From the NCBI RefSeq assembly GCF_004102725.1, contig NZ_LHQS01000002.1:797984-861983 (forward strand): DNA of 64,000 nucleotides, written 5' to 3'. Below the pieces are notes generated by a model. That model saw nothing but the letters and a program-made list of their open reading frames with translations, did no database searches and was not told the DNA's origin. This DNA is from Methanoculleus taiwanensis. Its GTDB lineage: Archaea; Halobacteriota; Methanomicrobia; Methanomicrobiales; Methanoculleaceae. The translations under genes and the position numbers were made by a program. Positions 1 to 64,000 of this stretch are shown here, in pieces. Each line of letters starts with the position of its first letter. Positions within the stretch are counted from its first letter, which is position 1.

Positions 1-743
1 GGAGAAGCGAAGCAACCGTCCGTGACTACCTCAAAAACCGGCGGTATGTTGCGACGGACGATTTCGGCACGGTGCGGGTCGATGCTATCCTCGATGCGAT
101 CCCGGAGCGTCTCCGGCGGGAGCTCGCCGGTTCGCTCGCATCGTGCCCGGGAGACCTCACCGACGAAGCCTGGCTGGCGATGGCGAAGAGCGCCTGCCGC
201 GCCGGCGAGGTCCCGGGTCTCTCCGGCATGCACTGGCTCCTCATCCTTGCCGGGCGCGAACCGCGGGCGCTCCGCGAGTTACTCCTGACGGGCCTCGACC
301 CTGCTGCTCCTCAAAGACCGGTTCCGGCCGAACTCCCGGCTCCTCCCGCCCGGAGAGACGGCGGGTTGCGGCCTGTGGAGGATGCTGTCCGGGCGCTGGA
401 ACGGGCGGCGAATCCGGAGCAGGAGTGGGCTGCCCGCCGCCGGCTCACGGAGATCGGTGCACCGGCCGTCCCCCTGCTGCTCCCTCTGCTCAGATCGCCC
501 CGGGATGCGACGGCCGCCCGTGCCGTCGGGGTGCTGGGAGCGATCGGCGATTCGCGTGCGGTCGATCCGCTGCTCTGCAGTCTCGCCGACAGACGCCCGG
601 ATATCCGTGCCGGGGCAGCTCTCGCGCTCGGACGGCTCGGCGATCCGCGTGCCCGGCTCTCCCTGATGCGGGCTCTGAAAGACCGCGAACCTGCCGTGCG
701 GAAGGCCGCCCGAAAGGCGCTCGACGCGATGAAGGGCAGGTGA
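1..743 (+). CDS. HEAT-repeat protein, 5' end outside the window
   Basis: The reading frame is open from base 3 to the stop at 741-743, so the gene begins upstream of the window; the GTG at 72 is internal to this open frame and need not be the start. The C-terminal half carries HEAT/PBS-lyase-type repeats: 'GAPAVPLLLPLLRSP', 'AVGVLGAIGDSRAVDPLLCSL' and 'ALALGRLGDPRARLSLMRAL' show the usual A-x-x-A-L-G-x-(I/L)-G-D pattern. Such alpha-solenoids usually bind proteins; some belong to phycobilin-lyase-like families. The N-terminal part and the partner are not recognised. The identification of the repeats is firm; function is unknown. Confidence 0.75.
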   Translation, partial: RSEATVRDYLKNRRYVATDDFGTVRVDAILDAIPERLRRELAGSLASCPGDLTDEAWLAMAKSACRAGEVPGLSGMHWLLILAGREPRALRELLLTGLDPAAPQRPVPAELPAPPARRDGGLRPVEDAVRALERAANPEQEWAARRRLTEIGAPAVPLLLPLLRSPRDATAARAVGVLGAIGDSRAVDPLLCSLADRRPDIRAGAALALGRLGDPRARLSLMRALKDREPAVRKAARKALDAMKGR

Positions 744-954
744 GGTGCGAAGAACTTTTTCCAGGCGTCTTGCGGTGCGTGCCTCTTCGGGCTGCACGCC
801 GGAGCGACCCGGCCAGGCGTGGTGCATCTCTCTCCGATACCTGCTCTCGCGGTCTCCGGTAAGGAACGGCTGGCCGTCCTCGCGTATGCCGGGCCGGTTG
901 CCGGCAACCTCCTGCAGGGTTTCGACGAGAGCAGCTTACCCGGCGGCATCCTCC

Positions 955-1066
955 TTCCGCAGCCCGGACATCGGTTCTTCTCCCGCAGGTAGCCGATGCA
1001 GAGCCCGCAGTTCATGCTGCAGGGGGCGATCAGGGCGGGGGAGAGGGGGGTCACCCTCCTCGTATG
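955..1066 (-). pseudogene. N-terminal fragment of a DUF3795 cysteine-rich protein
   Basis: On the minus strand, bases 1033-959 encode 'LIAPCSMNCGLCIGYL' followed by 'REKNRCPGC'. This is the conserved N-terminus of DUF3795 proteins (LIAPCGMNCGxC...CPGC), which are common in Methanomicrobiales. The similarity stops right after the CPGC motif and the rest of the family (more cysteine pairs) is not found in any frame, so I call it a relic. The family binds metal or an Fe-S cluster by inference from its cysteines; its role is unknown. Confidence 0.55.
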
Positions 1067-1111
1067 ATCGCCGGCGGGCAAAAACGCTTCTCTCTCCGGT
1101 GCCCGGCCGCC

Positions 1112-1153
1112 AACTACTAATTTAGTAGATATTAGTAGTTCGTTAGTAGTTCG
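1112..1153. repeat. Small inverted and direct repeat, possible operator
   Basis: AACTACTAAT (1112-1121) and ATTAGTAGTT (1131-1140) form a perfect 10-bp inverted repeat with a 9-base spacer. A direct copy of the right arm, GTTAGTAGTT, follows at 1142-1151. The element is AT-rich within GC-rich DNA and lies between two gene relics. It may be an old regulator-binding site. No regulator gene is adjacent. Confidence 0.4.
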
Positions 1154-1159
1154 ATCCGG

Positions 1160-1278
1160 CTAGCCTATCCGGGAGAGCATCTCCTCCAGTCGCTCGAGCC
1201 TTTCACCGGCGGCGTCGAGGGTTTTCGCGCCGGTTATCGAGAAGATGAGGAAGGAAACGCCCCGGTCTATACAGAAGG
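1160..1278 (-). pseudogene. C-terminal remnant of an unidentified protein
   Basis: A minus-strand frame bounded upstream by a stop encodes a coding-like tail that includes 'SFLIFSITGAKTLDAAGERL' and then ERLEEMLSRIG, ending at the stop 1160-1162. It has no usable start codon. The composition (amphipathic helix rich in Glu, Arg and Leu) looks like a real protein C-terminus, but I do not recognise the family. Together with the DUF3795 fragment it marks this strip as decayed. Confidence 0.35.
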
Positions 1279-1358
1279 GGAGCTAGCCATACCTTTCCGC
1301 GGCTGCCTGCCATCACCGGTGGGGATCGGTGTAGGGAGTCCGATGCCGGCAGACCGGC

Positions 1359-1511
1359 TTTGTGTATATCGAAACCCCGATCCGCTGTACGCAACGCACC
1401 TTGTGTGTACCAGAATATACACAAACTCTATATGCCGGGAAGCGGTTGTGCGACATCTGTGACCTACAACAGATTTTGTGCGACATGAAACGCGTTTTGT
1501 GTCGCACAAAG
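1359..1511. repeat. Cluster of TTTGTG-type repeats beside the defence operon
   Basis: TTTGTGCGACA (1475-1485) and TGTCGCACAAA (1500-1510) are a perfect 11-bp inverted repeat. A further direct copy, TTGTGCGACAT, starts at 1446, exactly 30 bp before the copy at 1476. Related TTTGTGTATA and TTGTGTGTA...TATACACAA elements lie at about 1359-1370 and 1401-1425. The stretch between 1279 and 1556 holds no gene I can support. The arrangement resembles iterons or a multi-site operator. Confidence 0.55.
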
Positions 1512-1556
1512 AAAGTCACCGGAGATCGGCACGGCGCGTCTGCGTACGCTACAGCG

Positions 1557-4500
1557 CTATGCCTGCCCGGTTCGTGCCACTGCCTTCGTTTCGTAGAACG
1601 GCGACGGGAGCATGGGATAAACGCGATATACGTGACGATACACATCATCTGCTCTGGACTGCACGTCGTCTTCAGTATAGTGATCCACCGGTAGGCCGGT
1701 TGATTCGCTCCAGAGGAAATCGCGGATAGTAAGTCGGACTGCATCGCGGGTGGCTTCCTTGTCACGCCAGTGATCGATGCGAAGTCTCTCCGCCTTGAGG
1801 GTTTCAAGGAGTTCGACGGCCACTTTCTTGATGCGCCGGACTTCGCCGGGCGAGAGATCAGGCCTCTTCAGAAGATCGAAAACAGCCAGCGATTCCTCAT
1901 CAAGCCCTTCACGTATAGCCCGGCTTTCTTCCCCTTCAATCGCATTCATGAATCGCAGCAAGGCCTCGAACGTATTTTCAATGGTTACTCGATCCTTCTC
2001 GCGATTATAATCGGCTATGATATCTTCATAGTGCCGTTGGAAGTCCGTGCGTAGCGGGTTCTGTTGCAGGAGCCGCTGGAGTCGCTTCTCGATGGCCTGT
2101 TTGAGACTCTGTACGGTTGTTCGTTTCGCCGGGCTTCGCTCGAACTCCTGCCGGAGCCGATCAAAATCGATTCTGCTGATATCATAGGGTACGGTCTTAT
2201 CAGCGACATGATCCGACCTGGTCGCAATTGCCTCATCGACCACCTGGTGGAGCTGACGAATGATCTCGGTGATATCCGCCTCGTCGCGATCCTGTTGCAG
2301 ACTCCTGTAGACGACGTTGATCGCACCATAGTCACTTCGATACGCGTTGATGCCCTTGACGTTGATGCACGCCTTGAACTTCGTGAAAACCGTCCGGCAC
2401 ATCACCTCAAACCGTTTCCGCGTCTCGTCGTTCTCGTTGGCTGCCTCCTTGGCGGCAAGGATAGCCGCGTTCCGTGCGAATCCCGTCTTCGAGATGATGT
2501 CGTCGAGTGATGCGCCGCGTTCTATCAGGAACGTCCGGATGAGCGTGATTGCTTCGGCCAGGTCGGCGAGTAATTCTTCGTCGGGCTTCGCGGGTTCGAT
2601 TTCGCCACCTGCCCTGCCCCGGCCGCCATCCCCGGTTCCTGCAAACGTCGCCAGCGCTTTGCGCAAGTTTTTGAGGATGCCGCAGTAGTCCACGATCATG
2701 CCGTTGTTCTTGCCTTCGTTTATGCGGTTGGCACGGGCAATGGCCTGCATCAGTGTGTGTGCCTTGAGCGGCTTATCCAGATACAGCGTTGACAGGCTCG
2801 GAACGTCAAACCCGGTCAGCCACATGGCACAGACGATTGCGATTCGGAATGGGTGTTTCTCCTCCTTGAAAGCGTCGTCGAGCGCCATCCTCTGCATGTT
2901 GCGGAACTGAGGCTGCTCTCGCATGGACTCCGGCAGATCGATACCCTCTTTGATCAGGCGGCGATGCGGGGTAATGTCCAGGTCCCACGTGCGGAACTTT
3001 TCTACCTCACCCTGCTCTTCGCTCACCACGACGGCCATACGGGTCTCACGCATCCATTCGAGCTGCCGCTGCAGAGCGGTCGCCTCCTGTTCGTCGGCTG
3101 CCCGGTCTATCTCGGTTTCCAACCCGGCGATGCGCTCGTCCCAGGAGGTGCTGATCAGGCCGTGCATCCGCACACAGGTCACCTTGTCGATGCAGACCAG
3201 CATCGCCTTGCCGGTCTCCCAGGCCGTCGAGTAGTGTTTCACGAAATCGCGGGCCACCTGCTCGAGCCGCTTGCCGGCGGTGATGATGTGGTAGTCCCGT
3301 CTGAGTTCCCGTTCAAGCCGTTGCACGACGTCGATGTCGTCCGTCACCAGGTCTTCGAGCTTCTCGGCGATCCGCTCGTTCAGGTCGCCGACGGCAACAC
3401 CGAGTTTCTCGCCCCGGGCGTCGTAGTAGAGCGGAACGGTGGCCTTGTCTTCGACCGCCCGCTGGAAGTCATACGTCGAGACGTAGTCTCCGAAGACCTC
3501 ACGCGTCTTCTCCTCGCCGTGCTTCATAAGCGGCGTGCCCGTAAACCCGATGAAACCGGCGTTCGGCAGTGCGTTGCGCATGTTCAGCGCCAGGGTTCCA
3601 TACTGGGTGCGATGCGCTTCGTCGGTGATGACGATGATATCGTCGCGCTGCGTGTATCCTTTGTCGGGATCCACATCCAGGTTGAACTTCTGAATCAGCG
3701 AGAAGACGTACGACTTATGCTCACCGAGGAGGCGGCTGAGGTGGTCCCCGCTGGACGCCCGGCAGGGGTCGCGGTCGTTGTCCACCACGCCGCACCGGGC
3801 AAACGTCTTGTAGATCTGCGTATCGAGGTCGTCGCGGTCGGTCAGGACGAGGAAGGTGAAGTTTCCGCCGAGTTTGCGGTGAACCTTCCGCGTGAACATA
3901 ACCATCGAGTAGCTCTTGCCCGCCCCCTGCGTGTGCCAGAATACGCCGAGTTTACCCTGGCGGTTCCTGCGATCCCTGACCGCCTCGACGGCGCGGTTGA
4001 CGCCGAGGAACTGGTGGTTGCGGGCGAGAATCTTCTTCGGTTCGCCGATTTTGTCGTCGAAGAGGATGAAGTTCTCGAAGAGGTCCATGAAATTTCTCTT
4101 CTCGCAGATGCCTTTGAGAAGCGTCTCCATATCCACCACGCCCGGTTCGTCCTCGGAGAGGCGCTTCCACTCCTGGAAGTGCTCGAAACGGCTGGTCAGC
4201 GAGCCAACTTTAGCATCCACGCCGTTCCCGAGCACGATGAAGGCGTTGTGGTGGAAGAGGTGCGGGACGGTGTCCTTGTAGTCCATGTAGTTCCGCTCGT
4301 AGGCAGCGCGGATGTCCTTGCCGACGTTTTTCAGTTCCATGAAGAGCAGCGGCAGGCCGTTGACGAACCCCACGATGTCGGCCCGCCGCCGGTAGAGGTC
4401 GCCCCGTATCCAGAGTTCCCGCACGCAGAGGAAGTGGTTCTTGGTCGGCTCGGCGAAGTCGAAGACCCGCAGCCGTCGCCGCACCCGCTCGCCCTTCTCG

Positions 4501-4823
4501 TCGTGGAAGGTGACCTGCACGCCGTCGCGGACGAGGTCGTACTTCTCGCGGTTCGTGGCGACCGTCGACTGCATCGCCGTCGTCGCGACGATCTGCCGCA
4601 CGGCGTCGTCGTAAGCCTCTTCGGGGAGCCCCGGGTTCAGTTCGGCCAGTCTGCTCCGGAGGTAGCGCGTCAGGACGACCTCGCGGTCGGACGCCCTGCC
4701 GAGGAGGCTTTCGGGGCCGAAGTCTTCGTTGTTGTAGGCATACACCGAGTCCCACCCGAGCTGCTGCTCCAGGTACTCCGCCGTGGTCTGCTGGACGAGG
4801 GTGTCCTCGGTGTAGCGGGTCAT
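1557..4823 (-). CDS. hsdR: Type I restriction endonuclease subunit R
   Basis: 1,088-residue motor and nuclease subunit of a type I restriction-modification complex; it cleaves DNA after translocation when the HsdS target is unmodified. The N-terminal nuclease domain shows 'RADIVGFVNGLPLLFMELKN' (about residues 167-186, the D...ExK core). The SF2 motor has a Walker A 'FWHTQGAGKSYSM', a DEAH box 'VITDEAHRTQYG' and motif III 'GFTGTPL'. Length is normal for HsdR. Its ATG (4823-4821) overlaps the stop of the upstream ABC ATPase gene as ATGA, so translation is probably coupled. It is the last gene of the operon that begins at hsdM. The gene looks intact. Confidence 0.95.
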   Translation of the reverse strand: MTRYTEDTLVQQTTAEYLEQQLGWDSVYAYNNEDFGPESLLGRASDREVVLTRYLRSRLAELNPGLPEEAYDDAVRQIVATTAMQSTVATNREKYDLVRDGVQVTFHDEKGERVRRRLRVFDFAEPTKNHFLCVRELWIRGDLYRRRADIVGFVNGLPLLFMELKNVGKDIRAAYERNYMDYKDTVPHLFHHNAFIVLGNGVDAKVGSLTSRFEHFQEWKRLSEDEPGVVDMETLLKGICEKRNFMDLFENFILFDDKIGEPKKILARNHQFLGVNRAVEAVRDRRNRQGKLGVFWHTQGAGKSYSMVMFTRKVHRKLGGNFTFLVLTDRDDLDTQIYKTFARCGVVDNDRDPCRASSGDHLSRLLGEHKSYVFSLIQKFNLDVDPDKGYTQRDDIIVITDEAHRTQYGTLALNMRNALPNAGFIGFTGTPLMKHGEEKTREVFGDYVSTYDFQRAVEDKATVPLYYDARGEKLGVAVGDLNERIAEKLEDLVTDDIDVVQRLERELRRDYHIITAGKRLEQVARDFVKHYSTAWETGKAMLVCIDKVTCVRMHGLISTSWDERIAGLETEIDRAADEQEATALQRQLEWMRETRMAVVVSEEQGEVEKFRTWDLDITPHRRLIKEGIDLPESMREQPQFRNMQRMALDDAFKEEKHPFRIAIVCAMWLTGFDVPSLSTLYLDKPLKAHTLMQAIARANRINEGKNNGMIVDYCGILKNLRKALATFAGTGDGGRGRAGGEIEPAKPDEELLADLAEAITLIRTFLIERGASLDDIISKTGFARNAAILAAKEAANENDETRKRFEVMCRTVFTKFKACINVKGINAYRSDYGAINVVYRSLQQDRDEADITEIIRQLHQVVDEAIATRSDHVADKTVPYDISRIDFDRLRQEFERSPAKRTTVQSLKQAIEKRLQRLLQQNPLRTDFQRHYEDIIADYNREKDRVTIENTFEALLRFMNAIEGEESRAIREGLDEESLAVFDLLKRPDLSPGEVRRIKKVAVELLETLKAERLRIDHWRDKEATRDAVRLTIRDFLWSESTGLPVDHYTEDDVQSRADDVYRHVYRVYPMLPSPFYETKAVARTGQA

Positions 4824-6583
4824 TTGCCGCCCCTCTCGAAGCGAATCCCGAGCAGGCTTCCGGATGGTGTCGCATCCGAAAGCGTTAGCCGGACGTGCTC
4901 CTGGAAATCAAAGCCTTCGCTGAAGTCTTTACTCGGCACCATATCCGAATTGATGGTGCAGATGTACTGCCCGCCAAGCAAGGTTGTTACTTCATGAGCG
5001 CGCTCGAATGCCAGTGCTCGCTGCCGGGCGTCCACGGAGTCGTACATCAGAGTATCATGAATCAGGAAGTCGATGCCATGACGGGTTTGCATCTGCAGTT
5101 GGAGCACGGCAAGGTCAAAGCAGAAGATCTTCATCTTCTCGATGCCCTCGCTACCGCTACGCTCGATTTCAACGTGGTACTTGTAGCCCTTTTCACCGAC
5201 ATCGATGACCAGCCTTCCAGGGGACTTATAGAGCGCCTGGGAGTGCTCGTTGAACAAGCGCACGGCCTCTGACCACACATCCTGGCGTTGCTCATGGTCC
5301 TGCTCCGCAGTCTGAACCAATTCCGTCTTTTGTGCTTTGACTTCTCGCTTGGCGACGTTAAGGTTCCTCATCTCCCTCAAGCGAGTCTGTACGTGATCAA
5401 GCGAGCCCTGCAATGCCACATAACCCTCTTGGAGTTTGGTCATTTCTTGCAGCGCGCCATGCGTCTGGAGAACTTCCATCATCCCAGCACGTTGATTGGT
5501 TAAATCTCTAATTTGCGATTTGCGCTCATCGATGGCCTGCTGAGTGCGTCTAATCTCGGTTTCTAGGAAGTCACATCGATTGGATATGATCTGGTGATGA
5601 AAAGTTCGCGCCTCATTCAATGACCGCTTGATCGCATCGGGAAACACCAACCCGCATTCCTCATATAGACGCTCAAGTGACATCTCCACAGGCGGCTTCT
5701 CTTCTTTGATCGATTCTTGGTAGCGGCTCAAGTGTCGCCTGTCAGTGACATTGCGATTGACCAGATCATGGATTTCCTTGGTTAACCTGTCTGCGTCCTG
5801 CTGCACCGATTCATACTGCGGATGGACCTTAAAGGTGTCCAGCGCTTGCTTGGCAACAGCACTCTGTTGCTCCAACTGAATGCGCTGGGTTTCCAGTTCG
5901 CCAACAGTGCCAATGGCACCTTCCATTGCGCCCGTCTTGATGGCCTTTTCGATGGCTTTAACGCCGTCCTCGCGCTCATTTAGACCCCTCAAACGGGCTG
6001 GAAACTCCCAATTCATTCCCAAGAGGTAGGCAATATGCAGTTGACTATCCCAGGTCTGTTGCTTGGTGTTATGCTGAAATGGGCTGATGTAGGCGTCAGG
6101 CCCACGACGAACCATGTAAGAAACAAGGCTGCGGAAACTGGGTTTATATGGCAATTGATCGGCAGATCTAGGGAGACTAAAAAGCGCCCAGCCGAGAAAT
6201 TGTCGCCACCGTTCTACCTTGAAAATCAGTTCACCTGATCTGGCGTCGCAATCCGGTTGCTCAATCCAACCATTAGTGGGGCCATCAATGACAATGCGGT
6301 TATGGTCTGCCACCGCCCGCGTCACTTTGATCCGGTTGCCGCCGAGGGTGATTTCAAGAGTGAAGGCCCACTGCTTTAGCGGTTCGATCGATAACCCTCT
6401 GCCCTTGGTCACACGGCTACCCAGACAGAAATCTATGATCTCGATCAGCGTCGATTTGCCAAGGCCATTGCGCGTATCCTTCTCGGTCGAAGTCTCGGAA
6501 CGCTCTGCAAGGATGACATTGAGACCAGTGGTGAAGGTAACGGTATGAAAGGATGGCTGATTGGCGGATACACTGTGAATCAT
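4820..6583 (-). CDS. ABC-three-component (ABC-3C) system ATPase, DUF2326 family
   Basis: 587-residue SMC/ABC-like ATPase. It has an N-terminal Walker A 'RNGLGKSTLIEIIDF' near residue 41, a long central coiled coil rich in Glu, Gln and Arg (about 190-430), and a C-terminal DUF2326-type half with 'DFLIHDTLMYDSVDARQR', the probable Walker B and D-loop region. In ABC-3C systems, described computationally as biological conflict systems, this ATPase is thought to sense invasion and license an effector. The start overlaps the middle-component stop and the stop overlaps hsdR, both as ATGA. Base composition is lower in GC than the 5' half of hsdR and hsdM, which fits insertion as a cassette. The conflict role is inferred from family and context. 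Confidence 0.85.
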   Translation of the reverse strand: MIHSVSANQPSFHTVTFTTGLNVILAERSETSTEKDTRNGLGKSTLIEIIDFCLGSRVTKGRGLSIEPLKQWAFTLEITLGGNRIKVTRAVADHNRIVIDGPTNGWIEQPDCDARSGELIFKVERWRQFLGWALFSLPRSADQLPYKPSFRSLVSYMVRRGPDAYISPFQHNTKQQTWDSQLHIAYLLGMNWEFPARLRGLNEREDGVKAIEKAIKTGAMEGAIGTVGELETQRIQLEQQSAVAKQALDTFKVHPQYESVQQDADRLTKEIHDLVNRNVTDRRHLSRYQESIKEEKPPVEMSLERLYEECGLVFPDAIKRSLNEARTFHHQIISNRCDFLETEIRRTQQAIDERKSQIRDLTNQRAGMMEVLQTHGALQEMTKLQEGYVALQGSLDHVQTRLREMRNLNVAKREVKAQKTELVQTAEQDHEQRQDVWSEAVRLFNEHSQALYKSPGRLVIDVGEKGYKYHVEIERSGSEGIEKMKIFCFDLAVLQLQMQTRHGIDFLIHDTLMYDSVDARQRALAFERAHEVTTLLGGQYICTINSDMVPSKDFSEGFDFQEHVRLTLSDATPSGSLLGIRFERGGK

Positions 6584-6807
6584 GGCGCCTCCAGTTGGAG
6601 CATGCCTTGGGAGAGGTTGATGATTCCCGTGATGTGTAGCAGATCCAATGCCAACACAAAGCGTTCGTAGGTGCCGACAGACCGGTTATCTCGCACCTTA
6701 CTCCAGAGGCTAGTGACGGTCTGTGGCTGTTCCAAGTTACGCAGCAAGACGGCGCCGACGCCGAGCAGGGCCTGATCCTCAGAGATGTGCTTCGATGGCA
6801 AGATCAT
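6580..6807 (-). CDS. ABC-3C system middle component (MC6-like)
   Basis: 75-residue protein beginning 'MILPSKHISEDQALLGVGA' and including 'TYERFVLALDLLHITGII', which matches what I know of the small ABC-3C middle component, a winged-helix-like linker between ATPase and effector. I chose the ATG at 6807 because GAGGTG lies 8 bases upstream and it overlaps the HNH gene stop as ATGA; a start 18 bases upstream is possible but weaker. Its stop overlaps the ATPase start. Family assignment rests on remembered sequence pattern, length and position. Confidence 0.75.
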   Translation of the reverse strand: MILPSKHISEDQALLGVGAVLLRNLEQPQTVTSLWSKVRDNRSVGTYERFVLALDLLHITGIINLSQGMLQLEAP

Positions 6808-7577
6808 TTCTCGAACACCTCGCACATTTCAAACAAATAGACTAACACAGCCAACCCGGCTGAACGCTCGGCCTGGCGGTGGAAACCCTGCTGGGCAAAC
6901 CGGCACATTAACTCGAAAAGGTCACCACCGCTGACACCTTCCTTCTTAAGACGCCAGTATTCCTCAAGGAAACCAGCCTTTAGGCGTTCGGGGAATTCAA
7001 CGTCTGTCTGAGCCACGCTCTCGATGTACCGAGAGACGTCACTTGCGACGCCCAGTCCCATCGCGATGATGCCGCGTGCACCAGCGTCGAGATCGTTCTT
7101 CTTGATTTTGTCATCGAGCTTGAGCAATGAGTAATCTCTGGTAACAGCAGATGGCAAGATTGCGGTGGCCCACTGCGTTGCCTCCTGCAGCTCCGGGAAT
7201 CCAACATCTGCAAAGGCATCGAGCATGGCTTGACGCACCTTCGTCTCGTGCTCCGCCTTGATTGCATACAGAAGTTCGACCGGATAGTCAATCTCACCTT
7301 GAGGGATGGCATCGATGATGGTGTGACAGTTAGTGCAAAGGTAGATCAGATTGTTGTAGTGGTTGCGTTCATCATCGGTCATAGTGGGGTCATAGCGCGC
7401 GGATATCTTGCTTTTACCATTGCCATCATGCTCTCCGGCGATATGGGCAGCTTCACCGACGTTGATAGGAACACCAGATTTACTATCGGGCGTGAGCCTA
7501 CGGCCGCAACCAGGCAGTGCACAGATGTCGCCACTTCTATAGGCCAACAGCAGCTTAGTCGGATAAGATGCGCTCAT
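6804..7577 (-). CDS. HNH-nuclease effector of the ABC-3C cassette
   Basis: 257 residues. The N-terminal HNH module has 'ICALPGCGRRL' (zinc-binding pair), 'NVGEAAHIAGEHDG' (catalytic AHI) and 'NNLIYLCTNCHTIID' (CxxCH), so both the zinc ligands and the catalytic histidines are present. The rest is helical and may bind the middle component. Position as first gene of the HNH, middle-component, ATPase trio marks it as the effector that would cut DNA when activated. The start overlaps the hsdS stop (ATGA, 7574-7577). It could alternatively act as a free-standing restriction endonuclease with the type I system, but the downstream partners favour ABC-3C. Confidence 0.8.
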   Translation of the reverse strand: MSASYPTKLLLAYRSGDICALPGCGRRLTPDSKSGVPINVGEAAHIAGEHDGNGKSKISARYDPTMTDDERNHYNNLIYLCTNCHTIIDAIPQGEIDYPVELLYAIKAEHETKVRQAMLDAFADVGFPELQEATQWATAILPSAVTRDYSLLKLDDKIKKNDLDAGARGIIAMGLGVASDVSRYIESVAQTDVEFPERLKAGFLEEYWRLKKEGVSGGDLFELMCRFAQQGFHRQAERSAGLAVLVYLFEMCEVFEK

Positions 7578-8704
7578 ACTGTCACCTCTCCGTTCATCAG
7601 GCGGGGGAGGAGGAGGTCACGGGCTTGTGCAAGTCGCAAATTTGCCTTGGCCAACACCTCTATTTGATCTATACTCCTGAGAACATGCGAATTAAACTGA
7701 TCGAGTATCAGTGATGACGGAATGGTCACTTTAATGCTTGAAAACTTAGATTTATTCACATTGGCCATTGTTGCTCCACCACCCATCCCCTCAAGCAATG
7801 GTTTCAAATCCCGCGCCATAAAAAACGTCCAATAACGGAGAGATTCGTCTGCTGGGACGATGGCGTTGATCTGCTGATTGGTTTGGGCTTCCGAACAATT
7901 GAATGAAACAACCCCGACTGTCCCAATACAAGACACAAGAATTGATCTGGGCGAGAGAGTCTTGTTCGATTGTGTGTTTGCTCCTTCATTAGAGAGCGAC
8001 TCTTCTGTTTTGATGACCAGCGTGTTGCCGTGCATATCTGGGGTTTTTATGAACGGAACATCGTCGCCGTAATAGGAGTCCTTTTTTTTGCTGGGAGTCT
8101 TTCCCGTCACAACCAACCCAATATCTGTAATCGTTCCACGCTCCCACCCGTCCGGCACGCCGTCTTTGATCGCAACATGTTCATGACCGGGGAAGCGGAG
8201 GTGGACGAACCATTCCCGGTAGAGCAGCCGCGCCGCCTGTTCGAGCAGCGCAATCCGCCGCCGGTTGTTCTCGATCAGGTCGTCGTAGGCGGAGAGGATG
8301 GAGGCGATGCGCTTTTGTTGAATGGGATCTTGAGTGACCGTTACCTTGCGAGCGTGAAGATCATTCCGGTTCACACCGGGAACCGCGGCTTTATCGCTGG
8401 ATGTACCATTAAGGACGGTTTTGAGAAAGTAAGCTGAGAATCGAGGATCATTCCCTTTAAAATCTTGGACGTAAAGGGCGGTATTCAATGGCCAGAAGTC
8501 CTCGCGAAGGAAGAACACTTCACCAAGCGTGCCATATCGTCCAGTCACCACTCCTGGACCCTTGACCTTCGCTGCATTGTGATAACCCGTAATCCCCGAA
8601 GAGGACACAACTGGGACGTTTCCATCTTCTCTCTGAGATGACGGTAAATCATACCCTCTCTTCAGTGTTAAGAACTCCCCAAGTTGGATCGTATCCCAGC
8701 TCAC
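7574..8704 (-). CDS. hsdS: Type I restriction-modification specificity subunit S
   Basis: 376 residues with two target-recognition domains: the first opens with 'LGEFLTLKRGYDLPSSQ', the second with 'GTITDIGLVVTGKTPSKKKD'. They are separated by the conserved helix 'LLEQAARLLYREWFVHLRF'; a second conserved helix, 'LRLAQARDLLLPRLMNGEV', ends the protein. HsdS dictates the DNA sequence methylated by HsdM and cut by HsdR. The frame is open further upstream, but I chose the GTG at 8704 because GGAGGTG stands a few bases before it and the family alignment begins there; this leaves about 130 bases to the preceding gene. Confidence 0.9.
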   Translation of the reverse strand: MSWDTIQLGEFLTLKRGYDLPSSQREDGNVPVVSSSGITGYHNAAKVKGPGVVTGRYGTLGEVFFLREDFWPLNTALYVQDFKGNDPRFSAYFLKTVLNGTSSDKAAVPGVNRNDLHARKVTVTQDPIQQKRIASILSAYDDLIENNRRRIALLEQAARLLYREWFVHLRFPGHEHVAIKDGVPDGWERGTITDIGLVVTGKTPSKKKDSYYGDDVPFIKTPDMHGNTLVIKTEESLSNEGANTQSNKTLSPRSILVSCIGTVGVVSFNCSEAQTNQQINAIVPADESLRYWTFFMARDLKPLLEGMGGGATMANVNKSKFSSIKVTIPSSLILDQFNSHVLRSIDQIEVLAKANLRLAQARDLLLPRLMNGEVTV

Positions 8705-8837
8705 ACCCCACCTCCAGAAAGCCCCCCATACCGGCCGCCGCCGCTCCCCAGAAATCGTGCAACGCACCGTTGCACAAACTCCCGGCAGGGCTGCGCCGCA
8801 GGAAGACCCGGCGCATCCTTCCGGCTGCAAGCACACC

Positions 8838-9860
8838 TCATTCCCCGTCCTCCAGAAGCCGTGCGATCTCCTCCGGGTCGGGGAGCTGATCCCGGAGTTC
8901 CCGGGGCAGTTCGCTGACTGTCCGGTAGGTGGCGACGCCGATAGGTGAGGTGGAGGACTGCAGGGCGTACTCGACGACGGTGCGGTTCTTCTCCTTGCAG
9001 AGAATAATGCCGATGGGAGCATGTTCACCCTCCTGACGCTCCTGCCGGTCCAGAGCAGTGAGGTAAAACTGCATCTTGCCGACGAACTCAGGCTGGAACT
9101 CGCCTATCTTCAGCTCGACGGCCACCAGGCAGCGGAGCCGCCGGTGAAACAGCAGCAGGTCGATGAAGTACTCCTTCTCCTCAACCTCCAGCCGGAACTG
9201 GCTGCCGACGAAGGCGAAGATACCGCCCATCGCCCGCAGAAACTCCTCGACCCGGCCGATCAGGGCACGCTCGAGCTCCCGCTCGGAGTGCGCCTCGCTG
9301 AGTTCCAGGAAATCGAAGGTGTACTCGTCCCTGACGGCGAGTTTTGCCTGCGCCCGCAGCTCCGGCGTGAGCGCCCGGTCGAAGTTGGTCTGGCCGAGGA
9401 GTGTCTTTTCGTAGCTCTGGTTCTCGATCTGATGGATCAGCACGTTCTTTGACCACCCGAATTTGCGGGTCATGCGAAGGTAGAACTCGCGTTCCAGCAG
9501 GTTCTTGCAACGCGACATGATGACGAGATTGTGGCTCCAGCTGATTTCTCCAACCAGTGGTTGGAGTTTTTCGCTGCCGTGGTACTCCATGTAGAACTGC
9601 CGCATATACCACAGATTCTGGACTGAAAAACCTTTGATGCCGGGAAACTCCTTCTGCAGATCTCCAGCCAGTTGTTGGATAATTGATTTGCCCCAGGTAT
9701 CGCCGGCCTGCCGCCCCACGATCAGCCTCCCGATATCCCAGTACAGCCCGACCAGTTCCTTATTGACCGCCCTGAGCGCCCGGTACTGGGCGGCGCGTAT
9801 CCGCTCCCGGACCTCGATGAGCAGCGAGCCGTACTCCTCCGGCAGGTCGGGGAGCGTCAT
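8838..9860 (-). CDS. DUF1016 / YhcG-type PDDEXK nuclease protein
   Basis: 340-residue protein with the DUF1016 N-terminal domain ('LVGLYWDIGRLIVGRQ', 'LQPLVGEISWSHNLVIMSR') and a C-terminal PDDEXK nuclease fold ('YFIDLLLFHRRLRCLVAVEL' followed by KIGEF; D and ExK visible). Such proteins are frequent beside hsdM and hsdS in prokaryotic defence loci; the exact role is not settled. Its ATG overlaps the hsdM stop (ATGA 9857-9860), so it belongs to the same translation-coupled operon. A decayed relative lies at 12750-12967. Confidence 0.88.
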   Translation of the reverse strand: MTLPDLPEEYGSLLIEVRERIRAAQYRALRAVNKELVGLYWDIGRLIVGRQAGDTWGKSIIQQLAGDLQKEFPGIKGFSVQNLWYMRQFYMEYHGSEKLQPLVGEISWSHNLVIMSRCKNLLEREFYLRMTRKFGWSKNVLIHQIENQSYEKTLLGQTNFDRALTPELRAQAKLAVRDEYTFDFLELSEAHSERELERALIGRVEEFLRAMGGIFAFVGSQFRLEVEEKEYFIDLLLFHRRLRCLVAVELKIGEFQPEFVGKMQFYLTALDRQERQEGEHAPIGIILCKEKNRTVVEYALQSSTSPIGVATYRTVSELPRELRDQLPDPEEIARLLEDGE

Positions 9861-11971
9861 ATCCCGAGCTCCTCGAAGTTCTTCTTGATCGTCGCCGCCA
9901 GGTGCACCGCCTCGGCGTTAAGGCTCTCCAGTTCGACGTGAATATCCCTGAGAGCCTCCTCGAAATCGAACTCCTCGTCCACCTCCTCGGGCGCGACGCC
10001 GACGTAGCGGCCGGGGGTCAGCGACCAGTCGTTGGCCTCGATTTCAGATTTTTCCACGAGCTTAACGAGGCCTTCCACATCGCAGAGCTTCGCCTCGGGG
10101 AAGCGTTCGGTCAGCCAGTGTGCCTGCCGCCAGAAGTAGCGCACCTGCTTGAGCTGCTCGACGGCGAGCTGGCGGGTCTCGTCGGCGGCCTTCCGGGCGC
10201 GGGTGATGTCGCGGCCTGACCAGACGTTGCTGTCCCGGCTGTTGCATTCGTTCTCGCAGGTCCCGATAAGGCGGCAGGCGAGTTTGTAGAGCAGGTCGCT
10301 CTGCTTGATCATGTCGCGGCTGGACTCAGCGAGCGCGGCGAGACGGTCGACCGCCTTCTTGAGCTCGCCGTTGGTGGTCTTCTGATTCTGCCACGCGGCC
10401 TGCTGCTCAGATACCGCTTTCCGGAAGCCCTCCACATCGGCTTTGAACAAGGGCATCGTGTCGTCGAGTTCCCGGAGCGACTCAGCGTGGGCGGCATCGG
10501 CAGGCAGGGTCACCAGAAACGGCCGCAGAGCCTCGTGCAATGCTGATAACGAGGCGACGAACGATGACAGCGGCTCGATCGTCCCGCCGTCGTCGTCCCC
10601 GGCGGTGAAACAGCCCTCGCCTTCATCCAGCATGCGCCGGCAGTAACCGGCCACCAGATCGAGATACTTCCCGGTCTGCCCGCGATACAGCCAGACGATA
10701 GCGAGGATGTTCCGCTCCTGCTCGGGCGAAAAGTCGTAGATCTTGCGGGTGACCTTGCGATAGATGTTCCGGGCGTCGAGCATCAGCACCTTGTCCCGGT
10801 GCTCCTCGGGCTTGTGACGGTTGAGAAACCAGAGTTCACAGGGCACGCTGCGGGTATAGAAGAAGTTGGAGCGGATGGCGACCATGACATCCACATCACC
10901 CGTCTCGACGAGCTTCTGTCGCACCTTAGCTTCGGTATGCCCGGCACTGGAGGCCTGGGAGGACATGACGAAACCCGCCCTGCCGTGCTCGCTGAGGTAA
11001 CTGTAAAAATAACTGATCCAGACGTAATTCCCGTTGGAAACCTTGCCATTCTTGTTGGTTCCCGGCAGGCCGAAAGGAAGGCGGGGGTCTCGCTTGACCT
11101 TATCCGCATCGATCTCATCGACGTTGAACGGGGGATTGGCCATCACAAAATCGGCCTTGCCCAGCAGCTCGTGGGGGTCTTCGTAGTAGGTGATGGCCTT
11201 CTGGATGTCACCCTCGAGGCCATGGACAGCCAGGTTCATCTTCGCCAGGCGGATGGTGGTAGCATTCTTTTCCAGCCCATAAAAAGTGAGTTTATCGACC
11301 GGGTTCTCGTGTTGGTGCTCGACGAACCGGGCACTCTGGACGAACATGCCGCCCGAACCGCAGGCCGGGTCCAGGACGGTGCCGCCTTCGGGTTCAAGGA
11401 CGTTGGCGATGAGTGAGACCAGCGAGACCGGCGTGAAAAATTCGCCGGCGTCGTGGGCTTTCTGGTCGGCGAACTGGGTAAGAAAATACTCGTAGATCCG
11501 GCCAAACACATCGCCGGAGACATGCTTGAGCTCATCGGGGTTGAGTGTGCGGAGGAGCTGCCCGAGCACATTATTATCCAGCTCCTGATATTCGCTCTTC
11601 GGCAGAACACCCCGAAGGTTGTCGTAGTCGCCCTCGATAGACTCCATCGCCTTGATAATGGCCTCAGCGCGATCGTCGCTGTCCGTGAGGGAGACCAGAT
11701 AATCGAACTGTGCCTTCGGCTGCAGGAAGATGGCGCTCTTCCGGGAGAAGTCTTCTTTGGTCAGTGCCCGTCTCTTGCCGCCGCGTTCGGGGAGTTTTGC
11801 TTCAATGGCATCCTTGACCCCCAGGAACCGGCTGTATGCGTGCCGCAGAAAGATCAGACCCATGACGGGCAGGAAATATTCGTTACTTGCGTAGTTCGAG
11901 TTCGCCCGCAATGTGTCCGCTGCAGTCCAGAGCCGCTTTTCGATTGCTTCGATATGTTCCAGTTGAGCCAT
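9857..11971 (-). CDS. hsdM: Type I restriction-modification N6-adenine methyltransferase subunit M
   Basis: 704 residues. It has an N-terminal helical HsdM domain, SAM motif I 'VLDPACGSGGMF' and catalytic motif IV 'FVMANPPFN', so it is an active-looking N6-adenine methyltransferase. The last 200 or so residues are an extra helical, coiled-coil-rich extension beyond the usual length of about 500; it contains 'DWSLTPGRYVG', typical of long-form HsdM. I chose the ATG at 11971 because a GAAGGT site precedes it and the family starts with 'MAQLEHIEAIEKRLW'; the frame is open to 12190 but that part has no family resemblance. First gene of the defence operon. Confidence 0.92.
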   Translation of the reverse strand: MAQLEHIEAIEKRLWTAADTLRANSNYASNEYFLPVMGLIFLRHAYSRFLGVKDAIEAKLPERGGKRRALTKEDFSRKSAIFLQPKAQFDYLVSLTDSDDRAEAIIKAMESIEGDYDNLRGVLPKSEYQELDNNVLGQLLRTLNPDELKHVSGDVFGRIYEYFLTQFADQKAHDAGEFFTPVSLVSLIANVLEPEGGTVLDPACGSGGMFVQSARFVEHQHENPVDKLTFYGLEKNATTIRLAKMNLAVHGLEGDIQKAITYYEDPHELLGKADFVMANPPFNVDEIDADKVKRDPRLPFGLPGTNKNGKVSNGNYVWISYFYSYLSEHGRAGFVMSSQASSAGHTEAKVRQKLVETGDVDVMVAIRSNFFYTRSVPCELWFLNRHKPEEHRDKVLMLDARNIYRKVTRKIYDFSPEQERNILAIVWLYRGQTGKYLDLVAGYCRRMLDEGEGCFTAGDDDGGTIEPLSSFVASLSALHEALRPFLVTLPADAAHAESLRELDDTMPLFKADVEGFRKAVSEQQAAWQNQKTTNGELKKAVDRLAALAESSRDMIKQSDLLYKLACRLIGTCENECNSRDSNVWSGRDITRARKAADETRQLAVEQLKQVRYFWRQAHWLTERFPEAKLCDVEGLVKLVEKSEIEANDWSLTPGRYVGVAPEEVDEEFDFEEALRDIHVELESLNAEAVHLAATIKKNFEELGI

Positions 11972-12279
11972 TCCATATACCTTCTGTTCCAGAGGGCAGA
12001 AAGCGATCGATGCGCATGGAGTGTACAGTTCTGCTTTCCTGTCCGGATTTCTTACAATACCAAGAAGTTCATGCATGCCGGCATAAACCTTACTATCTAC
12101 TGTTCTATTCTTTTGCAGTTCATTGAAGGAATAGAGACATTTCCCTGTAGATTTCATACCACCCGAGCAACCTTCCCTCCGACTCTCCACGCAGAAGATG
12201 GGAGAGAGTCCACACCCTCAACAACGATGATGAGCGTCGTCCCTCCATCTTTTTGTAGTACTCTCGCGTAGGAGCGATC

Positions 12280-12735
12280 ATGACACGCTGGCTCGCCATA
12301 TCCAACCGGGAGAACTCGGACGTCGTGCTCGAAAGAAACGTCTGGGGCGTCCCGAAGCGGAGCATCAACGCCATCAGCCGGGTCAGGCCCGGCGATACCG
12401 TCCTCGTCTACGTCGGGCAGAAGGTCGTCGATAAAGAGGTGCTCCCGCCCGCCGTCACCGGAGCTTTTGCGGTCACCTCGGGAGTGTACGAAGACGCATC
12501 CTGGATCTTCACCCCACCGGCAAAACTCGGCGACGAGATCTTCCCGCTCCGGATCAGGCTCAAGCCCCTCACCGTCTTCGACCCGCCGGTCGCGTTCAAA
12601 CCGCTCATCCCGGATCTCGCGTTCATCACCAACAAGACGATGTGGTCCGGCCACATCCGCGGCCAGGCCATGCGGGAGATCCCGGAGGAGGACTACCGGC
12701 GGATCGTGGACGCAGGGCGGCGGGAAGGCCGGTGA
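12280..12735 (+). CDS. EVE-domain protein
   Basis: 151 residues beginning 'MTRWLAISNRENSDVVLERN' and including 'WGVPKRSINAISRVRPGDTV', 'VLVYVGQKV' and 'GDEIFPLRIRLKPL', the pattern of the PUA-like EVE fold (UPF0310). EVE domains bind modified bases in DNA or RNA and often accompany modification-dependent restriction systems. GGAGCGATC directly precedes the ATG. It is divergent from hsdM with a 308-base gap, so it may belong functionally to the defence locus; that is inference. Confidence 0.82.
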   Translation: MTRWLAISNRENSDVVLERNVWGVPKRSINAISRVRPGDTVLVYVGQKVVDKEVLPPAVTGAFAVTSGVYEDASWIFTPPAKLGDEIFPLRIRLKPLTVFDPPVAFKPLIPDLAFITNKTMWSGHIRGQAMREIPEEDYRRIVDAGRREGR

Positions 12736-12749
12736 AAAGGGACTGTCCT

Positions 12750-12967
12750 GATGGCGCGGCCGAAGATGCAGGAGGTCGTGCGAAGGAAGAACGCACTCTC
12801 CTCCGGAACCGGGTATCGCTCAGGAACAACCGGATCGGGACGCCAGCTGATCTCTCGCACCAGTGGTGCGGGCTCTTCACAACCGGCGTATGCCTCAAAA
12901 AGCGACGTCATGCCCGGAGATCGGGAGCCGAAAAGCCGCTGACGCCGGGAAACCCCGTCTGCAGATC
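12750..12967 (-). pseudogene. Decayed second copy of the DUF1016 nuclease
   Basis: Minus-strand bases 12967-12911 encode 'DLQTGFPGVSGFSAPDLRA' before a stop; after a frame change at about 12911 the sequence continues 'TSLFEAYAGCEEPAPLVREI' and then SW. The intact DUF1016 protein of this window reads 'DLQKEFPGIKGFSVQNLW' and 'FYMEYHGSEKLQPLVGEISW' in the same order. This is therefore a frameshifted, truncated relative that lost its N-terminus and nuclease domain. It shows that the defence region has been rearranged. Confidence 0.7.
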
Positions 12968-13009
12968 CCCGGGGCCAGGTATTGTAAAATGAACGTCCTC
13001 CGGGTCTCG

Positions 13010-13275
13010 CCGGCCTGCCGCCCCTGACAGGCGTTCGCCCGTGCCTCGCGCGAGCGGTAGACCATCCTCTCTCTATCGCAGAACTCGCACCGCCCGGGCT
13101 CCACCCGCCCGAACGTCCAGTGGTCGGGCAGCCCGGGCAGCGGTTCGGCCATCCTCCGCTCCCACCGCGCATCACTGACGATCTCGGCCGGCTCCCGCAG
13201 ACGCGGCAGAGCCCATCCTTCGCCGTCGGCAGCGGGGCGTAGTCGGTTAGGTGCACCATCTGCTGCCATTGTGTA
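13010..13275 (-). pseudogene. Possible relic of a small zinc-ribbon protein
   Basis: Two overlapping minus-strand frames look coding: one has 'DGLCRVCGSRP', the other continues with 'EIVSDARWERRMAEPLPGLP' and 'PGRCEFCDRERMVYR'. Joining them by one frameshift gives a short protein with two CxxC pairs. I do not recognise a family and there is no convincing start, so this is a weak call in an otherwise gene-free stretch between the EVE gene and the hydrogenase operon. Confidence 0.25.
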
Positions 13276-13374
13276 CATGTCGTCGCCGTGTGCCGGAGCG
13301 CCTCTCCCTCGTCAGGGCTCTGAGACGGCCTAGCATCTCCCGGCATTTCCGGCCGAATGCACGCCCCTTTGGCT

Positions 13375-13386
13375 ATATTTAAATAT
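13375..13386 (+). promoter_or_regulatory. Candidate box A upstream of the hydrogenase operon
   Basis: ATATTTAAATAT is a perfect 12-bp palindrome and the most AT-rich element upstream of the first mbh gene, about 140 bases before its GTG. A second, nearer candidate is the ACTATAG around 13478-13484. Either could be the TATA box; the nearer one would give a leader of roughly 20 bases. Confidence 0.4.
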
Positions 13387-13521
13387 TCCTCGCACGAAAC
13401 GCTATTGTCATCATAAATCATGTAAAATACCCGGATCAGGTCACATCCCCATGTGCCGCTTCCGGAACATTCTCCATGACTATAGATCAAAAGAGATGAA
13501 CAGTATGTATCGGGTGATATC

Positions 13522-14049
13522 GTGATTCCATTTCTGCTCACCGCTGTCTTCGCACTTATTATATATCTGCTCCTGACAGCGGGGAGCGGCAGCCTGGGTG
13601 TCTGGTCGCCGGCAGAACTCGTGATGGGTGCGTTCCTCGCCCTGATCGTCGCCGCGATCTCGAGGAACTTCTTCTGCAAAAACCACAATGTCCGGATGGC
13701 GAACCCTCTCCGGTGGGTCGTTCTTGCGGTCTATGCAGTTGTGCCGTTCTTTCTTGAGATGGCAAAGGCGAACATCGACGTCGCGTACCGGGTGATCACC
13801 GGGCGGATCCGCCCCGGAATTGTTCGGATCCAGCCGGGTCTGAAGACCGATCTCGGCGTCCTGCTGCTCGCGAACTCCATCACACTGACGCCGGGCACGC
13901 TCACTGTCGGCATCGACGAGGAGACGAACGACCTCTTCGTGCATCTGATCAACGTCAAACCGGGAACCGAAAGAAAACCGACCCTTGAGGCAACGGAGAT
14001 CACGGCCTGGTTTGACTTCCCCACATGGATCAGGAGAATTGCGGAATGA
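13522..14049 (+). CDS. mbhA: Membrane-bound hydrogenase subunit A (MrpE/MnhE-like)
   Basis: 175-residue MnhE-type protein: two N-terminal membrane helices, a third around 'WVVLAVYAVVPFFLEMAKAN', then a soluble domain with 'LLANSITLTPGTLTVGI', a family signature. It is part of the Na+/H+ antiporter module of the hydrogenase. GTG start preceded by GGTGATATC. It is the first gene of a compact operon running to 21614 in which most neighbours overlap by 4 bases. A standalone Mrp antiporter is excluded by the hydrogenase genes that follow without a break. Confidence 0.88.
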   Translation: MIPFLLTAVFALIIYLLLTAGSGSLGVWSPAELVMGAFLALIVAAISRNFFCKNHNVRMANPLRWVVLAVYAVVPFFLEMAKANIDVAYRVITGRIRPGIVRIQPGLKTDLGVLLLANSITLTPGTLTVGIDEETNDLFVHLINVKPGTERKPTLEATEITAWFDFPTWIRRIAE

Positions 14050-14303
14050 CCGACGCGATGCTCATCTCAGTCCTGGTGATCGCCGTGCTGATCGTCGTCA
14101 CGATGATCCGGCTCTTCCTCGGCCCCACCGCCCCCGACCGGGTCGTTGCCCTCGATGCGATCAACACCCTGACGATCGCCGCGATGCTCCTTCTCGGGGC
14201 AGTCTACCGGGAGATAATCTTCATCGACGTCGCCATTGTCTACGCGCTCCTCTCGTTTGTCGGAACGCTCTACATCGCGAAATACCTCGGAGGTGAGATG
14301 TAA
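14046..14303 (+). CDS. mbhB: Membrane-bound hydrogenase subunit B (MrpF/MnhF-like)
   Basis: 85 residues, three predicted membrane helices, with 'GPTAPDRVVALDAINTLTI', the MnhF signature (G-P-T-x-x-D-R-x-x-A-x-D). I start it at 14046, where ATG overlaps the previous stop as ATGA. It belongs to the ion-translocating module. Confidence 0.9.
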   Translation: MTDAMLISVLVIAVLIVVTMIRLFLGPTAPDRVVALDAINTLTIAAMLLLGAVYREIIFIDVAIVYALLSFVGTLYIAKYLGGEM

Positions 14304-14305
14304 CC

Positions 14306-14662
14306 ATGATAGTCGATACGATAATTGTCATCTGCCTCGCCATCGGCCTCATCTTCAACGCCCTCGGCGTCATCGGCATCCTGCGGTTCCCCGACGTCTA
14401 CACGCGGCTGCATGCCGAGACGAAGACGACGACCTTCGGGACGATCTTCATCGGCCTCGCGGTCGTGATCTCCGCCCTCTCCGCCCTCCTTGGAACCGGC
14501 GAGGGGCAGTACCTCACCCTCTTGCTGCACACGATCATCGCCGTGATCGCGCTCGCGTTCACGAACGCGACCGGGGCACACGCCATCGCCCGGGCAGCCT
14601 ACCGGAGCGGCTACAAACCGGCGCAGGCGGTCGTCGACAGAATGAAGGAGGCGAAACAATGA
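14306..14662 (+). CDS. mbhC: Membrane-bound hydrogenase subunit C (MrpG/MnhG-like)
   Basis: 118 residues, three membrane helices, with 'GILRFPDVYTRLHAETKTTT', the MnhG signature (RxPDxYxRLHA). It completes the E-F-G part of the antiporter module. Its AGGTG ribosome site lies in the end of mbhB. Confidence 0.9.
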   Translation: MIVDTIIVICLAIGLIFNALGVIGILRFPDVYTRLHAETKTTTFGTIFIGLAVVISALSALLGTGEGQYLTLLLHTIIAVIALAFTNATGAHAIARAAYRSGYKPAQAVVDRMKEAKQ

Positions 14663-14913
14663 TCGAGCTGATTGCGCACATGCTGGTGCTCGCGGGCCTC
14701 GTCATCACCGCCGTGCTGGTCTTCTATTTCCGCGACCTGCTCTCGGCGGCGATCGCCTTCGGGGCTTTCAGTTTCCTGCTCGCCCTCGAGTTCTACATCC
14801 TGCAGGCGCCCGACGTCGCTATCGCCGAGGCAGGCATCGGTGCGGGACTGACGACGGCCATCTACATCGTGGCCATCAGGGGAACGAAGCGGATGGAGGA
14901 GGTGGAGGAATGA
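14659..14913 (+). CDS. mbhD: Membrane-bound hydrogenase subunit D (MrpA C-terminal-like)
   Basis: 84 residues and three hydrophobic segments; 'LQAPDVAIAEAGIGAGLTTA' matches the DUF4040 region that in MrpA forms the C-terminal part (APDVAxTE). Start at the ATG overlapping the mbhC stop (ATGA). A long in-frame extension upstream lies inside mbhC and is not real. Confidence 0.88.
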   Translation: MIELIAHMLVLAGLVITAVLVFYFRDLLSAAIAFGAFSFLLALEFYILQAPDVAIAEAGIGAGLTTAIYIVAIRGTKRMEEVEE

Positions 14914-15194
14914 AGCAGTACGTTAAGATCGCGGTTCTGCTCGTCCTGCTGGCAGCCTTTTTAGTGCCGGTCATGACGCTCGAGTTCGGCGACCCCGCCG
15001 CTACGGAGATGGACGACTACTTCCTCCGCTACGGCCAGGAGCAGACCGGCGGCAACAACATCGTCGCGGACGTCCTGATGGACTACAGAGGGTTCGATAC
15101 CCTCGGCGAAGCGACGGTGCTTCTGACGGCGGTGCTCGCGGTCGGGCTCGTCTTCCGGAGACTCTTCGGAGGTGAAGAGCATGAGTATGAGTAA
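14910..15194 (+). CDS. mbhE: Membrane-bound hydrogenase subunit E
   Basis: 94 residues with helices at both ends (about 6-23 and 68-84) and an extracytoplasmic loop containing 'GGNNIVADVLMDYRGFDTLG', a conserved feature of MbhE and of the MrpA C-terminal region (NVVxxILxDYRGxDTxGE). Overlaps mbhD by ATGA and mbhF by 14 bases. Confidence 0.88.
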   Translation: MKQYVKIAVLLVLLAAFLVPVMTLEFGDPAATEMDDYFLRYGQEQTGGNNIVADVLMDYRGFDTLGEATVLLTAVLAVGLVFRRLFGGEEHEYE

Positions 15195-15645
15195 GATCGT
15201 AAAGACGGCGGCCGATATCCTCGTCGTCTTCATCCTCACCTTCGGGTTCTACATCGTGGCGCACGGCCACCTGACACCCGGCGGCGGATTCCAGGGCGGT
15301 GCGGTGATCGCGACCGGGATCGTCCTCCTTATCGCGGCCTACGGCTACAAGGCGATCGCCGCCCGGTTCACCAAGGAGTCGCTTCGAAGCAGCGAGACGC
15401 TCGGCCTGCTCATCTTCATCGGCACGGCCTTCGTCGCCCTCTTCATCGGCGCGGCGTTCTTCTACAACTGGCTCGCCGGCGCGGGATCGATCTTCGGGAC
15501 GGCCGTAGCATTCGGCCCGAACCCCGGCGACCTGAACACCGGCGGCGTCATCCCGCTCATGAACATCGCGGTCGGGATCGAGGTGCTCGGCGCACTCAGC
15601 CTGATCGTCCTCTACATGCTGTCAGGAACCGAGGAGGGAGCGTAA
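15181..15645 (+). CDS. mbhF: Membrane-bound hydrogenase subunit F (MrpB/MnhB-like)
   Basis: 154 residues with four membrane helices and 'HGHLTPGGGFQGGAVIATG', the diagnostic MnhB motif. GGAGGTGAAGAGC ends directly before the ATG at 15181, deciding the start over the in-frame ATG at 15172. Part of the ion-pumping module. Confidence 0.92.
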   Translation: MSMSKIVKTAADILVVFILTFGFYIVAHGHLTPGGGFQGGAVIATGIVLLIAAYGYKAIAARFTKESLRSSETLGLLIFIGTAFVALFIGAAFFYNWLAGAGSIFGTAVAFGPNPGDLNTGGVIPLMNIAVGIEVLGALSLIVLYMLSGTEEGA

Positions 15646-15646
15646 C

Positions 15647-15991
15647 ATGTACTACAATCTACCGTTCATCATTGCAGCAGTCATCGCCGTCATCGGCATC
15701 GCGGCGATGCTCTTCCGGCATAATCTCGTCAAGGTGATCATGGGCCTCTCGCTCGTCGAAGCTGGCGTCAACCTCTTCCTGGTGGCGCTCGGGTACCGTA
15801 TCGATGCGATAGCCCCGATCTTTACGAACGCTCCCTCCACAGACATGGTGCTGCCGACGGTGCAGGCGATGACCCTGACGAACATCGTCATCGGGATTGC
15901 GACCACGGCGATGCTGCTCTCGTTCACGATGATCATCTACAAGAAGTACGGCTCGGCGACTACAACCACCGTGAGGAAGCTGAGAGGATGA
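15647..15991 (+). CDS. mbhG: Membrane-bound hydrogenase subunit G (MrpC/NuoK-like)
   Basis: 114 residues, three membrane helices, with 'LVKVIMGLSLVEAGVNLFLV', which matches the NuoK/MrpC helix that carries the conserved membrane glutamate (here the E of SLVEAG). It is expected to take part in the proton or sodium pathway. Confidence 0.9.
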   Translation: MYYNLPFIIAAVIAVIGIAAMLFRHNLVKVIMGLSLVEAGVNLFLVALGYRIDAIAPIFTNAPSTDMVLPTVQAMTLTNIVIGIATTAMLLSFTMIIYKKYGSATTTTVRKLRG

Positions 15992-17562
15992 CCGGCGACG
16001 TTATTCTCCAGAACGCCCCGGCGCTCCTCCTCGCCGTGCCGATGCTCGCCGCCTTCGCGACGCCCTTCATCGGCAGGTACAGCGCCGTCGCCCGGAACAT
16101 CTGGGTGATCGCCGCGATGACCCTGACGGCCGCCATCGGCTTTATCCTCGCCTACGACGTCTTCACCGCAGGGACGGTCATCTACACCTTCGGCGCCCTC
16201 GACCCGGCGAGCGCTCTTCCGCTCGACTCAGGCGGCATCCCGATACGGATCATCTTCACCGTCGACGCTATGAGCGCGTTCATGGTGATCATCGCCGCGA
16301 TCTCCGGATTCGCGGTCATGCTCTACACCATGGCGAGCGAGTCGAAGTCGAGCGGGAAGGACGGGTTCTACGCCCTCTTCCTGCTCCTGATCGTCGGCAT
16401 CATGGGCATGGTCTGCACGGGCGATCTCTTCAACTTCTTCGTCTTCCTCGAGATCAACTCCCTTGCAGGCGCCGCGCTCGTCGCCTACCGTGTCGATAAA
16501 GGCGTCGCGGTCGAGGCGGGGCTGAAGTATGCGGTGATCAGCACGATCGGCGGACTCTTCGTCCTCTTCTCGATCGCGCTCCTCTACGGGCAGTACAACG
16601 CCCTGAACATCGCGATGCTCGCAAGCAGCATCCAGTATACGGCGCTCGACAAGATCGCGCTCGTCCTCCTGCTCGCCGCCCTCGCCATGAAGGCCGGTGC
16701 GGTGCCGATGCACTTCTGGACGCCCGACGCCTACTCGATGGCGCCCGGATCGATCACCGCGCTCCTGGTGGTGGCGAGCCAGGCGTCGCTCTACGGCGTC
16801 TTCCGTGTCGTCTTCACCCTCTACAACGTCGTCCTTGACTACGTCACCATCGGGTGGATCATCATCATCCTCGGCATCCTCTCCATGTTCGTCGGCGTCA
16901 CGATGGCGCTCGTCCAGAAGGATGTCAAGAGGCTGATGGCCTACCACGCCGTCTCGCAGACCGGTTACATGCTTCTCGGTCTCGGCGTCGGTCTTGCCGT
17001 CCTCGGGCAGCAGGCGGCGCTCGACACCTACGGAATCGTCGCGATGGAGGGCGGAATCTTCCATATCATCAACCACGCGATGTATAAGGGACTCCTCTTC
17101 CTGACGGCCGGGGCCATCATTTATCGTACCGGAATACGAAGTTTAAATAAACTGGGTGGACTCGGCCACTCGATGAAATGGACGATGATCTTTTTCATAA
17201 TCGGCGCTCTCGCGATCGCCGGAATACCGCCTTTCAGCGGGTTTGCGTCTAAACTGCTCATCTACGAGTCGGTATTCCTCTTCAGCCCCGTGCTCTCCAT
17301 CATAGCGATGGTGGTCAGTATCTTAACGCTCGCGTCCTTTGTGAAGGTCTTCCACTCGATCTTCATGGGACCGGCGCTCCCCGAGTTTGCCGGCGTGAAG
17401 GAAGCGCCCCTCCCGATGCTCGTCGGCATGGGCATCCTCGCCGCGATCACGATCGCGTTCGGCATCGCGCCCGAGCTCGTGGTCGACACGATCGTCACGC
17501 CGGCCGCGCTCGCACTCGTCGATCAGGGCGGATACATCGCCTCGGTGCTCGGAGGTGCCTAA
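15988..17562 (+). CDS. mbhH: Membrane-bound hydrogenase subunit H (MrpD/NuoN-like antiporter)
   Basis: 524 residues and about 14 membrane helices. The conserved antiporter features are visible: 'DLFNFFVFLEINSLAG' (helix glutamate), 'MKAGAVPMHFWTPDAYSMAP' (the key lysine and the HxW segment) and 'DVKRLMAYHAVSQTGYM'. This is the main ion-translocating channel of the complex. Overlaps mbhG by ATGA. Confidence 0.94.
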   Translation: MTGDVILQNAPALLLAVPMLAAFATPFIGRYSAVARNIWVIAAMTLTAAIGFILAYDVFTAGTVIYTFGALDPASALPLDSGGIPIRIIFTVDAMSAFMVIIAAISGFAVMLYTMASESKSSGKDGFYALFLLLIVGIMGMVCTGDLFNFFVFLEINSLAGAALVAYRVDKGVAVEAGLKYAVISTIGGLFVLFSIALLYGQYNALNIAMLASSIQYTALDKIALVLLLAALAMKAGAVPMHFWTPDAYSMAPGSITALLVVASQASLYGVFRVVFTLYNVVLDYVTIGWIIIILGILSMFVGVTMALVQKDVKRLMAYHAVSQTGYMLLGLGVGLAVLGQQAALDTYGIVAMEGGIFHIINHAMYKGLLFLTAGAIIYRTGIRSLNKLGGLGHSMKWTMIFFIIGALAIAGIPPFSGFASKLLIYESVFLFSPVLSIIAMVVSILTLASFVKVFHSIFMGPALPEFAGVKEAPLPMLVGMGILAAITIAFGIAPELVVDTIVTPAALALVDQGGYIASVLGGA

Positions 17563-17563
17563 C

Positions 17564-17911
17564 ATGGATATCGCAGCAACACTCACGACCGGGTTCGGGT
17601 TCTGGAACCCGCTCATCTGGCTCGCCGTGCTCGTGGTCGCGCTCGTCATCGCCTACATCATCTGGGTATACGGCGAGAGCAGCTACAAGCCCGGCACCGA
17701 GCAGACCAAACCCTATCTCTCCGGAAACCGGGAACCGGCAGCCAAGCGCGACGTCCACCTCGGCGGCGGACACCTCTACTGGGGGTTCACCGAAGCGCTC
17801 AGCGGCTACTACGACCGTATCGTCCCGCTTCATACCGGCGTGCTGACCGACTACCTCCTGTGGTTCTTCGGAATTGCAGCGGCTCTCATTATCATCGTAG
17901 GTCTGATCTGA
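17564..17911 (+). CDS. mbhI: Membrane-bound hydrogenase subunit I
   Basis: 115 residues with a membrane helix near each end and a hydrophilic middle containing 'HLYWGFTEALSGYYDRI'. Position between the antiporter subunit and the small hydrogenase subunit, size and topology fit MbhI, which ties the ion-pumping arm to the hydrogenase arm. I prefer the ATG at 17564 (GGAGGTG 6 bases upstream) to the ATG 9 bases earlier. Confidence 0.82.
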   Translation: MDIAATLTTGFGFWNPLIWLAVLVVALVIAYIIWVYGESSYKPGTEQTKPYLSGNREPAAKRDVHLGGGHLYWGFTEALSGYYDRIVPLHTGVLTDYLLWFFGIAAALIIIVGLI

Positions 17912-18345
17912 TGAAACTCACAAAATCATTCAACCGCTCGCTCTGGGCGTTCCACTTCAACTCGGGCTCCTGCAACGGCTGCGAGATCGAGATAGTCGCG
18001 GCGATAACCCCGCGCTACGACCCGGAACGGTTCGGGATCAAGCTCGTCGGCAGCCCGCGGCACGCCGACGTCCTCCTCGTCACCGGCCCGGTCGTCAGAA
18101 AGATGCGCGACCGGCTGGAGCGGGTCTACCAGCAGATGGCCGACCCGAAGGTCGTGATGTGCATCGGCGCCTGCGGAACCTCAGGCGGCCCCTTCTACGA
18201 CTCCTACAACCTCGACGGGCCCATCGACGATATCATCCCGGTCGACGTGTATGTTCCGGGATGCCCGCCCCGGCCCGAGGCGATCATCCACGGCGTGGTG
18301 GTGGCCCAGCAGAAACTCGAACGGCTGGAGGGTGAGAAGGCATGA
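17911..18345 (+). CDS. mbhJ: [NiFe] hydrogenase small subunit (NuoB-like)
   Basis: 144 residues. 'SGSCNGCEIEIVAA', 'VMCIGACGTSGGPF' and 'YVPGCPPRPEAIIHG' supply the four cysteines that bind the proximal [4Fe-4S] cluster in group 4 hydrogenases. It passes electrons between the ferredoxin-like subunit and the NiFe site. ATG overlaps the mbhI stop (TGATG). The coding frame is open upstream but only inside mbhI. Confidence 0.95.
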   Translation: MKLTKSFNRSLWAFHFNSGSCNGCEIEIVAAITPRYDPERFGIKLVGSPRHADVLLVTGPVVRKMRDRLERVYQQMADPKVVMCIGACGTSGGPFYDSYNLDGPIDDIIPVDVYVPGCPPRPEAIIHGVVVAQQKLERLEGEKA

Positions 18346-18971
18346 AGACAACCCCTGACAAACTACTGAGCCCCGACGAGGTCGTCGCCGTCTTTGCCCG
18401 GAAGTTCGGGAAAGGCGTCCGGGAGAGCCGGATCACCGAGCGGCGCGAAGGTGTGGGGAAGCGCCCGAGCTACGACATCTGGCTCGACATCGACAAAAGC
18501 CTGCTTCACGCCGCGGTCGAAGAGCTGATGCGGCTCCACTTCCCGCACCTCGGTGTCATCTCCGGCACCGATATCGGCGACGCGGTCGAACTGAACTACC
18601 ACTTCTCGATCTACTACGGGACGAAACACGGCGAGTATATGGTGACCCTGACCGTCGCCCTGCCGAAAGGCGACCTTACGGTGCCGACGATCGCCGACCT
18701 CATCCCCGGCGCCGTCTTCTCCGAGCGCGAGAAGCAGGAGATGCTCGGCATCGAGGTCGTCGGCATCCCGGACGGCCGCCGCCTCTTCCTCCCGGAGGAG
18801 TTCCCCGAGGGCGTCTACCCCTGGCGGAAGGACGAGACCGGGATCCCGGCCTCCATGGTCAAGGATCTCTGGGCGGTCGGAAGGCCGGAAAACCGCCCCG
18901 TGCCCCCGAAGGCAGTCCCGGAGGAGCAGGCTGCAGAAGCGGCACCCGCGGAGGAGGAGCGACATGAGTGA
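18342..18971 (+). CDS. mbhK: Hydrogenase subunit K (NuoC-like, 30-kDa family)
   Basis: 209 residues. 'HFSIYYGTKHGEYMVTLTV' and 'LIPGAVFSEREKQEMLGIEV' followed by 'GIPDGRRLFLPEEFPEGVYP' match the complex I 30-kDa/NuoC family (usual motif ERExxDxxG, here EREKQEMLG). An acidic Ala/Glu-rich tail follows. It is a structural partner of the large subunit; mbhL overlaps its end by 8 bases. Confidence 0.9.
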   Translation: MKTTPDKLLSPDEVVAVFARKFGKGVRESRITERREGVGKRPSYDIWLDIDKSLLHAAVEELMRLHFPHLGVISGTDIGDAVELNYHFSIYYGTKHGEYMVTLTVALPKGDLTVPTIADLIPGAVFSEREKQEMLGIEVVGIPDGRRLFLPEEFPEGVYPWRKDETGIPASMVKDLWAVGRPENRPVPPKAVPEEQAAEAAPAEEERHE

Positions 18972-20199
18972 CGACGCAAAGAAGAAGATGACACCCTATA
19001 CCATCCCGATAGGCCCGACCCATCCGGCGCTGAAAGAGCCGGTGATGTTCACCTTCGAGATGAACGGCGAGCAGATCCTCAAAGCGGACTTCGCGCCCGG
19101 CCAGACGCACCGCGGGATCGAGTGGATGGGCATGCGCAGAAACCCCGTCCAGATCGTGCACCTGACGGACCGTATCTGCGGTATCTGCGGCGTCTCGCAC
19201 TCCCTGGCGTTCGCCCGGGCAGTGGAGCAGATCATGGAGATCGAGGTGCCGGAGCGGGCGGACTACATCCGCGCCATCATCGCCGAGTTCGAGCGTATCC
19301 AGTCCCACCTCCTCTGGGCGGGCGTCGCAGCCCACGAGCTCGGGTTCGATACACTCCTCCACCTCACCTGGCGCGTCCGCGAGCGGGCGATGGACACCAT
19401 CGAACTCCTGACCGGCAACCGGGTCAACTACGGCATCATCCAGGTCGGCGGCGTCCGGCGGGACTTCACGCCCGACCTGTACCCCGCGATCGAGGAGTGC
19501 CTCCAGTACTACAGCGACCTCAAAAGCACGCTCCTGAAAGTCTTCCTCGAGGATAAGACGATCCATATGCGCTGCCGCGACTGCGGCGTCCTCACGTACG
19601 AGGACGCGCTGAAGCTCTGCACCGTCGGCCCCACCGCCCGTGCGTCGGGCGTCAACATGGACGTCCGGGTCGACTACCCCTTCGCGGCCTACGGCGACCT
19701 TGCGATCGAGCCGATCCTCCCTGATGCGCATATGGGGGAGACCCGCGGCGATGTCTTCGATCGGATCGTCGTCCGTCTCCTCGAGGTGGAGCAGTCGATC
19801 GATATCGTCCGGCAGTGTCTCGACCGGATGCCCGCAGGCGAGATCGTCTGGGAGGCGAAGGTCGCGAAGATCTTAAACCAGTTCAAGAAGGCGCACGGCG
19901 AGGCGCTCGGCAGGCACGAGGCTCCCCGCGGCGAGGTTCTCCACTACGTCCGGATGGACGGCAAAGAACACCCGACCGCCTGGAAGGTGAAGGCCTCCTC
20001 GTACAGCAACCTGATGAGCTGGATCCCGATGCTCGAGGGCGAGCAGATCGCCGACATCCCGATCATCGTCGCGTCGGTCGACCCCTGCCTCTCCTGCACC
20101 GACCGTGTGGCGGTCGTCCGGAACGGTGACCGGGGCGTCATGACCAAGGAGGACCTCCACCGCCTCTCGGTCGCAAAGACCCGGAGGCTGATGGCATGA
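18964..20199 (+). CDS. mbhL: [NiFe] hydrogenase large subunit
   Basis: 411 residues. Both nickel-ligand motifs are complete: N-terminal 'RICGICGVSH' (about 68-77) and C-terminal 'DPCLSCTDR', so the active site should be functional, unlike in complex I NuoD. Thirty residues follow the final arginine of the DPCxxCxxR motif, similar in length to the C-terminal peptide removed from E. coli HycE; a matching protease gene lies at 21601-22053. The enzyme would reversibly reduce protons with ferredoxin as partner. Confidence 0.96.
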   Translation: MSDDAKKKMTPYTIPIGPTHPALKEPVMFTFEMNGEQILKADFAPGQTHRGIEWMGMRRNPVQIVHLTDRICGICGVSHSLAFARAVEQIMEIEVPERADYIRAIIAEFERIQSHLLWAGVAAHELGFDTLLHLTWRVRERAMDTIELLTGNRVNYGIIQVGGVRRDFTPDLYPAIEECLQYYSDLKSTLLKVFLEDKTIHMRCRDCGVLTYEDALKLCTVGPTARASGVNMDVRVDYPFAAYGDLAIEPILPDAHMGETRGDVFDRIVVRLLEVEQSIDIVRQCLDRMPAGEIVWEAKVAKILNQFKKAHGEALGRHEAPRGEVLHYVRMDGKEHPTAWKVKASSYSNLMSWIPMLEGEQIADIPIIVASVDPCLSCTDRVAVVRNGDRGVMTKEDLHRLSVAKTRRLMA

Positions 20200-21203
20200 C
20201 CCTCCTTGAGACCGGGCTTACCGTCATCGTCGGCACCGTCGCGATGGCGATCTTCGGCATCGTCGCCGGGCTCTTCTTCCTCGGCGTCGACCGGAAGTTC
20301 GCCGCCCTGATGCAGGCACGGATAGGGCCGCCGCTCCGCCAGCCGTTCATCGACACGGCAAAGCTCCTCAGGAAAGAGAACATCATCCCCGAGAACGCGA
20401 TCCCCTGGCTCTTCAACGGCGCACCGATCCTTGCGCTCGCCTCGGCGATCACGATCCTGCTCTACCTCCCGTTCGGCAGCATCATGCCCATATTCGGGAA
20501 CGCCGGTGACGTCATCCTGGTCATGTACCTCCTCACGGTTCCGGCCCTCGCGATGGTCGTCGGCGGGTTCGCCTCGGGCTCGCCCTACGCGACGGTCGGC
20601 GCCCAGCGTGAGATGGTGATCCTGATGGCCTACGAGCTCCCCCTCGCGATCGCGATCGTCGCGATCGCCTGGCGGCTCTCGATGGCCGGGATAGCCGACC
20701 CCTTCTCGCTCGTCACGATAGCGGCAAACCCCATCTGGGGCGTCGTCGGGCCGCTCGGCATCCTCGGGTGTCTTATCCTTCTTGGGATCCTCGCGTGGGT
20801 GACCCCGGCGGAGCTCTCGAGGATTCCGTTCGATGCGCAGGAAGCGGAGACGGAGCTTGCGGGCGGGCTGCTCGTCGAGTACTCGGGGAAGAACTTCGGT
20901 CTCTTCTACATCGCCCAGGGCGTGAAGACGATCGTGATGGCTGCGCTCGCGGTCGCCCTCTTCCTGCCGTGGAACCTCTCGAGTTTCATCGCGATGGCAC
21001 CGGCGGTCGCACTCGTCGCGGACTTCGCGTTCTTCCTCGTGAAAGTGCTGCTCGTGGTCTTCTTCTCGATCTCCCTGATCCGGGTCTCGATGGCCCGGTT
21101 CCGGATAACGCAGGTCGTCTCGATATACTGGATCTGGCTCGGGCTTGTGGGCTTCCTCGGCCTTGGACTGATAGCGATAGATGCCCTGCTTGCAGGAGTG
21201 TGA
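20196..21203 (+). CDS. mbhM: Membrane-bound hydrogenase subunit M (NuoH-like)
   Basis: 335 residues, about eight membrane helices. 'DRKFAALMQARIGPPLRQPF' is the NuoH cytoplasmic-loop signature (RxQxRxGP), and 'RIPFDAQEAETELAGGLLVE' is the second (PFDxxEAExELVxG). This subunit anchors the hydrogenase arm in the membrane. Start overlaps the mbhL stop by ATGA. Confidence 0.95.
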   Translation: MTLLETGLTVIVGTVAMAIFGIVAGLFFLGVDRKFAALMQARIGPPLRQPFIDTAKLLRKENIIPENAIPWLFNGAPILALASAITILLYLPFGSIMPIFGNAGDVILVMYLLTVPALAMVVGGFASGSPYATVGAQREMVILMAYELPLAIAIVAIAWRLSMAGIADPFSLVTIAANPIWGVVGPLGILGCLILLGILAWVTPAELSRIPFDAQEAETELAGGLLVEYSGKNFGLFYIAQGVKTIVMAALAVALFLPWNLSSFIAMAPAVALVADFAFFLVKVLLVVFFSISLIRVSMARFRITQVVSIYWIWLGLVGFLGLGLIAIDALLAGV

Positions 21204-21209
21204 TACCGT

Positions 21210-21614
21210 ATGGCAACATTACCCATGATACCGGAACTTCTTCGGCAGCTCTTCAGGACGCCGGCGACGAACGCCTTCCCGGCAAAGTACCTCCCCCCTT
21301 CGGTGACGGGATTCCTCGCGAAGGTCGGCAGGGGCGAAGCTGCGATCCACCCGCCGGTGGCGGTGCCGAAGGACTTCCGGGGCAAGATCACCTACGACCC
21401 GACCGGGTGCACGGGCTGCAGCCTCTGTGCGAAGGTCTGCCCCGCCAACGCCATCGAGGTGCTGAAGGAGGAAAAGAGGATCCGGATCTACGTCTCGCAG
21501 TGCATCTTCTGCTCGCAGTGCACCGATATCTGCCCGAAGGGATCGCTCGCGATGAGCGATGTGTTCCTGCTCGCCGACGAGAACCGCTACGCCGATAATC
21601 TCATCGTCGAGTGA
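21210..21614 (+). CDS. mbhN: Hydrogenase ferredoxin-like subunit (NuoI-like)
   Basis: 134 residues with two [4Fe-4S] motifs: 'CTGCSLCAKVCPANAI' and 'CIFCSQCTDICPKGSL'. It is the electron entry or exit point for ferredoxin. Last gene of the operon; its 3' end overlaps the convergent protease gene by 14 bases. Confidence 0.95.
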   Translation: MATLPMIPELLRQLFRTPATNAFPAKYLPPSVTGFLAKVGRGEAAIHPPVAVPKDFRGKITYDPTGCTGCSLCAKVCPANAIEVLKEEKRIRIYVSQCIFCSQCTDICPKGSLAMSDVFLLADENRYADNLIVE

Positions 21615-22053
21615 GCGAGAGCTGCTCGATATCGAATACCCGCTCTTTTTTCAGCATCTCGATCAATCGCTCCGCACCCTCGACGACCGATTCCGAGAGC
21701 CCTTCGCCATCGGCGACGATCTCCGGTTCGATCCCGATAAAGAGGATCTCCTCCGCCGCATCCGCGAGAAAATCGATGAGGTGCGAGAGGGGGAGGGAAT
21801 GGGTGCCGATGCTGACGTCCTCTATCTCTTCTTTTCCGACACGCCGGAACTCGCCGGGCGAGAGCCCCATCCGGCTCGCATCCACGAAGACGAGGAGCGC
21901 CGGGTGGTTCCGCCGGACGACCGAGGTGAAGTTCTCCGGCACTGTCCCGCAGTCGACGGCAGTCCAGTCGGTTTCCTTCATCCGATGGGCGATATAGTTC
22001 CCGGCACCGTCGTCCCGGCGGAGGGTGTTTCCTATCCCGAGCAGCATCTTCAT
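21601..22053 (-). CDS. Hydrogenase maturation protease, HycI family
   Basis: 150 residues beginning 'MKMLLGIGNTLRRDDGAGNY' (G-x-G-N-x-L-x-x-D-D-G, with the first nickel-sensing acidic residue D), then 'VFVDASRMGLSPG' (second D) and 'IGTHSLPLSHLIDFL' (the H of the nickel site). Such proteases clip the C-terminal peptide of the large subunit after nickel insertion. Convergent to and overlapping mbhN, so it has its own promoter; its obvious substrate is MbhL. Start at 22053; an ATG two codons later is equally possible. Confidence 0.9.
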   Translation of the reverse strand: MKMLLGIGNTLRRDDGAGNYIAHRMKETDWTAVDCGTVPENFTSVVRRNHPALLVFVDASRMGLSPGEFRRVGKEEIEDVSIGTHSLPLSHLIDFLADAAEEILFIGIEPEIVADGEGLSESVVEGAERLIEMLKKERVFDIEQLSLTRR

Positions 22054-22212
22054 ATGGCGGTATCTTGGGCGGCATGAGGGAAAAGAGTGGCGATCCGCCC
22101 TTTTTTGAGACCGGTTTGCATCTGCCGGTGCGAGGGGTGCCGACACGCCTGAAATCTCCGCAAAAAAAGCCAGTATTTTCCGTTATTTTTGGATACCTGG
22201 ACGGAGTGGGGA

Positions 22213-22226
22213 GAAAATTTATATCC
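22213..22226 (+). promoter_or_regulatory. Box A promoter of the microprotein gene
   Basis: AAAATTTATATCC is a strong archaeal TATA-like element 55-65 bases upstream of the ATG at 22278. It predicts a transcript start near 22245 and a leader of about 30 bases that contains the GGGAGGTG ribosome site. Confidence 0.6.
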
Positions 22227-22277
22227 GAATTGATCATTGGTAGATATATCCCACCTCGGGAGGGAGGTGTAACGCCC

Positions 22278-22358
22278 ATGGCAGGAAAGGACAAGAAAGG
22301 ACAGGCTCAGGCACCGGTAAAGAACTCGGAGAAGCAGGAGAAGGGAAAGAGGAAATAA
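22278..22358 (+). CDS. Lysine-rich microprotein
   Basis: 26 residues starting 'MAGKDKKGQAQAPVKNSEKQ' and ending EKGKRK. The gene has a strong TATA element, a near-perfect ribosome site (GGGAGGTG, 8 bases before ATG) and no longer competing frame, so translation is likely despite the length. The peptide is very basic, without hydrophobic segments; nucleic-acid binding is a guess. I recognise no named family. It stands alone between the divergent protease gene and the Cache lipoprotein. Confidence 0.65.
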   Translation: MAGKDKKGQAQAPVKNSEKQEKGKRK

Positions 22359-22515
22359 GGCTCCCCTGGTATACAACACCCTGAATCTCCCATTTCTTAC
22401 CGTCAATGCATCCACCCCCGGCCATCCGATGTCTTCCCGGGGGTGGCACATGCCCCCGCACGCCTGGTGGCTCTGTCCAAAGGTTTCATAACCAGGTACC
22501 GGTATACCATTTTTC

Positions 22516-23370
22516 GTGACACGCCAGGGATATACCGTCCTCGGGATCTGTATTCTTCTCATATGCACGGCAGCCGGCTGCCTCGGGCAGCAGGAGTCCG
22601 TTTCTGTCGTCCCGGACAACGGGACGGATTGTGATATGCTCCGCCTGCTCGACGAGATGCAGGGCGGGATCGAGGCCGCCCTTGCAGGGCTCGACGCCCG
22701 GGTCGCAGGCACGGCGGAGAACCTGACCGCGACCGGGCTTGCCGGCGACGAGGCACGGGCACTGCTCGCAGAGAACCTCGCGGCCGACCCGCTCATCGCC
22801 ACCGCCATCACGATCGACCGGAACGGCACCGTCGCCGCGGCGGTTCCGGAGAGCCTCGCGGCTGAGCTCGTCGGCGAGAACCTCAGCCACCAGGAGGTCG
22901 TTCGGGAGACGTTCGAGCGGCAGGCGCCGGTGATGACCGACCGTGCCCCCCTCGCGGAAGGCGGCTACGCCGTGATCCTCCAGCACCCCGTCTTCGCGGC
23001 GGACGGCAGCCTCATCGGGGCGACGAGCATCACCTTCGATCCCTACCTGCTGCTGAAGGCCGAGATCGAACCGGTGCTGAACGGCACGCCCTATACGGCG
23101 ATGGTTGCGGAGACCGACGGCACCATCCTCTACGACGCCGACCCGGCCGAGATTACGAAGGAGACCTTCAACGAGTCGCTCTACGCGGAGTTCCCGGAGG
23201 TCATCGCGTTCGCCCGGGAGTATGCGCAGAATCAATCGGGGAACGCGACCTACTCCTTCTACGACACCGGCTTTAACCGCGTCGTGCAGAAAGAGGCCTT
23301 CTGGACGACGGTCGGGCTGCACGGCACCGAGTGGCGGCTGATCATTATCCGGGAGATGGGGGAGGCGTAG
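22516..23370 (+). CDS. Cache-domain lipoprotein
   Basis: 284 residues. The N-terminus 'MTRQGYTVLGICILLICTAA' followed by GC is a signal peptide with a lipobox-like AAGC. The exported part resembles an extracellular Cache sensor: 'TAITIDRNGTVAAAVPES', 'TDRAPLAEGGYAVILQHPVF' and 'GATSITFDPYLLLKAEIEP'. No kinase or chemotaxis output domain follows, so it may be a free ligand-binding protein. GTG start. It has a slightly weak ribosome site; the AT-rich segment around 22502-22515 may be promoter. Confidence 0.75.
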   Translation: MTRQGYTVLGICILLICTAAGCLGQQESVSVVPDNGTDCDMLRLLDEMQGGIEAALAGLDARVAGTAENLTATGLAGDEARALLAENLAADPLIATAITIDRNGTVAAAVPESLAAELVGENLSHQEVVRETFERQAPVMTDRAPLAEGGYAVILQHPVFAADGSLIGATSITFDPYLLLKAEIEPVLNGTPYTAMVAETDGTILYDADPAEITKETFNESLYAEFPEVIAFAREYAQNQSGNATYSFYDTGFNRVVQKEAFWTTVGLHGTEWRLIIIREMGEA

Positions 23371-23510
23371 CGGGAACGGCGGTCAGGATAGTTCCACGCC
23401 CGGGGGCGGACTGCCGGTGTCCGCTCCGGGGGAGGAACTGCGGTGCGGCGCCCACTGCCGCAGAGAATGGCTTAAAGGGATGGCCGCAGTTATATCTTTT
23501 CAGGAATACC

Positions 23511-24017
23511 ATGATCGTTCGCGTCGTCATCGGCACCCTTGCTCTTCTCTTTCTTCTCGTTCCGGCGAGCGCCGGTATCCCCGGGACGATGAACCTGGGA
23601 ATGCAGGGGTATTCCAGCCCGCCCATAACCGACCTCACGTTTAACGGGGTTACAACCACCTCCGGTCCGCTGGAACCCGGTGAAGTCGTCCGGCTGACGC
23701 TTGCGCTCTCTCCGAAATACCCCTGTCAAAACGTGACCGTCCGCTACATCATTCCCAAGGGGATAGACCTCGTTGACGGTGAGACCGAATACTTCTACGA
23801 AAATATAAGTGGCGGAGATCTTCAGGAAACGAGTGTCGTGGTGAATGTCACCGACAATAGTCATCTCCTGGGGCTAAGAGTCATCGTATCCGGGTACGTC
23901 CACCATAACAGCAACGACACCACCGACTTGACTGAATACTACTTTTTCTGTCGCCCACCGGAGAAACCCTGGTACGCAAAGGTGCTGGAATCTGTTTTTA
24001 CCTTTTTCTTCTCGTAA
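23511..24017 (+). CDS. Secreted protein of unknown function
   Basis: 168 residues. A signal peptide ('VVIGTLALLFLLVPASAG') is followed by a beta-rich domain with two N-glycosylation-type sequons ('YFYENISGGD', 'VNVTDNS') and an ending in aromatic residues. A TTATATC element about 20 bases before the ATG suggests its own promoter and a very short leader. No family recognised; it could be a surface-layer accessory or an adhesin fragment. Confidence 0.65.
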   Translation: MIVRVVIGTLALLFLLVPASAGIPGTMNLGMQGYSSPPITDLTFNGVTTTSGPLEPGEVVRLTLALSPKYPCQNVTVRYIIPKGIDLVDGETEYFYENISGGDLQETSVVVNVTDNSHLLGLRVIVSGYVHHNSNDTTDLTEYYFFCRPPEKPWYAKVLESVFTFFFS

Positions 24018-24196
24018 TCATTGTTATTAAGCAATTTCAACGCAACAGGTCTATTTTCAGCCGGGCTATGCCGCGATATCTCGCTGAGAAGAAAGGCTTT
24101 CCAAAATATCCTGCGCATTGGTCTGGTGCGTCTTTGAAGGTACCGGAAACGCCGATGGCTGCCGGCAAGAGCTGATGAAAAAGAGGTGTTTTCGGG
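24018..24196. other. Intergenic stretch without a gene
   Basis: 178 bases of convergent intergenic DNA. It contains AT-rich segments after the upstream stop and a TGATGAAAAAGAGGTG tract near the downstream gene's stop, which may hold terminators. I see no gene. Confidence 0.4.
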
Positions 24197-25330
24197 TTAC
24201 TGCTTCTTCAGGAAGAAGAAGGCAGCAGCGACTCCGGCGATGGCGAGAACCGCGATGGCGATGATGGCCATCGGGAGCTCTTCGGGGGCCTGCCCGCCGC
24301 TTGCTCCGGGCTCGCCGCCCTCGTGCCCCGCTTCTCCGCCCGGGACCGCCGTCTCACCAGGAGCGGCAGCCGTCGGCGCGACCGTCGGGGGTGTTGCCGT
24401 CCCGGTCGGGGTCACCGTCGGCGTCCCGAAGGTATCGCTCGGGTAGACGGACGGGCCTGCCGCAGCACCGCCTCCTCCTCCTCCACCGCCGCCGCCCGGC
24501 GTCGGGGTGACCGCTTTCACCGAGAGGAGGGCGAAGGTCGAGAAGTGGCTCGTCGTGCCCCAGGCATAGTTCTGGACGGTGTCGACGCCGCCGGGGAGCT
24601 GCTCCCAGAGCGCTGTGGCCGGGTTCCACCAGTAGACCCGGATGCCCGCCTCGTCGATCCCCGCTGCGGCGATCTCGGCGTCGGTGTAGGTGATCCGGAT
24701 CGTGACGCTCGCGATCTGATTGTTCGCGATGGTGCTCGTGATCTCGGCGTACCGCCCGACGGGTGCCAGGGTCGAGGGGACGGCCTGGTTGTCCGGCGGC
24801 GTGTCGAAGGCCGTGAAGGCTATCGTCTCGTCCGCGAGATCGACCGTCGTCGTGAGGGTGACCGAGGTGCCGGTTCCATTCCCGGTCACGGTCGTGTTCT
24901 GTCCCGCCTTCGGCGAGAGAGGTTCGGTCGTGCTCTCGCCCGGCCGCTCTTTCGGGAGTGCGGACGAGGCCGAGAGGTTGAGCCGGGTGAGACAGCCGCT
25001 CTGGAAGGATGCCGTCTCTCGTGCCTTCACGCCGTCGATGTAGAAGGCGATCGGAGCGTTGCTTACGAGGGTGGTGCCCTGGACGATCAGTCGCTGCTCC
25101 GTCCCGCTCCCGCCGTACTCGCCCGGTACCGTCGTCTTGATGGTGCCGAGCGGGACGCCCTTTGAGGACGCGACGATGATCGTTCCTGCGGGTGCGGCGG
25201 AGCCATCCGCATCCGTGACCGTTCCGTAGAAGTCCTGCGGGATCAGCGGCAGTGTCTCTTCTGCCGTGACCGGGAGTGCCAGCATCGCGAATACCAGAAG
25301 CGCGACCACTGCAATGCTTGCTGTTTTCAT
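24197..25330 (-). CDS. Secreted, C-terminally anchored surface protein
   Basis: 377 residues: signal peptide ('IAVVALLVFAMLALPVTA'), an Ig-like or carboxypeptidase-regulatory-like module ('DFYGTVTDADGSAAPAGTI'), a second domain ending 'TTSHFSTFALLSVKAV', a Gly run and a Thr/Pro/Ala linker, and a C-terminal membrane helix 'LPMAIIAIAVLAIAGVAAAF' followed by FFLKKQ. The layout (export signal, low-complexity stalk, anchor) is typical of archaeal cell-surface proteins of Methanomicrobiales. It lies 43 bases downstream of the beta-helix gene and may be cotranscribed. Confidence 0.8.
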   Translation of the reverse strand: MKTASIAVVALLVFAMLALPVTAEETLPLIPQDFYGTVTDADGSAAPAGTIIVASSKGVPLGTIKTTVPGEYGGSGTEQRLIVQGTTLVSNAPIAFYIDGVKARETASFQSGCLTRLNLSASSALPKERPGESTTEPLSPKAGQNTTVTGNGTGTSVTLTTTVDLADETIAFTAFDTPPDNQAVPSTLAPVGRYAEITSTIANNQIASVTIRITYTDAEIAAAGIDEAGIRVYWWNPATALWEQLPGGVDTVQNYAWGTTSHFSTFALLSVKAVTPTPGGGGGGGGGGAAAGPSVYPSDTFGTPTVTPTGTATPPTVAPTAAAPGETAVPGGEAGHEGGEPGASGGQAPEELPMAIIAIAVLAIAGVAAAFFFLKKQ

Positions 25331-25373
25331 AGTATGTCACCTGAAAAGAATTGGAGTGCCGGTCTGCTCGCAC

Positions 25374-28300
25374 CTACACGAGGATCGCAAGAGGGTTCAC
25401 GTCCGGCAGGGGGAGCGGGGTCGAGGAGAAACCCGCAAGGATGTCGGGTTTCTCCATGTAGACCCAGTAGCCGTAGCCGGTCGCCATCGTCGGCGGCTTG
25501 TTTGCGCCGGCGGTGTACACCCAGGCTTCGGGGTTGATCGACGGGGAGAGGACGAGGGTGTAGCCGGTGAGGCCTGCCGGCGTCTCTTCGATTGAGGTCA
25601 GCGCCTTGTCGACCTTCATCGTATCCCACGCAGGGGTAGCCGCATCGAAGGCGTACGCAGGCCCGATGAGGTTCCAGCCGGACTTGAGGTATTTCACCGG
25701 CGGGCTCGTGATCTCCGGGCTGACGGCGACCGGCAGGCGGGCGTCTTCGTTCATCCTGACGTAGACGGCGTCGAGCGGATTGAGCCGGGTCGAGGGGAGC
25801 ACCTGCAGCCACCGCTGACCGGCAGCGTCCCAGGTGTAGGCGATGCTGTAGTTCAGCCCCTCGCCTGTGCTGCTGATGGCAGCCCAGGTGGTGTCCTCAA
25901 GATCGATCGGAACCGAGAAGGTGTTCCAGCCCTCGGTAAGGCCGTCGTCCGACCGGAGCTCGACGCCGAGGTACGCTGTATCGGTTTCGAGGACGGTCTC
26001 GTAGGGGCGGGTCAGCCAGGGCTCCCAGGTCATGGGATCGTCGTAGTAGATGACGCCGTAAATCCCACTTCCCGTTCCCGGGCCGTAGCCGGACGGACCG
26101 CTTGCATCGCCCCACCAGTTGTAGGCCGCTCTGGTCGGGGTGTCTTTCGTATACTCGCCCAGCACGGCGCCGTCGATATTGTTGTAGGAAGCGGTTCCGC
26201 CCCTGGTCATGATACCGAGCCCCTCGGCGAAACCAATGCCGAACCCTTCGGGGCGGTAGCCGTTGATGGAACTGTAGCTGGAGGCCTCGCCGATTCCGGA
26301 GAGGTTGTTCTGCGTCATCGTGGAGAGGGCGCGGTCGTGGATGCCGATGCCGATGCCGCCGACAAAGATGTCGCCACGGGCATTCTCGAGGAGCTCCTCG
26401 GTCCCGGCGACGACCGTTCCGGTCGCGATACCCTCCGCGGCAACGATGTTATCCGTAACCGTGGCTTTCCTGGTGACGATGCCCCGGGCGATTGCCAGTG
26501 CATAGGTTTCGCTTCTCGCTTCCTGGGCGGCTATCTCCTCCGCTACTGCAGTGGCGTTCTCTACACGGGAGAGGACGCCGACGGTGTTACCGGAGATCTC
26601 TGCCAGGGGAGCCCGGATACCGACGCCGGTAGCCCTGCCCTCTATGAGTGCCCCGATGTCGCCGGCAGTTCCCTCCGCTGCTGCGGTCGGTGCCAGGATA
26701 GAGAGGACGTTCACGGTGTTGCCGGAGACCTCGTTCACCGAGTCCTGATCCACACCGCGGATCGTGATCCCGACCGCTCGGGTGGTCATCCGGGAGCGGG
26801 CAATCTCCATCTCATCCTGACCCGCCTCAAAGGCAGCAACGGTTTCGCCCTCACCCAGAGCGGCGACGGTTACAACGTTGTCGCTGATCTCGTTCTCGGG
26901 CGCGAGTCCGACGATACCGTGTGCGGTGGTGTGCATCTGCGACTGGCTCCGCACACTTTCGGCGTTTACCTCTCCCTCACCGGAGATTGCCATAATATGA
27001 CCGGCCGATTCCACTGTGACCGTATTCCCGCTGATCCGTGCGTCGCTGCCGGCGGGGCCGATGATCCCGAACCCCGCTACGGTACCGCGGACATCTGTCA
27101 GGGCATCTTCAGCGACGACCTCGCGGATCGTGCGGTCCATGACGCTCGATACGATCCCCACGTCGACGGTGTTATCGAAGATCCCGGTATCGGCACCCGT
27201 GTTGGCGTAAATACCGGCCGAGAGTGCGGTCAGCTGCGTACGGGCGAGCGCGGTCTCGTTCAGGTTGGTCCAGAGACTCTCCGAATAGGCGCCCTCCTCA
27301 TCCAGGGATACCGCAAACGCGTTCATCTCCGTCTCGTCCTCGGCCATCTCGTCGTCGAGGATCTCCATCAGGCCCCCGCTCTCCGCACCGGTTGCCAGGG
27401 AGATCGCCATCGAGGTTTGCGTGCTCTCGACTGCGATGGCGTTATCGGAGACCTCCGCATCATCTGTTTCGCTGAGCAGCAGACCGAAGACCTGACTGAT
27501 GAGGTTCGTGCAGGCGACGCTGCTGTTGTCACCGATGGCGAGAGTCCAACTTCCTGTCCCGAATCCGGCCTCGATCGTGTTGCCGGATGCGACGGCGTCC
27601 GCGGTATTCCGGATCAGCAGGCCGGCCGCCATGATCCCGCCGTTGACCTCGCTCACGTTGCTGGCGAGGTTCAGCGAGAGGAACCTGGCCACGGTCTCGA
27701 TCTCGTTCTCAGTAACCCAGGTCTCGTCGCTCCCGTCGACGTGGAGACCGATCGATCCCGTCCAGCCTTCGATGCTCTGGCCGGTGAGATCGGCGTAGAC
27801 CGCTGCGGCGGTCGGAGAGAGTCCGGAACCTTCCGATCCGAAGATGATCGGGCTCATCCCGGCCAGCATGGTTATGTCGACGCAGACGTCGTTTTCGGCG
27901 ACCGCCGACTGGTAGCAGTTATCGACGAAGATGCCCTCGATACTGGCATCAAGGCTGCTGGCATCCCCGCTGCCGATGTACGCCGTATAGGTGACGGTGT
28001 TCTCCAGCACCTGCGCCTTCTCGGAGTAGTGCGCACCGATGCCGCAGGTAGTGGCGTGCACCTGACCGATATCGTCGGCGTGGACGAGGATGGTGATCTC
28101 GTTTCCAAGAACCCGGCCTTTCGGGACACTGTACAGCCCGATGCCCCACGGATTCGCAGCACGTCCGGTGGTCTCCAGGATGATGCAGTTGCCTTCGATG
28201 AGCGACAGCTCACCCATCGCCATGATTCCCTCGCCGAGGGCGTCGTCGGTGGCGTTGCTCGTGATTTCAATGATGTTGTCCGTTATCTCAATGGATTCGC

Positions 28301-29198
28301 CGTCAGCCTGGACTCCCCGAGGGAATGCCTGGCAGAAGATCTTCTCGTCGGACTTGCTAACGGACCCGCCAAGGCACGTCGCAGCGACCCCGATCGAGTT
28401 CCCATCGATCGCAAGGTCGGTTCCCGTCGCGACAATGCCGTAGAGCTCGCAGTACATGGCGTCCGTCAAAAGAGCGTTTATGGTCTCATGCCCGATGGCC
28501 TGGTCCCACGGGGCGGCCGCAGGATCGTGCAGTGCCCCGGCATTCTGGGGTGCATCCGCGCTCCTCGCGCCTTCGACGCTGATCGTGTTGTCCGAGATTT
28601 CGCTGCTCTCCACATACGAGGCGATGATGCCTGCCGCTTTGGGCAGGTCGGACGTTACTGTGACCGTGTTGTCGGCGATGAGATGGCCGGTGCCCTCTTT
28701 CAGGGAGATCCCGGCAGGAATCTCGAGTGTGGTCTCGTCTGAAGCGACGGCGACGGTGGCGTTCCGGATTGTCAGGCTGTTGACCCGGTCACCGGCGATC
28801 CCGTAGGTCGTGGCGTTGGTCACGGTGAACCCGGCGACGAAGACGCCGTCCGCCTCGATGAGAATGCCGGTACCGGATCCCATGGCGTCGATGACGGCGC
28901 CTGCTTCGGTTCCGAGGAACACGGTTTGATGTACCGTCAGGTTCTCGTTGTACGTCCCTTCGTCGACGGCGACGATGCCGCCGGCGGCAACATTGTCGAG
29001 CGCCGTCTGAATGCTCGAGAAGTTCAGGACGCCGTAGTCGGGTGTCGTTTCGTCGTACGTTGCATTCACTCTGACTGCGGTGGGCGCTACCTCTTCCGCC
29101 GCCGCCGGCACAGCCAGCAGTCCGACGAAGATCAGAATGATAACTGACCGGAAGAGGATGTTTTTGAGGATTTTTCCCCTGTTCTGCATGCTATCCAT
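25374..29198 (-). CDS. Giant secreted right-handed beta-helix protein
   Basis: About 1,274 residues. A signal peptide ('SVIILIFVGLLAVPAAAEE') is followed by a pectate-lyase-like parallel beta-helix with many 'I-x-x-N-x-(I/V)' rungs such as 'HLIADNTVTVTSD', 'SEISDNTISVEG' and 'AEVSDNAIAVEST'. The C-terminal part has two repeats typical of this family: 'GWNTFSVPIDLEDTTWAA' and 'SGWNLIGPAYAFDAATPAW'. It ends without a membrane anchor. I start it at the ATG 29198; an ATG 9 bases later is possible, and the open frame further upstream is not protein-like. Such proteins may bind or process polysaccharide; function is unknown. Confidence 0.85.
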   Translation of the reverse strand: MDSMQNRGKILKNILFRSVIILIFVGLLAVPAAAEEVAPTAVRVNATYDETTPDYGVLNFSSIQTALDNVAAGGIVAVDEGTYNENLTVHQTVFLGTEAGAVIDAMGSGTGILIEADGVFVAGFTVTNATTYGIAGDRVNSLTIRNATVAVASDETTLEIPAGISLKEGTGHLIADNTVTVTSDLPKAAGIIASYVESSEISDNTISVEGARSADAPQNAGALHDPAAAPWDQAIGHETINALLTDAMYCELYGIVATGTDLAIDGNSIGVAATCLGGSVSKSDEKIFCQAFPRGVQADGESIEITDNIIEITSNATDDALGEGIMAMGELSLIEGNCIILETTGRAANPWGIGLYSVPKGRVLGNEITILVHADDIGQVHATTCGIGAHYSEKAQVLENTVTYTAYIGSGDASSLDASIEGIFVDNCYQSAVAENDVCVDITMLAGMSPIIFGSEGSGLSPTAAAVYADLTGQSIEGWTGSIGLHVDGSDETWVTENEIETVARFLSLNLASNVSEVNGGIMAAGLLIRNTADAVASGNTIEAGFGTGSWTLAIGDNSSVACTNLISQVFGLLLSETDDAEVSDNAIAVESTQTSMAISLATGAESGGLMEILDDEMAEDETEMNAFAVSLDEEGAYSESLWTNLNETALARTQLTALSAGIYANTGADTGIFDNTVDVGIVSSVMDRTIREVVAEDALTDVRGTVAGFGIIGPAGSDARISGNTVTVESAGHIMAISGEGEVNAESVRSQSQMHTTAHGIVGLAPENEISDNVVTVAALGEGETVAAFEAGQDEMEIARSRMTTRAVGITIRGVDQDSVNEVSGNTVNVLSILAPTAAAEGTAGDIGALIEGRATGVGIRAPLAEISGNTVGVLSRVENATAVAEEIAAQEARSETYALAIARGIVTRKATVTDNIVAAEGIATGTVVAGTEELLENARGDIFVGGIGIGIHDRALSTMTQNNLSGIGEASSYSSINGYRPEGFGIGFAEGLGIMTRGGTASYNNIDGAVLGEYTKDTPTRAAYNWWGDASGPSGYGPGTGSGIYGVIYYDDPMTWEPWLTRPYETVLETDTAYLGVELRSDDGLTEGWNTFSVPIDLEDTTWAAISSTGEGLNYSIAYTWDAAGQRWLQVLPSTRLNPLDAVYVRMNEDARLPVAVSPEITSPPVKYLKSGWNLIGPAYAFDAATPAWDTMKVDKALTSIEETPAGLTGYTLVLSPSINPEAWVYTAGANKPPTMATGYGYWVYMEKPDILAGFSSTPLPLPDVNPLAILV

Positions 29199-29350
29199 AG
29201 CAATCACAAAAGGTGTCGTATAGACGAAATATGCATGAAGATCGGATTTAAGCCGATCGAAACGAACCCACGATACATACCCAAGTATTGGAAAAATAAG
29301 TGACAATACATGGTAGGATTGGAAAAATTCGTGCTTTTGGCAGTTTTCCC

Positions 29351-29443
29351 GCCACTGATGAGTGGCCGGCTCTGAGCGGCGGAGATATGCCGGGACGGGT
29401 TTTTCCCTACCTGCTGTCCCGGTAGCGCTCCGCCGCTGGCCGG
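29351..29443 (-). terminator. Compound hairpin downstream of the phosphotransferase gene
   Basis: GCCACT-GATG-AGTGGC (29351-29366) is a perfect small hairpin. Next to it, AGCGGCGGAG (29375-29384) pairs with CTCCGCCGCT (29428-29437), CCGGGAC (29390-29396) pairs with GTCCCGG (29416-29422), and outer CCGG ends also match. The element lies between the phosphotransferase stop and the beta-helix promoter region. It could be a terminator, an RNA structure or a small palindromic repeat. Confidence 0.45.
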
Positions 29444-29567
29444 ACCTTTTTGCCGATCTCCGGTAGCGGCCTATCTCCGTGCCGTGGCGGCGGGGCTCCG
29501 GTGCTGCCTGCACAGTAGAGCCCGTCACCCCCGGCGGTGCTGCCGGCGGTGGATGGGAACGCCCGGA

Positions 29568-30533
29568 TTACATCTCCCGGCTTTCTCTGAATTCATGATA
29601 CCAGAGGGGCACGTCCGCTTCGAACCTGTCATGATCACACCAGATCGTCTGGATCGTCTTCTGCGATCGTTCGATCTGATCGGTGGTGCCGGTGCGGATA
29701 GAGTAGCGATGCGACCAGACAATGTCCGGAACGACACTCATCGCGACGTATAATGCGTATCTCTTCCAGAAATTGTTCGGGATCTTTCCCCCGGTATATC
29801 CGTCGATCTGCCCGACGGAAAAAGGAACACTGATATTCCGCGAAAAGTGCGCTATTTTATAAAAGTCGTGAATGGGATCGCCCCAGTCGTAGCGGTTGAA
29901 ATCGATCACGCCGCCGAAAGCTCCTCCACGAACAATGATGTTGGCGGGATGATAATCGTCGTGCTGAAACGACGATTCGACGTTTTTCATGAGATCCATG
30001 CCCGATTCGACGTATGCCTGGATTGCATCGAGGTCAACGCCTTCCGGTTTCGCGCTGCATTCAGCGAGCGACCGGAGATAGTACGCATGTTTCCGTGTCT
30101 TCGTCTCGTACCACCCCGGATACCACGCAGGCGCCTTCATGGCATGCATTCTTTTCAGTTCTTCTCCGGCAGCGACGCCGATCGCATACTGGACGTCGTC
30201 AGGAAGATCCGGCAGACATTGTTCCGCAGCCGTGCCCTCGATGAAGCGTAAAACTATGAAACAGAGATGATTGTCTTTTGAAACGCCGAAATATTTTGCC
30301 TCCGGTACTTTATCCGAATAGCGCCCGAGATCCCGGATAACGTTGAACTCTGCCTGTTTTCTACGGATGATCGCTTCATCGGCCGGTTCGGTGATCCGCA
30401 GAAGAAGGTTTTCACCACCCTGCAGGCTGAGAACGTACTTTCGCTCGTCGGAATAGCCTTCCCTGATCTCCTCCGCGTGCAAAAATCCGGTGATCTCACG
30501 GACTTCTTTCCGTATTTTTTCAAATGATTCCAT
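29568..30533 (-). CDS. Aminoglycoside-phosphotransferase-like kinase (APH family)
   Basis: 321 residues. The kinase catalytic loop 'FQHDDYHPANIIV' (H-x-D-x-x-x-x-N) and the metal-binding 'GVIDFNRYDWGDPIHDF' (D-F-x-x-x-x-x-G-D-P) are intact, with an N-terminal ATP-binding lobe ('YVLSLQGGENLLLRITEP'). The family phosphorylates small molecules such as choline, homoserine or antibiotics; the substrate here is unknown. I start at the ATG 30533, which is preceded by GGAGAG; a longer open frame to 30803 lacks family similarity. Resistance function should not be assumed. Confidence 0.82.
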   Translation of the reverse strand: MESFEKIRKEVREITGFLHAEEIREGYSDERKYVLSLQGGENLLLRITEPADEAIIRRKQAEFNVIRDLGRYSDKVPEAKYFGVSKDNHLCFIVLRFIEGTAAEQCLPDLPDDVQYAIGVAAGEELKRMHAMKAPAWYPGWYETKTRKHAYYLRSLAECSAKPEGVDLDAIQAYVESGMDLMKNVESSFQHDDYHPANIIVRGGAFGGVIDFNRYDWGDPIHDFYKIAHFSRNISVPFSVGQIDGYTGGKIPNNFWKRYALYVAMSVVPDIVWSHRYSIRTGTTDQIERSQKTIQTIWCDHDRFEADVPLWYHEFRESREM

Positions 30534-30803
30534 GGTTCTCTCCGTAGCCGGGTGTCGTGGCAGTCTCTGCAGTATCATGGTCCGCGACGGTGCATAAAGG
30601 CGTGAGCCCTTTGGAGGCAGCGTTTCGGCTGTCATCCTTCGCCGGGGGGAGAGCGAGCGGTGGCCTGAAACAATAAAGGAACCGGGATCAAAACGGATCG
30701 AAACACCCCGAAGCAGAGGCGATTGGCAGAGAAATCGTTTATAGCAGAATGCCGAGATCTCCTGTATGGATTGCCGGTCACGGTTCTTGGGTGATGGAAA
30801 CAA

Positions 30804-31110
30804 ATGACCCGAAACAGAACCCCGCTCTCGCTCGCTCTCATCGCGGCGTACTTCATCGGCCTGCCCGCGGTTGCCTATTACGCACCGGTGCTCCTCCTCT
30901 TCTGCATCATCTCCCTTGCCGGAGCGTTGCTCTTTGCCCTGGTCGTGCGGGAGGACGGCGGTACCTCTCGCAGCCCTCCTCCTGCTGCTCGCCGTCTTCA
31001 GGCCGCTGCACCAGTCCTCCGATTTCAGCCTTATTTCGGCCGTTCTCCTCGCCCTCGCCCTCCGGTGTCGGCAGAGCTCGGCGAGTGCCGCCCATCCCCG
31101 GGCGACATGA
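30804..31110 (+). pseudogene. Small membrane protein interrupted by a frameshift
   Basis: From the ATG 30804 the frame encodes two hydrophobic segments ('LIAAYFIGLPAVAYYAPVLL', 'FCIISLAGALLFALVV') and then turns into Pro/Arg-rich nonsense at about 30955. The next frame (+1) resumes as 'AVPLAALLLLLAVF' and 'DFSLISAVLLALALRC', ending at a stop about 31110. One base change in length would restore a membrane protein of about 100 residues with three to four helices. It is either a real pseudogene or a sequencing error. Confidence 0.45.
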
Positions 31111-31243
31111 CGGCACCCGCGTGCCCCTCGTCCCGGTATATATCCCTATCCCCATCCCGCTGCCGGAGCACCCGCCGGACGCTCTGATTTTCCCCACTGC
31201 AAAGTATCTTTTTCACGGTTCGCCCCAGATATACTAAACACAG

Positions 31244-31948
31244 ATGAGCGCAGCAGGTGCGAACCGGAGAGCGCCGGTGCGGGTCACCGATACCGTCACC
31301 GACCGGCACGGCAACGAGATCGAGATATTCGACCCGCCGTTCTACCGCGAGGAGTTCGAGGCCGCGTACCGCTATATCATCGACGAGTACCGGGTCGAGC
31401 CGCGGGAGATAGCACTCTTCCTCCCCTGCGCCGTCCGGAAACCCTACAGCCAGAGCCCGAGCCACAAACTCTTCCGGAAGATCATCGACGGCGTCCTCGC
31501 TCCCGAGGAGTACCACATCGTCATCTTCGGGACGTGCGGCACCGTTCCAGCGGAGCTCGAACTGATGTACCCGTTCCGGCACTACCACTACATGCTCGGC
31601 AAGGCCACCGACGAGAAACTCCGGCGCGACTTCCACCGGATCGAGGTCTACCGGCTCAGCGGCTACCTCGAAAAGACCCGGTATACCTACGAAAAAAGGC
31701 TCGCCTACTGCATCGGCCCGTTCCGGAAAGCGATGGTCGAGGCCTCGGCGGCGACCGGGATCCCCGTCGACCTGCTGCCCTCCGACCCGATGATCGAGCG
31801 GATGTACGATATCGACTGCCCGTTCCCGGAGGGGAGCCTCTCGATGCAGGCGTACATCGACGAGTTCCGGGCGGGGATCGCGGGACTTGCACGGATCTCC
31901 GGCAGATCTTCCGTCCCGGTTGAGGGGGAGCGCCGGATCTCCGTATAG
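31244..31948 (+). CDS. Standalone ArcS-like archaeosine synthase core (DUF5591)
   Basis: 234 residues. It contains 'PCAVRKPYSQSPSH', an exact match to the ArcS signature PC-x3-KPY-x2-S-x2-H, and further conserved segments 'IVIFGTCGTVPAELELMYPF' and 'LAYCIGPFRKAM'. ArcS acts on preQ0 at position 15 of tRNA to form archaeosine, in some archaea by adding lysine for a radical-SAM partner. Canonical ArcS also carries TGT-like and PUA domains, which are missing here, so this is a split or trimmed version. Neighbours give no further clue. Confidence 0.75.
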   Translation: MSAAGANRRAPVRVTDTVTDRHGNEIEIFDPPFYREEFEAAYRYIIDEYRVEPREIALFLPCAVRKPYSQSPSHKLFRKIIDGVLAPEEYHIVIFGTCGTVPAELELMYPFRHYHYMLGKATDEKLRRDFHRIEVYRLSGYLEKTRYTYEKRLAYCIGPFRKAMVEASAATGIPVDLLPSDPMIERMYDIDCPFPEGSLSMQAYIDEFRAGIAGLARISGRSSVPVEGERRISV

Positions 31949-32460
31949 TTCCTCTTCCCCGGCGCTCTTTTCTGGTGGAATGGTTCTCGTTTGCGTATGC
32001 CTTGGCGCCGGAAGATCCGGGCGCTCTGGAGCATGCTCGTCAGTAAAACCTGTTCTCTCCTGTCGGTCGAAGTGCTGAAGACGTCCGGTTTCCAGGTACA
32101 TCGGGCCTGCCGTCACGGGGGTATGAGAAGAGGAGGGGCGGCGGCAACCCTGCAGCAGGAGCGGGAACTCCTGGGAAAAACCCCGGAGCCCGCCTCGATC
32201 CCCGATCAGGGACGTGCAGATGTGGTTGCCCGGAGAAGCCCCGCCTGGAGTACGCTCATTCCTGGCATGGGCTGCCCCGTAGGGATAGACAGGGGGTGGG
32301 TACACTTCATTGTTTATAGATTTACCGGAGAATGGCTATTGCAGGAGCGTATGCAGCACCATGACGACTCTCTCCTCCAAAAGGGCCGCCGGAGCACCGC
32401 ATGGCCGGCACCGCCGGTAAGCCCGCTGGTATTATCTCATCCTGCGCCCATGCCCAGTCG
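31949..32460. other. Intergenic stretch with a possible promoter, no supported gene
   Basis: 512 bases without a convincing gene. GTTTATAGATT near 32309-32319 is a good TATA candidate. Two very short frames follow it (10 codons from 32333, 19 codons starting just after), the second with CAGGAGCG upstream, but they look like a leader of the reductase gene rather than genes in their own right. Confidence 0.35.
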
Positions 32461-33564
32461 ATGCAGAACCGGTACGATCTCGTCGTGGTCGGTGCGGGCC
32501 CGGCCGGCAGCACCGCCGCACGCTACGCAGCAGCGGAGGGGCTCGAAGTCCTCCTGCTCGACAAGAAGAAGACGATAGGCGTCCCTGTCTGCTGCGGGGA
32601 GTTCATCCCCTCCGGGGCGGTGACCGCCGCCGCCTTTCCGGCCGCACCGGGCGTCGAAGAACTCTTCTCCATCGACCGGAATCTCGTTGAGCGGGATATC
32701 GGGGAGGTCGTCGTCAGATCGCCGAAGGGCAGGGAGTACCACTTCCCCCTCGAAGGCTGCACCGTCCGCCGCGACGCCTTCGACCAACACCTGGCGGATC
32801 TGGCGGCAGGCGCGGGTGCTACCGTCGTCACCGATACGAAGTTCCTCAGCATCGACGGCCACCGTGTCGCGACGACCCGCGGCACCGTCGAGGCGGGTGT
32901 CGTGATCGCCGCCGACGGCCCCGTCTCTACGGTCTGCCGCTCGGCGGGCCTCGAGCGGAGCAGTATCCTCTCGCCCGCCGTCACCTGCCGCGTGGACGGC
33001 GAGTTTGACGACGCATTGCGGATCTTCTTCGGTAGCCGCATCGCGCCGGGAGGCTACGCCTGGATCTTCCCGAAACAGGGGTGCGCCAACGCCGGGCTCG
33101 GGGTGCAGCGTTCCGGCGCTCCCGTGCGTAAACTCCTCGAGGCCTTCCTCGCGGCGCAGGGGTATGCGGCCGGCGCGATGCAGGCCTGTTTCATCCCGGT
33201 CTCGGGGCCGATCGAAAAGACCGTTCAGGGAAACGTCCTCGCCGTCGGGGATGCCGCCGGACATGTCGTCGCGTCGAACGGCGGCGGGATCTCGATAGCG
33301 ATGATCTGCGGCAGAATCGCCGGGCTCGCGGCGGCCCGGCACCTCCGTGAAGGCGAACCCCTGGCGGCGTACGAGCGGGACTGGCGCGCCGCGGTAGGGG
33401 GGGAGCTTCTAGCCGCCGCCAGGATGAAACAGCGGGCCGACCGCTTCCTCGTATCCGACTTCCTCCTCGACCAGATGATGAAACGGCTCGGTGTCGCCGG
33501 GATCGAGCGGCTGATGGTGTATAACGGTGCCGGAAGACCCGGGCAGGCGCATCTGGAACTATAA
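32461..33564 (+). CDS. Geranylgeranyl reductase family FAD protein
   Basis: 367 residues. The N-terminal dinucleotide-binding motif is 'DLVVVGAGPAGSTAARYAA', followed by 'GVPVCCGEFIPSG', the second FAD motif 'VLAVGDAAGHVVASNGGGIS' and a C-terminal helical domain. The family saturates geranylgeranyl chains of archaeal lipids or of quinones and cofactors. I start at ATG 32461 because the family begins there; the open frame to 32401 has no similarity. There is no clear ribosome site, so a leaderless or near-leaderless transcript is possible. The exact substrate cannot be told from sequence. Confidence 0.82.
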   Translation: MQNRYDLVVVGAGPAGSTAARYAAAEGLEVLLLDKKKTIGVPVCCGEFIPSGAVTAAAFPAAPGVEELFSIDRNLVERDIGEVVVRSPKGREYHFPLEGCTVRRDAFDQHLADLAAGAGATVVTDTKFLSIDGHRVATTRGTVEAGVVIAADGPVSTVCRSAGLERSSILSPAVTCRVDGEFDDALRIFFGSRIAPGGYAWIFPKQGCANAGLGVQRSGAPVRKLLEAFLAAQGYAAGAMQACFIPVSGPIEKTVQGNVLAVGDAAGHVVASNGGGISIAMICGRIAGLAAARHLREGEPLAAYERDWRAAVGGELLAAARMKQRADRFLVSDFLLDQMMKRLGVAGIERLMVYNGAGRPGQAHLEL

Positions 33565-33590
33565 TCTCGTATCCGGTCTGATCGTTAGGG

Positions 33591-34280
33591 ATGCAGACCG
33601 CTGTAACGATCTGTGCGATCACGGGAAGTCCGCGGGGGATGCGGAGCAGGACGAGAAAACTTGCCGGCTTTCTGCTCGCGGGCGCGGAAGAGGCCGGGGC
33701 AGAGATCGATCTTGTCGATCTCGCCGATCTGCGGATCACGCCCTGCATCGCCTGCGAGAGCTGCAGCCTTGACGGGACGTGCATCTACACCGACGACTTT
33801 TACCCGCTCTACGAACGGATGCTGGATGCCGACGGCCTGGTTCTCGCATCCCCGGTCTACGTCGACAACGTCTCGGCGCAGCTGAAGATCCTCATCGACC
33901 GGCTCGCGGACGCCATCCACTACCAGACCCTCGCCGGAAAGTACGGCTGCAGCCTCGCCACTACCTGGGAGTCGGGGGGTGCGGAGGTGGTCGCGTACCA
34001 GAACCATGTCTTAAACTACCTCGGCGTCTCTGCGATCGGCGGCATGAGCGTCCCGCTCGGCGACGACCCGGGGGCGATCGGTGCTGCGGAACCGGCGGCA
34101 CGCGATCTCGGGCGAAGGCTCGCCGAGGCCGTCCGGACGCGGCCGCACTACCCGGATCAGGAGGCGGAGATGGCCGGGAACCGGGAATGCTTCGCGGCGA
34201 TCGTGCGGGAGAACCGGGACGTGCGCCCCCTCGAGTACGAGCGGTGGGTGCGGGAAGGCTGGATCCGGGACGGGGAGTGA
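33591..34280 (+). CDS. Iron-sulfur flavoprotein / NADPH-dependent FMN reductase family
   Basis: 229 residues of flavodoxin-like fold. 'ICAITGSPRGMRSRTRKLA' is the FMN phosphate loop, 'DGLVLASPVYVDNVSAQLKI' the second flavin-contact segment. A compact cysteine cluster, 'PCIACESCSLDGTC', matches the Isf type, which binds a [4Fe-4S] cluster beside FMN. Such proteins move electrons in methanogens, possibly against oxidative stress. A C-terminal extension of about 60 residues has no known motif. Confidence 0.8.
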   Translation: MQTAVTICAITGSPRGMRSRTRKLAGFLLAGAEEAGAEIDLVDLADLRITPCIACESCSLDGTCIYTDDFYPLYERMLDADGLVLASPVYVDNVSAQLKILIDRLADAIHYQTLAGKYGCSLATTWESGGAEVVAYQNHVLNYLGVSAIGGMSVPLGDDPGAIGAAEPAARDLGRRLAEAVRTRPHYPDQEAEMAGNRECFAAIVRENRDVRPLEYERWVREGWIRDGE

Positions 34281-34286
34281 GGGATT

Positions 34287-35174
34287 CTACCGGCAGAGGG
34301 TTATCCGGCCGCCGTCCCGAGCGAGGAACCCTTCCGCCTCGAGGCGTCCGAGGATCCGGCTCACCCGGCCCGGGTCTTCCCCGAGATGCCGGACGATCTC
34401 CTCTTCGGCGAGGGCTCCCTCCTTCAGGAGCAGCGCGAGCACCCTGCCCCGGAGCTGCCGGTCCGACCCCTCGAACCGGCTCTGGACGGTATACGCCGCA
34501 CTCCGCCGGTTCGGGTTCACCGTCCGCTTTGAAAGCACCGTCCCGTAGTCCATCAGCGCCGAGTACCACGTCCGCGGGTCATCGCGGAGAAGCGCCTGGT
34601 CGATGATCGGCAAAAGTTCCTCGTCCCGGACGCCCTCCCGGTCTTCGAAGAAGAAGTGGATGAAGATCCGCCGGATATTCGTCTCGATGTAGACCACCGG
34701 CAGGTTGAACGCGTAGGCGGCGATCGCCGCTGCGGTCGCCGGCCCGATCCCCGGAAACGTCGTCAGCGTCTCGACATCGGCCGGAAGAGCGCCTTCGAAC
34801 TCGTGAACGACCCGCTCTGCCGTCTTCTGGAGGGCTATCGCCCGCCGGTTGTAGCCGAGGCCCTGCCAGGCCGCAAGGACGTCGCTCAAGGGAGCCCGGG
34901 CAAGGCTCGCAAAATCCGGGAACCGCCCGATGAAGGCCTCGTACTTCGGGACGACCCGGTCGACCTGCGTCTGCTGGAGCATCAGCTCCGAGACGAGGAT
35001 CCGGTACGGGTCGGTCGTCCGGCGCCAGGGGAGGTCGCGCCCGTACTCCCGGTAGTGCAGGCAGATCAGCTCCCGGAAGAGCGCGATCGCTTCCGGAGTG
35101 ATCCCTTCCTGCCGAACCGTCGCAAGCAGCCGGTTTTCGAGGTCGTTCTGGCCGGTATCGAGGGTGCGGTTCAC
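34287..35174 (-). CDS. MutY-like adenine glycosylase lacking the iron-sulfur motif
   Basis: About 295 residues of the HhH-GPD superfamily. 'RDLPWRRTTDPYRILVSELM' plus 'LQQTQVDRV' is the MutY core, including the catalytic-type glutamate in SEL; the helix-hairpin-helix is 'LTTFPGIGPATAAAIAAYAF'. The usual catalytic aspartate position reads 'VVYIETNIRRIF', with Glu instead of Asp. The C-terminal four-cysteine [4Fe-4S] loop is absent ('MDYGTVLSKRTVNPNRRSAA'), and a winged-helix domain follows ('RHLGEDPGRVSRILGRLEAE'). GTG at 35174 is my choice; a TTG 27 bases upstream is possible. A base-excision repair role is likely. Confidence 0.75.
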   Translation of the reverse strand: MNRTLDTGQNDLENRLLATVRQEGITPEAIALFRELICLHYREYGRDLPWRRTTDPYRILVSELMLQQTQVDRVVPKYEAFIGRFPDFASLARAPLSDVLAAWQGLGYNRRAIALQKTAERVVHEFEGALPADVETLTTFPGIGPATAAAIAAYAFNLPVVYIETNIRRIFIHFFFEDREGVRDEELLPIIDQALLRDDPRTWYSALMDYGTVLSKRTVNPNRRSAAYTVQSRFEGSDRQLRGRVLALLLKEGALAEEEIVRHLGEDPGRVSRILGRLEAEGFLARDGGRITLCR

Positions 35175-35367
35175 CCGTAGGTATCGTCCCGGCAGGTGCA
35201 AATACCTTCGTCCTCACCCCGGGCGGGACGCACGGTTCCGGTAACCACGCAGCGCGCCGAAGGCTCAGGAAACGGGAGGATCAGGAAGAGAAAGGAGAGA
35301 TTCGGGACGAATTCGAGGGCGGCGCCGACGAGCGAGTCCGGCGGCCGCACGAAAAAGAGTGTATCGG

Positions 35368-36672
35368 TTATAGGGGGGTCTCTTCATCGACCCGAATCTC
35401 TTCCCCCAGGGCCTCCGCTGCGGTGCAGCCGAGTTCGGAGGTGAGCATATCCAGGTAGTTGGTGAGGAGCCGGGTGATGAGGAAGTTCTGCCGGACGTAC
35501 TCCTTTCCGGCAGCGCCCATCCGCTCTCCGAGCTTGGGGTCCTCGAGGATCCGGAGGACGCGGTCGGCGCACTCGTGGATATCGGTCGGGTCGACCAGGT
35601 AGCCCGTCTCGCCGTCCTGGATCTGGAGCGGGATGCCGCCCACCCGTCCGGCGATGACCGGCCGGCCTTTCCAGAGCGCCTCGGTGACGGTCAGCCCGAA
35701 GCCTTCCTTGAGCGACTTCTGCAGAACCACGACCGATACCCTTTGTAAGGCGTTGACGAGGAGGTGATCCTCGGCGGTGAGCAGGATCAGATCGCCGCTC
35801 TCGATCAGGTCGCCTGCTGCTTCCTCGACCTGCCGGTAGATCATCCAGCCCTCGGGGTCGTCGGGAGCCATGCTGCCGCAGAGCACGAGACGGCAGTCGA
35901 CTTTCTCGCGGACGATCTTGAAGACCTCGAGAACGCCGACGGGGTCCTTCCACTTGTCGAACCGGGAGATCTGGGTGATGAGGGGCTTGTCGATCGGAAC
36001 GCCGTAGCGCTCGAGGAGCCCGTCTATCTCCTCCTCCGAGAGATCGCGGTTCTTCTCCGAGAGCGGGTCTATCGCGGGGCGGATGATCCGCTGCTCTTTC
36101 GCCAGGCTCGCCCGCCGGTAGTCCTCGTGCGAGATGATCATGCCGTCGTAGAGCTCGACGTAGTCCTGGAGGAACTTCCAGAGGTCGTGGTCGGGCCTCG
36201 AAAGGTCGATGTGGCAGCGCCAGATCCAGGGCTGCTTCTTTTCGTAGAAGTTGATCAGCGGCAGCGGCTGGGGGTCGTGGATGACGACGAGGTCGTGGTC
36301 GATCTTGAGCACGGTCGAGAACTCCTGGTTCGTGGTGACGTACACCGACTTTTCACGGTCCGAGAACGCTATCCGCTGCCCCTGCAGCGCGTTGTGGAAG
36401 TTCTTGGTGATCGTGAAGAAGTCGGAGTGGCCTGTGATGATCTTCCACTCGGTCTCGATCCCGACGTCGTTCATCAGCGGCACGAGCGAGAGGATCATCT
36501 CGGCAACCCCTCCGCTCTGATAGGTGGAGTTGACGTGCAGTACTCTCTTGCCCTGTAAGACGGCGGCCTTCCGGTATATCTCCGAAATAACGTCGTCTCC
36601 AACGATTGGCCGGTGGTCTTCCAGCGTCCGCCCGTTGTCGCATATGCAGGTGATGCCTTGCAGGAATGCCAT
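35368..36672 (-). CDS. GT4 glycosyltransferase, trehalose synthase TreT-like
   Basis: 434 residues with the GT-B fold. N-terminal 'RVLHVNSTYQSGGVAEMILS' (glycine-rich acceptor loop), 'VVIHDPQPLPLI' and 'WRCHIDLSRPD' match the trehalose glycosyltransferring synthase group; the C-terminal nucleotide-sugar site reads 'EGFGLTVTEALWKGRPVIAG'. TreT joins a nucleotide-activated glucose to glucose to give trehalose, a compatible solute. GGGAGG precedes the ATG at 36672, deciding the start. A TATA element at 36747-36758 indicates a single-gene transcript. Other GT4 activities cannot be excluded. Confidence 0.8.
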   Translation of the reverse strand: MAFLQGITCICDNGRTLEDHRPIVGDDVISEIYRKAAVLQGKRVLHVNSTYQSGGVAEMILSLVPLMNDVGIETEWKIITGHSDFFTITKNFHNALQGQRIAFSDREKSVYVTTNQEFSTVLKIDHDLVVIHDPQPLPLINFYEKKQPWIWRCHIDLSRPDHDLWKFLQDYVELYDGMIISHEDYRRASLAKEQRIIRPAIDPLSEKNRDLSEEEIDGLLERYGVPIDKPLITQISRFDKWKDPVGVLEVFKIVREKVDCRLVLCGSMAPDDPEGWMIYRQVEEAAGDLIESGDLILLTAEDHLLVNALQRVSVVVLQKSLKEGFGLTVTEALWKGRPVIAGRVGGIPLQIQDGETGYLVDPTDIHECADRVLRILEDPKLGERMGAAGKEYVRQNFLITRLLTNYLDMLTSELGCTAAEALGEEIRVDEETPL

Positions 36673-36746
36673 TTCTCTCCCTCCCGGTGCAGATCGGCAG
36701 GTATTTAACTCCGCCCCTCTGCAGACCACTATAAGTCACTATGAGA

Positions 36747-36758
36747 ATATAAATATAT
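36747..36758 (-). promoter_or_regulatory. Box A promoter of the TreT-like gene
   Basis: ATATATTTATAT, read on the minus strand, lies about 80 bases before the ATG and is the only strong TATA-like element in this intergenic region. Confidence 0.5.
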
Positions 36759-37080
36759 CTCCTGTTGGATAAAATCCAATTGCGGCATTTGTGCGAAAAT
36801 ATCGCCAATTAGGTCGATTATCCCGCCCGGAATGCCCCTTTTGATGAACAGGTCATTCCTGCCGGGGAAGATAATCCGGCCCGCCCCCGCCGAGATCCCG
36901 CAACCGGGGAAGGGTGAGCGCGAAGGGCGGGGGGTGTGATGGTGCCGCATGCGAGAGGCCGTATTGCAGGTGGTGGTGATAAACCTTGCCCCCCGGCGAC
37001 GGCCGGGGATCGGGCTCTTCATGAGCCGTGCCGCATCCCTCCGCCATACCTTTATTGTGTCCCGGGCAGGAACATCTCCC

Positions 37081-37983
37081 GTGAAGATCGGGTATCCCTG
37101 TATCAACCGGAGTATCGGGTGCCGGGGCAACCGGACGTTCCGCCTCGGGTCGTACTCGGAGGAGCGACTGATCGCGACGGTGCGGGAGAACCTCGCCTGC
37201 CTCGCAGAGACACTCTCCTACAACGTCCGCCACAATCTTCTCTTCTTTCGGATGACCTCGGATCTCGTTCCGTTCGCCTCCCATCCGGTCTGCTCGGTCG
37301 ACTGGCAGACGATCTTCGCGGACGAGCTGCTGCAGCTCGGCGACTACATCCGGGAGAACCGGCTCCGGATCTCGATGCACCCCGACCAGTTCGTCGTCAT
37401 CAACGCGAAAGACCCGGGGATCGTAGAGCGGAGCGTCCGGGAGCTCGCCTACCACACCGCGCTCCTGGACGCGGCGGGGCTCGATACCTCTGCGAAAGTC
37501 CAGATCCATATCGGCGGAGTCTACGGAGATAAGGAGCGGAGCCTGCAGCGGTTCATCCGGGAGTACGAACGGCTCGACGAGCGTATCGCCCGGCGCCTCG
37601 TCATCGAGAACGACGACGGCCGCTACACCGTGCGCGACTGCCTCCGGGTGCACGAGGCGGTCGGCATACCGGTGCTCTTCGACCGGTTCCACCATGAGGT
37701 CAACTCCTCGGGCGAGACCGTCCGCGATGCCGTCGGGCTCGCTGCGAAGACCTGGACGGAGTCCGACGGCATCCTGATGGTGGACTACAGCTCGCAGCAG
37801 CCGGGCGGGCGCCGGGGCACCCATGCCGCGACCCTCGATTCCGATCACTTCGCGCTCTTCCTCGCCGAATCGGCACCGCACGACTGCGATATCATGCTCG
37901 AGATAAAGGACAAAGAGCAGAGTGCCCTCCTCGCCGCATCCCTCGCGGCCGGAGACGGCCGGTTCGTCCGCCCGCCGTTCTGA
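37081..37983 (+). CDS. uvsE: UV damage endonuclease UvsE/UVDE
   Basis: 300-residue TIM-barrel nuclease. Conserved metal-ligand segments are visible: 'RISMHPDQFVVINA', 'VQIHIGGVYGDKE', 'LVIENDDGRYTV', 'PVLFDRFHHEVN' and 'HDCDIMLEIKDKE'. It nicks DNA 5' to UV photoproducts and other lesions. I choose the GTG at 37081 because the family begins at 'MKIGYPCINRS' and GGCAGGA precedes it; an ATG at 36949 would add an unsupported extension. Its stop abuts the stop of the first fasciclin gene. Confidence 0.92.
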   Translation: MKIGYPCINRSIGCRGNRTFRLGSYSEERLIATVRENLACLAETLSYNVRHNLLFFRMTSDLVPFASHPVCSVDWQTIFADELLQLGDYIRENRLRISMHPDQFVVINAKDPGIVERSVRELAYHTALLDAAGLDTSAKVQIHIGGVYGDKERSLQRFIREYERLDERIARRLVIENDDGRYTVRDCLRVHEAVGIPVLFDRFHHEVNSSGETVRDAVGLAAKTWTESDGILMVDYSSQQPGGRRGTHAATLDSDHFALFLAESAPHDCDIMLEIKDKEQSALLAASLAAGDGRFVRPPF

Positions 37984-38409
37984 TTAGAGTATCGTCACTT
38001 CCAGAGCCGGCGGCATCAGCGCCGCGTCGATGGCATGGCAGATCCCGTTATCGCAGAACGCGTCCGCCTCGACGATGGGCACGCCGTTGACGGTGATTCC
38101 CTTATTGGACGAGCGGATCACAAGCTCGGTTCCGAGCAGCGACCGCACCGTTTCGACGGTGCGGAGGGTCTCGGAGGTCAGCGTCCCCGGGACGACGTGG
38201 TAGGCAAGGATAATGGTGATCGTATCGGTATCCGCCGTGATCTCCTTCATCCTCTCCTCCGAAACCCGTGCAAATGCGCTGTCGGTGGGGACAAAGACCG
38301 TATACGGCCCCTGGTTCGTAAGCCGGTTCTCCATCCCCGCTTCTTTTACCAGCTGTACAAATGTGGAAAAATCCCCCGAATCTTCCAGTGTTTCGAGAAT
38401 GCTCTTCAT
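37984..38409 (-). CDS. Fasciclin-domain protein 1
   Basis: 141 residues, a single fasciclin (FAS1) domain. H1 motif 'YTVFVPTDSAFARV', central 'ILAYHVVPGTLTSE' and H2 motif 'DNGICHAIDAALMPP' are all present. It has no signal peptide or anchor, so the protein may be cytoplasmic, which is unusual for this adhesion fold. A TATA element (38445-38453) and a GGGGGA ribosome site give it its own short transcript. First of five such genes. Confidence 0.9.
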   Translation of the reverse strand: MKSILETLEDSGDFSTFVQLVKEAGMENRLTNQGPYTVFVPTDSAFARVSEERMKEITADTDTITIILAYHVVPGTLTSETLRTVETVRSLLGTELVIRSSNKGITVNGVPIVEADAFCDNGICHAIDAALMPPALEVTIL

Positions 38410-38444
38410 GCCGCATATCCCCCATGCCCCTACCGTGAGGAGGG

Positions 38445-38453
38445 TATATAAAT
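38445..38453 (-). promoter_or_regulatory. Box A promoter of fasciclin gene 1
   Basis: ATTTATATA on the minus strand lies about 38 bases before the ATG, predicting a leader of about 15 bases. It sits between fasciclin genes 1 and 2, so gene 1 need not depend on readthrough. Confidence 0.6.
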
Positions 38454-38476
38454 CTAATTCCCCGCCTCCCCGGCGT

Positions 38477-38908
38477 TCACCGTGCGACGATCTCGGCCAT
38501 CGCCTGCATGAGCACGCCGTCGATGATATGGATCACCCCGTTGTCGCAGCCGATATTCCCCGTGACGATGCGTGCGTCGTTCACGCGGAACTCCTCGTCG
38601 ATGATCGAGACGTTGAGCTCGCTGCCCTGCAGCGTCTTGATCGTCGGATTGCGCATGCCGGGAACCTCCTCGAGCCGCAGCACCCCGACGACGATATGCC
38701 ACATGAGAACGTCGGCAAGCCGGTTCTTATTCTGTTTCAGGTCGTGCAGCGCCTCCCCCGAGAGGCTTTCAAAAGCGCCGTCCGTCGGGGCAAAGACGGT
38801 GAACGGGCCGCGATCGTTCAGCATTCCCTTCAGATCGGCTATCTCCACCAGGTTGACGAAGGTGTTCAGGTCTTCCGACTGCCGCAGTGTTTCAAGAATG
38901 GTTGCCAT
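38477..38908 (-). CDS. Fasciclin-domain protein 2
   Basis: 143 residues with one FAS1 domain: H1 'FTVFAPTDGAFESL', 'LMWHIVVGVLRLEE' in place of the usual YHVV core, and H2 'CDNGVIHIIDGVLM'. No signal peptide. A TATA-like AGTATATAC at 38954-38962 provides its own promoter. The altered middle motif marks it as more diverged than copies 1, 3 and 4. Confidence 0.9.
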   Translation of the reverse strand: MATILETLRQSEDLNTFVNLVEIADLKGMLNDRGPFTVFAPTDGAFESLSGEALHDLKQNKNRLADVLMWHIVVGVLRLEEVPGMRNPTIKTLQGSELNVSIIDEEFRVNDARIVTGNIGCDNGVIHIIDGVLMQAMAEIVAR

Positions 38909-38987
38909 GCTAAAACCCCCCCTTCCGGGAGTGGCTTTCAGATCCCCGCACCCGTATATACTTTGCCGGTGCCGTCAGGCGAGCCGC

Positions 38988-40550
38988 TCACAAGAGTTCG
39001 TTCCGCTGCAGGAACTCCCGGATCTTCCGGCTCTCGACCCATCCGGCATCGAGTTCGGTGATGTACCTGTTGACCCGTCTGACCTGTTCGCGGAACCGTT
39101 CGGCGGTCTCTTCATTCTCGAGCAGGTCGGCATGTGCCTGGATTACCTGAAGCGGATGGCGGATATGGTCGCCGAGGATGGCGAACTGCTCCATGTTCCG
39201 CTCGATCTGATCGAAAGCCCGCTGCCGGATCGCTTCCATGACCGTCCGGTCGGTCACATCGAGGATCTGGACTAAAAACCCCGTGATCGCGTCGGTCTCG
39301 CGGTCGATCACCGGACTTGTATAGATCTCGGCGGAGCGCGTCCCGGACTTCGTCGTCGCGTAAAGCCCCTGCTCCCGCGCGAGGCCGAGGTCGATGGTGA
39401 CGGTGGTATGCCCCCCTTCGCCGCGCCGGAGCCGGTTTTTCAGCAGTTCGGGGATGAACGGATCTTTGAAGATATTGTAGCCGTGCATGCCGTTCCTCCT
39501 CGGCACGCCGAGGATAGCAAGGCACGCCCGGTTGGTATGGAGCAGCCTGCCGGCGGTGTTGAAGTACTGGATGCCGACCGGGGATTCGTTGAAGATCCGC
39601 TTGAATCGCTCCCCGGTTCTCCGGAGTTCCGCTTCGAGTGTTTTCTGCCGGGTGATGTCGTGCACGATGCTATAGAGCAGGGTGCGTCCGCCGACGGCGA
39701 CAGGGGCTGAAAAGACCTCCACGGCACGGTTCTCACCGTTCGCGAGCCGGTGGTGAAAGACGAACTGCTCTCTCTCCCCACGCTGCGCCCGCTGCATCTC
39801 GCGAGGGACCTCTTCTGCGGGAAGCATATTCAGATCGCCGACCGTCATTTCGGTGATCCGGTCGTACGGGTACCCGTAGAAGGAGCAGGCCGCGGGATTT
39901 GCATCGACGATCGCTCCGGTCTCCGGGTCGACGACCAGCATGATCGCCCGGCTCTCGGTGAAGGTCATCCGGTAGCGCTCCTCGCTCTCCCGCAGCGCCT
40001 CCTCCGCCTGCTTCTGCGCGGTGATATCCTCCTGCATGCCGATGAGATACTGCATCTTTCCGGCGTCGTCCCTGATCACCGTCGCGGTCAGGCACACCAG
40101 AACGATCTCCCCCGCTTTCGTGAGATACCGTTTCTCCATCCGGTAGCCGTTCTTCTTCCCTGCGACGGCCTCGGCAAAGAGCGCGCTGTTCTCATCGATA
40201 TCGGCCGGGTGGGTAAAATCGGCGATCCGCATGCCCCGGAGTTCTTCTGCGGAGTAGCCGAGCATCCGCCGGAACGCCGGGTTCGACCGGACGACTCTCC
40301 AGTCCCGGTCTGTAAGGACGATCCCGATACCCGCCTCCTCAAAGATGCTCCGGAAGCACGCTTCGCTCTCCTGCCCGGCACGGAGCCGGTCGCATTCCTC
40401 TTCGGCGTTCCGGGCGCGTGCTTCGAGGGCTTCGAGATCGGCGGTGAGCAGATCGATGAGGCGGCGATCGGCCGTGCCGACCTTCCTCCGGAGTTCCTGC
40501 AGGGACGCGTGCATCTCTCCGGCCGGATAGTTCTCCACTGATTCACTCAT
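38988..40550 (-). CDS. Triple-PAS sensor protein with a DHp-like end and no ATPase domain
   Basis: 520 residues, no membrane segment. A coiled-coil N-terminus (about 15-60) precedes three PAS domains: one at about 65-185 ('FRSIFEEAGIGIVLTDRDW'), one at about 190-305 ('YRMTFTESRAIMLVVDPETG') and one at about 315-430 ('FKRIFNESPVGIQYFNTAGR'). PAC segments such as 'MQYLIGMQEDITAQKQAEEA' follow. The end resembles a histidine-kinase dimerisation helix, with 'GDHIRHPLQVIQAHADLLEN' carrying the H-x-x-R-x-P-L phosphoacceptor pattern, but the HATPase domain is absent and the protein stops naturally at 'REFLQRNELL'. ATG at 40550 has AGGA upstream. It lies within the fasciclin cluster. Confidence 0.85.
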   Translation of the reverse strand: MSESVENYPAGEMHASLQELRRKVGTADRRLIDLLTADLEALEARARNAEEECDRLRAGQESEACFRSIFEEAGIGIVLTDRDWRVVRSNPAFRRMLGYSAEELRGMRIADFTHPADIDENSALFAEAVAGKKNGYRMEKRYLTKAGEIVLVCLTATVIRDDAGKMQYLIGMQEDITAQKQAEEALRESEERYRMTFTESRAIMLVVDPETGAIVDANPAACSFYGYPYDRITEMTVGDLNMLPAEEVPREMQRAQRGEREQFVFHHRLANGENRAVEVFSAPVAVGGRTLLYSIVHDITRQKTLEAELRRTGERFKRIFNESPVGIQYFNTAGRLLHTNRACLAILGVPRRNGMHGYNIFKDPFIPELLKNRLRRGEGGHTTVTIDLGLAREQGLYATTKSGTRSAEIYTSPVIDRETDAITGFLVQILDVTDRTVMEAIRQRAFDQIERNMEQFAILGDHIRHPLQVIQAHADLLENEETAERFREQVRRVNRYITELDAGWVESRKIREFLQRNELL

Positions 40551-40791
40551 CGGTATTCCTCGTGATCCCCTGCGCCGCCGGGAGATCGGCATCCCGGCAG
40601 GCAGAACCCCGGGTGTGCGCCTTTCGATCAGATCTGCCTCGTCTCATCCTGCAACCCGATGCCACTACAGTATGTTCGGCAGATGCGGACGATAATGATT
40701 TCCATCGGGTGTGCAGGTGATGGTTCCCGACGGCTCTTCCGGTGCTCGTAAAAAGGAGGGTAATCGCTCAGGCCGGGCGGTCGGTTCAGAC

Positions 40792-41220
40792 CTATCGTAC
40801 AATCCGGGCTTCCGCCACACACGGGATCAGCACCGTATCGATGATGTGGCAGATACCGTTGCTGCCCTCGATATCGCTCTCGATTATCCGTGCGTTGTTC
40901 ACCCTGAGAACTCCTTCAGAGGCTTCGATATCGACGTGATCGCCCAGGAGCGTCTTGATCGACTCCATCGTCTGCAGTTCCTGGCTCGTCAGTTTGCCGG
41001 AGACGACATGGTAGGAGAGGATAGCAATCAGCCTCCGGCGATTCGCGAGGAGTTCGTCGAGCAGCCCCTCCGGCATCTTCGAGAACGCTTCGTCCGCCGG
41101 AGCAAAGAGGGTATACCGCCCCTCACCGGCGAGGGTCGTATCCATACCGGCCGCCGCAATCGCACGCACGAGGGTGGTGAGCCTCGCGTCCTCCTGTGCA
41201 GTCTCGATAATATTCTTCAT
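40792..41220 (-). CDS. Fasciclin-domain protein 3
   Basis: 142 residues, one FAS1 domain: 'YTLFAPADEAFSKM', 'ILSYHVVSGKLTSQ' and 'SNGICHIIDTVLIP'. No signal peptide. I place the start at 41220 (second of two nearby ATGs) because GGAGGA is 7 bases upstream of it and only one base from the first. The sequence 'MKNIIETA' at the start is shared with copy 4, pointing to a recent duplication. Its promoter is the TATA element at 41259-41270. Confidence 0.9.
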   Translation of the reverse strand: MKNIIETAQEDARLTTLVRAIAAAGMDTTLAGEGRYTLFAPADEAFSKMPEGLLDELLANRRRLIAILSYHVVSGKLTSQELQTMESIKTLLGDHVDIEASEGVLRVNNARIIESDIEGSNGICHIIDTVLIPCVAEARIVR

Positions 41221-41258
41221 CTTCATTCCTCCAGGGACGGGACTGCCTCTCTCTTGCC

Positions 41259-41270
41259 ATATACTATATA
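41259..41270 (-). promoter_or_regulatory. Box A promoter of fasciclin gene 3
   Basis: TATATAGTATAT on the minus strand lies about 40-50 bases before the ATG of fasciclin gene 3. Confidence 0.6.
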
Positions 41271-41403
41271 ATGGCTTCTGATGCGTGCCGGACGGGTGAT
41301 CTGCACGCCCCTCCGCGAAGGGCGGTCCTGGGTTCCGGCTCCACAGGCGACCGACCTGTACCAAAAAAGGTCCCGGAAGGTAAGTCTCCCCCGGGATGCT
41401 TCC

Positions 41404-41832
41404 TTACCGCTGTGCCGGAACTTCGGCTTTCTTCGGGACGAGAACCGAATCGATGACGTGGCAGACACCGTTTGTGCATTCGATATCGGTCTCGGTGATC
41501 CGTGCGTTGTTCACCCGGACCGTTCCCTGCGAGGTGTCGATCGTGAGACTGTCCCCCTCAAGCGTCTGGATCGAGTTCTGCTGGGTGACGTCCGATGCCA
41601 TCATCTTCCCGGAGACGACGTGGTACTTCAGAATCGCAGAGAGCTGCTCTTTGTCGCTCAGGATACTGTTCAGCTGGTCTTTCGGGATCTGGTTGAATGC
41701 CCCGTTCGTCGGTGCGAAGACCGTGAACGGCCCCTGGTTGCTCAGAGTCTCGGTCAGGCCCGCCGCATCGATTGCTTTCAGGAGCGTGTTGAACCGCCCG
41801 TCGTCTTTTGCCGTTTCAATAATGTTCTTCAT
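41404..41832 (-). CDS. Fasciclin-domain protein 4
   Basis: 142 residues, the most canonical copy: 'FTVFAPTNGAFNQI', 'ILKYHVVSGKMMAS' and 'CTNGVCHVIDSVLVP'. No signal peptide. Close relative of copy 3. The ATG at 41832 follows a G-rich leader (GGGGGTTACC), and a TATA element (TATTAAATAT, 41876-41885) lies about 45 bases upstream. Confidence 0.9.
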   Translation of the reverse strand: MKNIIETAKDDGRFNTLLKAIDAAGLTETLSNQGPFTVFAPTNGAFNQIPKDQLNSILSDKEQLSAILKYHVVSGKMMASDVTQQNSIQTLEGDSLTIDTSQGTVRVNNARITETDIECTNGVCHVIDSVLVPKKAEVPAQR

Positions 41833-42011
41833 GGTGGTAACCCCCCTCGGGTCGGGTGGTTCCTGCACAGTCGGGATATTTAATACCTTGCCTGGATTTC
41901 AGAACGGTCACCCGGCTGCGGTAGAATTGGGTACGCGGCTCTTATGAGGTCTTTCGGAATACTGGGTGTCGGGGGAGAACCCCCGTGATGAGGCGATGCC
42001 TGCCGGCGGTC

Positions 42012-42458
42012 TTACTCTCCGGTCTTGGCGTAGGCCTCGTACGCCTGCGAGAGCGTGGCGAACGGAACCTTGTCGACGACGTGGATGATGCCGTTGTCGG
42101 CCTCTTTGTTCTCCTCGATGACCTTTGCGGTCTCCACCATATACCCTTCGCTGGTCTTCTGCACCTCGATCGTGTTCCCTTCGACGGTCTGTAAGATCTT
42201 CCTGTCCGCAAGGTCGGCTATCTCGTACTTGTGCTCCCCGATCTGCATGAAGTCGAAGAGGTGCCAGAGCATCTGTTTGTCGTTTAAGATCATCGAGCGG
42301 TTCGGTTCAGGGATCTCATCGAACGCGGAATCGACCGGCGCGAAGAGCGTCATCGGGCCTTCGCTCCGGAGCGTCTCCTCTTTGTCGATAAACGCGACGA
42401 TCTCGAGGAATCTCCCGAACCGTCCGTCATCCTGTAAAATCTCAAAGATATTCGCCAT
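42012..42458 (-). CDS. Fasciclin-domain protein 5
   Basis: 148 residues; H1 'MTLFAPVDSAFDEI' and H2 'ADNGIIHVVDKVPF' are clear, but the YHVV core is replaced by 'LWHLFDFMQIGEHKYE', so it is the most diverged of the five. No signal peptide. GGAGGACCTGGT precedes the ATG at 42458, which decides the start. Confidence 0.88.
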   Translation of the reverse strand: MANIFEILQDDGRFGRFLEIVAFIDKEETLRSEGPMTLFAPVDSAFDEIPEPNRSMILNDKQMLWHLFDFMQIGEHKYEIADLADRKILQTVEGNTIEVQKTSEGYMVETAKVIEENKEADNGIIHVVDKVPFATLSQAYEAYAKTGE

Positions 42459-42497
42459 ACCAGGTCCTCCTGTGAGTGCCGGGCTTTCCTGGTACGT

Positions 42498-42511
42498 CAT
42501 TATATATATGG
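42498..42511 (-). promoter_or_regulatory. Box A promoter of fasciclin gene 5
   Basis: CATATATATAATG on the minus strand is one of the strongest TATA elements of the window and lies about 45 bases before the ATG, predicting a leader of 15-20 bases carrying GGAGG. Confidence 0.65.
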
Positions 42512-42581
42512 ATTATTATACTCCCGGCTGTATCCGTCAACGCGGGCGAGCAATAGTATTCCCCCGGGCGGGGCGCCGGAT

Positions 42582-43157
42582 CTAGCGGGGCGCCTGTCTC
42601 TCTATGTACTGCTGCAGCAGGTCGAGCGCCTCCAGCTCACGGGCGCCGCCGCACTTCCTGACGAGGCCTGCATGGTGCCCGATGAGATCGCCAAGCCACG
42701 GATCGCCCGTCCTGACGTAGCGGGTGGCGTGCACCGTGGCGTCCACGATGCTGTTGAACCCCCGGTTCACCGGGTGCAGGCGGAGCGATACGACCTCCTC
42801 GCGGAGCGGTGTGAGGCGGACGACGTGAGCCTCGCTGCTCGACCGCTCGACCGCCGCGTCGAACGCGATCCAGGCCTCGGCGTCGGCGAGGCGCTGCATC
42901 ATCCGCCCGCAGACCTCCTCTTCGAGAAAAGCCTCTTTCGGGAGATCGTCAAAGGCCGTTCTGACGTAGAGCACCGGGTCGTAGACGAAGTTCGCCACGA
43001 TCCATCCGTCCCGCACGACGTTCTCGGCGGTGTGGCTGCCGCGGAAGAGCACCATGTGGGGGCTCGCTCCCCTGCAGATGATACCCATCGGCGCTGCGTT
43101 GCCGCGGGTGGTCGCGATAACCTCGTTGATCCCTTCAGTCAGCAGTCCCACTGCCAT
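42582..43157 (-). CDS. DUF447 family protein
   Basis: 191 residues starting 'MAVGLLTEGINEVIATTRGN' and including 'SPHMVLFRGSHTAENV', 'WIVANFVYDPVLYVRTAF' and 'LHPVNRGFNSIVDATVHATR', the pattern of DUF447 with its flavin-reductase-like barrel. To my knowledge the family is restricted mainly to methanogens and organisms with the tetrahydromethanopterin pathway, where it is linked to cofactor synthesis; no reaction is assigned with certainty. The start at 43157 (GGGAGGG upstream) overlaps the CitG-like gene by 19 bases, so the two are coupled. Confidence 0.82.
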   Translation of the reverse strand: MAVGLLTEGINEVIATTRGNAAPMGIICRGASPHMVLFRGSHTAENVVRDGWIVANFVYDPVLYVRTAFDDLPKEAFLEEEVCGRMMQRLADAEAWIAFDAAVERSSSEAHVVRLTPLREEVVSLRLHPVNRGFNSIVDATVHATRYVRTGDPWLGDLIGHHAGLVRKCGGARELEALDLLQQYIERQAPR

Positions 43158-43960
43158 CCCTCCCCGAGGGCGACGTAGATCGCCGCGATGGTGATATCGG
43201 CGATGGAACCCGGATTGATACCGGCGACGATGCACTCGGCGTCGAGAGCCGCGATGTCCCGCTCCCCCCGAACGACCTCCCGTGCATGTTCCATCGTCCG
43301 GACGGCGACTTCGTAGCCGTGCTTCTTTGCGATGAAGGTGTCGGGCTCTGCTGCGAGGAGGTGCATGAACGCCTGCACGATCGCCTGCCGCCCGCACCCG
43401 TGCTCGTGCAGGAGATCGGCGCCGCGGCGGGTCAGGCGGTAGCCGTTCGTCCACTCCCGGGCGACCATATCGCTGCGGCTCGAGTACTCCATGATGTCGA
43501 GCAGGGTCATCCCCCGCTCGCGGATCGCCCGGATCGACTCGGGGTCGTTCACGTCGAGTTCGTCGTCGCTGCCCATCCGGACTGCCGTAAGAGCGAAGGC
43601 GGCGTAAAAGTCGATCGCATCCTCGACATCCGTCTCCCGGATCGCCGCAAGGGCGCCCTCCAGCCCGTCGCCGAGGAGCAGGGGGACGAGCAGGATATAG
43701 GCGCCGAAATGCGTGTTGCCGCCGGCATGACCGCTCGTGAGTCGGACGGCCTCCCTGATCAGGGAGCCGATCCGCCCGTCCCCGTGCTCCGCCCGCTCGA
43801 AGGCGGGCCGGACGAAGATCGTGGAGGCGAGGAAGTGTTCGAGCCGGGTATCGGCGTAGTCGTGGCAGCGGTCGACGTTCCCGGGTTTCGGGTAGGCAGA
43901 GACCTCCAGCATCATCGCGAGCTGGGCGCGTTCAGACCGTGTCAGCGGCAGATCCGTCAT
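43139..43960 (-). CDS. Triphosphoribosyl-dephospho-CoA synthase (CitG)-like protein
   Basis: 273 residues. 'EVSAYPKPGNVDRCHDYADT' (S-x-K-P-G-x-V) and 'LTSGHAGGNTHFGAYILLVP' (G-x-x-x-N-T-x-x-G) are the CitG ATP-binding segments; 'CIVAGINPGSIADITIAAIY' is the conserved GxxPGSxAD motif near the end. In methanogens, which lack citrate lyase, this family is believed to serve C1-cofactor synthesis instead. Overlaps the marker 9 gene by 29 bases and DUF447 by 19, so three genes form one tight unit. Confidence 0.85.
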   Translation of the reverse strand: MTDLPLTRSERAQLAMMLEVSAYPKPGNVDRCHDYADTRLEHFLASTIFVRPAFERAEHGDGRIGSLIREAVRLTSGHAGGNTHFGAYILLVPLLLGDGLEGALAAIRETDVEDAIDFYAAFALTAVRMGSDDELDVNDPESIRAIRERGMTLLDIMEYSSRSDMVAREWTNGYRLTRRGADLLHEHGCGRQAIVQAFMHLLAAEPDTFIAKKHGYEVAVRTMEHAREVVRGERDIAALDAECIVAGINPGSIADITIAAIYVALGEGWQWDC

Positions 43961-45068
43961 CGAACAACCTGTGCATTATCTTATCGGAAAGCCGGTGTTT
44001 GTAGCGCATATAGTCCTGAATCGAGATGCCCATCTTCTGGAGCGTCATATTCCGGAACATGCAGGGCGAACTCGCCTTGCAGCACCACGCGAGGCTGCCG
44101 AAACAGGTGCTGTTCCCTTCGGCGAGCGGCGTGCCCTTCACCGCCTCCTGCTTGAACTTCACGTAGTCGTCGCGGGTGAGGCCGATCTTCTCGAGCATCG
44201 GAATGAGCGGACAGTTCTTGACCGGCATGCAGCAGAACGTCAGCGACCTGATGTCTCCGCCGCGGCAGAGCTGTTTCGGGGCGTTGTACCAGCCGTTTTC
44301 GTCGGCGGACCGGGTTATCGCCGCATCGAGACCGGAGAGCGTCCACGTATCGGAACCCCGCGCCAGGGAGACGAGGTCTGCGCCGCGGGCGAAGAGATCC
44401 ATTGCTTTATCGAAGGTGGTGATACCGTTGTTGGCGATGAGGGTCAGCGGGCAGGCGTTCCGGATCTGGCGGAGTTTCTGGTGCCCGAAGTCCATCAGGT
44501 CGACGTGCAGGATATCGGCGCCCGCCTTCCAGCAGGTGCGGGCGAGGGCGCGGTCGTCGGCGGCGACGCCGGCGCGGATCTTCACCGAGACGGTCACCCC
44601 GGCCGCCTTGAGTGCGCGGATCGTCTCGGTGAGGGCTTGCGGGTGGTGCAGCAGGTACTCCCCGCACCCCGCCTCGACCATGGCAGGCTGCCTGCAGTGC
44701 GCGTCGATCTCGTAGACGACGCTCTCCTCGAACGCCTCTGCGATCTCCCGGTATGCCGCGGGCGTGCTGCCGCGGAGGTTGATGCCGGGCACGACGTCGC
44801 TCTTCTCCAGAAGTTTGATCTGACGCCCGAGCTCCTCCACCGGGTCGTCGTAGAGAAATTCCCGTCGCCCCTGACGAGCCAGTTCCTCGCTTGCGTCGAG
44901 TGTCCGGCGATCGATGGAGTAGCCTCCGATGAACGCCGCTCCTATGTGGTCTGCGCGTTCGAGCACATAGGCCGCATCCACGATCCCCGCCATGGACGCA
45001 ATCGCAATCGGCGTTTTAACAATTCGATCGTTTATGACGAGCTCAAAACGATCATACGCTTCCATCAT
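43932..45068 (-). CDS. Methanogenesis marker protein 9 (dihydroorotate/dihydrouridine-synthase-like)
   Basis: 378 residues. The N-terminal two thirds form a TIM barrel ('TPIAIASMAGIVDAAYVLER', 'VVPGINLRGSTPAAY', 'VSVKIRAGVAADDR', 'TLIANNGITTFDKAMDLFAR'); the C-terminus is cysteine-rich ('TFCCMPVKNCPLIPMLEKI' and 'CFGSLAWCCKASSPCMF'), probably binding an Fe-S cluster. This combination marks methanogenesis marker 9, found in methanogens but without a proven reaction. Start at 45068; an adjacent ATG is at 45065. It is divergent from cfbA across a 240-base shared regulatory region. Confidence 0.88.
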   Translation of the reverse strand: MMEAYDRFELVINDRIVKTPIAIASMAGIVDAAYVLERADHIGAAFIGGYSIDRRTLDASEELARQGRREFLYDDPVEELGRQIKLLEKSDVVPGINLRGSTPAAYREIAEAFEESVVYEIDAHCRQPAMVEAGCGEYLLHHPQALTETIRALKAAGVTVSVKIRAGVAADDRALARTCWKAGADILHVDLMDFGHQKLRQIRNACPLTLIANNGITTFDKAMDLFARGADLVSLARGSDTWTLSGLDAAITRSADENGWYNAPKQLCRGGDIRSLTFCCMPVKNCPLIPMLEKIGLTRDDYVKFKQEAVKGTPLAEGNSTCFGSLAWCCKASSPCMFRNMTLQKMGISIQDYMRYKHRLSDKIMHRLFDDGSAADTV

Positions 45069-45308
45069 GATTCCATATGGTTTTGTGCTCCAGGGAGAAA
45101 TGATTTTGTATCCGGACTCCAACTGACGGGGGCACCGGATACGCGGGAGAGTGCGTTTCGCTCTTTTAACGTCGCCGATCCCGACGCAGGCCCCCATCCC
45201 TGCGGGAGTCCTCCACGCGAGACTCAAGCCGCCCGGGCATGCTTTTCCCCTTCTCCGGAAGACCAATCGGTAATTATTTTAACGGGGTGTCGTTGTACCT
45301 TTTGTTAT
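45069..45308. promoter_or_regulatory. Divergent promoter region between marker 9 and cfbA
   Basis: 240 bases between divergent starts. AATTATTTTAACG (45270-45282) is the likely box A of cfbA, about 30 bases before its ATG, so the cfb transcript would be nearly leaderless. On the other strand GATACAAAATC (45100-45110) is a candidate for the marker 9 operon. Shared regulation of both cofactor units is plausible. Confidence 0.5.
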
Positions 45309-45710
45309 ATGAGTAAGAAAGGAATGTTACTGGTCGGCCACGGAAGCAAGCTCCCCCACAACAAGGAACTGATCGAGACGACGGCACAGCTCATCGCCGA
45401 GCGGTCCGACGAGTACATCGTCAAGCCCGGTTTCATGAGCCTCAACACGCCGAGCGTCGCGGATCAGCTCGAGGCGTTCCGGAGCGAAGATATCGAGATG
45501 CTCGTCGTGGTGCCGCTCTTCCTCGCAAAAGGCGTCCACATCAACCAGGATATCCCCGAGATCATCGGCCTTGCACCGGGCACCCGGAAGGGCACCTTCC
45601 AGAAGAACGGCACGTCCATCCCGCTCGTCTACGCTGACCCCATCGGCAGCGACCCTCTGCTCGCCGAACTGATGCTGAAAAACGCAGAAGACGCTGCACG
45701 CCTGGTATAA
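45309..45710 (+). CDS. cfbA: Sirohydrochlorin nickelochelatase CfbA
   Basis: 133 residues, the short CbiX type. 'MLLVGHGSKLPHNKEL' holds the N-terminal metal-site histidine, and 'VVVPLFLAKGVHINQDIPEI' the second histidine. It inserts nickel into sirohydrochlorin, the first step towards coenzyme F430. The homologous short CbiX can also insert cobalt, but the following cfbE, cfbD and cfbB genes fix the assignment. Confidence 0.93.
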   Translation: MSKKGMLLVGHGSKLPHNKELIETTAQLIAERSDEYIVKPGFMSLNTPSVADQLEAFRSEDIEMLVVVPLFLAKGVHINQDIPEIIGLAPGTRKGTFQKNGTSIPLVYADPIGSDPLLAELMLKNAEDAARLV

Positions 45711-45717
45711 CACCCGT

Positions 45718-46899
45718 ATGAGAGTCCTGGTGCTCGACACCATCCACGGCGGCGCCGAGATCGCCCGGGCGGCCCGGGCCGCCGGACACCAGGTGGACGA
45801 GGTGGACGTCTACCGGGGTGAGGCGGGGATCCCGGTCGCGGAAGCCCTTCGCCGGAGGTACGACCTCGTGACCGCCCCGGTGCACCTCGACCCCGATCAT
45901 CCCCTTCTCCGGCACCACGGGGCCGCTCTCTCGCACCACGAGGCGGTGCGGCTGCTCCTCGAGGGCAGGCTGCCCCGCCCCATGATCGAGATCACCGGCT
46001 CCCGCGGGAAGACCACGACGGCGCACGCTCTCGCGCACCTGATGGCCGGGTCGGGGATTCTCCACACCTCTTCCGGCACCCGGCAGTATCCCGAGAACCG
46101 GATCCTCTGGCAGAAGAGTATCACGCCGGCATCGGTCATCGCCGCCGCGGATGCCGCGAGGGAGTGCGACGGCTGGCTGATCGCGGAGGAGTCGCTCGGG
46201 GTGACCGGGGCAGGGGACGTCGCGGTGCTGACGAGCGCCGACGACTATCCCGTCGCCGCCGGGAAGAAACAGGCGCTCGCCGAGAAATGCCGCTCGCTTC
46301 GCCGGGCGAAGACCGTGGTGGCGCCGCCCGGCGTCGCTATACCGGGCCCGACCGTCGTTTCGACGGACGAGGCGATGTCCTGCTCGGGCACGACCCTCCG
46401 CTACGACTACAGCGGCATCACCGGCGCGTTTACAAACCCGCTCTGCAGCCTCGCCGGCTACGCGCTCCCGCTCGCGCTCGCGGCGACGACCGCCTGCGTC
46501 CTCGGGATTGACCCCGCCCCGCTCGCCGGGTTCGCCGCCCTTCCCGGCAGGATGGCGACGCGGATCGAGGACGGCATTCTCATCGTCGACAACGCGAACA
46601 GCGGCACCAACGTCGCGACGACCGTCGAAGCCGCCCGGTACGCCCGCCGCCTCTCGGGGAACGATCCGGTCACCCTGGTCATCGGGGTGCTCGCACAGAC
46701 TGTCTGCGAGGGGTTCCCGGCAGAGGAGATCGGGCGTGCCGTCGGGCTCGTCCGGCCCGAGCACGTCGTCTATGCCGGAGAGGAGTGGCTCGCGAGCAAC
46801 AAACCGCATACGGCGGCCGATCTGACCGAAGGGCTCCGGGTAGCCCGTTCCCTGACCCGACGCGGGAGCATCGTGCTCGCCGTCAAGACATGGAGATAG
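45718..46899 (+). CDS. cfbE: Coenzyme F430 synthetase CfbE
   Basis: 393-residue Mur-ligase-like protein. The ATP loop is 'IEITGSRGKTTTAHALAHLM' (about 91-110), and the C-terminal ligase domain has 'RMATRIEDGILIVDNANSGT'. CfbE closes the carbocyclic ring of F430 from seco-F430 with ATP. It follows cfbA by 7 bases and precedes cfbD by 6, so all are cotranscribed. Length is normal for the family. Confidence 0.9.
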   Translation: MRVLVLDTIHGGAEIARAARAAGHQVDEVDVYRGEAGIPVAEALRRRYDLVTAPVHLDPDHPLLRHHGAALSHHEAVRLLLEGRLPRPMIEITGSRGKTTTAHALAHLMAGSGILHTSSGTRQYPENRILWQKSITPASVIAAADAARECDGWLIAEESLGVTGAGDVAVLTSADDYPVAAGKKQALAEKCRSLRRAKTVVAPPGVAIPGPTVVSTDEAMSCSGTTLRYDYSGITGAFTNPLCSLAGYALPLALAATTACVLGIDPAPLAGFAALPGRMATRIEDGILIVDNANSGTNVATTVEAARYARRLSGNDPVTLVIGVLAQTVCEGFPAEEIGRAVGLVRPEHVVYAGEEWLASNKPHTAADLTEGLRVARSLTRRGSIVLAVKTWR

Positions 46900-46905
46900 A
46901 GATCT

Positions 46906-47970
46906 ATGCACTACATTCAACCAAGGCCGAGCTCGATCGTGGCGGCGCTCTACACCGCACGCGACCTCGGGGTCGACGTCGCCGTCCTGCACGGGCCGTC
47001 GGGCTGCTCGTTTAAACACGCCCGGCTCCTCGAGGAGGACGGGATGCGTGTCCTGACCACTTCGCTCGCCGACAACGAGTTCATCTTCGGCGGCCAGGAG
47101 GCGCTCGAGCGGGTGCTCCGCTACGCCGAAGAGAACTTCTCGCCCCACCGCATCGCGGTCGTCGGCACCTGCGTCGCGATGATCATCGGCGAGGATCTCC
47201 CGTCGGCTATCCGCGACTCCGGGATCACGACGCCGGCGATAGCGATCGATATCCACGCTGGCTACCGCGAGAATATCGAAGGGGTCATCGCGACCCTCGA
47301 ACCGGCGGCTGCGGCAGGCTGGATCAGCGAGGACGAACTCGCCCGGCAGCGCCACCTCCTTGCGAAGGCGAACGAGGTCGAGCGGCTCCGCGGAGCGGCC
47401 TGCAAGACGTACATCGAACCCTCCCGGGGCGATCTCAAGCACGTCGCGGCCGGGAGGCTCCTCGAACTCGCCCGTTCCGGCGCCCGGGGCGTCGCGATCA
47501 TGAACGCCAAGAAAGAGACCGCCTACATGTTCGCCGACGAGCTCGTCGCGCTCCACGACGCCTGCCCGGAGGCGGACGTCACCTACATCGCGAACCTCGA
47601 GGATAGGGGCCTTCCGAAGGTGCGGGAGGACGGCGCCCGGATCCTCGCCGGGATGCAGGGCCGCGGCGTCGACCCCGAGCTCCTCGGGGCGCTCGACGAG
47701 TACGGGGCGAACGGCACCGCTATCGGCGAGCGGCTCCGCGCCCTCTCCCCGGACTACGCCCTCATCGTCGGGGTGCCGCACGCCGTTCCGCCGGAGTATA
47801 CCGAAGGGATCGAGGTCATCTCGATCACGAACGGCCCCCGGCAGGTCGAGCCGCTCCGCGATATCGGCCACGCCCACGTGGTGGTCGAGGTCGACCTCCA
47901 CCCGAAGACCCTCGGCGTCCGCGAGATCGTCGAGAGTGAGTTCGGCGCCGTGCTGCGGAGCCTCGTATGA
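46906..47970 (+). CDS. cfbD: Ni-sirohydrochlorin a,c-diamide reductive cyclase subunit CfbD
   Basis: 354 residues, a nitrogenase-component-1-like (NifD/NflD) protein. Cluster and substrate region cysteines are at 'VLHGPSGCSFKHARLLEEDG' and 'RIAVVGTCVAMIIGEDLPSA'. It receives electrons from the NifH-like CfbC and reduces the Ni-tetrapyrrole to 15,17(3)-seco-F430. CfbC is not encoded in this window. The stop overlaps the cfbB start by ATGA. Confidence 0.92.
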   Translation: MHYIQPRPSSIVAALYTARDLGVDVAVLHGPSGCSFKHARLLEEDGMRVLTTSLADNEFIFGGQEALERVLRYAEENFSPHRIAVVGTCVAMIIGEDLPSAIRDSGITTPAIAIDIHAGYRENIEGVIATLEPAAAAGWISEDELARQRHLLAKANEVERLRGAACKTYIEPSRGDLKHVAAGRLLELARSGARGVAIMNAKKETAYMFADELVALHDACPEADVTYIANLEDRGLPKVREDGARILAGMQGRGVDPELLGALDEYGANGTAIGERLRALSPDYALIVGVPHAVPPEYTEGIEVISITNGPRQVEPLRDIGHAHVVVEVDLHPKTLGVREIVESEFGAVLRSLV

Positions 47971-49340
47971 AGACGTTCCTGGTCGCCGGAGACCGGTCGG
48001 GGAGCGGGAAGACGAGCATCACGCTCGCCCTTTCAGCCCTCCTTGCGCGGGAGCGGGAGGTGCAGACCTTTAAGGTCGGGATGGACTATATCGATCCCTC
48101 CTACCTCACCGGCGTCACCGGCCGGCCGTGCCGGAACCTGGACGGCTACGTGATGACCCCGGAAGAGAGCCGCATGGTCTTCGATCACGGCTGCCGGGGT
48201 GCGGACACGGCCGTCGTCGAAGGCGTCCGGGGACTCTTCGAGGGCGCAGAAGCGCTCACCGATCTCGGGAGCACGGCGGGGATCGCAAAACAGCTCGATC
48301 TTCCCGTCATTCTCGTCATCAACGCCCGGAGCATCACCCGGAGCGCGGCCGCGATCGTGAAAGGCTTTATGGCCTTCGATCCAAACGTCCGGATCAAGGG
48401 CGTCATCCTAAACAACATCACCGGGAGCCGCCACCGCGAGAAAGCGGTCGCCGCGGTCGAGCACTACTGCGGTATCCCGGTCGTCGGCACCATCCCCCGC
48501 ACCGAGGAGATGGAGCTCGCGATGCGCCACCTCGGGCTCGTCCCCTACCGCGAGGGGACGGAACACGATGCATTCCACCGGCGGATCGACCTGATCACGG
48601 AGAAGATCGGCGAACACGTCGACCTCGGCCTTCTCGAAGAGCTCGCCGAGGACCGTGCGCCGCCGGGCGAGCCGGAGGCCTTCTTCGCGGCGCCCGAGCC
48701 CGACATCCGGATCGGCGTCGCCCTCGACGAGGCGTTCAACTTCTACTACTCGGACCTCTTCGACGTCCTCGCCGCCGTCGGGGCAAAGGTCGTCCCCTTC
48801 TCACCGATCCACGATTCCTTGCCCGAGGCGGACGGCTACATCCTCGGCGGGGGCTACCCGGAGCTCTTCGGCCCCGAACTCGAGGCGAACACATCCCTCA
48901 GCGAGGCGCTCCGCGAGGAGTCCCGGCGGGGCACGCCGATCTACGCCGAGTGCGGCGGGCTTATCTACCTCACGGAACGGCTCGTCCTCAAACCCGGGTT
49001 CCAGGGCTCGGAGCAGCAGCAGGTCTACGATATGGCCGGCGTCTTTCCGGGCGAGACCCGGATGCCCTCCCGGCGGATGCTCGGCTACGTTGTCGGGACG
49101 AGCGATGCGGCAAGCCCCCTCGGGGCGGCGGCCTTCAAGGGGCACGAGTTCCACTACAGCGACGTCCGGCTTGGGGACGGGGTGCGCTACGCCTACCGCC
49201 TCTCCCGGGGCGGCGGGATCGAGGGCGGCCTTGACGGGGCTGTCGTCGACCGGACGCTCGGGAGCTATACCCATCTCCACCCGGTGACGAGCCGGGGAAT
49301 GTTTTCGCATTTCGCGGATCAGTGCCGCACCCGGAACTGA
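47967..49340 (+). CDS. cfbB: Ni-sirohydrochlorin a,c-diamide synthase CfbB
   Basis: 457 residues. The N-terminal P-loop amidoligase domain has 'LVAGDRSGSGKTSITLALSA' and 'FKVGMDYIDPSYLTGVTGRP'; the C-terminal class I glutaminase domain has the catalytic cysteine in 'IYAECGGLIYLTERLVL' and histidines in 'FKGHEFHYSDV' and 'SYTHLHPVTSRGMFSHFADQ'. It amidates the a and c side chains of Ni-sirohydrochlorin. CbiA (cobyrinate diamide synthase) is the alternative, but the operon context favours CfbB. Confidence 0.93.
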   Translation: MKTFLVAGDRSGSGKTSITLALSALLAREREVQTFKVGMDYIDPSYLTGVTGRPCRNLDGYVMTPEESRMVFDHGCRGADTAVVEGVRGLFEGAEALTDLGSTAGIAKQLDLPVILVINARSITRSAAAIVKGFMAFDPNVRIKGVILNNITGSRHREKAVAAVEHYCGIPVVGTIPRTEEMELAMRHLGLVPYREGTEHDAFHRRIDLITEKIGEHVDLGLLEELAEDRAPPGEPEAFFAAPEPDIRIGVALDEAFNFYYSDLFDVLAAVGAKVVPFSPIHDSLPEADGYILGGGYPELFGPELEANTSLSEALREESRRGTPIYAECGGLIYLTERLVLKPGFQGSEQQQVYDMAGVFPGETRMPSRRMLGYVVGTSDAASPLGAAAFKGHEFHYSDVRLGDGVRYAYRLSRGGGIEGGLDGAVVDRTLGSYTHLHPVTSRGMFSHFADQCRTRN

Positions 49341-49356
49341 CCCCTCCGATCATACG

Positions 49357-49362
49357 TTTTTT
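49357..49362 (+). terminator. T-run after cfbB
   Basis: Six consecutive T residues 17 bases after the cfbB stop fit the simple U-tract termination of archaea. Confidence 0.4.
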
Positions 49363-49417
49363 CCTGCGATTCCGGTATCGGAGATGAAGCGGAACTAATG
49401 TAAAGAGCAGGTGCTAA

Positions 49418-50293
49418 ATGCTGTATATGATCATCTATCTTGACGGCAGCTATGTTCCCGAGGCGGAGGCGAAGATCTCGGTCTTCGACCACGGCCTGCT
49501 CTACGGGGACGGTGTTTTTGAGGGCATCCGCGCCTATAACGGGAAGATCTTCCGGCTGGAGGCGCACCTCGAGCGGCTCTACGACTCGGCCAAAACGCTC
49601 GACATGCAGGTCCCGATCTCCCGTGAGGAGATGACCGAGGTCATCAAAGAGACGCTCCGGAAGAACAATCTCCGCGACGCCTACATCCGCCCGGTCGTCA
49701 CCCGCGGCAAGGGCGACCTCGGCCTCGACCCCCGCAAGTGCCCGAAGCCGACCGTAATCGTCATTGCGGTCTCGTGGGGCGCGATGTACGGCGATCTCTA
49801 CGAGAAAGGCCTCAAGGCGGTCACGGTCTCGGTGCGGCGGACGCCGGCGGAGTCGATGCCCCCGAACGTCAAGAGCTTAAACTACCTGAACAATATCCTC
49901 GCCAAGATCGAGGCGAACTACAAGGGCGGCGACGAAGCGATCTTCTTCGACACGAACGGCTACGTCTCGGAGGGCTCGGGCGACAATATCTTCGTCGTCA
50001 AGAACGGCGAGATCATCACGCCGCCGACCCTGAACAACCTGCGCGGGATCACCCGGCTGGTCGTCCTCGAGATCGCCCGCTCGCTCGGGATCACGGTCCG
50101 GGAGCAGAACCTCGGCTACTACGATCTCTACTCCGCCGACGAGGTCTTCGTGACGGGAACGGCGGCTGAAGTCGCCCCGATTCGCGATATCGACGGCCGT
50201 GTCATCGGTACCGGCAAGCCAGGCCCCATCACCCGGCAGATGATGGCGGCCTTCAAGCACGTGACCGAGACGGAAGGCACGCCGATAGAGTGA
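49418..50293 (+). CDS. ilvE: Branched-chain amino acid aminotransferase
   Basis: 291-residue class IV PLP aminotransferase. '[20 protein letters not shown]' is the family signature near the N-terminus, the PLP lysine is in '[17 protein letters not shown]', and '[20 protein letters not shown]' plus '[19 protein letters not shown]' complete the cofactor site. It carries out the last step of Ile, Leu and Val synthesis with glutamate as donor. AGGTG stands 4 bases before the first ATG; another ATG lies three codons later. Confidence 0.93.
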
Positions 50294-50323
50294 TCGCTCC
50301 TGCGGAAAACCTGCAACAAAACT

Positions 50324-50330
50324 TTTTTAT
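50324..50330 (+). promoter_or_regulatory. Box A promoter of tRNA-Glu
   Basis: CTTTTTTAT lies about 40 bases before the mature tRNA end, the expected position for a promoter that makes a short 5' leader removed by RNase P. Confidence 0.5.
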
Positions 50331-50366
50331 CTGCATCCGACGAAGTAGTATGGCACAACTGTGTGC

Positions 50367-50439
50367 GCTGCTATAGTGTAGGGGCCAATCATGTCGGCCT
50401 TTCACGCCGACGACAGGGGTTCAAATCCCCTTAGCAGCA
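50367..50439 (+). tRNA. tRNA-Glu (anticodon UUC)
   Basis: A 73-base cloverleaf: the acceptor arm GCTGCTA (50367-50373) pairs perfectly with TAGCAGC (50432-50438), with discriminator A at 50439. The anticodon stem TCGGC/GCCGA closes the loop CTTTCAC, anticodon TTC. The T arm is GGGG-TTCAAAT-CCCC. CCA is not encoded and there is no intron. Glu-tRNA also feeds tetrapyrrole (and so F430) synthesis, though it is not in the cfb operon. Confidence 0.96.
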
Positions 50440-50599
50440 CTTTTCAGGCGTTTATTCCGGGTTTTTACGTTGGTGAGCCGCTTTTCTAGTTGCGTTTTCG
50501 TGCCTTTGCGGCGGGGAGTGTTCACTGCCTTTCGATTACGCGATCCCTCTGCTCCGGGGCGAGAAAGTCGGATGTTAACTATGTCCGTTCATCCGGCCA

Positions 50600-50900
50600 C
50601 AAGAATGAAGATGACGGCTCTGCCGATGGCCGACGCCGGGAACGGCACCTGGACGGTGAGTACGGCGGGTGCCGCCGTTCACGGGAAATGCCTACCGGCC
50701 GGTGCACCTGCCCGTGAACGCGACGAGCACGAACGGCATCAGCAACACCACTGTCACGATCCCGCTTACGGTCGTGAAGAACGGGGACGCCAACGAAGAT
50801 AACCGGGTCTCGCTCTACGACGCCGTCTACACCGCCCGGCATACGCTCGAGATGGAAGGCTACCTGATGACCGAGAGCCTGCCCGCTGCACATTGTGCTC
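50600..50900 (+). pseudogene. Relic of a dockerin-like surface protein
   Basis: Two frames carry recognisable pieces: 'MADAGNGTWTVSTAG' first, then, after a frame change near 50668, 'GNAYRPVHLPVNATSTNGIS' and 'VVKNGDANEDNRVSLYDAVY' followed by TARHTLEMEGY. The last piece is a calcium-binding dockerin/EF-hand-like repeat (D-x-N-x-D-x-x-V-x-x-x-D-A), common at the end of Methanomicrobiales surface proteins. The gene has no start and the second half of the dockerin pair is missing. Confidence 0.55.
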
Positions 50901-50927
50901 TTCAAAGGCGACGCTGGACGGTAGGAA

Positions 50928-52298
50928 CTACTCGGCGGTACACGCCGCTTCGATATCCTCGATATCGTAGACGAGGAAGCCGTCTTCGCGGAGCCGGTCT
51001 TTCCCCTCGATACCGCCGGCAACGAGGCAGAAGCGCTCGTGGGGGTACCGCTCGTGCCGGACCTGCTCCGCCTTTTTTACGAGCCGCGTGAGCACGCCGC
51101 GGGTCTTCTGCTCGGTCAGGTTCCCCCACTTGCACTCCCCAAAGACGATATTGCCGCCCTCCTCCCGGACGGCGACGAGATCGATCTCCTCGCCGCGGTA
51201 CCACCACCGCCCGACGGTATACCCCGGCAGGAAGCTCCGGGCGAACTCGCTCCGCACGAAAACCTCGAACTGTTTCCCAAAGTAGGGGTTCAGATCGACG
51301 GCATCCGCCGGATGGTTCTCCGTCTCGATCGCCTGCCGGCGTGAAAAGACGAAGTTGTACCAGAAGTCGAAGAGCGAGTCCCTGATCCGGTACAGCCCCT
51401 GCCGTTTACTGCCGAGGAGGGGCAATTCCTTTTCGATGATCCCGAGCCGGGTCATCGCCTCGAGGTAGGGGTAGAGGTGGCGGGCGTCCATGCCGCAGAA
51501 CTGGGCGATGGCGCCGGGTGCGGTGTTGCCGACGGCGACGGCGTTCAGGATCGCCTGGTAGGTCTTCAGCTCCCGAAACTCCTGCGCGAGGAGGAAGGAG
51601 GGCTCCCGGTAGAAGTAGCCGTACCTACTCCAGAACTCCCGCTCAACGAAGCCGGCGTAGTCGGCATAGTCCCCGGCCTTGAGGAGGTACTCGGGGATGC
51701 CGCCGATGGTCAGGTGCACCTTGAGGGCGTCCTGGAAGGAGAAGGCGGGGAGCAGTTTTCGGGCATCCGCAAACCGGAGCGCTCCGAGGAGCATGTCCCG
51801 GGTCCGCCGGCCGTAGAGGGGGGAGGTGTAGGAGAGGGCAGCGTCGGTCATCAGCCCGAGCATCGACCCCGAGAGGAGGATGCACCAGTTGGATTCTGCA
51901 AGAGCGGTGTCCCATGCCTTCTGGAGAGCGGAGAGGATGGTCGGGTCGTTCTTGATCAGGTAGGTGAACTCGTCGATGACGAGGTAGCGCCGCTCAGGAA
52001 GGTTTTTTCCCGCAAGGTAGGTGAAGAGCTGATCCCAGGTCGCCAGCTCGAGCGAAGCGAGGAGCGGGTCGGCGAAGAACCGCGCTACCGCCTCCTGCAG
52101 CCGCCGGATCTGAATCTGCGGCGCGGTGTCCTCGGCGAAGTGGAGGATGCCCTCTTTTCCGCGGATGAACTCGGTGACGAGCCGGGTCTTGCCGATCCGG
52201 CGCCGCCCGTAGAGGATGATCAGCCGCCCGCCGTCCTTCTCCCACTCCTCCTCGAGGAGGGCACGCTCGGTCTCGCGGTCGACGAACTCCCTAATCAT
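50928..52298 (-). CDS. Archaeal ATPase with C-terminal DUF234 nuclease-like domain
   Basis: 456 residues. The STAND/AAA-type P-loop is 'LIILYGRRRIGKTRLVTEFI' (about 26-45), Walker B 'RRYLVIDEFTYLI', followed by a winged helix ('AIAQFCGMDARHLYPYLEAM') and a C-terminal PDDEXK-like DUF234 domain ('YRGEEIDLVAVREEGGNIVF' then GECKW, with D and ExK). This group is widespread in archaea, often mobile, and probably belongs to defence or selfish systems; function is not known. The ATG lies one base from a palindrome and no ribosome site is visible, so the mRNA is likely leaderless. Confidence 0.85.
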   Translation of the reverse strand: MIREFVDRETERALLEEEWEKDGGRLIILYGRRRIGKTRLVTEFIRGKEGILHFAEDTAPQIQIRRLQEAVARFFADPLLASLELATWDQLFTYLAGKNLPERRYLVIDEFTYLIKNDPTILSALQKAWDTALAESNWCILLSGSMLGLMTDAALSYTSPLYGRRTRDMLLGALRFADARKLLPAFSFQDALKVHLTIGGIPEYLLKAGDYADYAGFVEREFWSRYGYFYREPSFLLAQEFRELKTYQAILNAVAVGNTAPGAIAQFCGMDARHLYPYLEAMTRLGIIEKELPLLGSKRQGLYRIRDSLFDFWYNFVFSRRQAIETENHPADAVDLNPYFGKQFEVFVRSEFARSFLPGYTVGRWWYRGEEIDLVAVREEGGNIVFGECKWGNLTEQKTRGVLTRLVKKAEQVRHERYPHERFCLVAGGIEGKDRLREDGFLVYDIEDIEAACTAE

Positions 52299-52299
52299 G

Positions 52300-52325
52300 A
52301 TTAGTACTAATCCAGATTAGTATTA
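52300..52325 (-). promoter_or_regulatory. Palindromic operator/promoter of the DUF234 ATPase gene
   Basis: ATTAGTACTAAT (52300-52311) is a perfect 12-bp palindrome, followed after 4 bases by the partial copy ATTAGTATTA (52316-52325). On the minus strand the distal copy (TAATACTAAT) sits 20-30 bases before the ATG, where box A of a leaderless gene should be, and the palindrome covers the transcription start. This suggests repression by a dimeric regulator. Confidence 0.6.
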
Positions 52326-53020
52326 AGGGCTTCGCTCCCGAGCACCGCCCGGGGAGCACGTCGTGGGGGTCAAGGACATGCCTTCATAACCGAACTGGTT
52401 GCGAAAATGTTCACCCGAAATACCTGAAACGATATCCGGGATAGTACCCCCACGAGATCTGTACACCGGCATGCCATATGCTGAATCGTGAGCGAGGTCC
52501 GGCGGGGCATACCCCGGGTGATACATACTGAAAAACTCACGGAGCCGCCCCTCTGCACGGCGTCCCACCGCAGAGAGCAGTATTGCTATACTCCCGGGCT
52601 GAGAAGAGACTCGGCAGCCATTTTCTCTCCGGCCGGCAGAACCCGAAGGCCACCCCTTCCTCTGAGCGACCGGGTGCCGGGTCATCCAGCGGAGAGGGCG
52701 GCGTTTCGGTTCACGCTTCAAAAAGCCACGGAAAGCAGCTGAGACTCTGATGTCAACGGATGCTATCATAGCCGCCAGAGGGGGGTCATCTTTCGAGATA
52801 CCTGGTACCCGCACGATTTTTTCATGGTGACGGATCGGGGAGCACGCTGTCCTGGCGTCCTGTTGCAATGTGCACGGCTATTTTCTCCACGATCCACCAC
52901 CCCGATGGTAGTCTCGTGTGGATCTTCAAAAGCCGCACTCTTCATCGTTCAATTGCCGCAATCGGCCGGCGAGCGCGGCCATGTGCGCCTGATTGTCATT
53001 GTTGCTGCAATTGTTGAAAA
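52326..53020. other. Gene-poor stretch upstream of the DUF234 ATPase gene
   Basis: About 700 bases in which no open frame has recognisable protein character, start and ribosome site together. A minus-strand frame covers 52323-52868 but is rich in Arg, Pro and Ser like other shadow frames. It may be decayed insertion DNA. Confidence 0.4.
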
Positions 53021-53190
53021 ATCATTATATACTATAGAGACTATGGGGGTGTTTGCCTGAGGGAGGGATCACACCTGAAGGTGCATCGCCGTGATGGGGT
53101 GAATGCATACGTCGAGCCGGTAAAAGGCTTATGCATGACAAAGACATCCCATCGCAGTCCGAAATGCACCTAGGGTATGCATTCGTCCCT
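53021..53190 (+). ncRNA. Candidate structured RNA behind a strong TATA element
   Basis: TTATATACTATAG (53024-53036) is a strong box A with only a five-codon frame after it. Downstream, CACC-TGAA-GGTG inside an ATCAC/GTGAT pair, ATGCATA (53103-53109) paired with TATGCAT (53130-53136) with AGCC/GGCT inside, and GAATGCATAC (53101-53110) matching GTATGCATTC (53175-53184) offer competing hairpins. No known RNA family recognised. Confidence 0.35.
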
Positions 53191-53337
53191 CGGGCACCGT
53201 TCTTCTTGGAACCATGGGGCACTGCTGTCCCCGTACGGTCTCGGCCTTTGCACGATTTTTCAGTCTCCGATCTGCCCCGTCGCCACCCGGAAAGCCAACC
53301 GCCACTCGCTCCGCCATCCTCCCGGGGAACACAGGGA

Positions 53338-53406
53338 GCAACGATTGTATCGATCTTTCCCCTTCGGGGCAGGAGCGGTCTACCAGATGGTTTCAACGGA
53401 GTCTAT
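53338..53406. repeat. IS-end inverted repeat, left copy
   Basis: This 69-base segment is the inverted counterpart of 53940-54007. Both contain an identical 20-base core (reads AAGATCGATACAATCGTTGC in the right copy) and the outer GTTGAAACC; about three quarters of the positions agree by eye. The right copy starts as IS5-type ends do (GGCTCTGTTGAAA), so the left copy is an IS end in opposite orientation. Confidence 0.7.
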
Positions 53407-53410
53407 AAAT
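53403..53410 (+). promoter_or_regulatory. Box A of the cargo gene at the IS boundary
   Basis: CTATAAAT begins within the terminus of the left IS repeat and lies about 30 bases before the ATG of the cargo gene, so the insertion may have helped create its promoter. Confidence 0.45.
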
Positions 53411-53436
53411 GGTAAAGCCATTAAAAGAGCAGAATT

Positions 53437-53943
53437 ATGAAAAAAGAAGTTATTGTTAATGATAAAATGCAAAATAATTTCAGGTATGTTATAACGGAAC
53501 CTATGGGTGAAAACTTTCATCCTGACTTTAAGCCGGAATTAACGCCAAAACAAATGCTTGAACTTGGAGTATTTTGTGGAAAATATATGACCGACACGAG
53601 GGGTGAATTTCCTGCTGATTGGTTCACTCATGCTAAATTGTCTCCCGAGAAGCCGAATTGCGAATTGAATTATTTTAAAGTTAAAGCAAGTTTGCCTCTA
53701 AAAGTCTGGCAGGAACGAGGATGGATTTATGAAGATGATCCGCGGGGATGGTTTCAATGGTACGCCAGGTATTATATGGGTAGGAGGCTGGGAGCCGAGG
53801 ACGAGAGGCAAATTAAGAGGTGGAAAAAAATAAAACGGTTTATTGGAATAGTAAAAAAATCTTGCAAAAAAGGAGATGTATCCTGTGCTAGAAAAGCAAG
53901 ACAAACACTGTTACATTGGGCCTACGATGCTCGAAAAATATAG
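53437..53943 (+). CDS. AT-rich conserved hypothetical gene between IS ends
   Basis: 168 residues including 'YVITEPMGENFHPDFKPELT', 'LELGVFCGKYMTDTRGEFP' and 'DDPRGWFQWYARYYMGRRLG', then a Lys-rich stretch and the end 'LLHWAYDARKI'. I recall the pattern as a conserved hypothetical protein of many bacteria and some archaea, without an assigned role. Sampled lines are only about 40% GC against roughly 60% around it, and the AAA/ATA codon usage differs, which indicates recent transfer. IS ends in opposite orientation flank it, and its stop codon lies inside the right one. Confidence 0.8.
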   Translation: MKKEVIVNDKMQNNFRYVITEPMGENFHPDFKPELTPKQMLELGVFCGKYMTDTRGEFPADWFTHAKLSPEKPNCELNYFKVKASLPLKVWQERGWIYEDDPRGWFQWYARYYMGRRLGAEDERQIKRWKKIKRFIGIVKKSCKKGDVSCARKARQTLLHWAYDARKI

Positions 53944-54007
53944 GCTCTGTTGAAACCCTTGCGTCGGTTGTTCCCGCCCGCAGGGGCAAGATCGATACAA
54001 TCGTTGC
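53940..54007. repeat. IS-end inverted repeat, right copy
   Basis: Begins ATAGGCTCTGTTGAAACC, the form of IS5-family termini, and contains the 20-base core shared with the left copy. It is the 5' end of the transposase relic that follows. Confidence 0.7.
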
Positions 54008-54536
54008 CCTCCTCGATCTGATGGATCGGATCAAAGCACTGCTTCGTCTGGATCAGGTTCCGCACTACTCCACGCCCCACACATTCATGGCACGCCCATC
54101 CTCCCTGATTTTCACGAGAATCCTGAGGCAAAACCCTTACCCTGTTTCATTCCCGGGGCGCCATCGACTCCTCGGGATTCACCAGCACGTACGCCAGTCA
54201 GTACTGCTCCTGGAGGACGGGAAAGATGTGCAAGACCTTCCTGAAGACCTCGATTGCCGTGGATACCCGCAAACAGGGGATCCTGGTCGGAAAGATCTCA
54301 CAAAAACCGGTGCATGACATCATCCCTGTGAAGGCACTGATCGGACAGACCTGCAGAACCGCGTGCTACGTTATGGATAAGGGCTATGACTCCGAAGCCC
54401 TTCACCGCCGGATCCAGTACTTCTCGCATTTTTAGCCAGTCCTCACGAAGATCAGAATGCCTCAAAACAGACCGGTACCAGGAGAACAAGCGTAGCTGTG
54501 CCGGGACGACCACAAACTACATGCAATCCTACAATT
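53941..54536 (+). pseudogene. Degraded IS5-like DDE transposase
   Basis: Pieces of a transposase lie in order but in different frames: 'LRLDQVPHYSTPHTFMARPS' (N-terminal domain) in one frame; '[20 protein letters not shown]' with the first catalytic Asp in another; then '[16 protein letters not shown]' and '[16 protein letters not shown]' with the second Asp. A stop at about 54435 is followed, after another shift, by 'DRYQENKRS'. The C-terminal third with the final Glu is missing. It is a nonfunctional insertion sequence. Confidence 0.8.
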
Positions 54537-54546
54537 AAAATGATAC

Positions 54547-55299
54547 ATGGAAAAAAATCCAGTTTTTAAGATTTTTGAATCGTTTCCCAGGCAGGGGGCG
54601 GGGGATGATGAGCACACGGAAAAGGCATTTTCAATGATCGCAGAACCACTACACGGAGGTGGTGAGATCCTTGATGTTGGTTGCGGGAAGGGTGTACAGA
54701 CGATGGCCCTTGCCCGCCTGTGCCCGTCCTGCAGGATAATAGCGACAGATATACACCAGCCTTACCTCGATGCGGTGGATGAAAAAATTGCAGCCGAAGG
54801 TTTTTCCGGGAGAATCAAAACGGTCTGTGCATCTATGGACGATCTTCCCTTTGAAGAGGAGTCTTTCGACATTATATGGGCTGAAGGATGTTCATCGATC
54901 ATAGGCATCGACAATGCTGTCAGGTACTGGAAAAAACTCCTGAAACAGGGCGGATACATGATGATCTCGGATATATTCTGGTTTACAAAGACCCCCTCCG
55001 ATGAGGCGCGGGAGTTCTTCGCCGAATTCCATCCCGCAATGATGATCGAAGATAAAGGATTTGAGATCGTCCGGAATGCCGGGCTTGAGCTGGTTGGATC
55101 CTTCAGGCTCCCGTCACGAGTATGGGAAGAAAGTTTCTACGGTACATTGAGGGAGAAGTTTGGAGGGCTCGAAGAGGAATATGCAGATGATGAGGGCGCT
55201 CTGATGGTAATTGAGGGGTTGAAAAGGCAGACCAAAATCTTTGAGAAACACTCGGATGAGTTTGGGAATACATATCTTGTAATGAGAAAACCATTGTGA
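54547..55299 (+). CDS. Class I SAM-dependent methyltransferase
   Basis: 250 residues. Motif I is 'EILDVGCGKGVQTMALARL', motif II region 'RIIATDIHQPYLDAVDEKI', and 'FDIIWAEGCSSIIGIDNAVR' followed by 'LLKQGGYMMISDIFWFTKTP' matches the post-I motifs of small-molecule methyltransferases (UbiE/arsenite-type fold). The substrate is unknown. The GC content is visibly lower than in the core genes, and it begins 10 bases after the transposase relic, which suggests acquisition. No strong ribosome site precedes the ATG. Confidence 0.82.
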   Translation: MEKNPVFKIFESFPRQGAGDDEHTEKAFSMIAEPLHGGGEILDVGCGKGVQTMALARLCPSCRIIATDIHQPYLDAVDEKIAAEGFSGRIKTVCASMDDLPFEEESFDIIWAEGCSSIIGIDNAVRYWKKLLKQGGYMMISDIFWFTKTPSDEAREFFAEFHPAMMIEDKGFEIVRNAGLELVGSFRLPSRVWEESFYGTLREKFGGLEEEYADDEGALMVIEGLKRQTKIFEKHSDEFGNTYLVMRKPL

Positions 55300-55441
55300 A
55301 GATTACATTACATCACGTCTCATTTTTTCACATTTAATAACCACAAAATACGTCTCTATTTCCAATTCTTCCAAATCAGGCCTTTTCCCGATGAGTGCGC
55401 CGATCAGCGTGCGGGAAGGGCTCTCCCGGCGGCGCACCGGA

Positions 55442-56983
55442 TCATCCCCGGCGAAGGGCCGCCCCCACCCCAAGCACCGCCACCACTGCGAGAATCCAGA
55501 GCCCGGGCGCCTCCCTCGCTGCCGCGGCCGCTGCCGGCACAGGCACGACCTCGAGCTCGATCGTCGTGTTCGTCTCCTCCACGAGCGCCCCGGCCGTGGT
55601 GTATCCGCTCACGGAGAGCAGCCACGTCCCCGCCGGCATCGCCGCGGTGTCTGCAAATGCGTGCCCGAACTCGTAGTTGGCATACCCGAGGTAGCCGTCC
55701 GCAAACTCCCGGACGAGGCAGCCGGTGAAGGTGAATCTCCCGAGGGTTTCGTTCTCGTACGCATAGGTGAGGATCTGATCGTCGGGCGAATAGCGGTAGG
55801 CGCTGCCGGCGCCTGTCAGCGTGGTTGCGATCGGCCGCGTCACCCCGTAGAACGTCAGGTTGTCGCCCTGCGTGATCGTGACGCAGAGCGGCGTCGTATC
55901 GACGGTCTTTCGGCTGTCGGCGGCGACCGTACTGTAGTAGTTGTCGCAGACCGGTTCGCGTGTGATCTCCGCACGGGTAAAGACGATCCGGGTATCGGCG
56001 GGATACGGCGTGAGGCTGCCGTTCACCGAGATCGCTTCGCCGGTCACCCGGTCTGTCCAGGCCAGCGACGGTTCGCCGACGTCGTAGTGCGTGAACGTCG
56101 TGCCGTCGACGTCGACGAGGCCGCACCGGAGGATCGCGGCGAGCTCGACCTGCCGGGTCGTGCTGGTGTTGCCCACGTTGTAGACGAGATAGTCGTTCTC
56201 TGCGGCGGGAAGCGTATCGATCAGCGCCCCGGGAAGATCGTTTGCGACCTCGATGGCGTTGTTCGTCTGCCACCGCTCCGGGATCTCGTAGCCTGCCTCC
56301 CCCTCCCGGAAGTATCCCGGGAACCAGTCGAGGTAGGTGCGCAGCGACGGGTTCTTGCAAAGCGCCCAGGCAATCACGTTCTGCCTGTTCGCCTCCGGCC
56401 TGAAGAGGCCGAGCGACGCATGCGTCCTCCCGAACGTAACCTGCTTCTCCACCCGCTCCCCGGCAAGGTCGCCGTCCAGCCCTTCGACGACAACGGTGTA
56501 GGTGCCGGCGGTCAGGTCCCGGGTGATCGGAGAGAGCGCTCCGCCGCTCAAGTCGGTGTAACTCCCCATATCCTTCGTCGCGCCGCCCTGCACCAGGGCA
56601 AGGTAGTAGGTGCCGGTCACCAGCAGTTTGTTGCTGCCGTTCCCGATCCCTCCCGGCTCGGTGATCGCGTCGGGGGCAAGAATTGCTCCCCACTTTGACG
56701 GGACGAGCGTCATATCGACCGATGCTGCCGGCGTTATGCCGCTCTCGTTAACGGTGCTTGCAACCGTGCGGACGGCGATGCCGTCGGCGTCCAGGACGGT
56801 GATGCGGATGTTTCCGGGCCGCTCGAGCGGTGCTGGAAAGACGCCGTAGACGTAGAAGTCCCGCATCTCGGCGAAGACGGTCTCGTTCGCCGATGGCTGG
56901 GTGATGGTGAGGTTCCCGGCCGACGCGAGCGGGACGGCCAGCAGGAGTGCGATGACGAGCGCCGCGGCGGTTTTCAGAGTCAT
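55442..56983 (-). CDS. Exported surface protein with PGF-CTERM-like sorting tail
   Basis: 513 residues. A signal peptide ('MTLKTAAALVIALLLAVPLA' then SAG) leads into a beta-sandwich domain ('LTITQPSANETVFAEMRDFY') and further beta-rich domains with N-glycosylation sequons. The tail has a Val/Pro/Ala stalk, 'EAPGLWILAVVAVLGVGAAL', and the basic end RRG, the three-part layout recognised by archaeosortase. ATG at 56983; the open frame further upstream is unlike protein. It resembles DUF3821-type proteins of Methanomicrobiales. Role unknown. Confidence 0.78.
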   Translation of the reverse strand: MTLKTAAALVIALLLAVPLASAGNLTITQPSANETVFAEMRDFYVYGVFPAPLERPGNIRITVLDADGIAVRTVASTVNESGITPAASVDMTLVPSKWGAILAPDAITEPGGIGNGSNKLLVTGTYYLALVQGGATKDMGSYTDLSGGALSPITRDLTAGTYTVVVEGLDGDLAGERVEKQVTFGRTHASLGLFRPEANRQNVIAWALCKNPSLRTYLDWFPGYFREGEAGYEIPERWQTNNAIEVANDLPGALIDTLPAAENDYLVYNVGNTSTTRQVELAAILRCGLVDVDGTTFTHYDVGEPSLAWTDRVTGEAISVNGSLTPYPADTRIVFTRAEITREPVCDNYYSTVAADSRKTVDTTPLCVTITQGDNLTFYGVTRPIATTLTGAGSAYRYSPDDQILTYAYENETLGRFTFTGCLVREFADGYLGYANYEFGHAFADTAAMPAGTWLLSVSGYTTAGALVEETNTTIELEVVPVPAAAAAAREAPGLWILAVVAVLGVGAALRRG

Positions 56984-57343
56984 ACAAGGGCATTGCCCTG
57001 TTCCGGTATTTGAGCACCCCGGTTTTGAGAAAGGATCCCGGGCATGGAGAATACGCCTTTCCGGCCGGATGCATCGTTCACGAGGGTGTCCTCCGGCCAG
57101 GCAGCGCCGAAGGCGGCCGTCATGTTCGTATGCCGGCCCCCTCGTACTTCTCCCGGCCATGGTACCGCCTGACGTGAAACGTTCAAATAGCAATAGGAAT
57201 ATCACATCACACCAGGGGGTATCCTCAGTCGAGCAGAGGTTGAAACTGATGATGCAGAGAGCATGGTTTTCCAAGAGGGGCAGATCGATCATGAGTATGC
57301 ATACAGGCTCAATGAGGTGTTCCCGGGCAAGAGCTGAGCATGT
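56984..57343. other. Divergent intergenic region
   Basis: 360 bases between the divergent surface-protein and transporter genes. AAATAGCAATAGGAATAT (57185-57202) is the only AT-rich promoter-like part. I find no gene. Confidence 0.4.
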
Positions 57344-58228
57344 ATGACGCAATTTGATCCTTTGTTTATTGCCATAGGCACGCTGGGCGTGTTGATATTT
57401 GTCATTACCAGCATGCTTGGCATGGGTTTTAGCCTGACCATTCCCCAGATCGTGACCCCGCTGAAGAACAGAAAGCTGATCATCATGTCCCTTGTAGCAA
57501 ACTTCGTTCTCGTGCCTATCCTGGCATTAGTGATCGTGGAGTTCATCCCGCTCTCTGAGGGACTGAAGATCGGCCTGATTCTGGCGGGTTTCGCTGCAGG
57601 GGCGCCGTTCCTGCCTAAACTGGTACAGGTGGCCAAAGGCGACATGGCGTTCACCGCCGGGCTGATGGTCCTCTTGATGGTGGTAACTATCGCCTATCTG
57701 CCCATAGTTCTGCCATTTGTATTGACTGGCGTGCAGGTTAATCCCTGGGAGACCGCCAGGAGCCTTATCGTATTGATGCTCATTCCGCTCGCGATTGCCC
57801 TTTTCATTCGAGCCAGGTATGAAGAAGTGGCCAAGGGCCTCATCCATCTGATGACCATGGCTGCCAACCTGTCTCTGGTGGCAATGTTCATCGGATATTT
57901 TGTGGGTTATTCCGATGTAACCTATGGAGTTCTTGGAACCGGTGGAATTCTGGTGGCCGTCCTCCTGATTGTTGGCGCCGCTATCATAGGATATCTACTG
58001 GGCGGGACAGATAAGGGCAATAAAAAGGTTCTTGCACTCGGAACGGGTCAACGCAATTTAGCCGCCGCGTTTGCGGTTGCCTCCAGCAATTTTGCCACCA
58101 ATCCAGAAGTCTTGATAGAGGTTATGGACGTGGCAGTGATAGGATTTATCATCTTGTTGTTCATTGCCGGGGAATTTGGCAGGCGCAGTGCACCAGGAGC
58201 TGAGAAGAGCGTGAAGTCAGCGACATGA
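57344..58228 (+). CDS. Bile acid:sodium symporter (BASS)-family transporter
   Basis: 294 residues and about nine to ten membrane helices. 'MLGMGFSLTIPQIVTPLKNR' (G-M-G) and 'GFAAGAPFLPKLVQVAKGD' (G-x-x-x-A-P) are typical of the BASS/SBF fold, as is 'LALGTGQRNLAAAFAVASSN' with the T-G-x-R-N sodium-site motif. The family imports organic anions with sodium; the substrate here is unknown. Base composition is lower in GC than in the surrounding genes. The ATG follows GAGCTGAGCATGT without a good ribosome site. Confidence 0.82.
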   Translation: MTQFDPLFIAIGTLGVLIFVITSMLGMGFSLTIPQIVTPLKNRKLIIMSLVANFVLVPILALVIVEFIPLSEGLKIGLILAGFAAGAPFLPKLVQVAKGDMAFTAGLMVLLMVVTIAYLPIVLPFVLTGVQVNPWETARSLIVLMLIPLAIALFIRARYEEVAKGLIHLMTMAANLSLVAMFIGYFVGYSDVTYGVLGTGGILVAVLLIVGAAIIGYLLGGTDKGNKKVLALGTGQRNLAAAFAVASSNFATNPEVLIEVMDVAVIGFIILLFIAGEFGRRSAPGAEKSVKSAT

Positions 58229-58646
58229 GGGATATCTGCCCTCGTTTCGATGGTTATCCGGTCGTTCGAAAGAGACGTGGCGGGTTCATTGAGAAGCTAT
58301 GCGGGGTATATCTCCAAAAACACCCCCGCCTATGGTCGTTGACATGGTCACGGTGGTTCGAATGTGCCCCCCGCACAGCTTTTCAGGGTTATAACTATCT
58401 CAGAAAATGGCCCCCTATGCCGCTTGTGATGCCACTTTAAAACGATGCCATAATGGGACACTATGTGAGTTCCATTTCCAACGGTATCCGCTCCCCAATG
58501 CAAGGGCAAATGCATGGCCTCGCCGGTTCCGTCTCCTGCTTCATGGAATTGTGCATCCCTTTCGAAAAACCCATCTTCTTCCATTCCATATCCGACATAT
58601 TCAGGATGGCAAGGATTTTTACCGTTAACCATTATGGGGATACACC
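58229..58646. other. Gene-free stretch between transporter and flavodoxin genes
   Basis: 418 bases of mixed composition. Short open frames exist on both strands but none has a start with ribosome site and a plausible sequence. A small inverted match, GATGCCA...TGGCATC-type around 58430-58450, is the only structure noted. Confidence 0.35.
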
Positions 58647-59078
58647 ATGCACCAGGTACTCTACGACTCGAGAGGTGGCAACACCAAAAAAGTGGCGGAT
58701 GCGATCGCGGGGGAGCTCGGCGTAACGGCGGTGGACGTTAAGGCCGCTTCCCTCGGCCCGGGCGACGGCGTCCTGTTCCTCGGCTCGGGCTGTTACGGCG
58801 GAAAACCCGGCGAAGCTATGGTAAAGTTCATCGAGGCCAACGACCTGCGAGGCCGACGGGTCGCCCTCTTCGGGACGTCCGGGGGCGGCGCGGGCAACGA
58901 GGTAAAAGGCATGGAGGCGGCCGTGAAGGGAAAAGGTGCCGAGGTCATCGGGAGGTATTTCTGCAAAGGGCAGATGGCCCTGTTCTTCAGCCGCGGCCAC
59001 CCGAATCCTGCCGACATCGACGCCGCCAGGACGTTCGCCAGGGAGATGGCCGGTCTGGAGAGCGTCACCGTCGTGTGA
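58647..59078 (+). CDS. Flavodoxin-family protein
   Basis: 143 residues. 'VLYDSRGGNTKKVADAIAGE' is the FMN phosphate loop (x-S-x-x-G-N-T), and 'VLFLGSGCYGGKPGEAMVKF' and 'RVALFGTSGGGAGNEVKGME' are the two further flavin-binding loops. It is a short-chain flavodoxin-like electron carrier or domain protein, probably cytoplasmic. GGGGATAC precedes the ATG. Single-gene unit. Confidence 0.82.
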   Translation: MHQVLYDSRGGNTKKVADAIAGELGVTAVDVKAASLGPGDGVLFLGSGCYGGKPGEAMVKFIEANDLRGRRVALFGTSGGGAGNEVKGMEAAVKGKGAEVIGRYFCKGQMALFFSRGHPNPADIDAARTFAREMAGLESVTVV

Positions 59079-59574
59079 TCCGATACCGGGCAGAACCGTT
59101 CCCTGCCGTCTGGTTCCCGAGCCGGAGCTCCCACCCGGGAGCCTTTTCGAGGCCACGAGGCTTTCGGCGGGACCTGGCCGGCACGTGCCTGACTCCGAGA
59201 CGGTGAAACCCCTCAAACTCGAACCGGCAGAGAGCCCGCCGGGTCCCGGGCGAGAATGACGGAGAGGTATCCCATCCCTCGTGCCCGCACATGTCGGGTG
59301 GCAGTATTCGCCCGTTCATCGGCCGCCGATAAACCCGCTCTGGAACGAAAGCGCGAGCAGCAGGATCTCTCCGACCGCCATGGCAAGGAGCAGCGCTGCC
59401 CCGAACCCGGCCGGTCTGCCCGGTGAGATGGTGCCGATGACGGTGGTCATCGGCGTCGCACTGTTGTTGCATGGAGGTACCTTTCTCTCTCCATGCAGGC
59501 CGGAGAACGTATCTCTGTAATGTCCTGCTCCTCGCTCGTAGCTTTTAATACCCTTCCTGCACCAGGAGTGCATC
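59079..59574. other. Gene-poor stretch, possible small membrane protein on the minus strand
   Basis: Minus-strand bases 59450-59316 could encode 44 residues ending 'LLAMAVGEILLLALSFQSGF', a single membrane helix, but no ribosome site or promoter supports the ATG. Nothing else in these 496 bases looks coding. Confidence 0.3.
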
Positions 59575-60561
59575 ATGACGCTCACATCCGAGGAGGTCGC
59601 GTGGGACGTGGACGGGATCGCTGTCCGGGGCACCCTGACCCGGCCTCTGGGCACGGGTCCTCACCCGGGAATCGTCTTCGTCGCCGGGAGCGGACCGACC
59701 GACCGGGACTGGTGCTCCCCCCTGCTGTCCGGCACCAACTGCAGCGGCCGCCTGCTGGCCGAGGGGCTCACCCGGGAAGGGTTCATGACGCTACGCTACG
59801 ACAAGCGGGCAGCCGGACCGCATGCACAGGAGAACGTCCCCCGGCTCGTGGGCAGGATCAGCATGCAGAGCCATCTCGACGAACTGAGAGGTGCCGTCGA
59901 CATCCTCTGCTCCGACGGCGATCTGGATCCCGCCCGGCTGTTCGTGCTGACCAGCAGCGAAGGAGCCATCCACGCCCTGCACTACCAGCTGCAGGCGACG
60001 GACCGGCGATTCGCAGGCCTCGTGCTCACCGGCGCCCCCGGCCGTTCCATCGGGCAGGTTGCCCGCAGCCAGCTCCTTGCCCAGACAGCGAACCTGGAAG
60101 GCGGCGATCTCCTGATGAACGAGTATGATGCCGCCATCGCCGCTTTCATGGCCGGCGAGCCGGTGACACCCGATCCGTCTCTCCCGGAAGGGATGAGGGT
60201 TCTCCTGCTCAGTCTGACGAGTCCCGTCAACCTGCCGTTCTCGCGGGAGCTCTGGTCGAGCGACCCGGCCGCCCTCCTCGCGAAGGTGGTGGAACCCGTC
60301 CTCGTCGTTATCGGGAAGAAGGATATCCAGGCCGACTGGCAGGCAGACGGCGGCGCACTGGAGCATGCGGCTGCCCGGGGCGGCAACGTCACGTTTGCAT
60401 ACCCGTCCGATGCGGACCATGTGCTGAAGCATGAGGAGAAACCGCGGGATGCGCTCGTCGCCGCCGACGTCGGAGCACGCTACAACAGCGAAGGGCGCAG
60501 GCTTGACCCGGAGGCTTTCGGCGTGATCGTGGACTGGCTTACCGGACAGGCCCGGCAGTGA
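59575..60561 (+). CDS. Alpha/beta hydrolase
   Basis: 328 residues. The oxyanion region is 'GIVFVAGSGPTDRDW', the nucleophile elbow 'LFVLTSSEGAIHALHY' (S-S-E-G instead of G-x-S-x-G), the acid 'VLVVIGKKDIQADW' and the histidine 'SDADHVLKHEEK'. This arrangement is typical of dienelactone-hydrolase-like esterases of the 'AGSGPTDRDG' group. The substrate is unknown. The ATG follows an AT-rich TTTTAATACCC element and a GCACCAGGAGTGCATC leader with GGAG. Confidence 0.82.
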   Translation: MTLTSEEVAWDVDGIAVRGTLTRPLGTGPHPGIVFVAGSGPTDRDWCSPLLSGTNCSGRLLAEGLTREGFMTLRYDKRAAGPHAQENVPRLVGRISMQSHLDELRGAVDILCSDGDLDPARLFVLTSSEGAIHALHYQLQATDRRFAGLVLTGAPGRSIGQVARSQLLAQTANLEGGDLLMNEYDAAIAAFMAGEPVTPDPSLPEGMRVLLLSLTSPVNLPFSRELWSSDPAALLAKVVEPVLVVIGKKDIQADWQADGGALEHAAARGGNVTFAYPSDADHVLKHEEKPRDALVAADVGARYNSEGRRLDPEAFGVIVDWLTGQARQ

Positions 60562-60739
60562 GCTGCAGATCCGGCTTTTCGAACGGTGCCGTCGGCCGGG
60601 ACCGGAAGCTTCCGACCCGCTCTCACCGCTGTCGCGCACCGGAACGCTGCTCTTTCCTCATCAGGCTTCCCTCCCACGCGAGGTTCGCGACGGCCTCTTC
60701 GCAGATCCCGGTCTGTTTGTCCGGGTCGTCTGCACGTGC

Positions 60740-60976
60740 TTGAAGCAGGCCGTGCACCTGGTGCGAAGAGACACCGCTTGCAGGAATCCGGCACCGGATC
60801 CTGCTCGCCGGGAGCCGGGGTGCATCCGCCGGATCCAGCCCTTCATCGGGCGGGATGCGTATATCGAGCACGCAGTCGCCGTCCCGCCGGCGCCGGAGCG
60901 CGTTCCCGGGGTGCTCGAGGACTGGGCGGCGTACCTGCAGTGGGAGGAGAACGGCCGCAAAGCGAAGGCGAGATAA
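60740..60976 (+). pseudogene. Possible N-terminal fragment of a Fic-family protein
   Basis: The 78-codon frame ends with 'YIEHAVAVPPAPERVPGVLE' and 'DWAAYLQWEENGRKAKAR'. The segment V-P-P-A-P-x-x-V-P-x-L-x-x-D-x-x-x-Y is characteristic of the N-terminal region of Fic/DOC proteins just before the Fic core, but the HPFxxGNGR core is absent in the remaining sequence. It is probably a remnant; no ribosome site. Confidence 0.35.
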
Positions 60977-61000
60977 AAATAGTTGGAAATTCCAGGCGGT

Positions 61001-61138
61001 TCACTTGATCTTTTTCTCGAGCTTCTTGAGCTTCTTCTTGGCGGCCTGGCTACCCGCGGCCGCCTGCTGCGAGAGTTCTTCTGCCTTGGCCTTCTTCACT
61101 TTATTCAGCTTCTCCAATTGTTTCTTACTCGTTGGCAT
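61001..61138 (-). CDS. Small lysine-rich helical protein
   Basis: 45 residues: 'MPTSKKQLEKLNKVKKAKAE' followed by an Ala/Gln segment and ending 'AAKKKLKKLEKKIK'. The heptad-like spacing of Leu suggests one long amphipathic helix or coiled coil with a strongly basic face. Expression signals are good: TATA element ATTTATAAG (61186-61194) and GAGGT 6 bases before the ATG. No named family; a nucleic-acid-binding role is a guess. Confidence 0.72.
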   Translation of the reverse strand: MPTSKKQLEKLNKVKKAKAEELSQQAAAGSQAAKKKLKKLEKKIK

Positions 61139-61185
61139 ACAGGTACCTCGCTCCGCCTTTGGCTGGTTCTATCTATCTTTTTTCT

Positions 61186-61194
61186 TCTTATAAA
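61186..61194 (-). promoter_or_regulatory. Box A promoter of the lysine-rich small gene
   Basis: ATTTATAAG on the minus strand, about 50 bases before the ATG, predicts a leader of about 25 bases with the GAGGT site. Confidence 0.55.
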
Positions 61195-61429
61195 TGTCCT
61201 TGTATCGTCGTACCAGCCTGAAAAATCTTTGAATACACGAAAAACCGACCTATGCAACTGCTGTTTTACAATTTGGCTGCGGGCAGGTGCGATGTGGTTG
61301 CCCGTTCCGATGACCTGAAATCCGAGTGCCCTCCGGGGTGCATCGTGCGGAAACTTCATCCCGGCGGCGACCTCGGCAACGAAGGTCTCCATACTATCGT
61401 TGCTCTCAAATGCATCGCTTCCGAATGTT

Positions 61430-62881
61430 TCAAACAATCTTCCCCGTCTTCCGGATGAACAGGGCTGCAATAAACATGCCGATGACTACCAGGATCATCG
61501 CCACGAACGCCCATTCCATCCCCTGGTTGACCGCTGCATCGTTGATCAGGCTTGACCACTGAGCCCGGTCGGGAGGGAGGGGCGATGATCGACCGGCAAG
61601 CAGCCCCTGGGCGAAACCAAGGATGAGGACGATCCCGATAATTGCCGTCCCTAGGGAGCTGCCCAGCTGCCTGGTGGTGTTATAGATACCTGACGCATCG
61701 GTCTGGCGCTCGCTCCGGATCGAGGAGAGGGTGAGGTTGGTCACCTGGGAAAGGACGATGCCAAGCCCAATCCCAAACAGAAGACTTCCGGGGATGATGT
61801 CATGGGCGGTGGTGGTGAGGGAAAAGACATCCCTGAGACCTGCCAGTCCTGCTCCGGTGAGGGCAATTCCACCGAGGAGAACGTATTTTGGTTCGAACCA
61901 CGATGCGAACCGGGCGCCGAGGATGGAGAACACGAAGATCGCAAGAGACATAGGCAGAATGGCGACGCCGGTTTCGTACGCGCTTGCACCCGTGACCATC
62001 TCGTAGAACAAGGGTAAGATGAAGAGAAAACCGGCAGTAATCAGTTTCTGGCCTATGGCGACAACATTCCCGGCCAAAAAGGAACGTTCAGGAACGATAG
62101 TCACATCTACCAGGATACCTTTTGCCTTCCTGATCTGCCGCCTTTCCCAGAAGTAAAACCCGAAAAGAAGGATAATCCCTCCGGTGATGAAGAAGGGAAC
62201 GATCGCCCATTCTGCCGGCTCTTTGATCATGAGGAGCCCAAAAACCAGGGCAATGAGGCCGAGAACCGAGAGGAGCGCTCCACCAAGATCAAAGCTCTTC
62301 CAGGATGCTGTCGGGCGGGTCTCCTTCAGCATACGATGGAGAGCAAAGATGATGAGCAGGACTCCAAGCTCGAGGACAAAAACCCACCGCCAGGTGTAGA
62401 AGGTGGTCAGATATCCGCCGAAAATAAGGCCGACCATACTGCCCACCGCGGCGATCCCGCCCCAGACACCGAAGGCAAATGCCCGTTCTTTCCCCTCGTA
62501 GGTCCCGGTAATGAACGTTACCGTCGCCGGGAGCATCAGCACCGTACCGATCCCTTCAAGTATCGACCAGCCTGCGAGGAACATGGCTGCGTTCTGGCTG
62601 ATTGCAGCCGTGAAAGCCCCGACGCCATACATCGCTGCACCTGCCATGAACGTCCTCTTCCTCCCGATGAAGTCCTGGAGCTTTGCCCCGATCAACATGA
62701 AGGCAGCCTTCACCAGGGTATAGATGGTGATGATGGTCTGGATGCCTGAAGCGTCGGTGTTCAGGTCATTCACAAGGGCGCTGATGGAGACTTCTATGGT
62801 GGTGGTGTCGATGACCAGGATGAATACAACCAGGCCGACGATGAGGAGGACGTCCCAATGAAACGAGCGGCGCTGTTCCAT
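61430..62881 (-). CDS. MFS transporter, DHA2-type with 14 helices
   Basis: 483 residues. 'FILVIDTTTIEVSISALVND' (motif D1-like start of DHA2 exporters), 'GAKLQDFIGRKRTFMAGAAM' (motif A) and 'ILEGIGTVLMLPATVTFITG' (helix 4, motif B region) with about 14 hydrophobic helices identify a proton-driven drug or metabolite exporter. The substrate is unknown. It is a single-gene unit with its 5' end near the methyltransferase gene. Confidence 0.88.
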   Translation of the reverse strand: MEQRRSFHWDVLLIVGLVVFILVIDTTTIEVSISALVNDLNTDASGIQTIITIYTLVKAAFMLIGAKLQDFIGRKRTFMAGAAMYGVGAFTAAISQNAAMFLAGWSILEGIGTVLMLPATVTFITGTYEGKERAFAFGVWGGIAAVGSMVGLIFGGYLTTFYTWRWVFVLELGVLLIIFALHRMLKETRPTASWKSFDLGGALLSVLGLIALVFGLLMIKEPAEWAIVPFFITGGIILLFGFYFWERRQIRKAKGILVDVTIVPERSFLAGNVVAIGQKLITAGFLFILPLFYEMVTGASAYETGVAILPMSLAIFVFSILGARFASWFEPKYVLLGGIALTGAGLAGLRDVFSLTTTAHDIIPGSLLFGIGLGIVLSQVTNLTLSSIRSERQTDASGIYNTTRQLGSSLGTAIIGIVLILGFAQGLLAGRSSPLPPDRAQWSSLINDAAVNQGMEWAFVAMILVVIGMFIAALFIRKTGKIV

Positions 62882-62983
62882 AGGTCAGAATGAATCTGAC
62901 GCTGGATATGTATGTATCGGAGGAGGTAAACCGGATCGTCGGATCGCTCGGGCGGCTGAAATCACCCGGCGAATAGAAGTGGG

Positions 62984-63835
62984 TTATGCGGGTGAATCCG
63001 CTTTTTCCCACCACACCTTCACCCGGGTCGAGTGGCCGGGTACGATGGTGGTATCCCCGTCAGGTTCGGCATAGCGGCTCAGGTACTCCCGGAGTATCTC
63101 TTTCTGCCCGGCCGTCTCGGCAAAGTACCGCGGGGCGAAGTGATCGACCGCCTCGGCAAGGTCTGCGAACCGGTTGATGTGCCGGAAGGGGAAGACCTCC
63201 ATGTTCGGATGGATGCCCATCGAGTACAGTACGTTGTAGAGGATGTCGCATTTCGGGGAGGGAACGAACGACGAGCCGTGGAGGAGAGGCCAGAGTTCGC
63301 GTGACATCGCGTCCCACGACGTCTCCCCGGCAAACCAGTAGATGTATACGTACCGGGAGGATGCCTCGTCGAGGTTTCTGACGGCGGTCCTGATATCGGG
63401 CAGATCCAGGGAGTACGACGCAAAGACGATATCGTACGGCGGACTGAGATCCTCCGCCACGCTGACGTCTTCCCACCGTTTCCGGACAACGTTGATGTTG
63501 TCGATCCGCTCCTCTTCGATCTTCTCCTCGAGCACCGACCACATCCCTTCCGAGGGTTCGACGGCCGTGACGTGGCTGACCTGCCTGGCGATGGGAATGG
63601 CAAGAGCCCCCGGCCCCGCCCCGACATCGAGCACACGCGACGAGGGCGTTAAGGGGAGATCGTGGAGCGTTTTTTGGATCCGCTCTCCGTTGTTCTCCTG
63701 CGCCATTCTGTAGAATCTGCGTGCCGCATCTTTCGTGTCCCAGAAATGTGCGTCCGTGGAGTTCCTGTTCGCCTCGTGGTGCCGTCTCCGCTGTTCTTTC
63801 CATACGTCGTTCCAGTCAATTGCGTGAGCTTCCAT
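62984..63835 (-). CDS. Class I SAM-dependent methyltransferase
   Basis: 283 residues. Motif I 'SRVLDVGAGPGALAIPIARQ', motif II 'VTAVEPSEGM' and 'DLSPPYDIVFASYSLDLPDI' (motif IV region) are clear. The N-terminal region 'IDWNDVWKEQRRRHHEANRN' is typical of a methanogen group of uncharacterised methyltransferases. I prefer the ATG at 63835 (GGGAAG upstream). An earlier ATG at 63916 overlaps the stop of the preceding gene as ATGA and would add 27 residues; that start is a real alternative and would mean an operon. Confidence 0.82.
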   Translation of the reverse strand: MEAHAIDWNDVWKEQRRRHHEANRNSTDAHFWDTKDAARRFYRMAQENNGERIQKTLHDLPLTPSSRVLDVGAGPGALAIPIARQVSHVTAVEPSEGMWSVLEEKIEEERIDNINVVRKRWEDVSVAEDLSPPYDIVFASYSLDLPDIRTAVRNLDEASSRYVYIYWFAGETSWDAMSRELWPLLHGSSFVPSPKCDILYNVLYSMGIHPNMEVFPFRHINRFADLAEAVDHFAPRYFAETAGQKEILREYLSRYAEPDGDTTIVPGHSTRVKVWWEKADSPA

Positions 63836-63912
63836 GGATATCTTCCCTTTTTCATGAACCTGCTCTGCGTGCATTGTCACCTGCATCTTTGTGCCCCGGC
63901 CGATCCGCGATG

Positions 63913-64000
63913 TCATGATCTCCTGACGAACATCCCGGAGTAGGATGCGAACCCGCCTGCATCGACGGGATAGGTGCAGTAAATGCCGTCGTTGCCGCCG
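63913..64000 (-). CDS. 3' end of an unidentified gene running in from outside the window
   Basis: From the window edge the minus strand encodes a tail including 'GNDGIYCTYPVDAGGFASYS' and then GMFVRRS, with the stop TGA at 63915-63913. There is no internal start, and the sequence reads like a genuine C-terminus. The stop overlaps a possible upstream start of the methyltransferase gene, so the two may be cotranscribed. Family not recognised. Confidence 0.5.
   Translation of the reverse strand, partial: GGNDGIYCTYPVDAGGFASYSGMFVRRS

Follow-up and report, generated by a model that had tools for sequence, protein, structure and literature searches.

Within the window, a 64,000-nucleotide stretch of the Methanoculleus taiwanensis genome, a trio of overlapping genes for marker 9, CitG-like and DUF447 proteins faces a set of genes for synthesis of the nickel-containing coenzyme F430. 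Genes were called from open reading frames and HMM scans (scores are given with the cut-off of each profile), and the region has the following features:

42582-43157, minus strand: DUF447 protein (PF04289, 104.7 bits, cut-off 24; PF20766, 54.7 bits, cut-off 24.8)
43139-43960, minus strand: CitG-like protein (PF01874, 230.6 bits, cut-off 27, E 3.8e-68)
43932-45068, minus strand: marker 9 protein (TIGR03277, 157.6 bits, cut-off 96.2)
45069-45308, no strand: divergent intergenic region, 240 bp from the marker 9 start to the cfbA start
45269-45299, plus strand: conserved element upstream of cfbA, a TATA-like stretch with GTnnTACC
45309-45710, plus strand: cfbA, sirohydrochlorin nickelochelatase (NF033198, 149.1 bits, cut-off 120)
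45718-46899, plus strand: cfbE, coenzyme F430 synthase (NF033197, 345 bits, cut-off 250)
46906-47970, plus strand: cfbD, Ni-sirohydrochlorin a,c-diamide reductive cyclase subunit (TIGR03282, 497.2 bits, cut-off 268.4)
47967-49340, plus strand: cfbB, Ni-sirohydrochlorin a,c-diamide synthase (NF033195, 638.4 bits, cut-off 560)

From these coordinates, the marker 9 and CitG-like genes overlap by 29 nt, and the CitG-like and DUF447 genes by 19 nt. The ORFs and the HMM scans agree with the earlier note that the trio is divergent from cfbA-E-D-B across 240 bp.

Adjacency to the F430 genes

The head-to-head layout goes beyond chance, as 38 of the 42 genomes of the window's order that have both genes show a divergent marker 9-cfb pair no more than 5 kb apart. 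Outside the order it was found in 0 of 47, so the conserved adjacency for which this neighbourhood survey looked is order-restricted, an outcome that the earlier note had itself named as counting against its proposal. A contig profile search was analyzed for the best 80 of 425 relatives, which belong to the window's order or to Euryarchaeota close to the window protein; methanogens of other phyla are represented by named control genomes only. In 69 of these 80 named loci cfbA lies upstream on the opposite strand (within 2 kb in 68), while ten of the remaining loci end upstream before cfbA could show and one is without cfbA.

It had been proposed from this arrangement that the trio may produce or alter a cofactor working alongside F430, with both units co-regulated from the shared divergent region. 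Co-regulation was not borne out. The marker 9-cfbA gap ranges from 131 to 2324 bp among relatives, and because 34 of 72 named relatives have an Hjc-like gene, gone in the window, between the two units, a promoter common to both is not the ancestral state. The element upstream of cfbA has one site in the whole genome at ≤3 mismatches (reversed control, 0). Among sequences 5' of cfbA it was found in 36 of 73, i.e. half, but among those 5' of marker 9 in 2 of 79 (random windows of the same loci: 4 of 400). Given the variable gap, the intervening gene and an element missing on the marker 9 side in 77 of 79 sequences, we rejected a shared divergent promoter. A conserved upstream element belongs to the cfb operon itself, and the analysis gave no sign of shared control. 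Adjacency to the F430 genes is a trait of one order and does not point to shared function, which spares others from taking this neighbourhood as a functional link.

Distribution of the trio across the phylum

Among the 196 genomes of the phylum surveyed, DUF447 is present in 189, CitG in 188, MptG in 192 and CfbD above cut-off in 114. The claim that DUF447 tracks with methanogens is wrong on these counts, and the family also occurs in the Haloferax and Sulfolobus controls. Neither CitG nor DUF447 follows CfbD or MCR, each being present in 77 of the 82 genomes without over-cut-off CfbD. Their homologues in bacteria are found in gene islands for the one-carbon carrier tetrahydromethanopterin (H4MPT), and these islands have no cfb genes.

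The distribution of marker 9 is closer to that of MCR than to that of H4MPT, which weighs against a place in an H4MPT operon. It is above cut-off in 90 genomes, of which 89 have CfbD. Twenty genomes have CfbD with neither an over-cut-off marker 9 nor a stand-alone copy of its C-terminal domain; the MCR-bearing G005, G019, G052, G053, G073, G077 and G111 are among them, and one of the twenty, G098, has a broken, weak marker 9 match. Left out of the twenty were G127 (CfbD, no marker 9, contig ending at CitG-DUF447) and four genomes with the stand-alone domain. G128, which has no McrA or CfbD, retains marker 9-CitG-DUF447, accompanied by one TIGR00284 and one AfpA-like gene. Met12 is reported in a passage of PMC11176372 without Mcr, Mtr and CfbA-E; a Met12-like MCR-less genome retains CitG, DUF447, MptG and Mch and has lost marker 9.

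On distribution, on neighbourhood outside the window's order and on these natural losses, we rejected the F430 link. The CfbA-E operon is a physical neighbour of the trio in that order, but neither distribution nor neighbourhood elsewhere ties the two together, and it is highly improbable that the trio serves a cofactor used with F430 under joint control. What stands of that proposal is its other half: the trio is likely a cofactor-biosynthesis module.

A probable role of the CitG-like and DUF447 proteins in H4MPT biosynthesis

The trio is probably an H4MPT biosynthesis operon that adjoins the F430 operon but works apart from it. Its conserved core is the CitG-like and DUF447 pair, which is adjacent across most of the phylum (114 of the 127 genomes with both listed) and is present without F430 genes; marker 9 adjoins CitG in 86 of the 89 genomes with both listed. 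These counts drew on all over-cut-off matches for marker 9 (90 of 90) and CfbD (114 of 114), on 150 of the 189 DUF447 genomes, on 150 of the 188 CitG genomes and on 66 stand-alone barrel matches. Family f10 counts against such an operon, as CitG and DUF447 are non-adjacent in 12 of its genomes with both listed.

In archaea and bacteria, the core lies beside or among H4MPT biosynthesis genes. DmrX (TIGR02700, dihydromethanopterin reductase family) is over cut-off in 34 genomes, and in 18 of these 34, all of which were used, it is co-oriented with DUF447 and no more than 2.5 kb away; DUF447 often precedes DmrX in archaea. A dihydropteroate synthase-like gene (TIGR00284) lies ≤3.8 kb from both CitG and DUF447 in four families, among the 71 of 145 over-cut-off genomes covered. 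At the window such a neighbourhood was not seen: the MptG and TIGR00284 genes of that genome are far from the trio, whose neighbour is cfb. The core also occurs together with MptG, the RFAP synthase and first committed enzyme. MptG, CitG and DUF447 are absent together in the haloarchaea-like G008, G049 and G104, a joint loss with a hypergeometric P of ~1e-4, uncorrected for kinship (two genera).

CitG matches were present in 26 plasmid records, from which 13 bacterial regions and Natrinema were examined. MptG and mch are present in all 13 bacterial regions around CitG, DUF6513 and AfpA in 11 and DUF447 in 8; DUF447 was not found in the other 5, and no marker 9 or cfb genes were found in any of the 13. 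A plasmid search with a DUF447 query gave no match. In bacteria, CitG and DUF447 share one island but do not stand side by side, which counts against the operon reading. In the H4MPT islands of methylotrophs, the CitG-like gene sits between RimK and fae, beside mch, and DUF447-DUF6513-AfpA-aldolase-MfnB are grouped together. These islands have DUF447, CitG, AfpA/DmrX and a dihydropteroate synthase-like gene in common with the archaeal trio loci, but differ from them in having no marker 9 and no CitG adjacent to DUF447. For Methylosinus trichosporium, a passage of PMC3615186 gives islands of mch-orf5-orf7-fae1-orf17 and orf19-orf20-afpA-orf21-orf22; judging from the order of the genes, Orf7 would correspond to the CitG-like protein and Orf19 to DUF447.

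Could the core make something other than H4MPT? Haloarchaea are said in a passage of PMC8305020 to use folate, and haloarchaea-like genomes keep a homologue of the trio (with a barrel that has no Cys domain) while having no over-cut-off TIGR00284. Mch was present in all 39 haloarchaea-like genomes tested, and the three without MptG, CitG and DUF447 were among them; the module is therefore not needed for Mch there, which weighs against the H4MPT operon, and we rejected the explanation that haloarchaea make H4MPT for Mch. A module kept under these circumstances, along with CofD-type neighbours in f7, f11, f19, f22 and Natrinema, would fit a ribosylated pterin or F420-type product, H4MPT being one end use. 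Such a product is nevertheless unlikely, given MptG and mch in every bacterial CitG island and the loss of MptG, CitG and DUF447 in the same three genomes.

For the H4MPT operon, a definite chemistry can be proposed. The CitG-like protein shares PF01874 and active-site motifs with the triphosphoribosyl-dephospho-CoA synthases CitG and MdcB (which go with CitX and MdcG), the KPGxV, NTxxG, D and PGxxAD positions being largely common to it and E. coli CitG; its closest solved chain is 3h9p (E 3.2e-37). It differs from CitG in missing the GAH segment after KPGLVDR and in falling below the CitG and MdcB equivalog cut-offs (33.8 vs. 272.3 and 24.9 vs. 282.35 bits, respectively). The neighbours scanned in the window included neither citrate lyase nor malonate decarboxylase genes. 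A beta-nucleoside donor and transfer with inversion would yield an alpha bond as in H4MPT, and CitG presumably acts likewise on dephospho-CoA. We infer that the CitG-like enzyme acts on an H4MPT precursor; it would use ATP as the ribosyl donor, expel adenine and create the alpha-(1->5) ribofuranosyl bond in the side chain of H4MPT. DUF447, whose solved relatives are 2nr4 (E 7.5e-37), 2iml, 2ptf and 3b5m, is most likely a flavin-type enzyme for a reduction in that side chain, which may, for example, open the ribofuranose ring to ribitol. A tentative extension, which we hold to be somewhat doubtful as a whole, is that the CitG-like enzyme leaves a 5''-triphosphate pre-activated for 2-hydroxyglutarate coupling (CitG/CitX logic on a pterin), that DUF447, alone or together with marker 9, reduces the ribofuranose to open-chain ribitol, and that the eight-Cys domain of marker 9 is an undescribed Fe-S or metal fold feeding the redox step. 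A passage of a review estimates that seven proteins of H4MPT biosynthesis are unknown in Methanothermobacter (PMC3087415). In the literature searched, we found no paper that assigns a reaction of H4MPT synthesis to any member of the trio (marker 9, DUF447 or relatives of CitG); a link to the pathway may already be in print. A conserved enzyme pair with a definite chemical proposal makes two families testable in methanogens and methylotrophs.

Marker 9 and its eight-Cys domain

Marker 9 consists of a DHODH/Dus-type TIM barrel (residues ~1-257) and a C-terminal domain with eight cysteines (residues ~258-372). Its AF2 model has a pLDDT of 92.9, and the fold matches those of DPD, DHODH and DusB. 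Besides the over-cut-off TIGR03277 match, the eight cysteines are invariant in 21 sequences. Cys125 in the barrel aligns with Cys100 of E. coli DusB. In family f21 the barrel is degenerate and the catalytic-type cysteine is missing, and the eight cysteines are still invariant. With the eight-Cys domain alone, the fold search gave no Foldseek match at E ≤0.001 and a best VIA-align Z of 3.1; an empty search is no proof of a new fold. In four MCR-bearing genomes (f12 and f18) the domain occurs by itself. The invariant domain of marker 9 is present in the majority of MCR organisms, though not in every one. Table 5 of PMC4153887 does not name marker 9.

Our guess is that marker 9 has an accessory redox role in the H4MPT operon, in which a flavin barrel would be combined with a Cys-rich, presumably Fe-S, domain. 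The function of the trio might instead be split, with CitG and DUF447 serving H4MPT and the eight-Cys domain serving MCR or Mtr (e.g. in activation, maturation, or metal or electron supply) and merely riding in the operon. CfbD in nearly all marker 9 genomes, the loss of marker 9 along with MCR in the Met12-like genome, the invariant cysteines over a decaying f21 barrel and the stand-alone domains all agree with a split. Marker 9 is, however, kept in G128 without McrA or CfbD and absent from twenty CfbD genomes, some of them MCR-bearing; it almost always adjoins CitG, and the haloarchaeal barrel homologue retains the same gene order. We consider a split possible, though on balance improbable. 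It is very unlikely that marker 9 and its relatives in haloarchaea are tRNA dihydrouridine synthases with no connection to a cofactor. The aligned cysteine and the structural similarity to DusB (Z 23.2 over 214 residues, rmsd 2.7) speak for it, but DPD and DHODH are equally close in fold and the score falls far short of the Dus equivalog cut-offs (26.0 vs. 293.3 bits for DusB). Moreover, the eight-Cys domain takes the place of the Dus C-terminal part, the barrel is degenerate in f21, and the operon with CitG is conserved.

The haloarchaeal gene beside CitG-DUF447 encodes a barrel of the MJ0144 family (TIGR00736), against which the window marker 9 scores 122.8 bits (cut-off 218.7). Unlike marker 9, this barrel has no eight-Cys C-terminal domain. 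It has the AHCRQ motif as in marker 9, and the order barrel-CitG-DUF447, as in the trio, is found in 13 genomes.

The trio and the F430 genes

In the window, the three overlapping genes of the trio face cfbA-E-D-B across 240 bp, the gap between the divergent marker 9 and cfbA genes. Gene coordinates and family matches bear out this arrangement, as the earlier note had observed it.

Genes of the trio and the start of the facing F430 cluster
43932-45068, minus strand: marker 9 (TIGR03277), overlaps the CitG-like gene
43139-43960, minus strand: CitG-like (PF01874), overlaps the marker 9 and DUF447 genes
42582-43157, minus strand: DUF447, overlaps the CitG-like gene
45309-45710, strand opposite to the trio: cfbA, first of cfbA, cfbE, cfbD and cfbB; cfbB ends at 49340

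The closest protein relatives of marker 9 among the matches listed are from Methanoculleus (Methanoculleus sp. FWC-SCC1, 87%) and other Methanomicrobiales, which most probably places the host in this order. Downstream of cfbB, a class IV aminotransferase (IlvE-like) gene lies at 49418-50293, and the same neighbour recurs in four families of the order (f1, f2, f5 and f6). On the other side, at 37984-42500 on the minus strand, five short consecutive ORFs are fasciclin-like in appearance; the one scanned, at 42012-42500, matches PF02469 (E 9.3e-23), and the other four were judged by eye from translations. A large ORF at 38988-40592, by eye a PAS-type sensor, breaks this row.

The survey of each family covered 196 genomes from the phylum, each with a completeness of 90% or more. 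Marker 9 was found in 95 (90 over the cut-off) and CfbD, our stand-in for MCR, in 120 (114 over the cut-off). Where both were over the cut-off, 38 of 42 genomes inside the order had their genes as a head-to-head pair no more than 5 kb apart, versus 0 of 47 outside; in those the two were on different contigs, widely separated, or 8-31 kb from each other. The four exceptions inside the order belong to one genus (g14 of family f3), which kept the trio but not its cfb neighbour. The adjacency is therefore an order-level feature, and the conserved adjacency that the earlier note proposed to look for was not seen in the genomes outside the order.

The region between the two units does not point to a shared control site either, as had been proposed for a common divergent promoter. 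In the best 80 of 425 loci of marker 9 relatives, 10 end before the upstream region, one lacks cfbA, and 69 carry it on the opposite strand, within 2 kb of the marker 9 gene in 68 of these. Over 72 loci the gap measures between 131 and 2324 bp, and in 34 of them it holds an extra gene that runs in the direction of marker 9 and reaches its start. This gene matches the Pfam Holliday-junction resolvase family Hjc weakly, over the cut-off (23.8 vs. 21.1 bits), and its copies are fragmented in some loci. The 240 bp of the window is the remainder after loss of the Hjc-like gene; tblastn detected no remnant of it there. Upstream of cfbA, 36 of 73 regions share a conserved element, which is present in 2 of 79 regions upstream of marker 9 and in 4 of 400 windows drawn at random from these loci. 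The genome has a single copy, on the cfbA side.

The CitG-DUF447 pair and its neighbours

CitG and DUF447 are far more widespread, found in 188 and 189 of the 196 genomes, as is MptG, the RFAP synthase of the H4MPT pathway (192, 181 over the cut-off); all three are jointly absent from G008, G049 and G104. Where CfbD was not over the cut-off (82 genomes), CitG and DUF447 were each present in 77. The two are same-strand neighbours in 114 of 127 genomes, among the matches listed for both, and this adjacency spans most families, many of them without MCR. CitG and DUF447 are the core pair of the trio. The earlier idea of a cofactor module was right in kind, but its cofactor is most likely H4MPT rather than one linked to F430.

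The pair or trio lies near a gene for the dihydropteroate synthase-like TIGR00284, together with DmrX (dihydromethanopterin reductase family) or AfpA, in one genome each of f7, f16, f19 and f24. DUF447 is directly followed by DmrX in Methanosarcina-like genomes, and 18 of the 34 genomes with over-cut-off DmrX have it within 2.5 kb of DUF447. With the window's CitG as query, 26 plasmid records matched, among which 13 bacterial regions were examined. MptG and mch accompany CitG in 13/13, DUF6513 and AfpA in 11/13, DUF447 in 8/13, and marker 9 or cfb genes in 0/13. The annotated regions are a formaldehyde-oxidation island, and their gene order is that of the Methylosinus H4MPT islands, for which the relevant passages of PMC3615186 give mch-orf5-orf7-fae and orf19-orf20-afpA-orf21-orf22. 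Judged from this order, orf7 would correspond to the CitG-like gene and orf19 to DUF447.

Marker 9 and the reach of the module

Fold comparison of the predicted marker 9 model (pLDDT 92.9) matched residues 1-275 to dihydropyrimidine dehydrogenase (Z 25.2, rmsd 3.0, 260 aligned), dihydroorotate dehydrogenases (Z about 24) and DusB (Z 23.2), with Cys125 aligned to DusB Cys100. In family f21 this cysteine is lost and the barrel reduced. Eight cysteines, arranged as two C..CC..C sets, are invariant in the C-terminal domain and suggest putative Fe-S clusters; they are conserved in 21/21 aligned sequences, four of which are proteins made up of the domain only. Modelled by itself (pLDDT 87.3), the domain matched no solved fold. 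Stand-alone copies of about 150-200 aa (loci L075:8083-8535, L167, L168 and L169) occur in MCR-bearing genomes of f12 and f18, some of which have several McrA copies.

The strongest rival to a single H4MPT module is a split function, with CitG and DUF447 serving H4MPT and marker 9 acting on the MCR side. Marker 9 does track MCR, since 89 of the 90 genomes with an over-cut-off match also have CfbD, the proxy. Against this, CfbD occurs without marker 9 in 20 genomes (14 in f10, five in f9 and one in f15), of which one has a weak, broken match, and G128 retains marker 9, CitG and DUF447 while McrA and CfbD are absent; its trio has a TIGR00284 gene and an AfpA-like gene nearby. Met12 is described in the pertinent part of PMC11176372 as non-methanogenic and lacking Mcr, Mtr and CfbA-E. 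The Met12-like genome G006 has no CfbD, McrA or marker 9 and has kept CitG, DUF447, MptG and Mch. Given this mixed distribution of marker 9, we retain the split function as the strongest rival.

The H4MPT reading also faces evidence against too simple a form of it. Thirteen haloarchaea-like genomes, among the matches listed, have a barrel-CitG-DUF447 order (Natrinema is the annotated example), and in the two sequences read the barrel has the AHCRQ motif and lacks the eight-Cys domain. These families (L069 and L004 among the loci) have no F430 genes, and over-cut-off TIGR00284 was not found in them. Haloarchaea are folate users without methanopterin-specific enzymes, according to the section of PMC8305020 on this subject. 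Mch is present in 39/39 haloarchaea-like genomes tested, including three without the module, so the module there must yield a product that Mch does not require.

Possible chemistry of the pair

The literature searched, whose coverage is incomplete, assigns no reaction to marker 9, DUF447 or this CitG relative, and a link to H4MPT may already be published. In the CitG-like family alignment, 27 positions are conserved in 22 or more of the 24 sequences. The 12 sequences aligned with E. coli CitG among them have the lysine-glycine and PG..AD positions in common, and largely also the N..G and D positions. Unlike E. coli CitG, the trio's family has no GAH segment, and because of this the protein looks, from its sequence, to have kept its nucleotide side and changed its acceptor side.

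The ribitol of H4MPT bears an alpha-ribofuranosyl phosphate. If the ribosyl transfer is inverting, a beta-nucleoside donor such as ATP would give the alpha bond, whereas PRPP, itself alpha, would give a beta bond; for this reason ATP, with CitG-type chemistry, is the preferred donor. We infer that the CitG-like protein would transfer the ribosyl group of the H4MPT side chain from ATP. DUF447 has solved relatives (2nr4, 2iml and 2ptf), which we take to be FMN-binding, and a reduction in the H4MPT side chain would be the simplest use of such a flavin-type protein, probably its role.

A PHP-domain phosphoesterase-type gene occurs near the module in five families (L043:10900-11562, L061:6633-7307, L063:11072-11740, L050:6920-7552), and its product is a candidate for a phosphate-removing step. 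At three of these loci (L043, L061 and L063) it has DmrX on one side and the TIGR00284 gene on the other, on the opposite strand. CofD, of F420 biosynthesis, is a few genes from CitG-DUF447 in f7, f11, f19, f22 and Natrinema (L043, L062, L063, L071 and L004).
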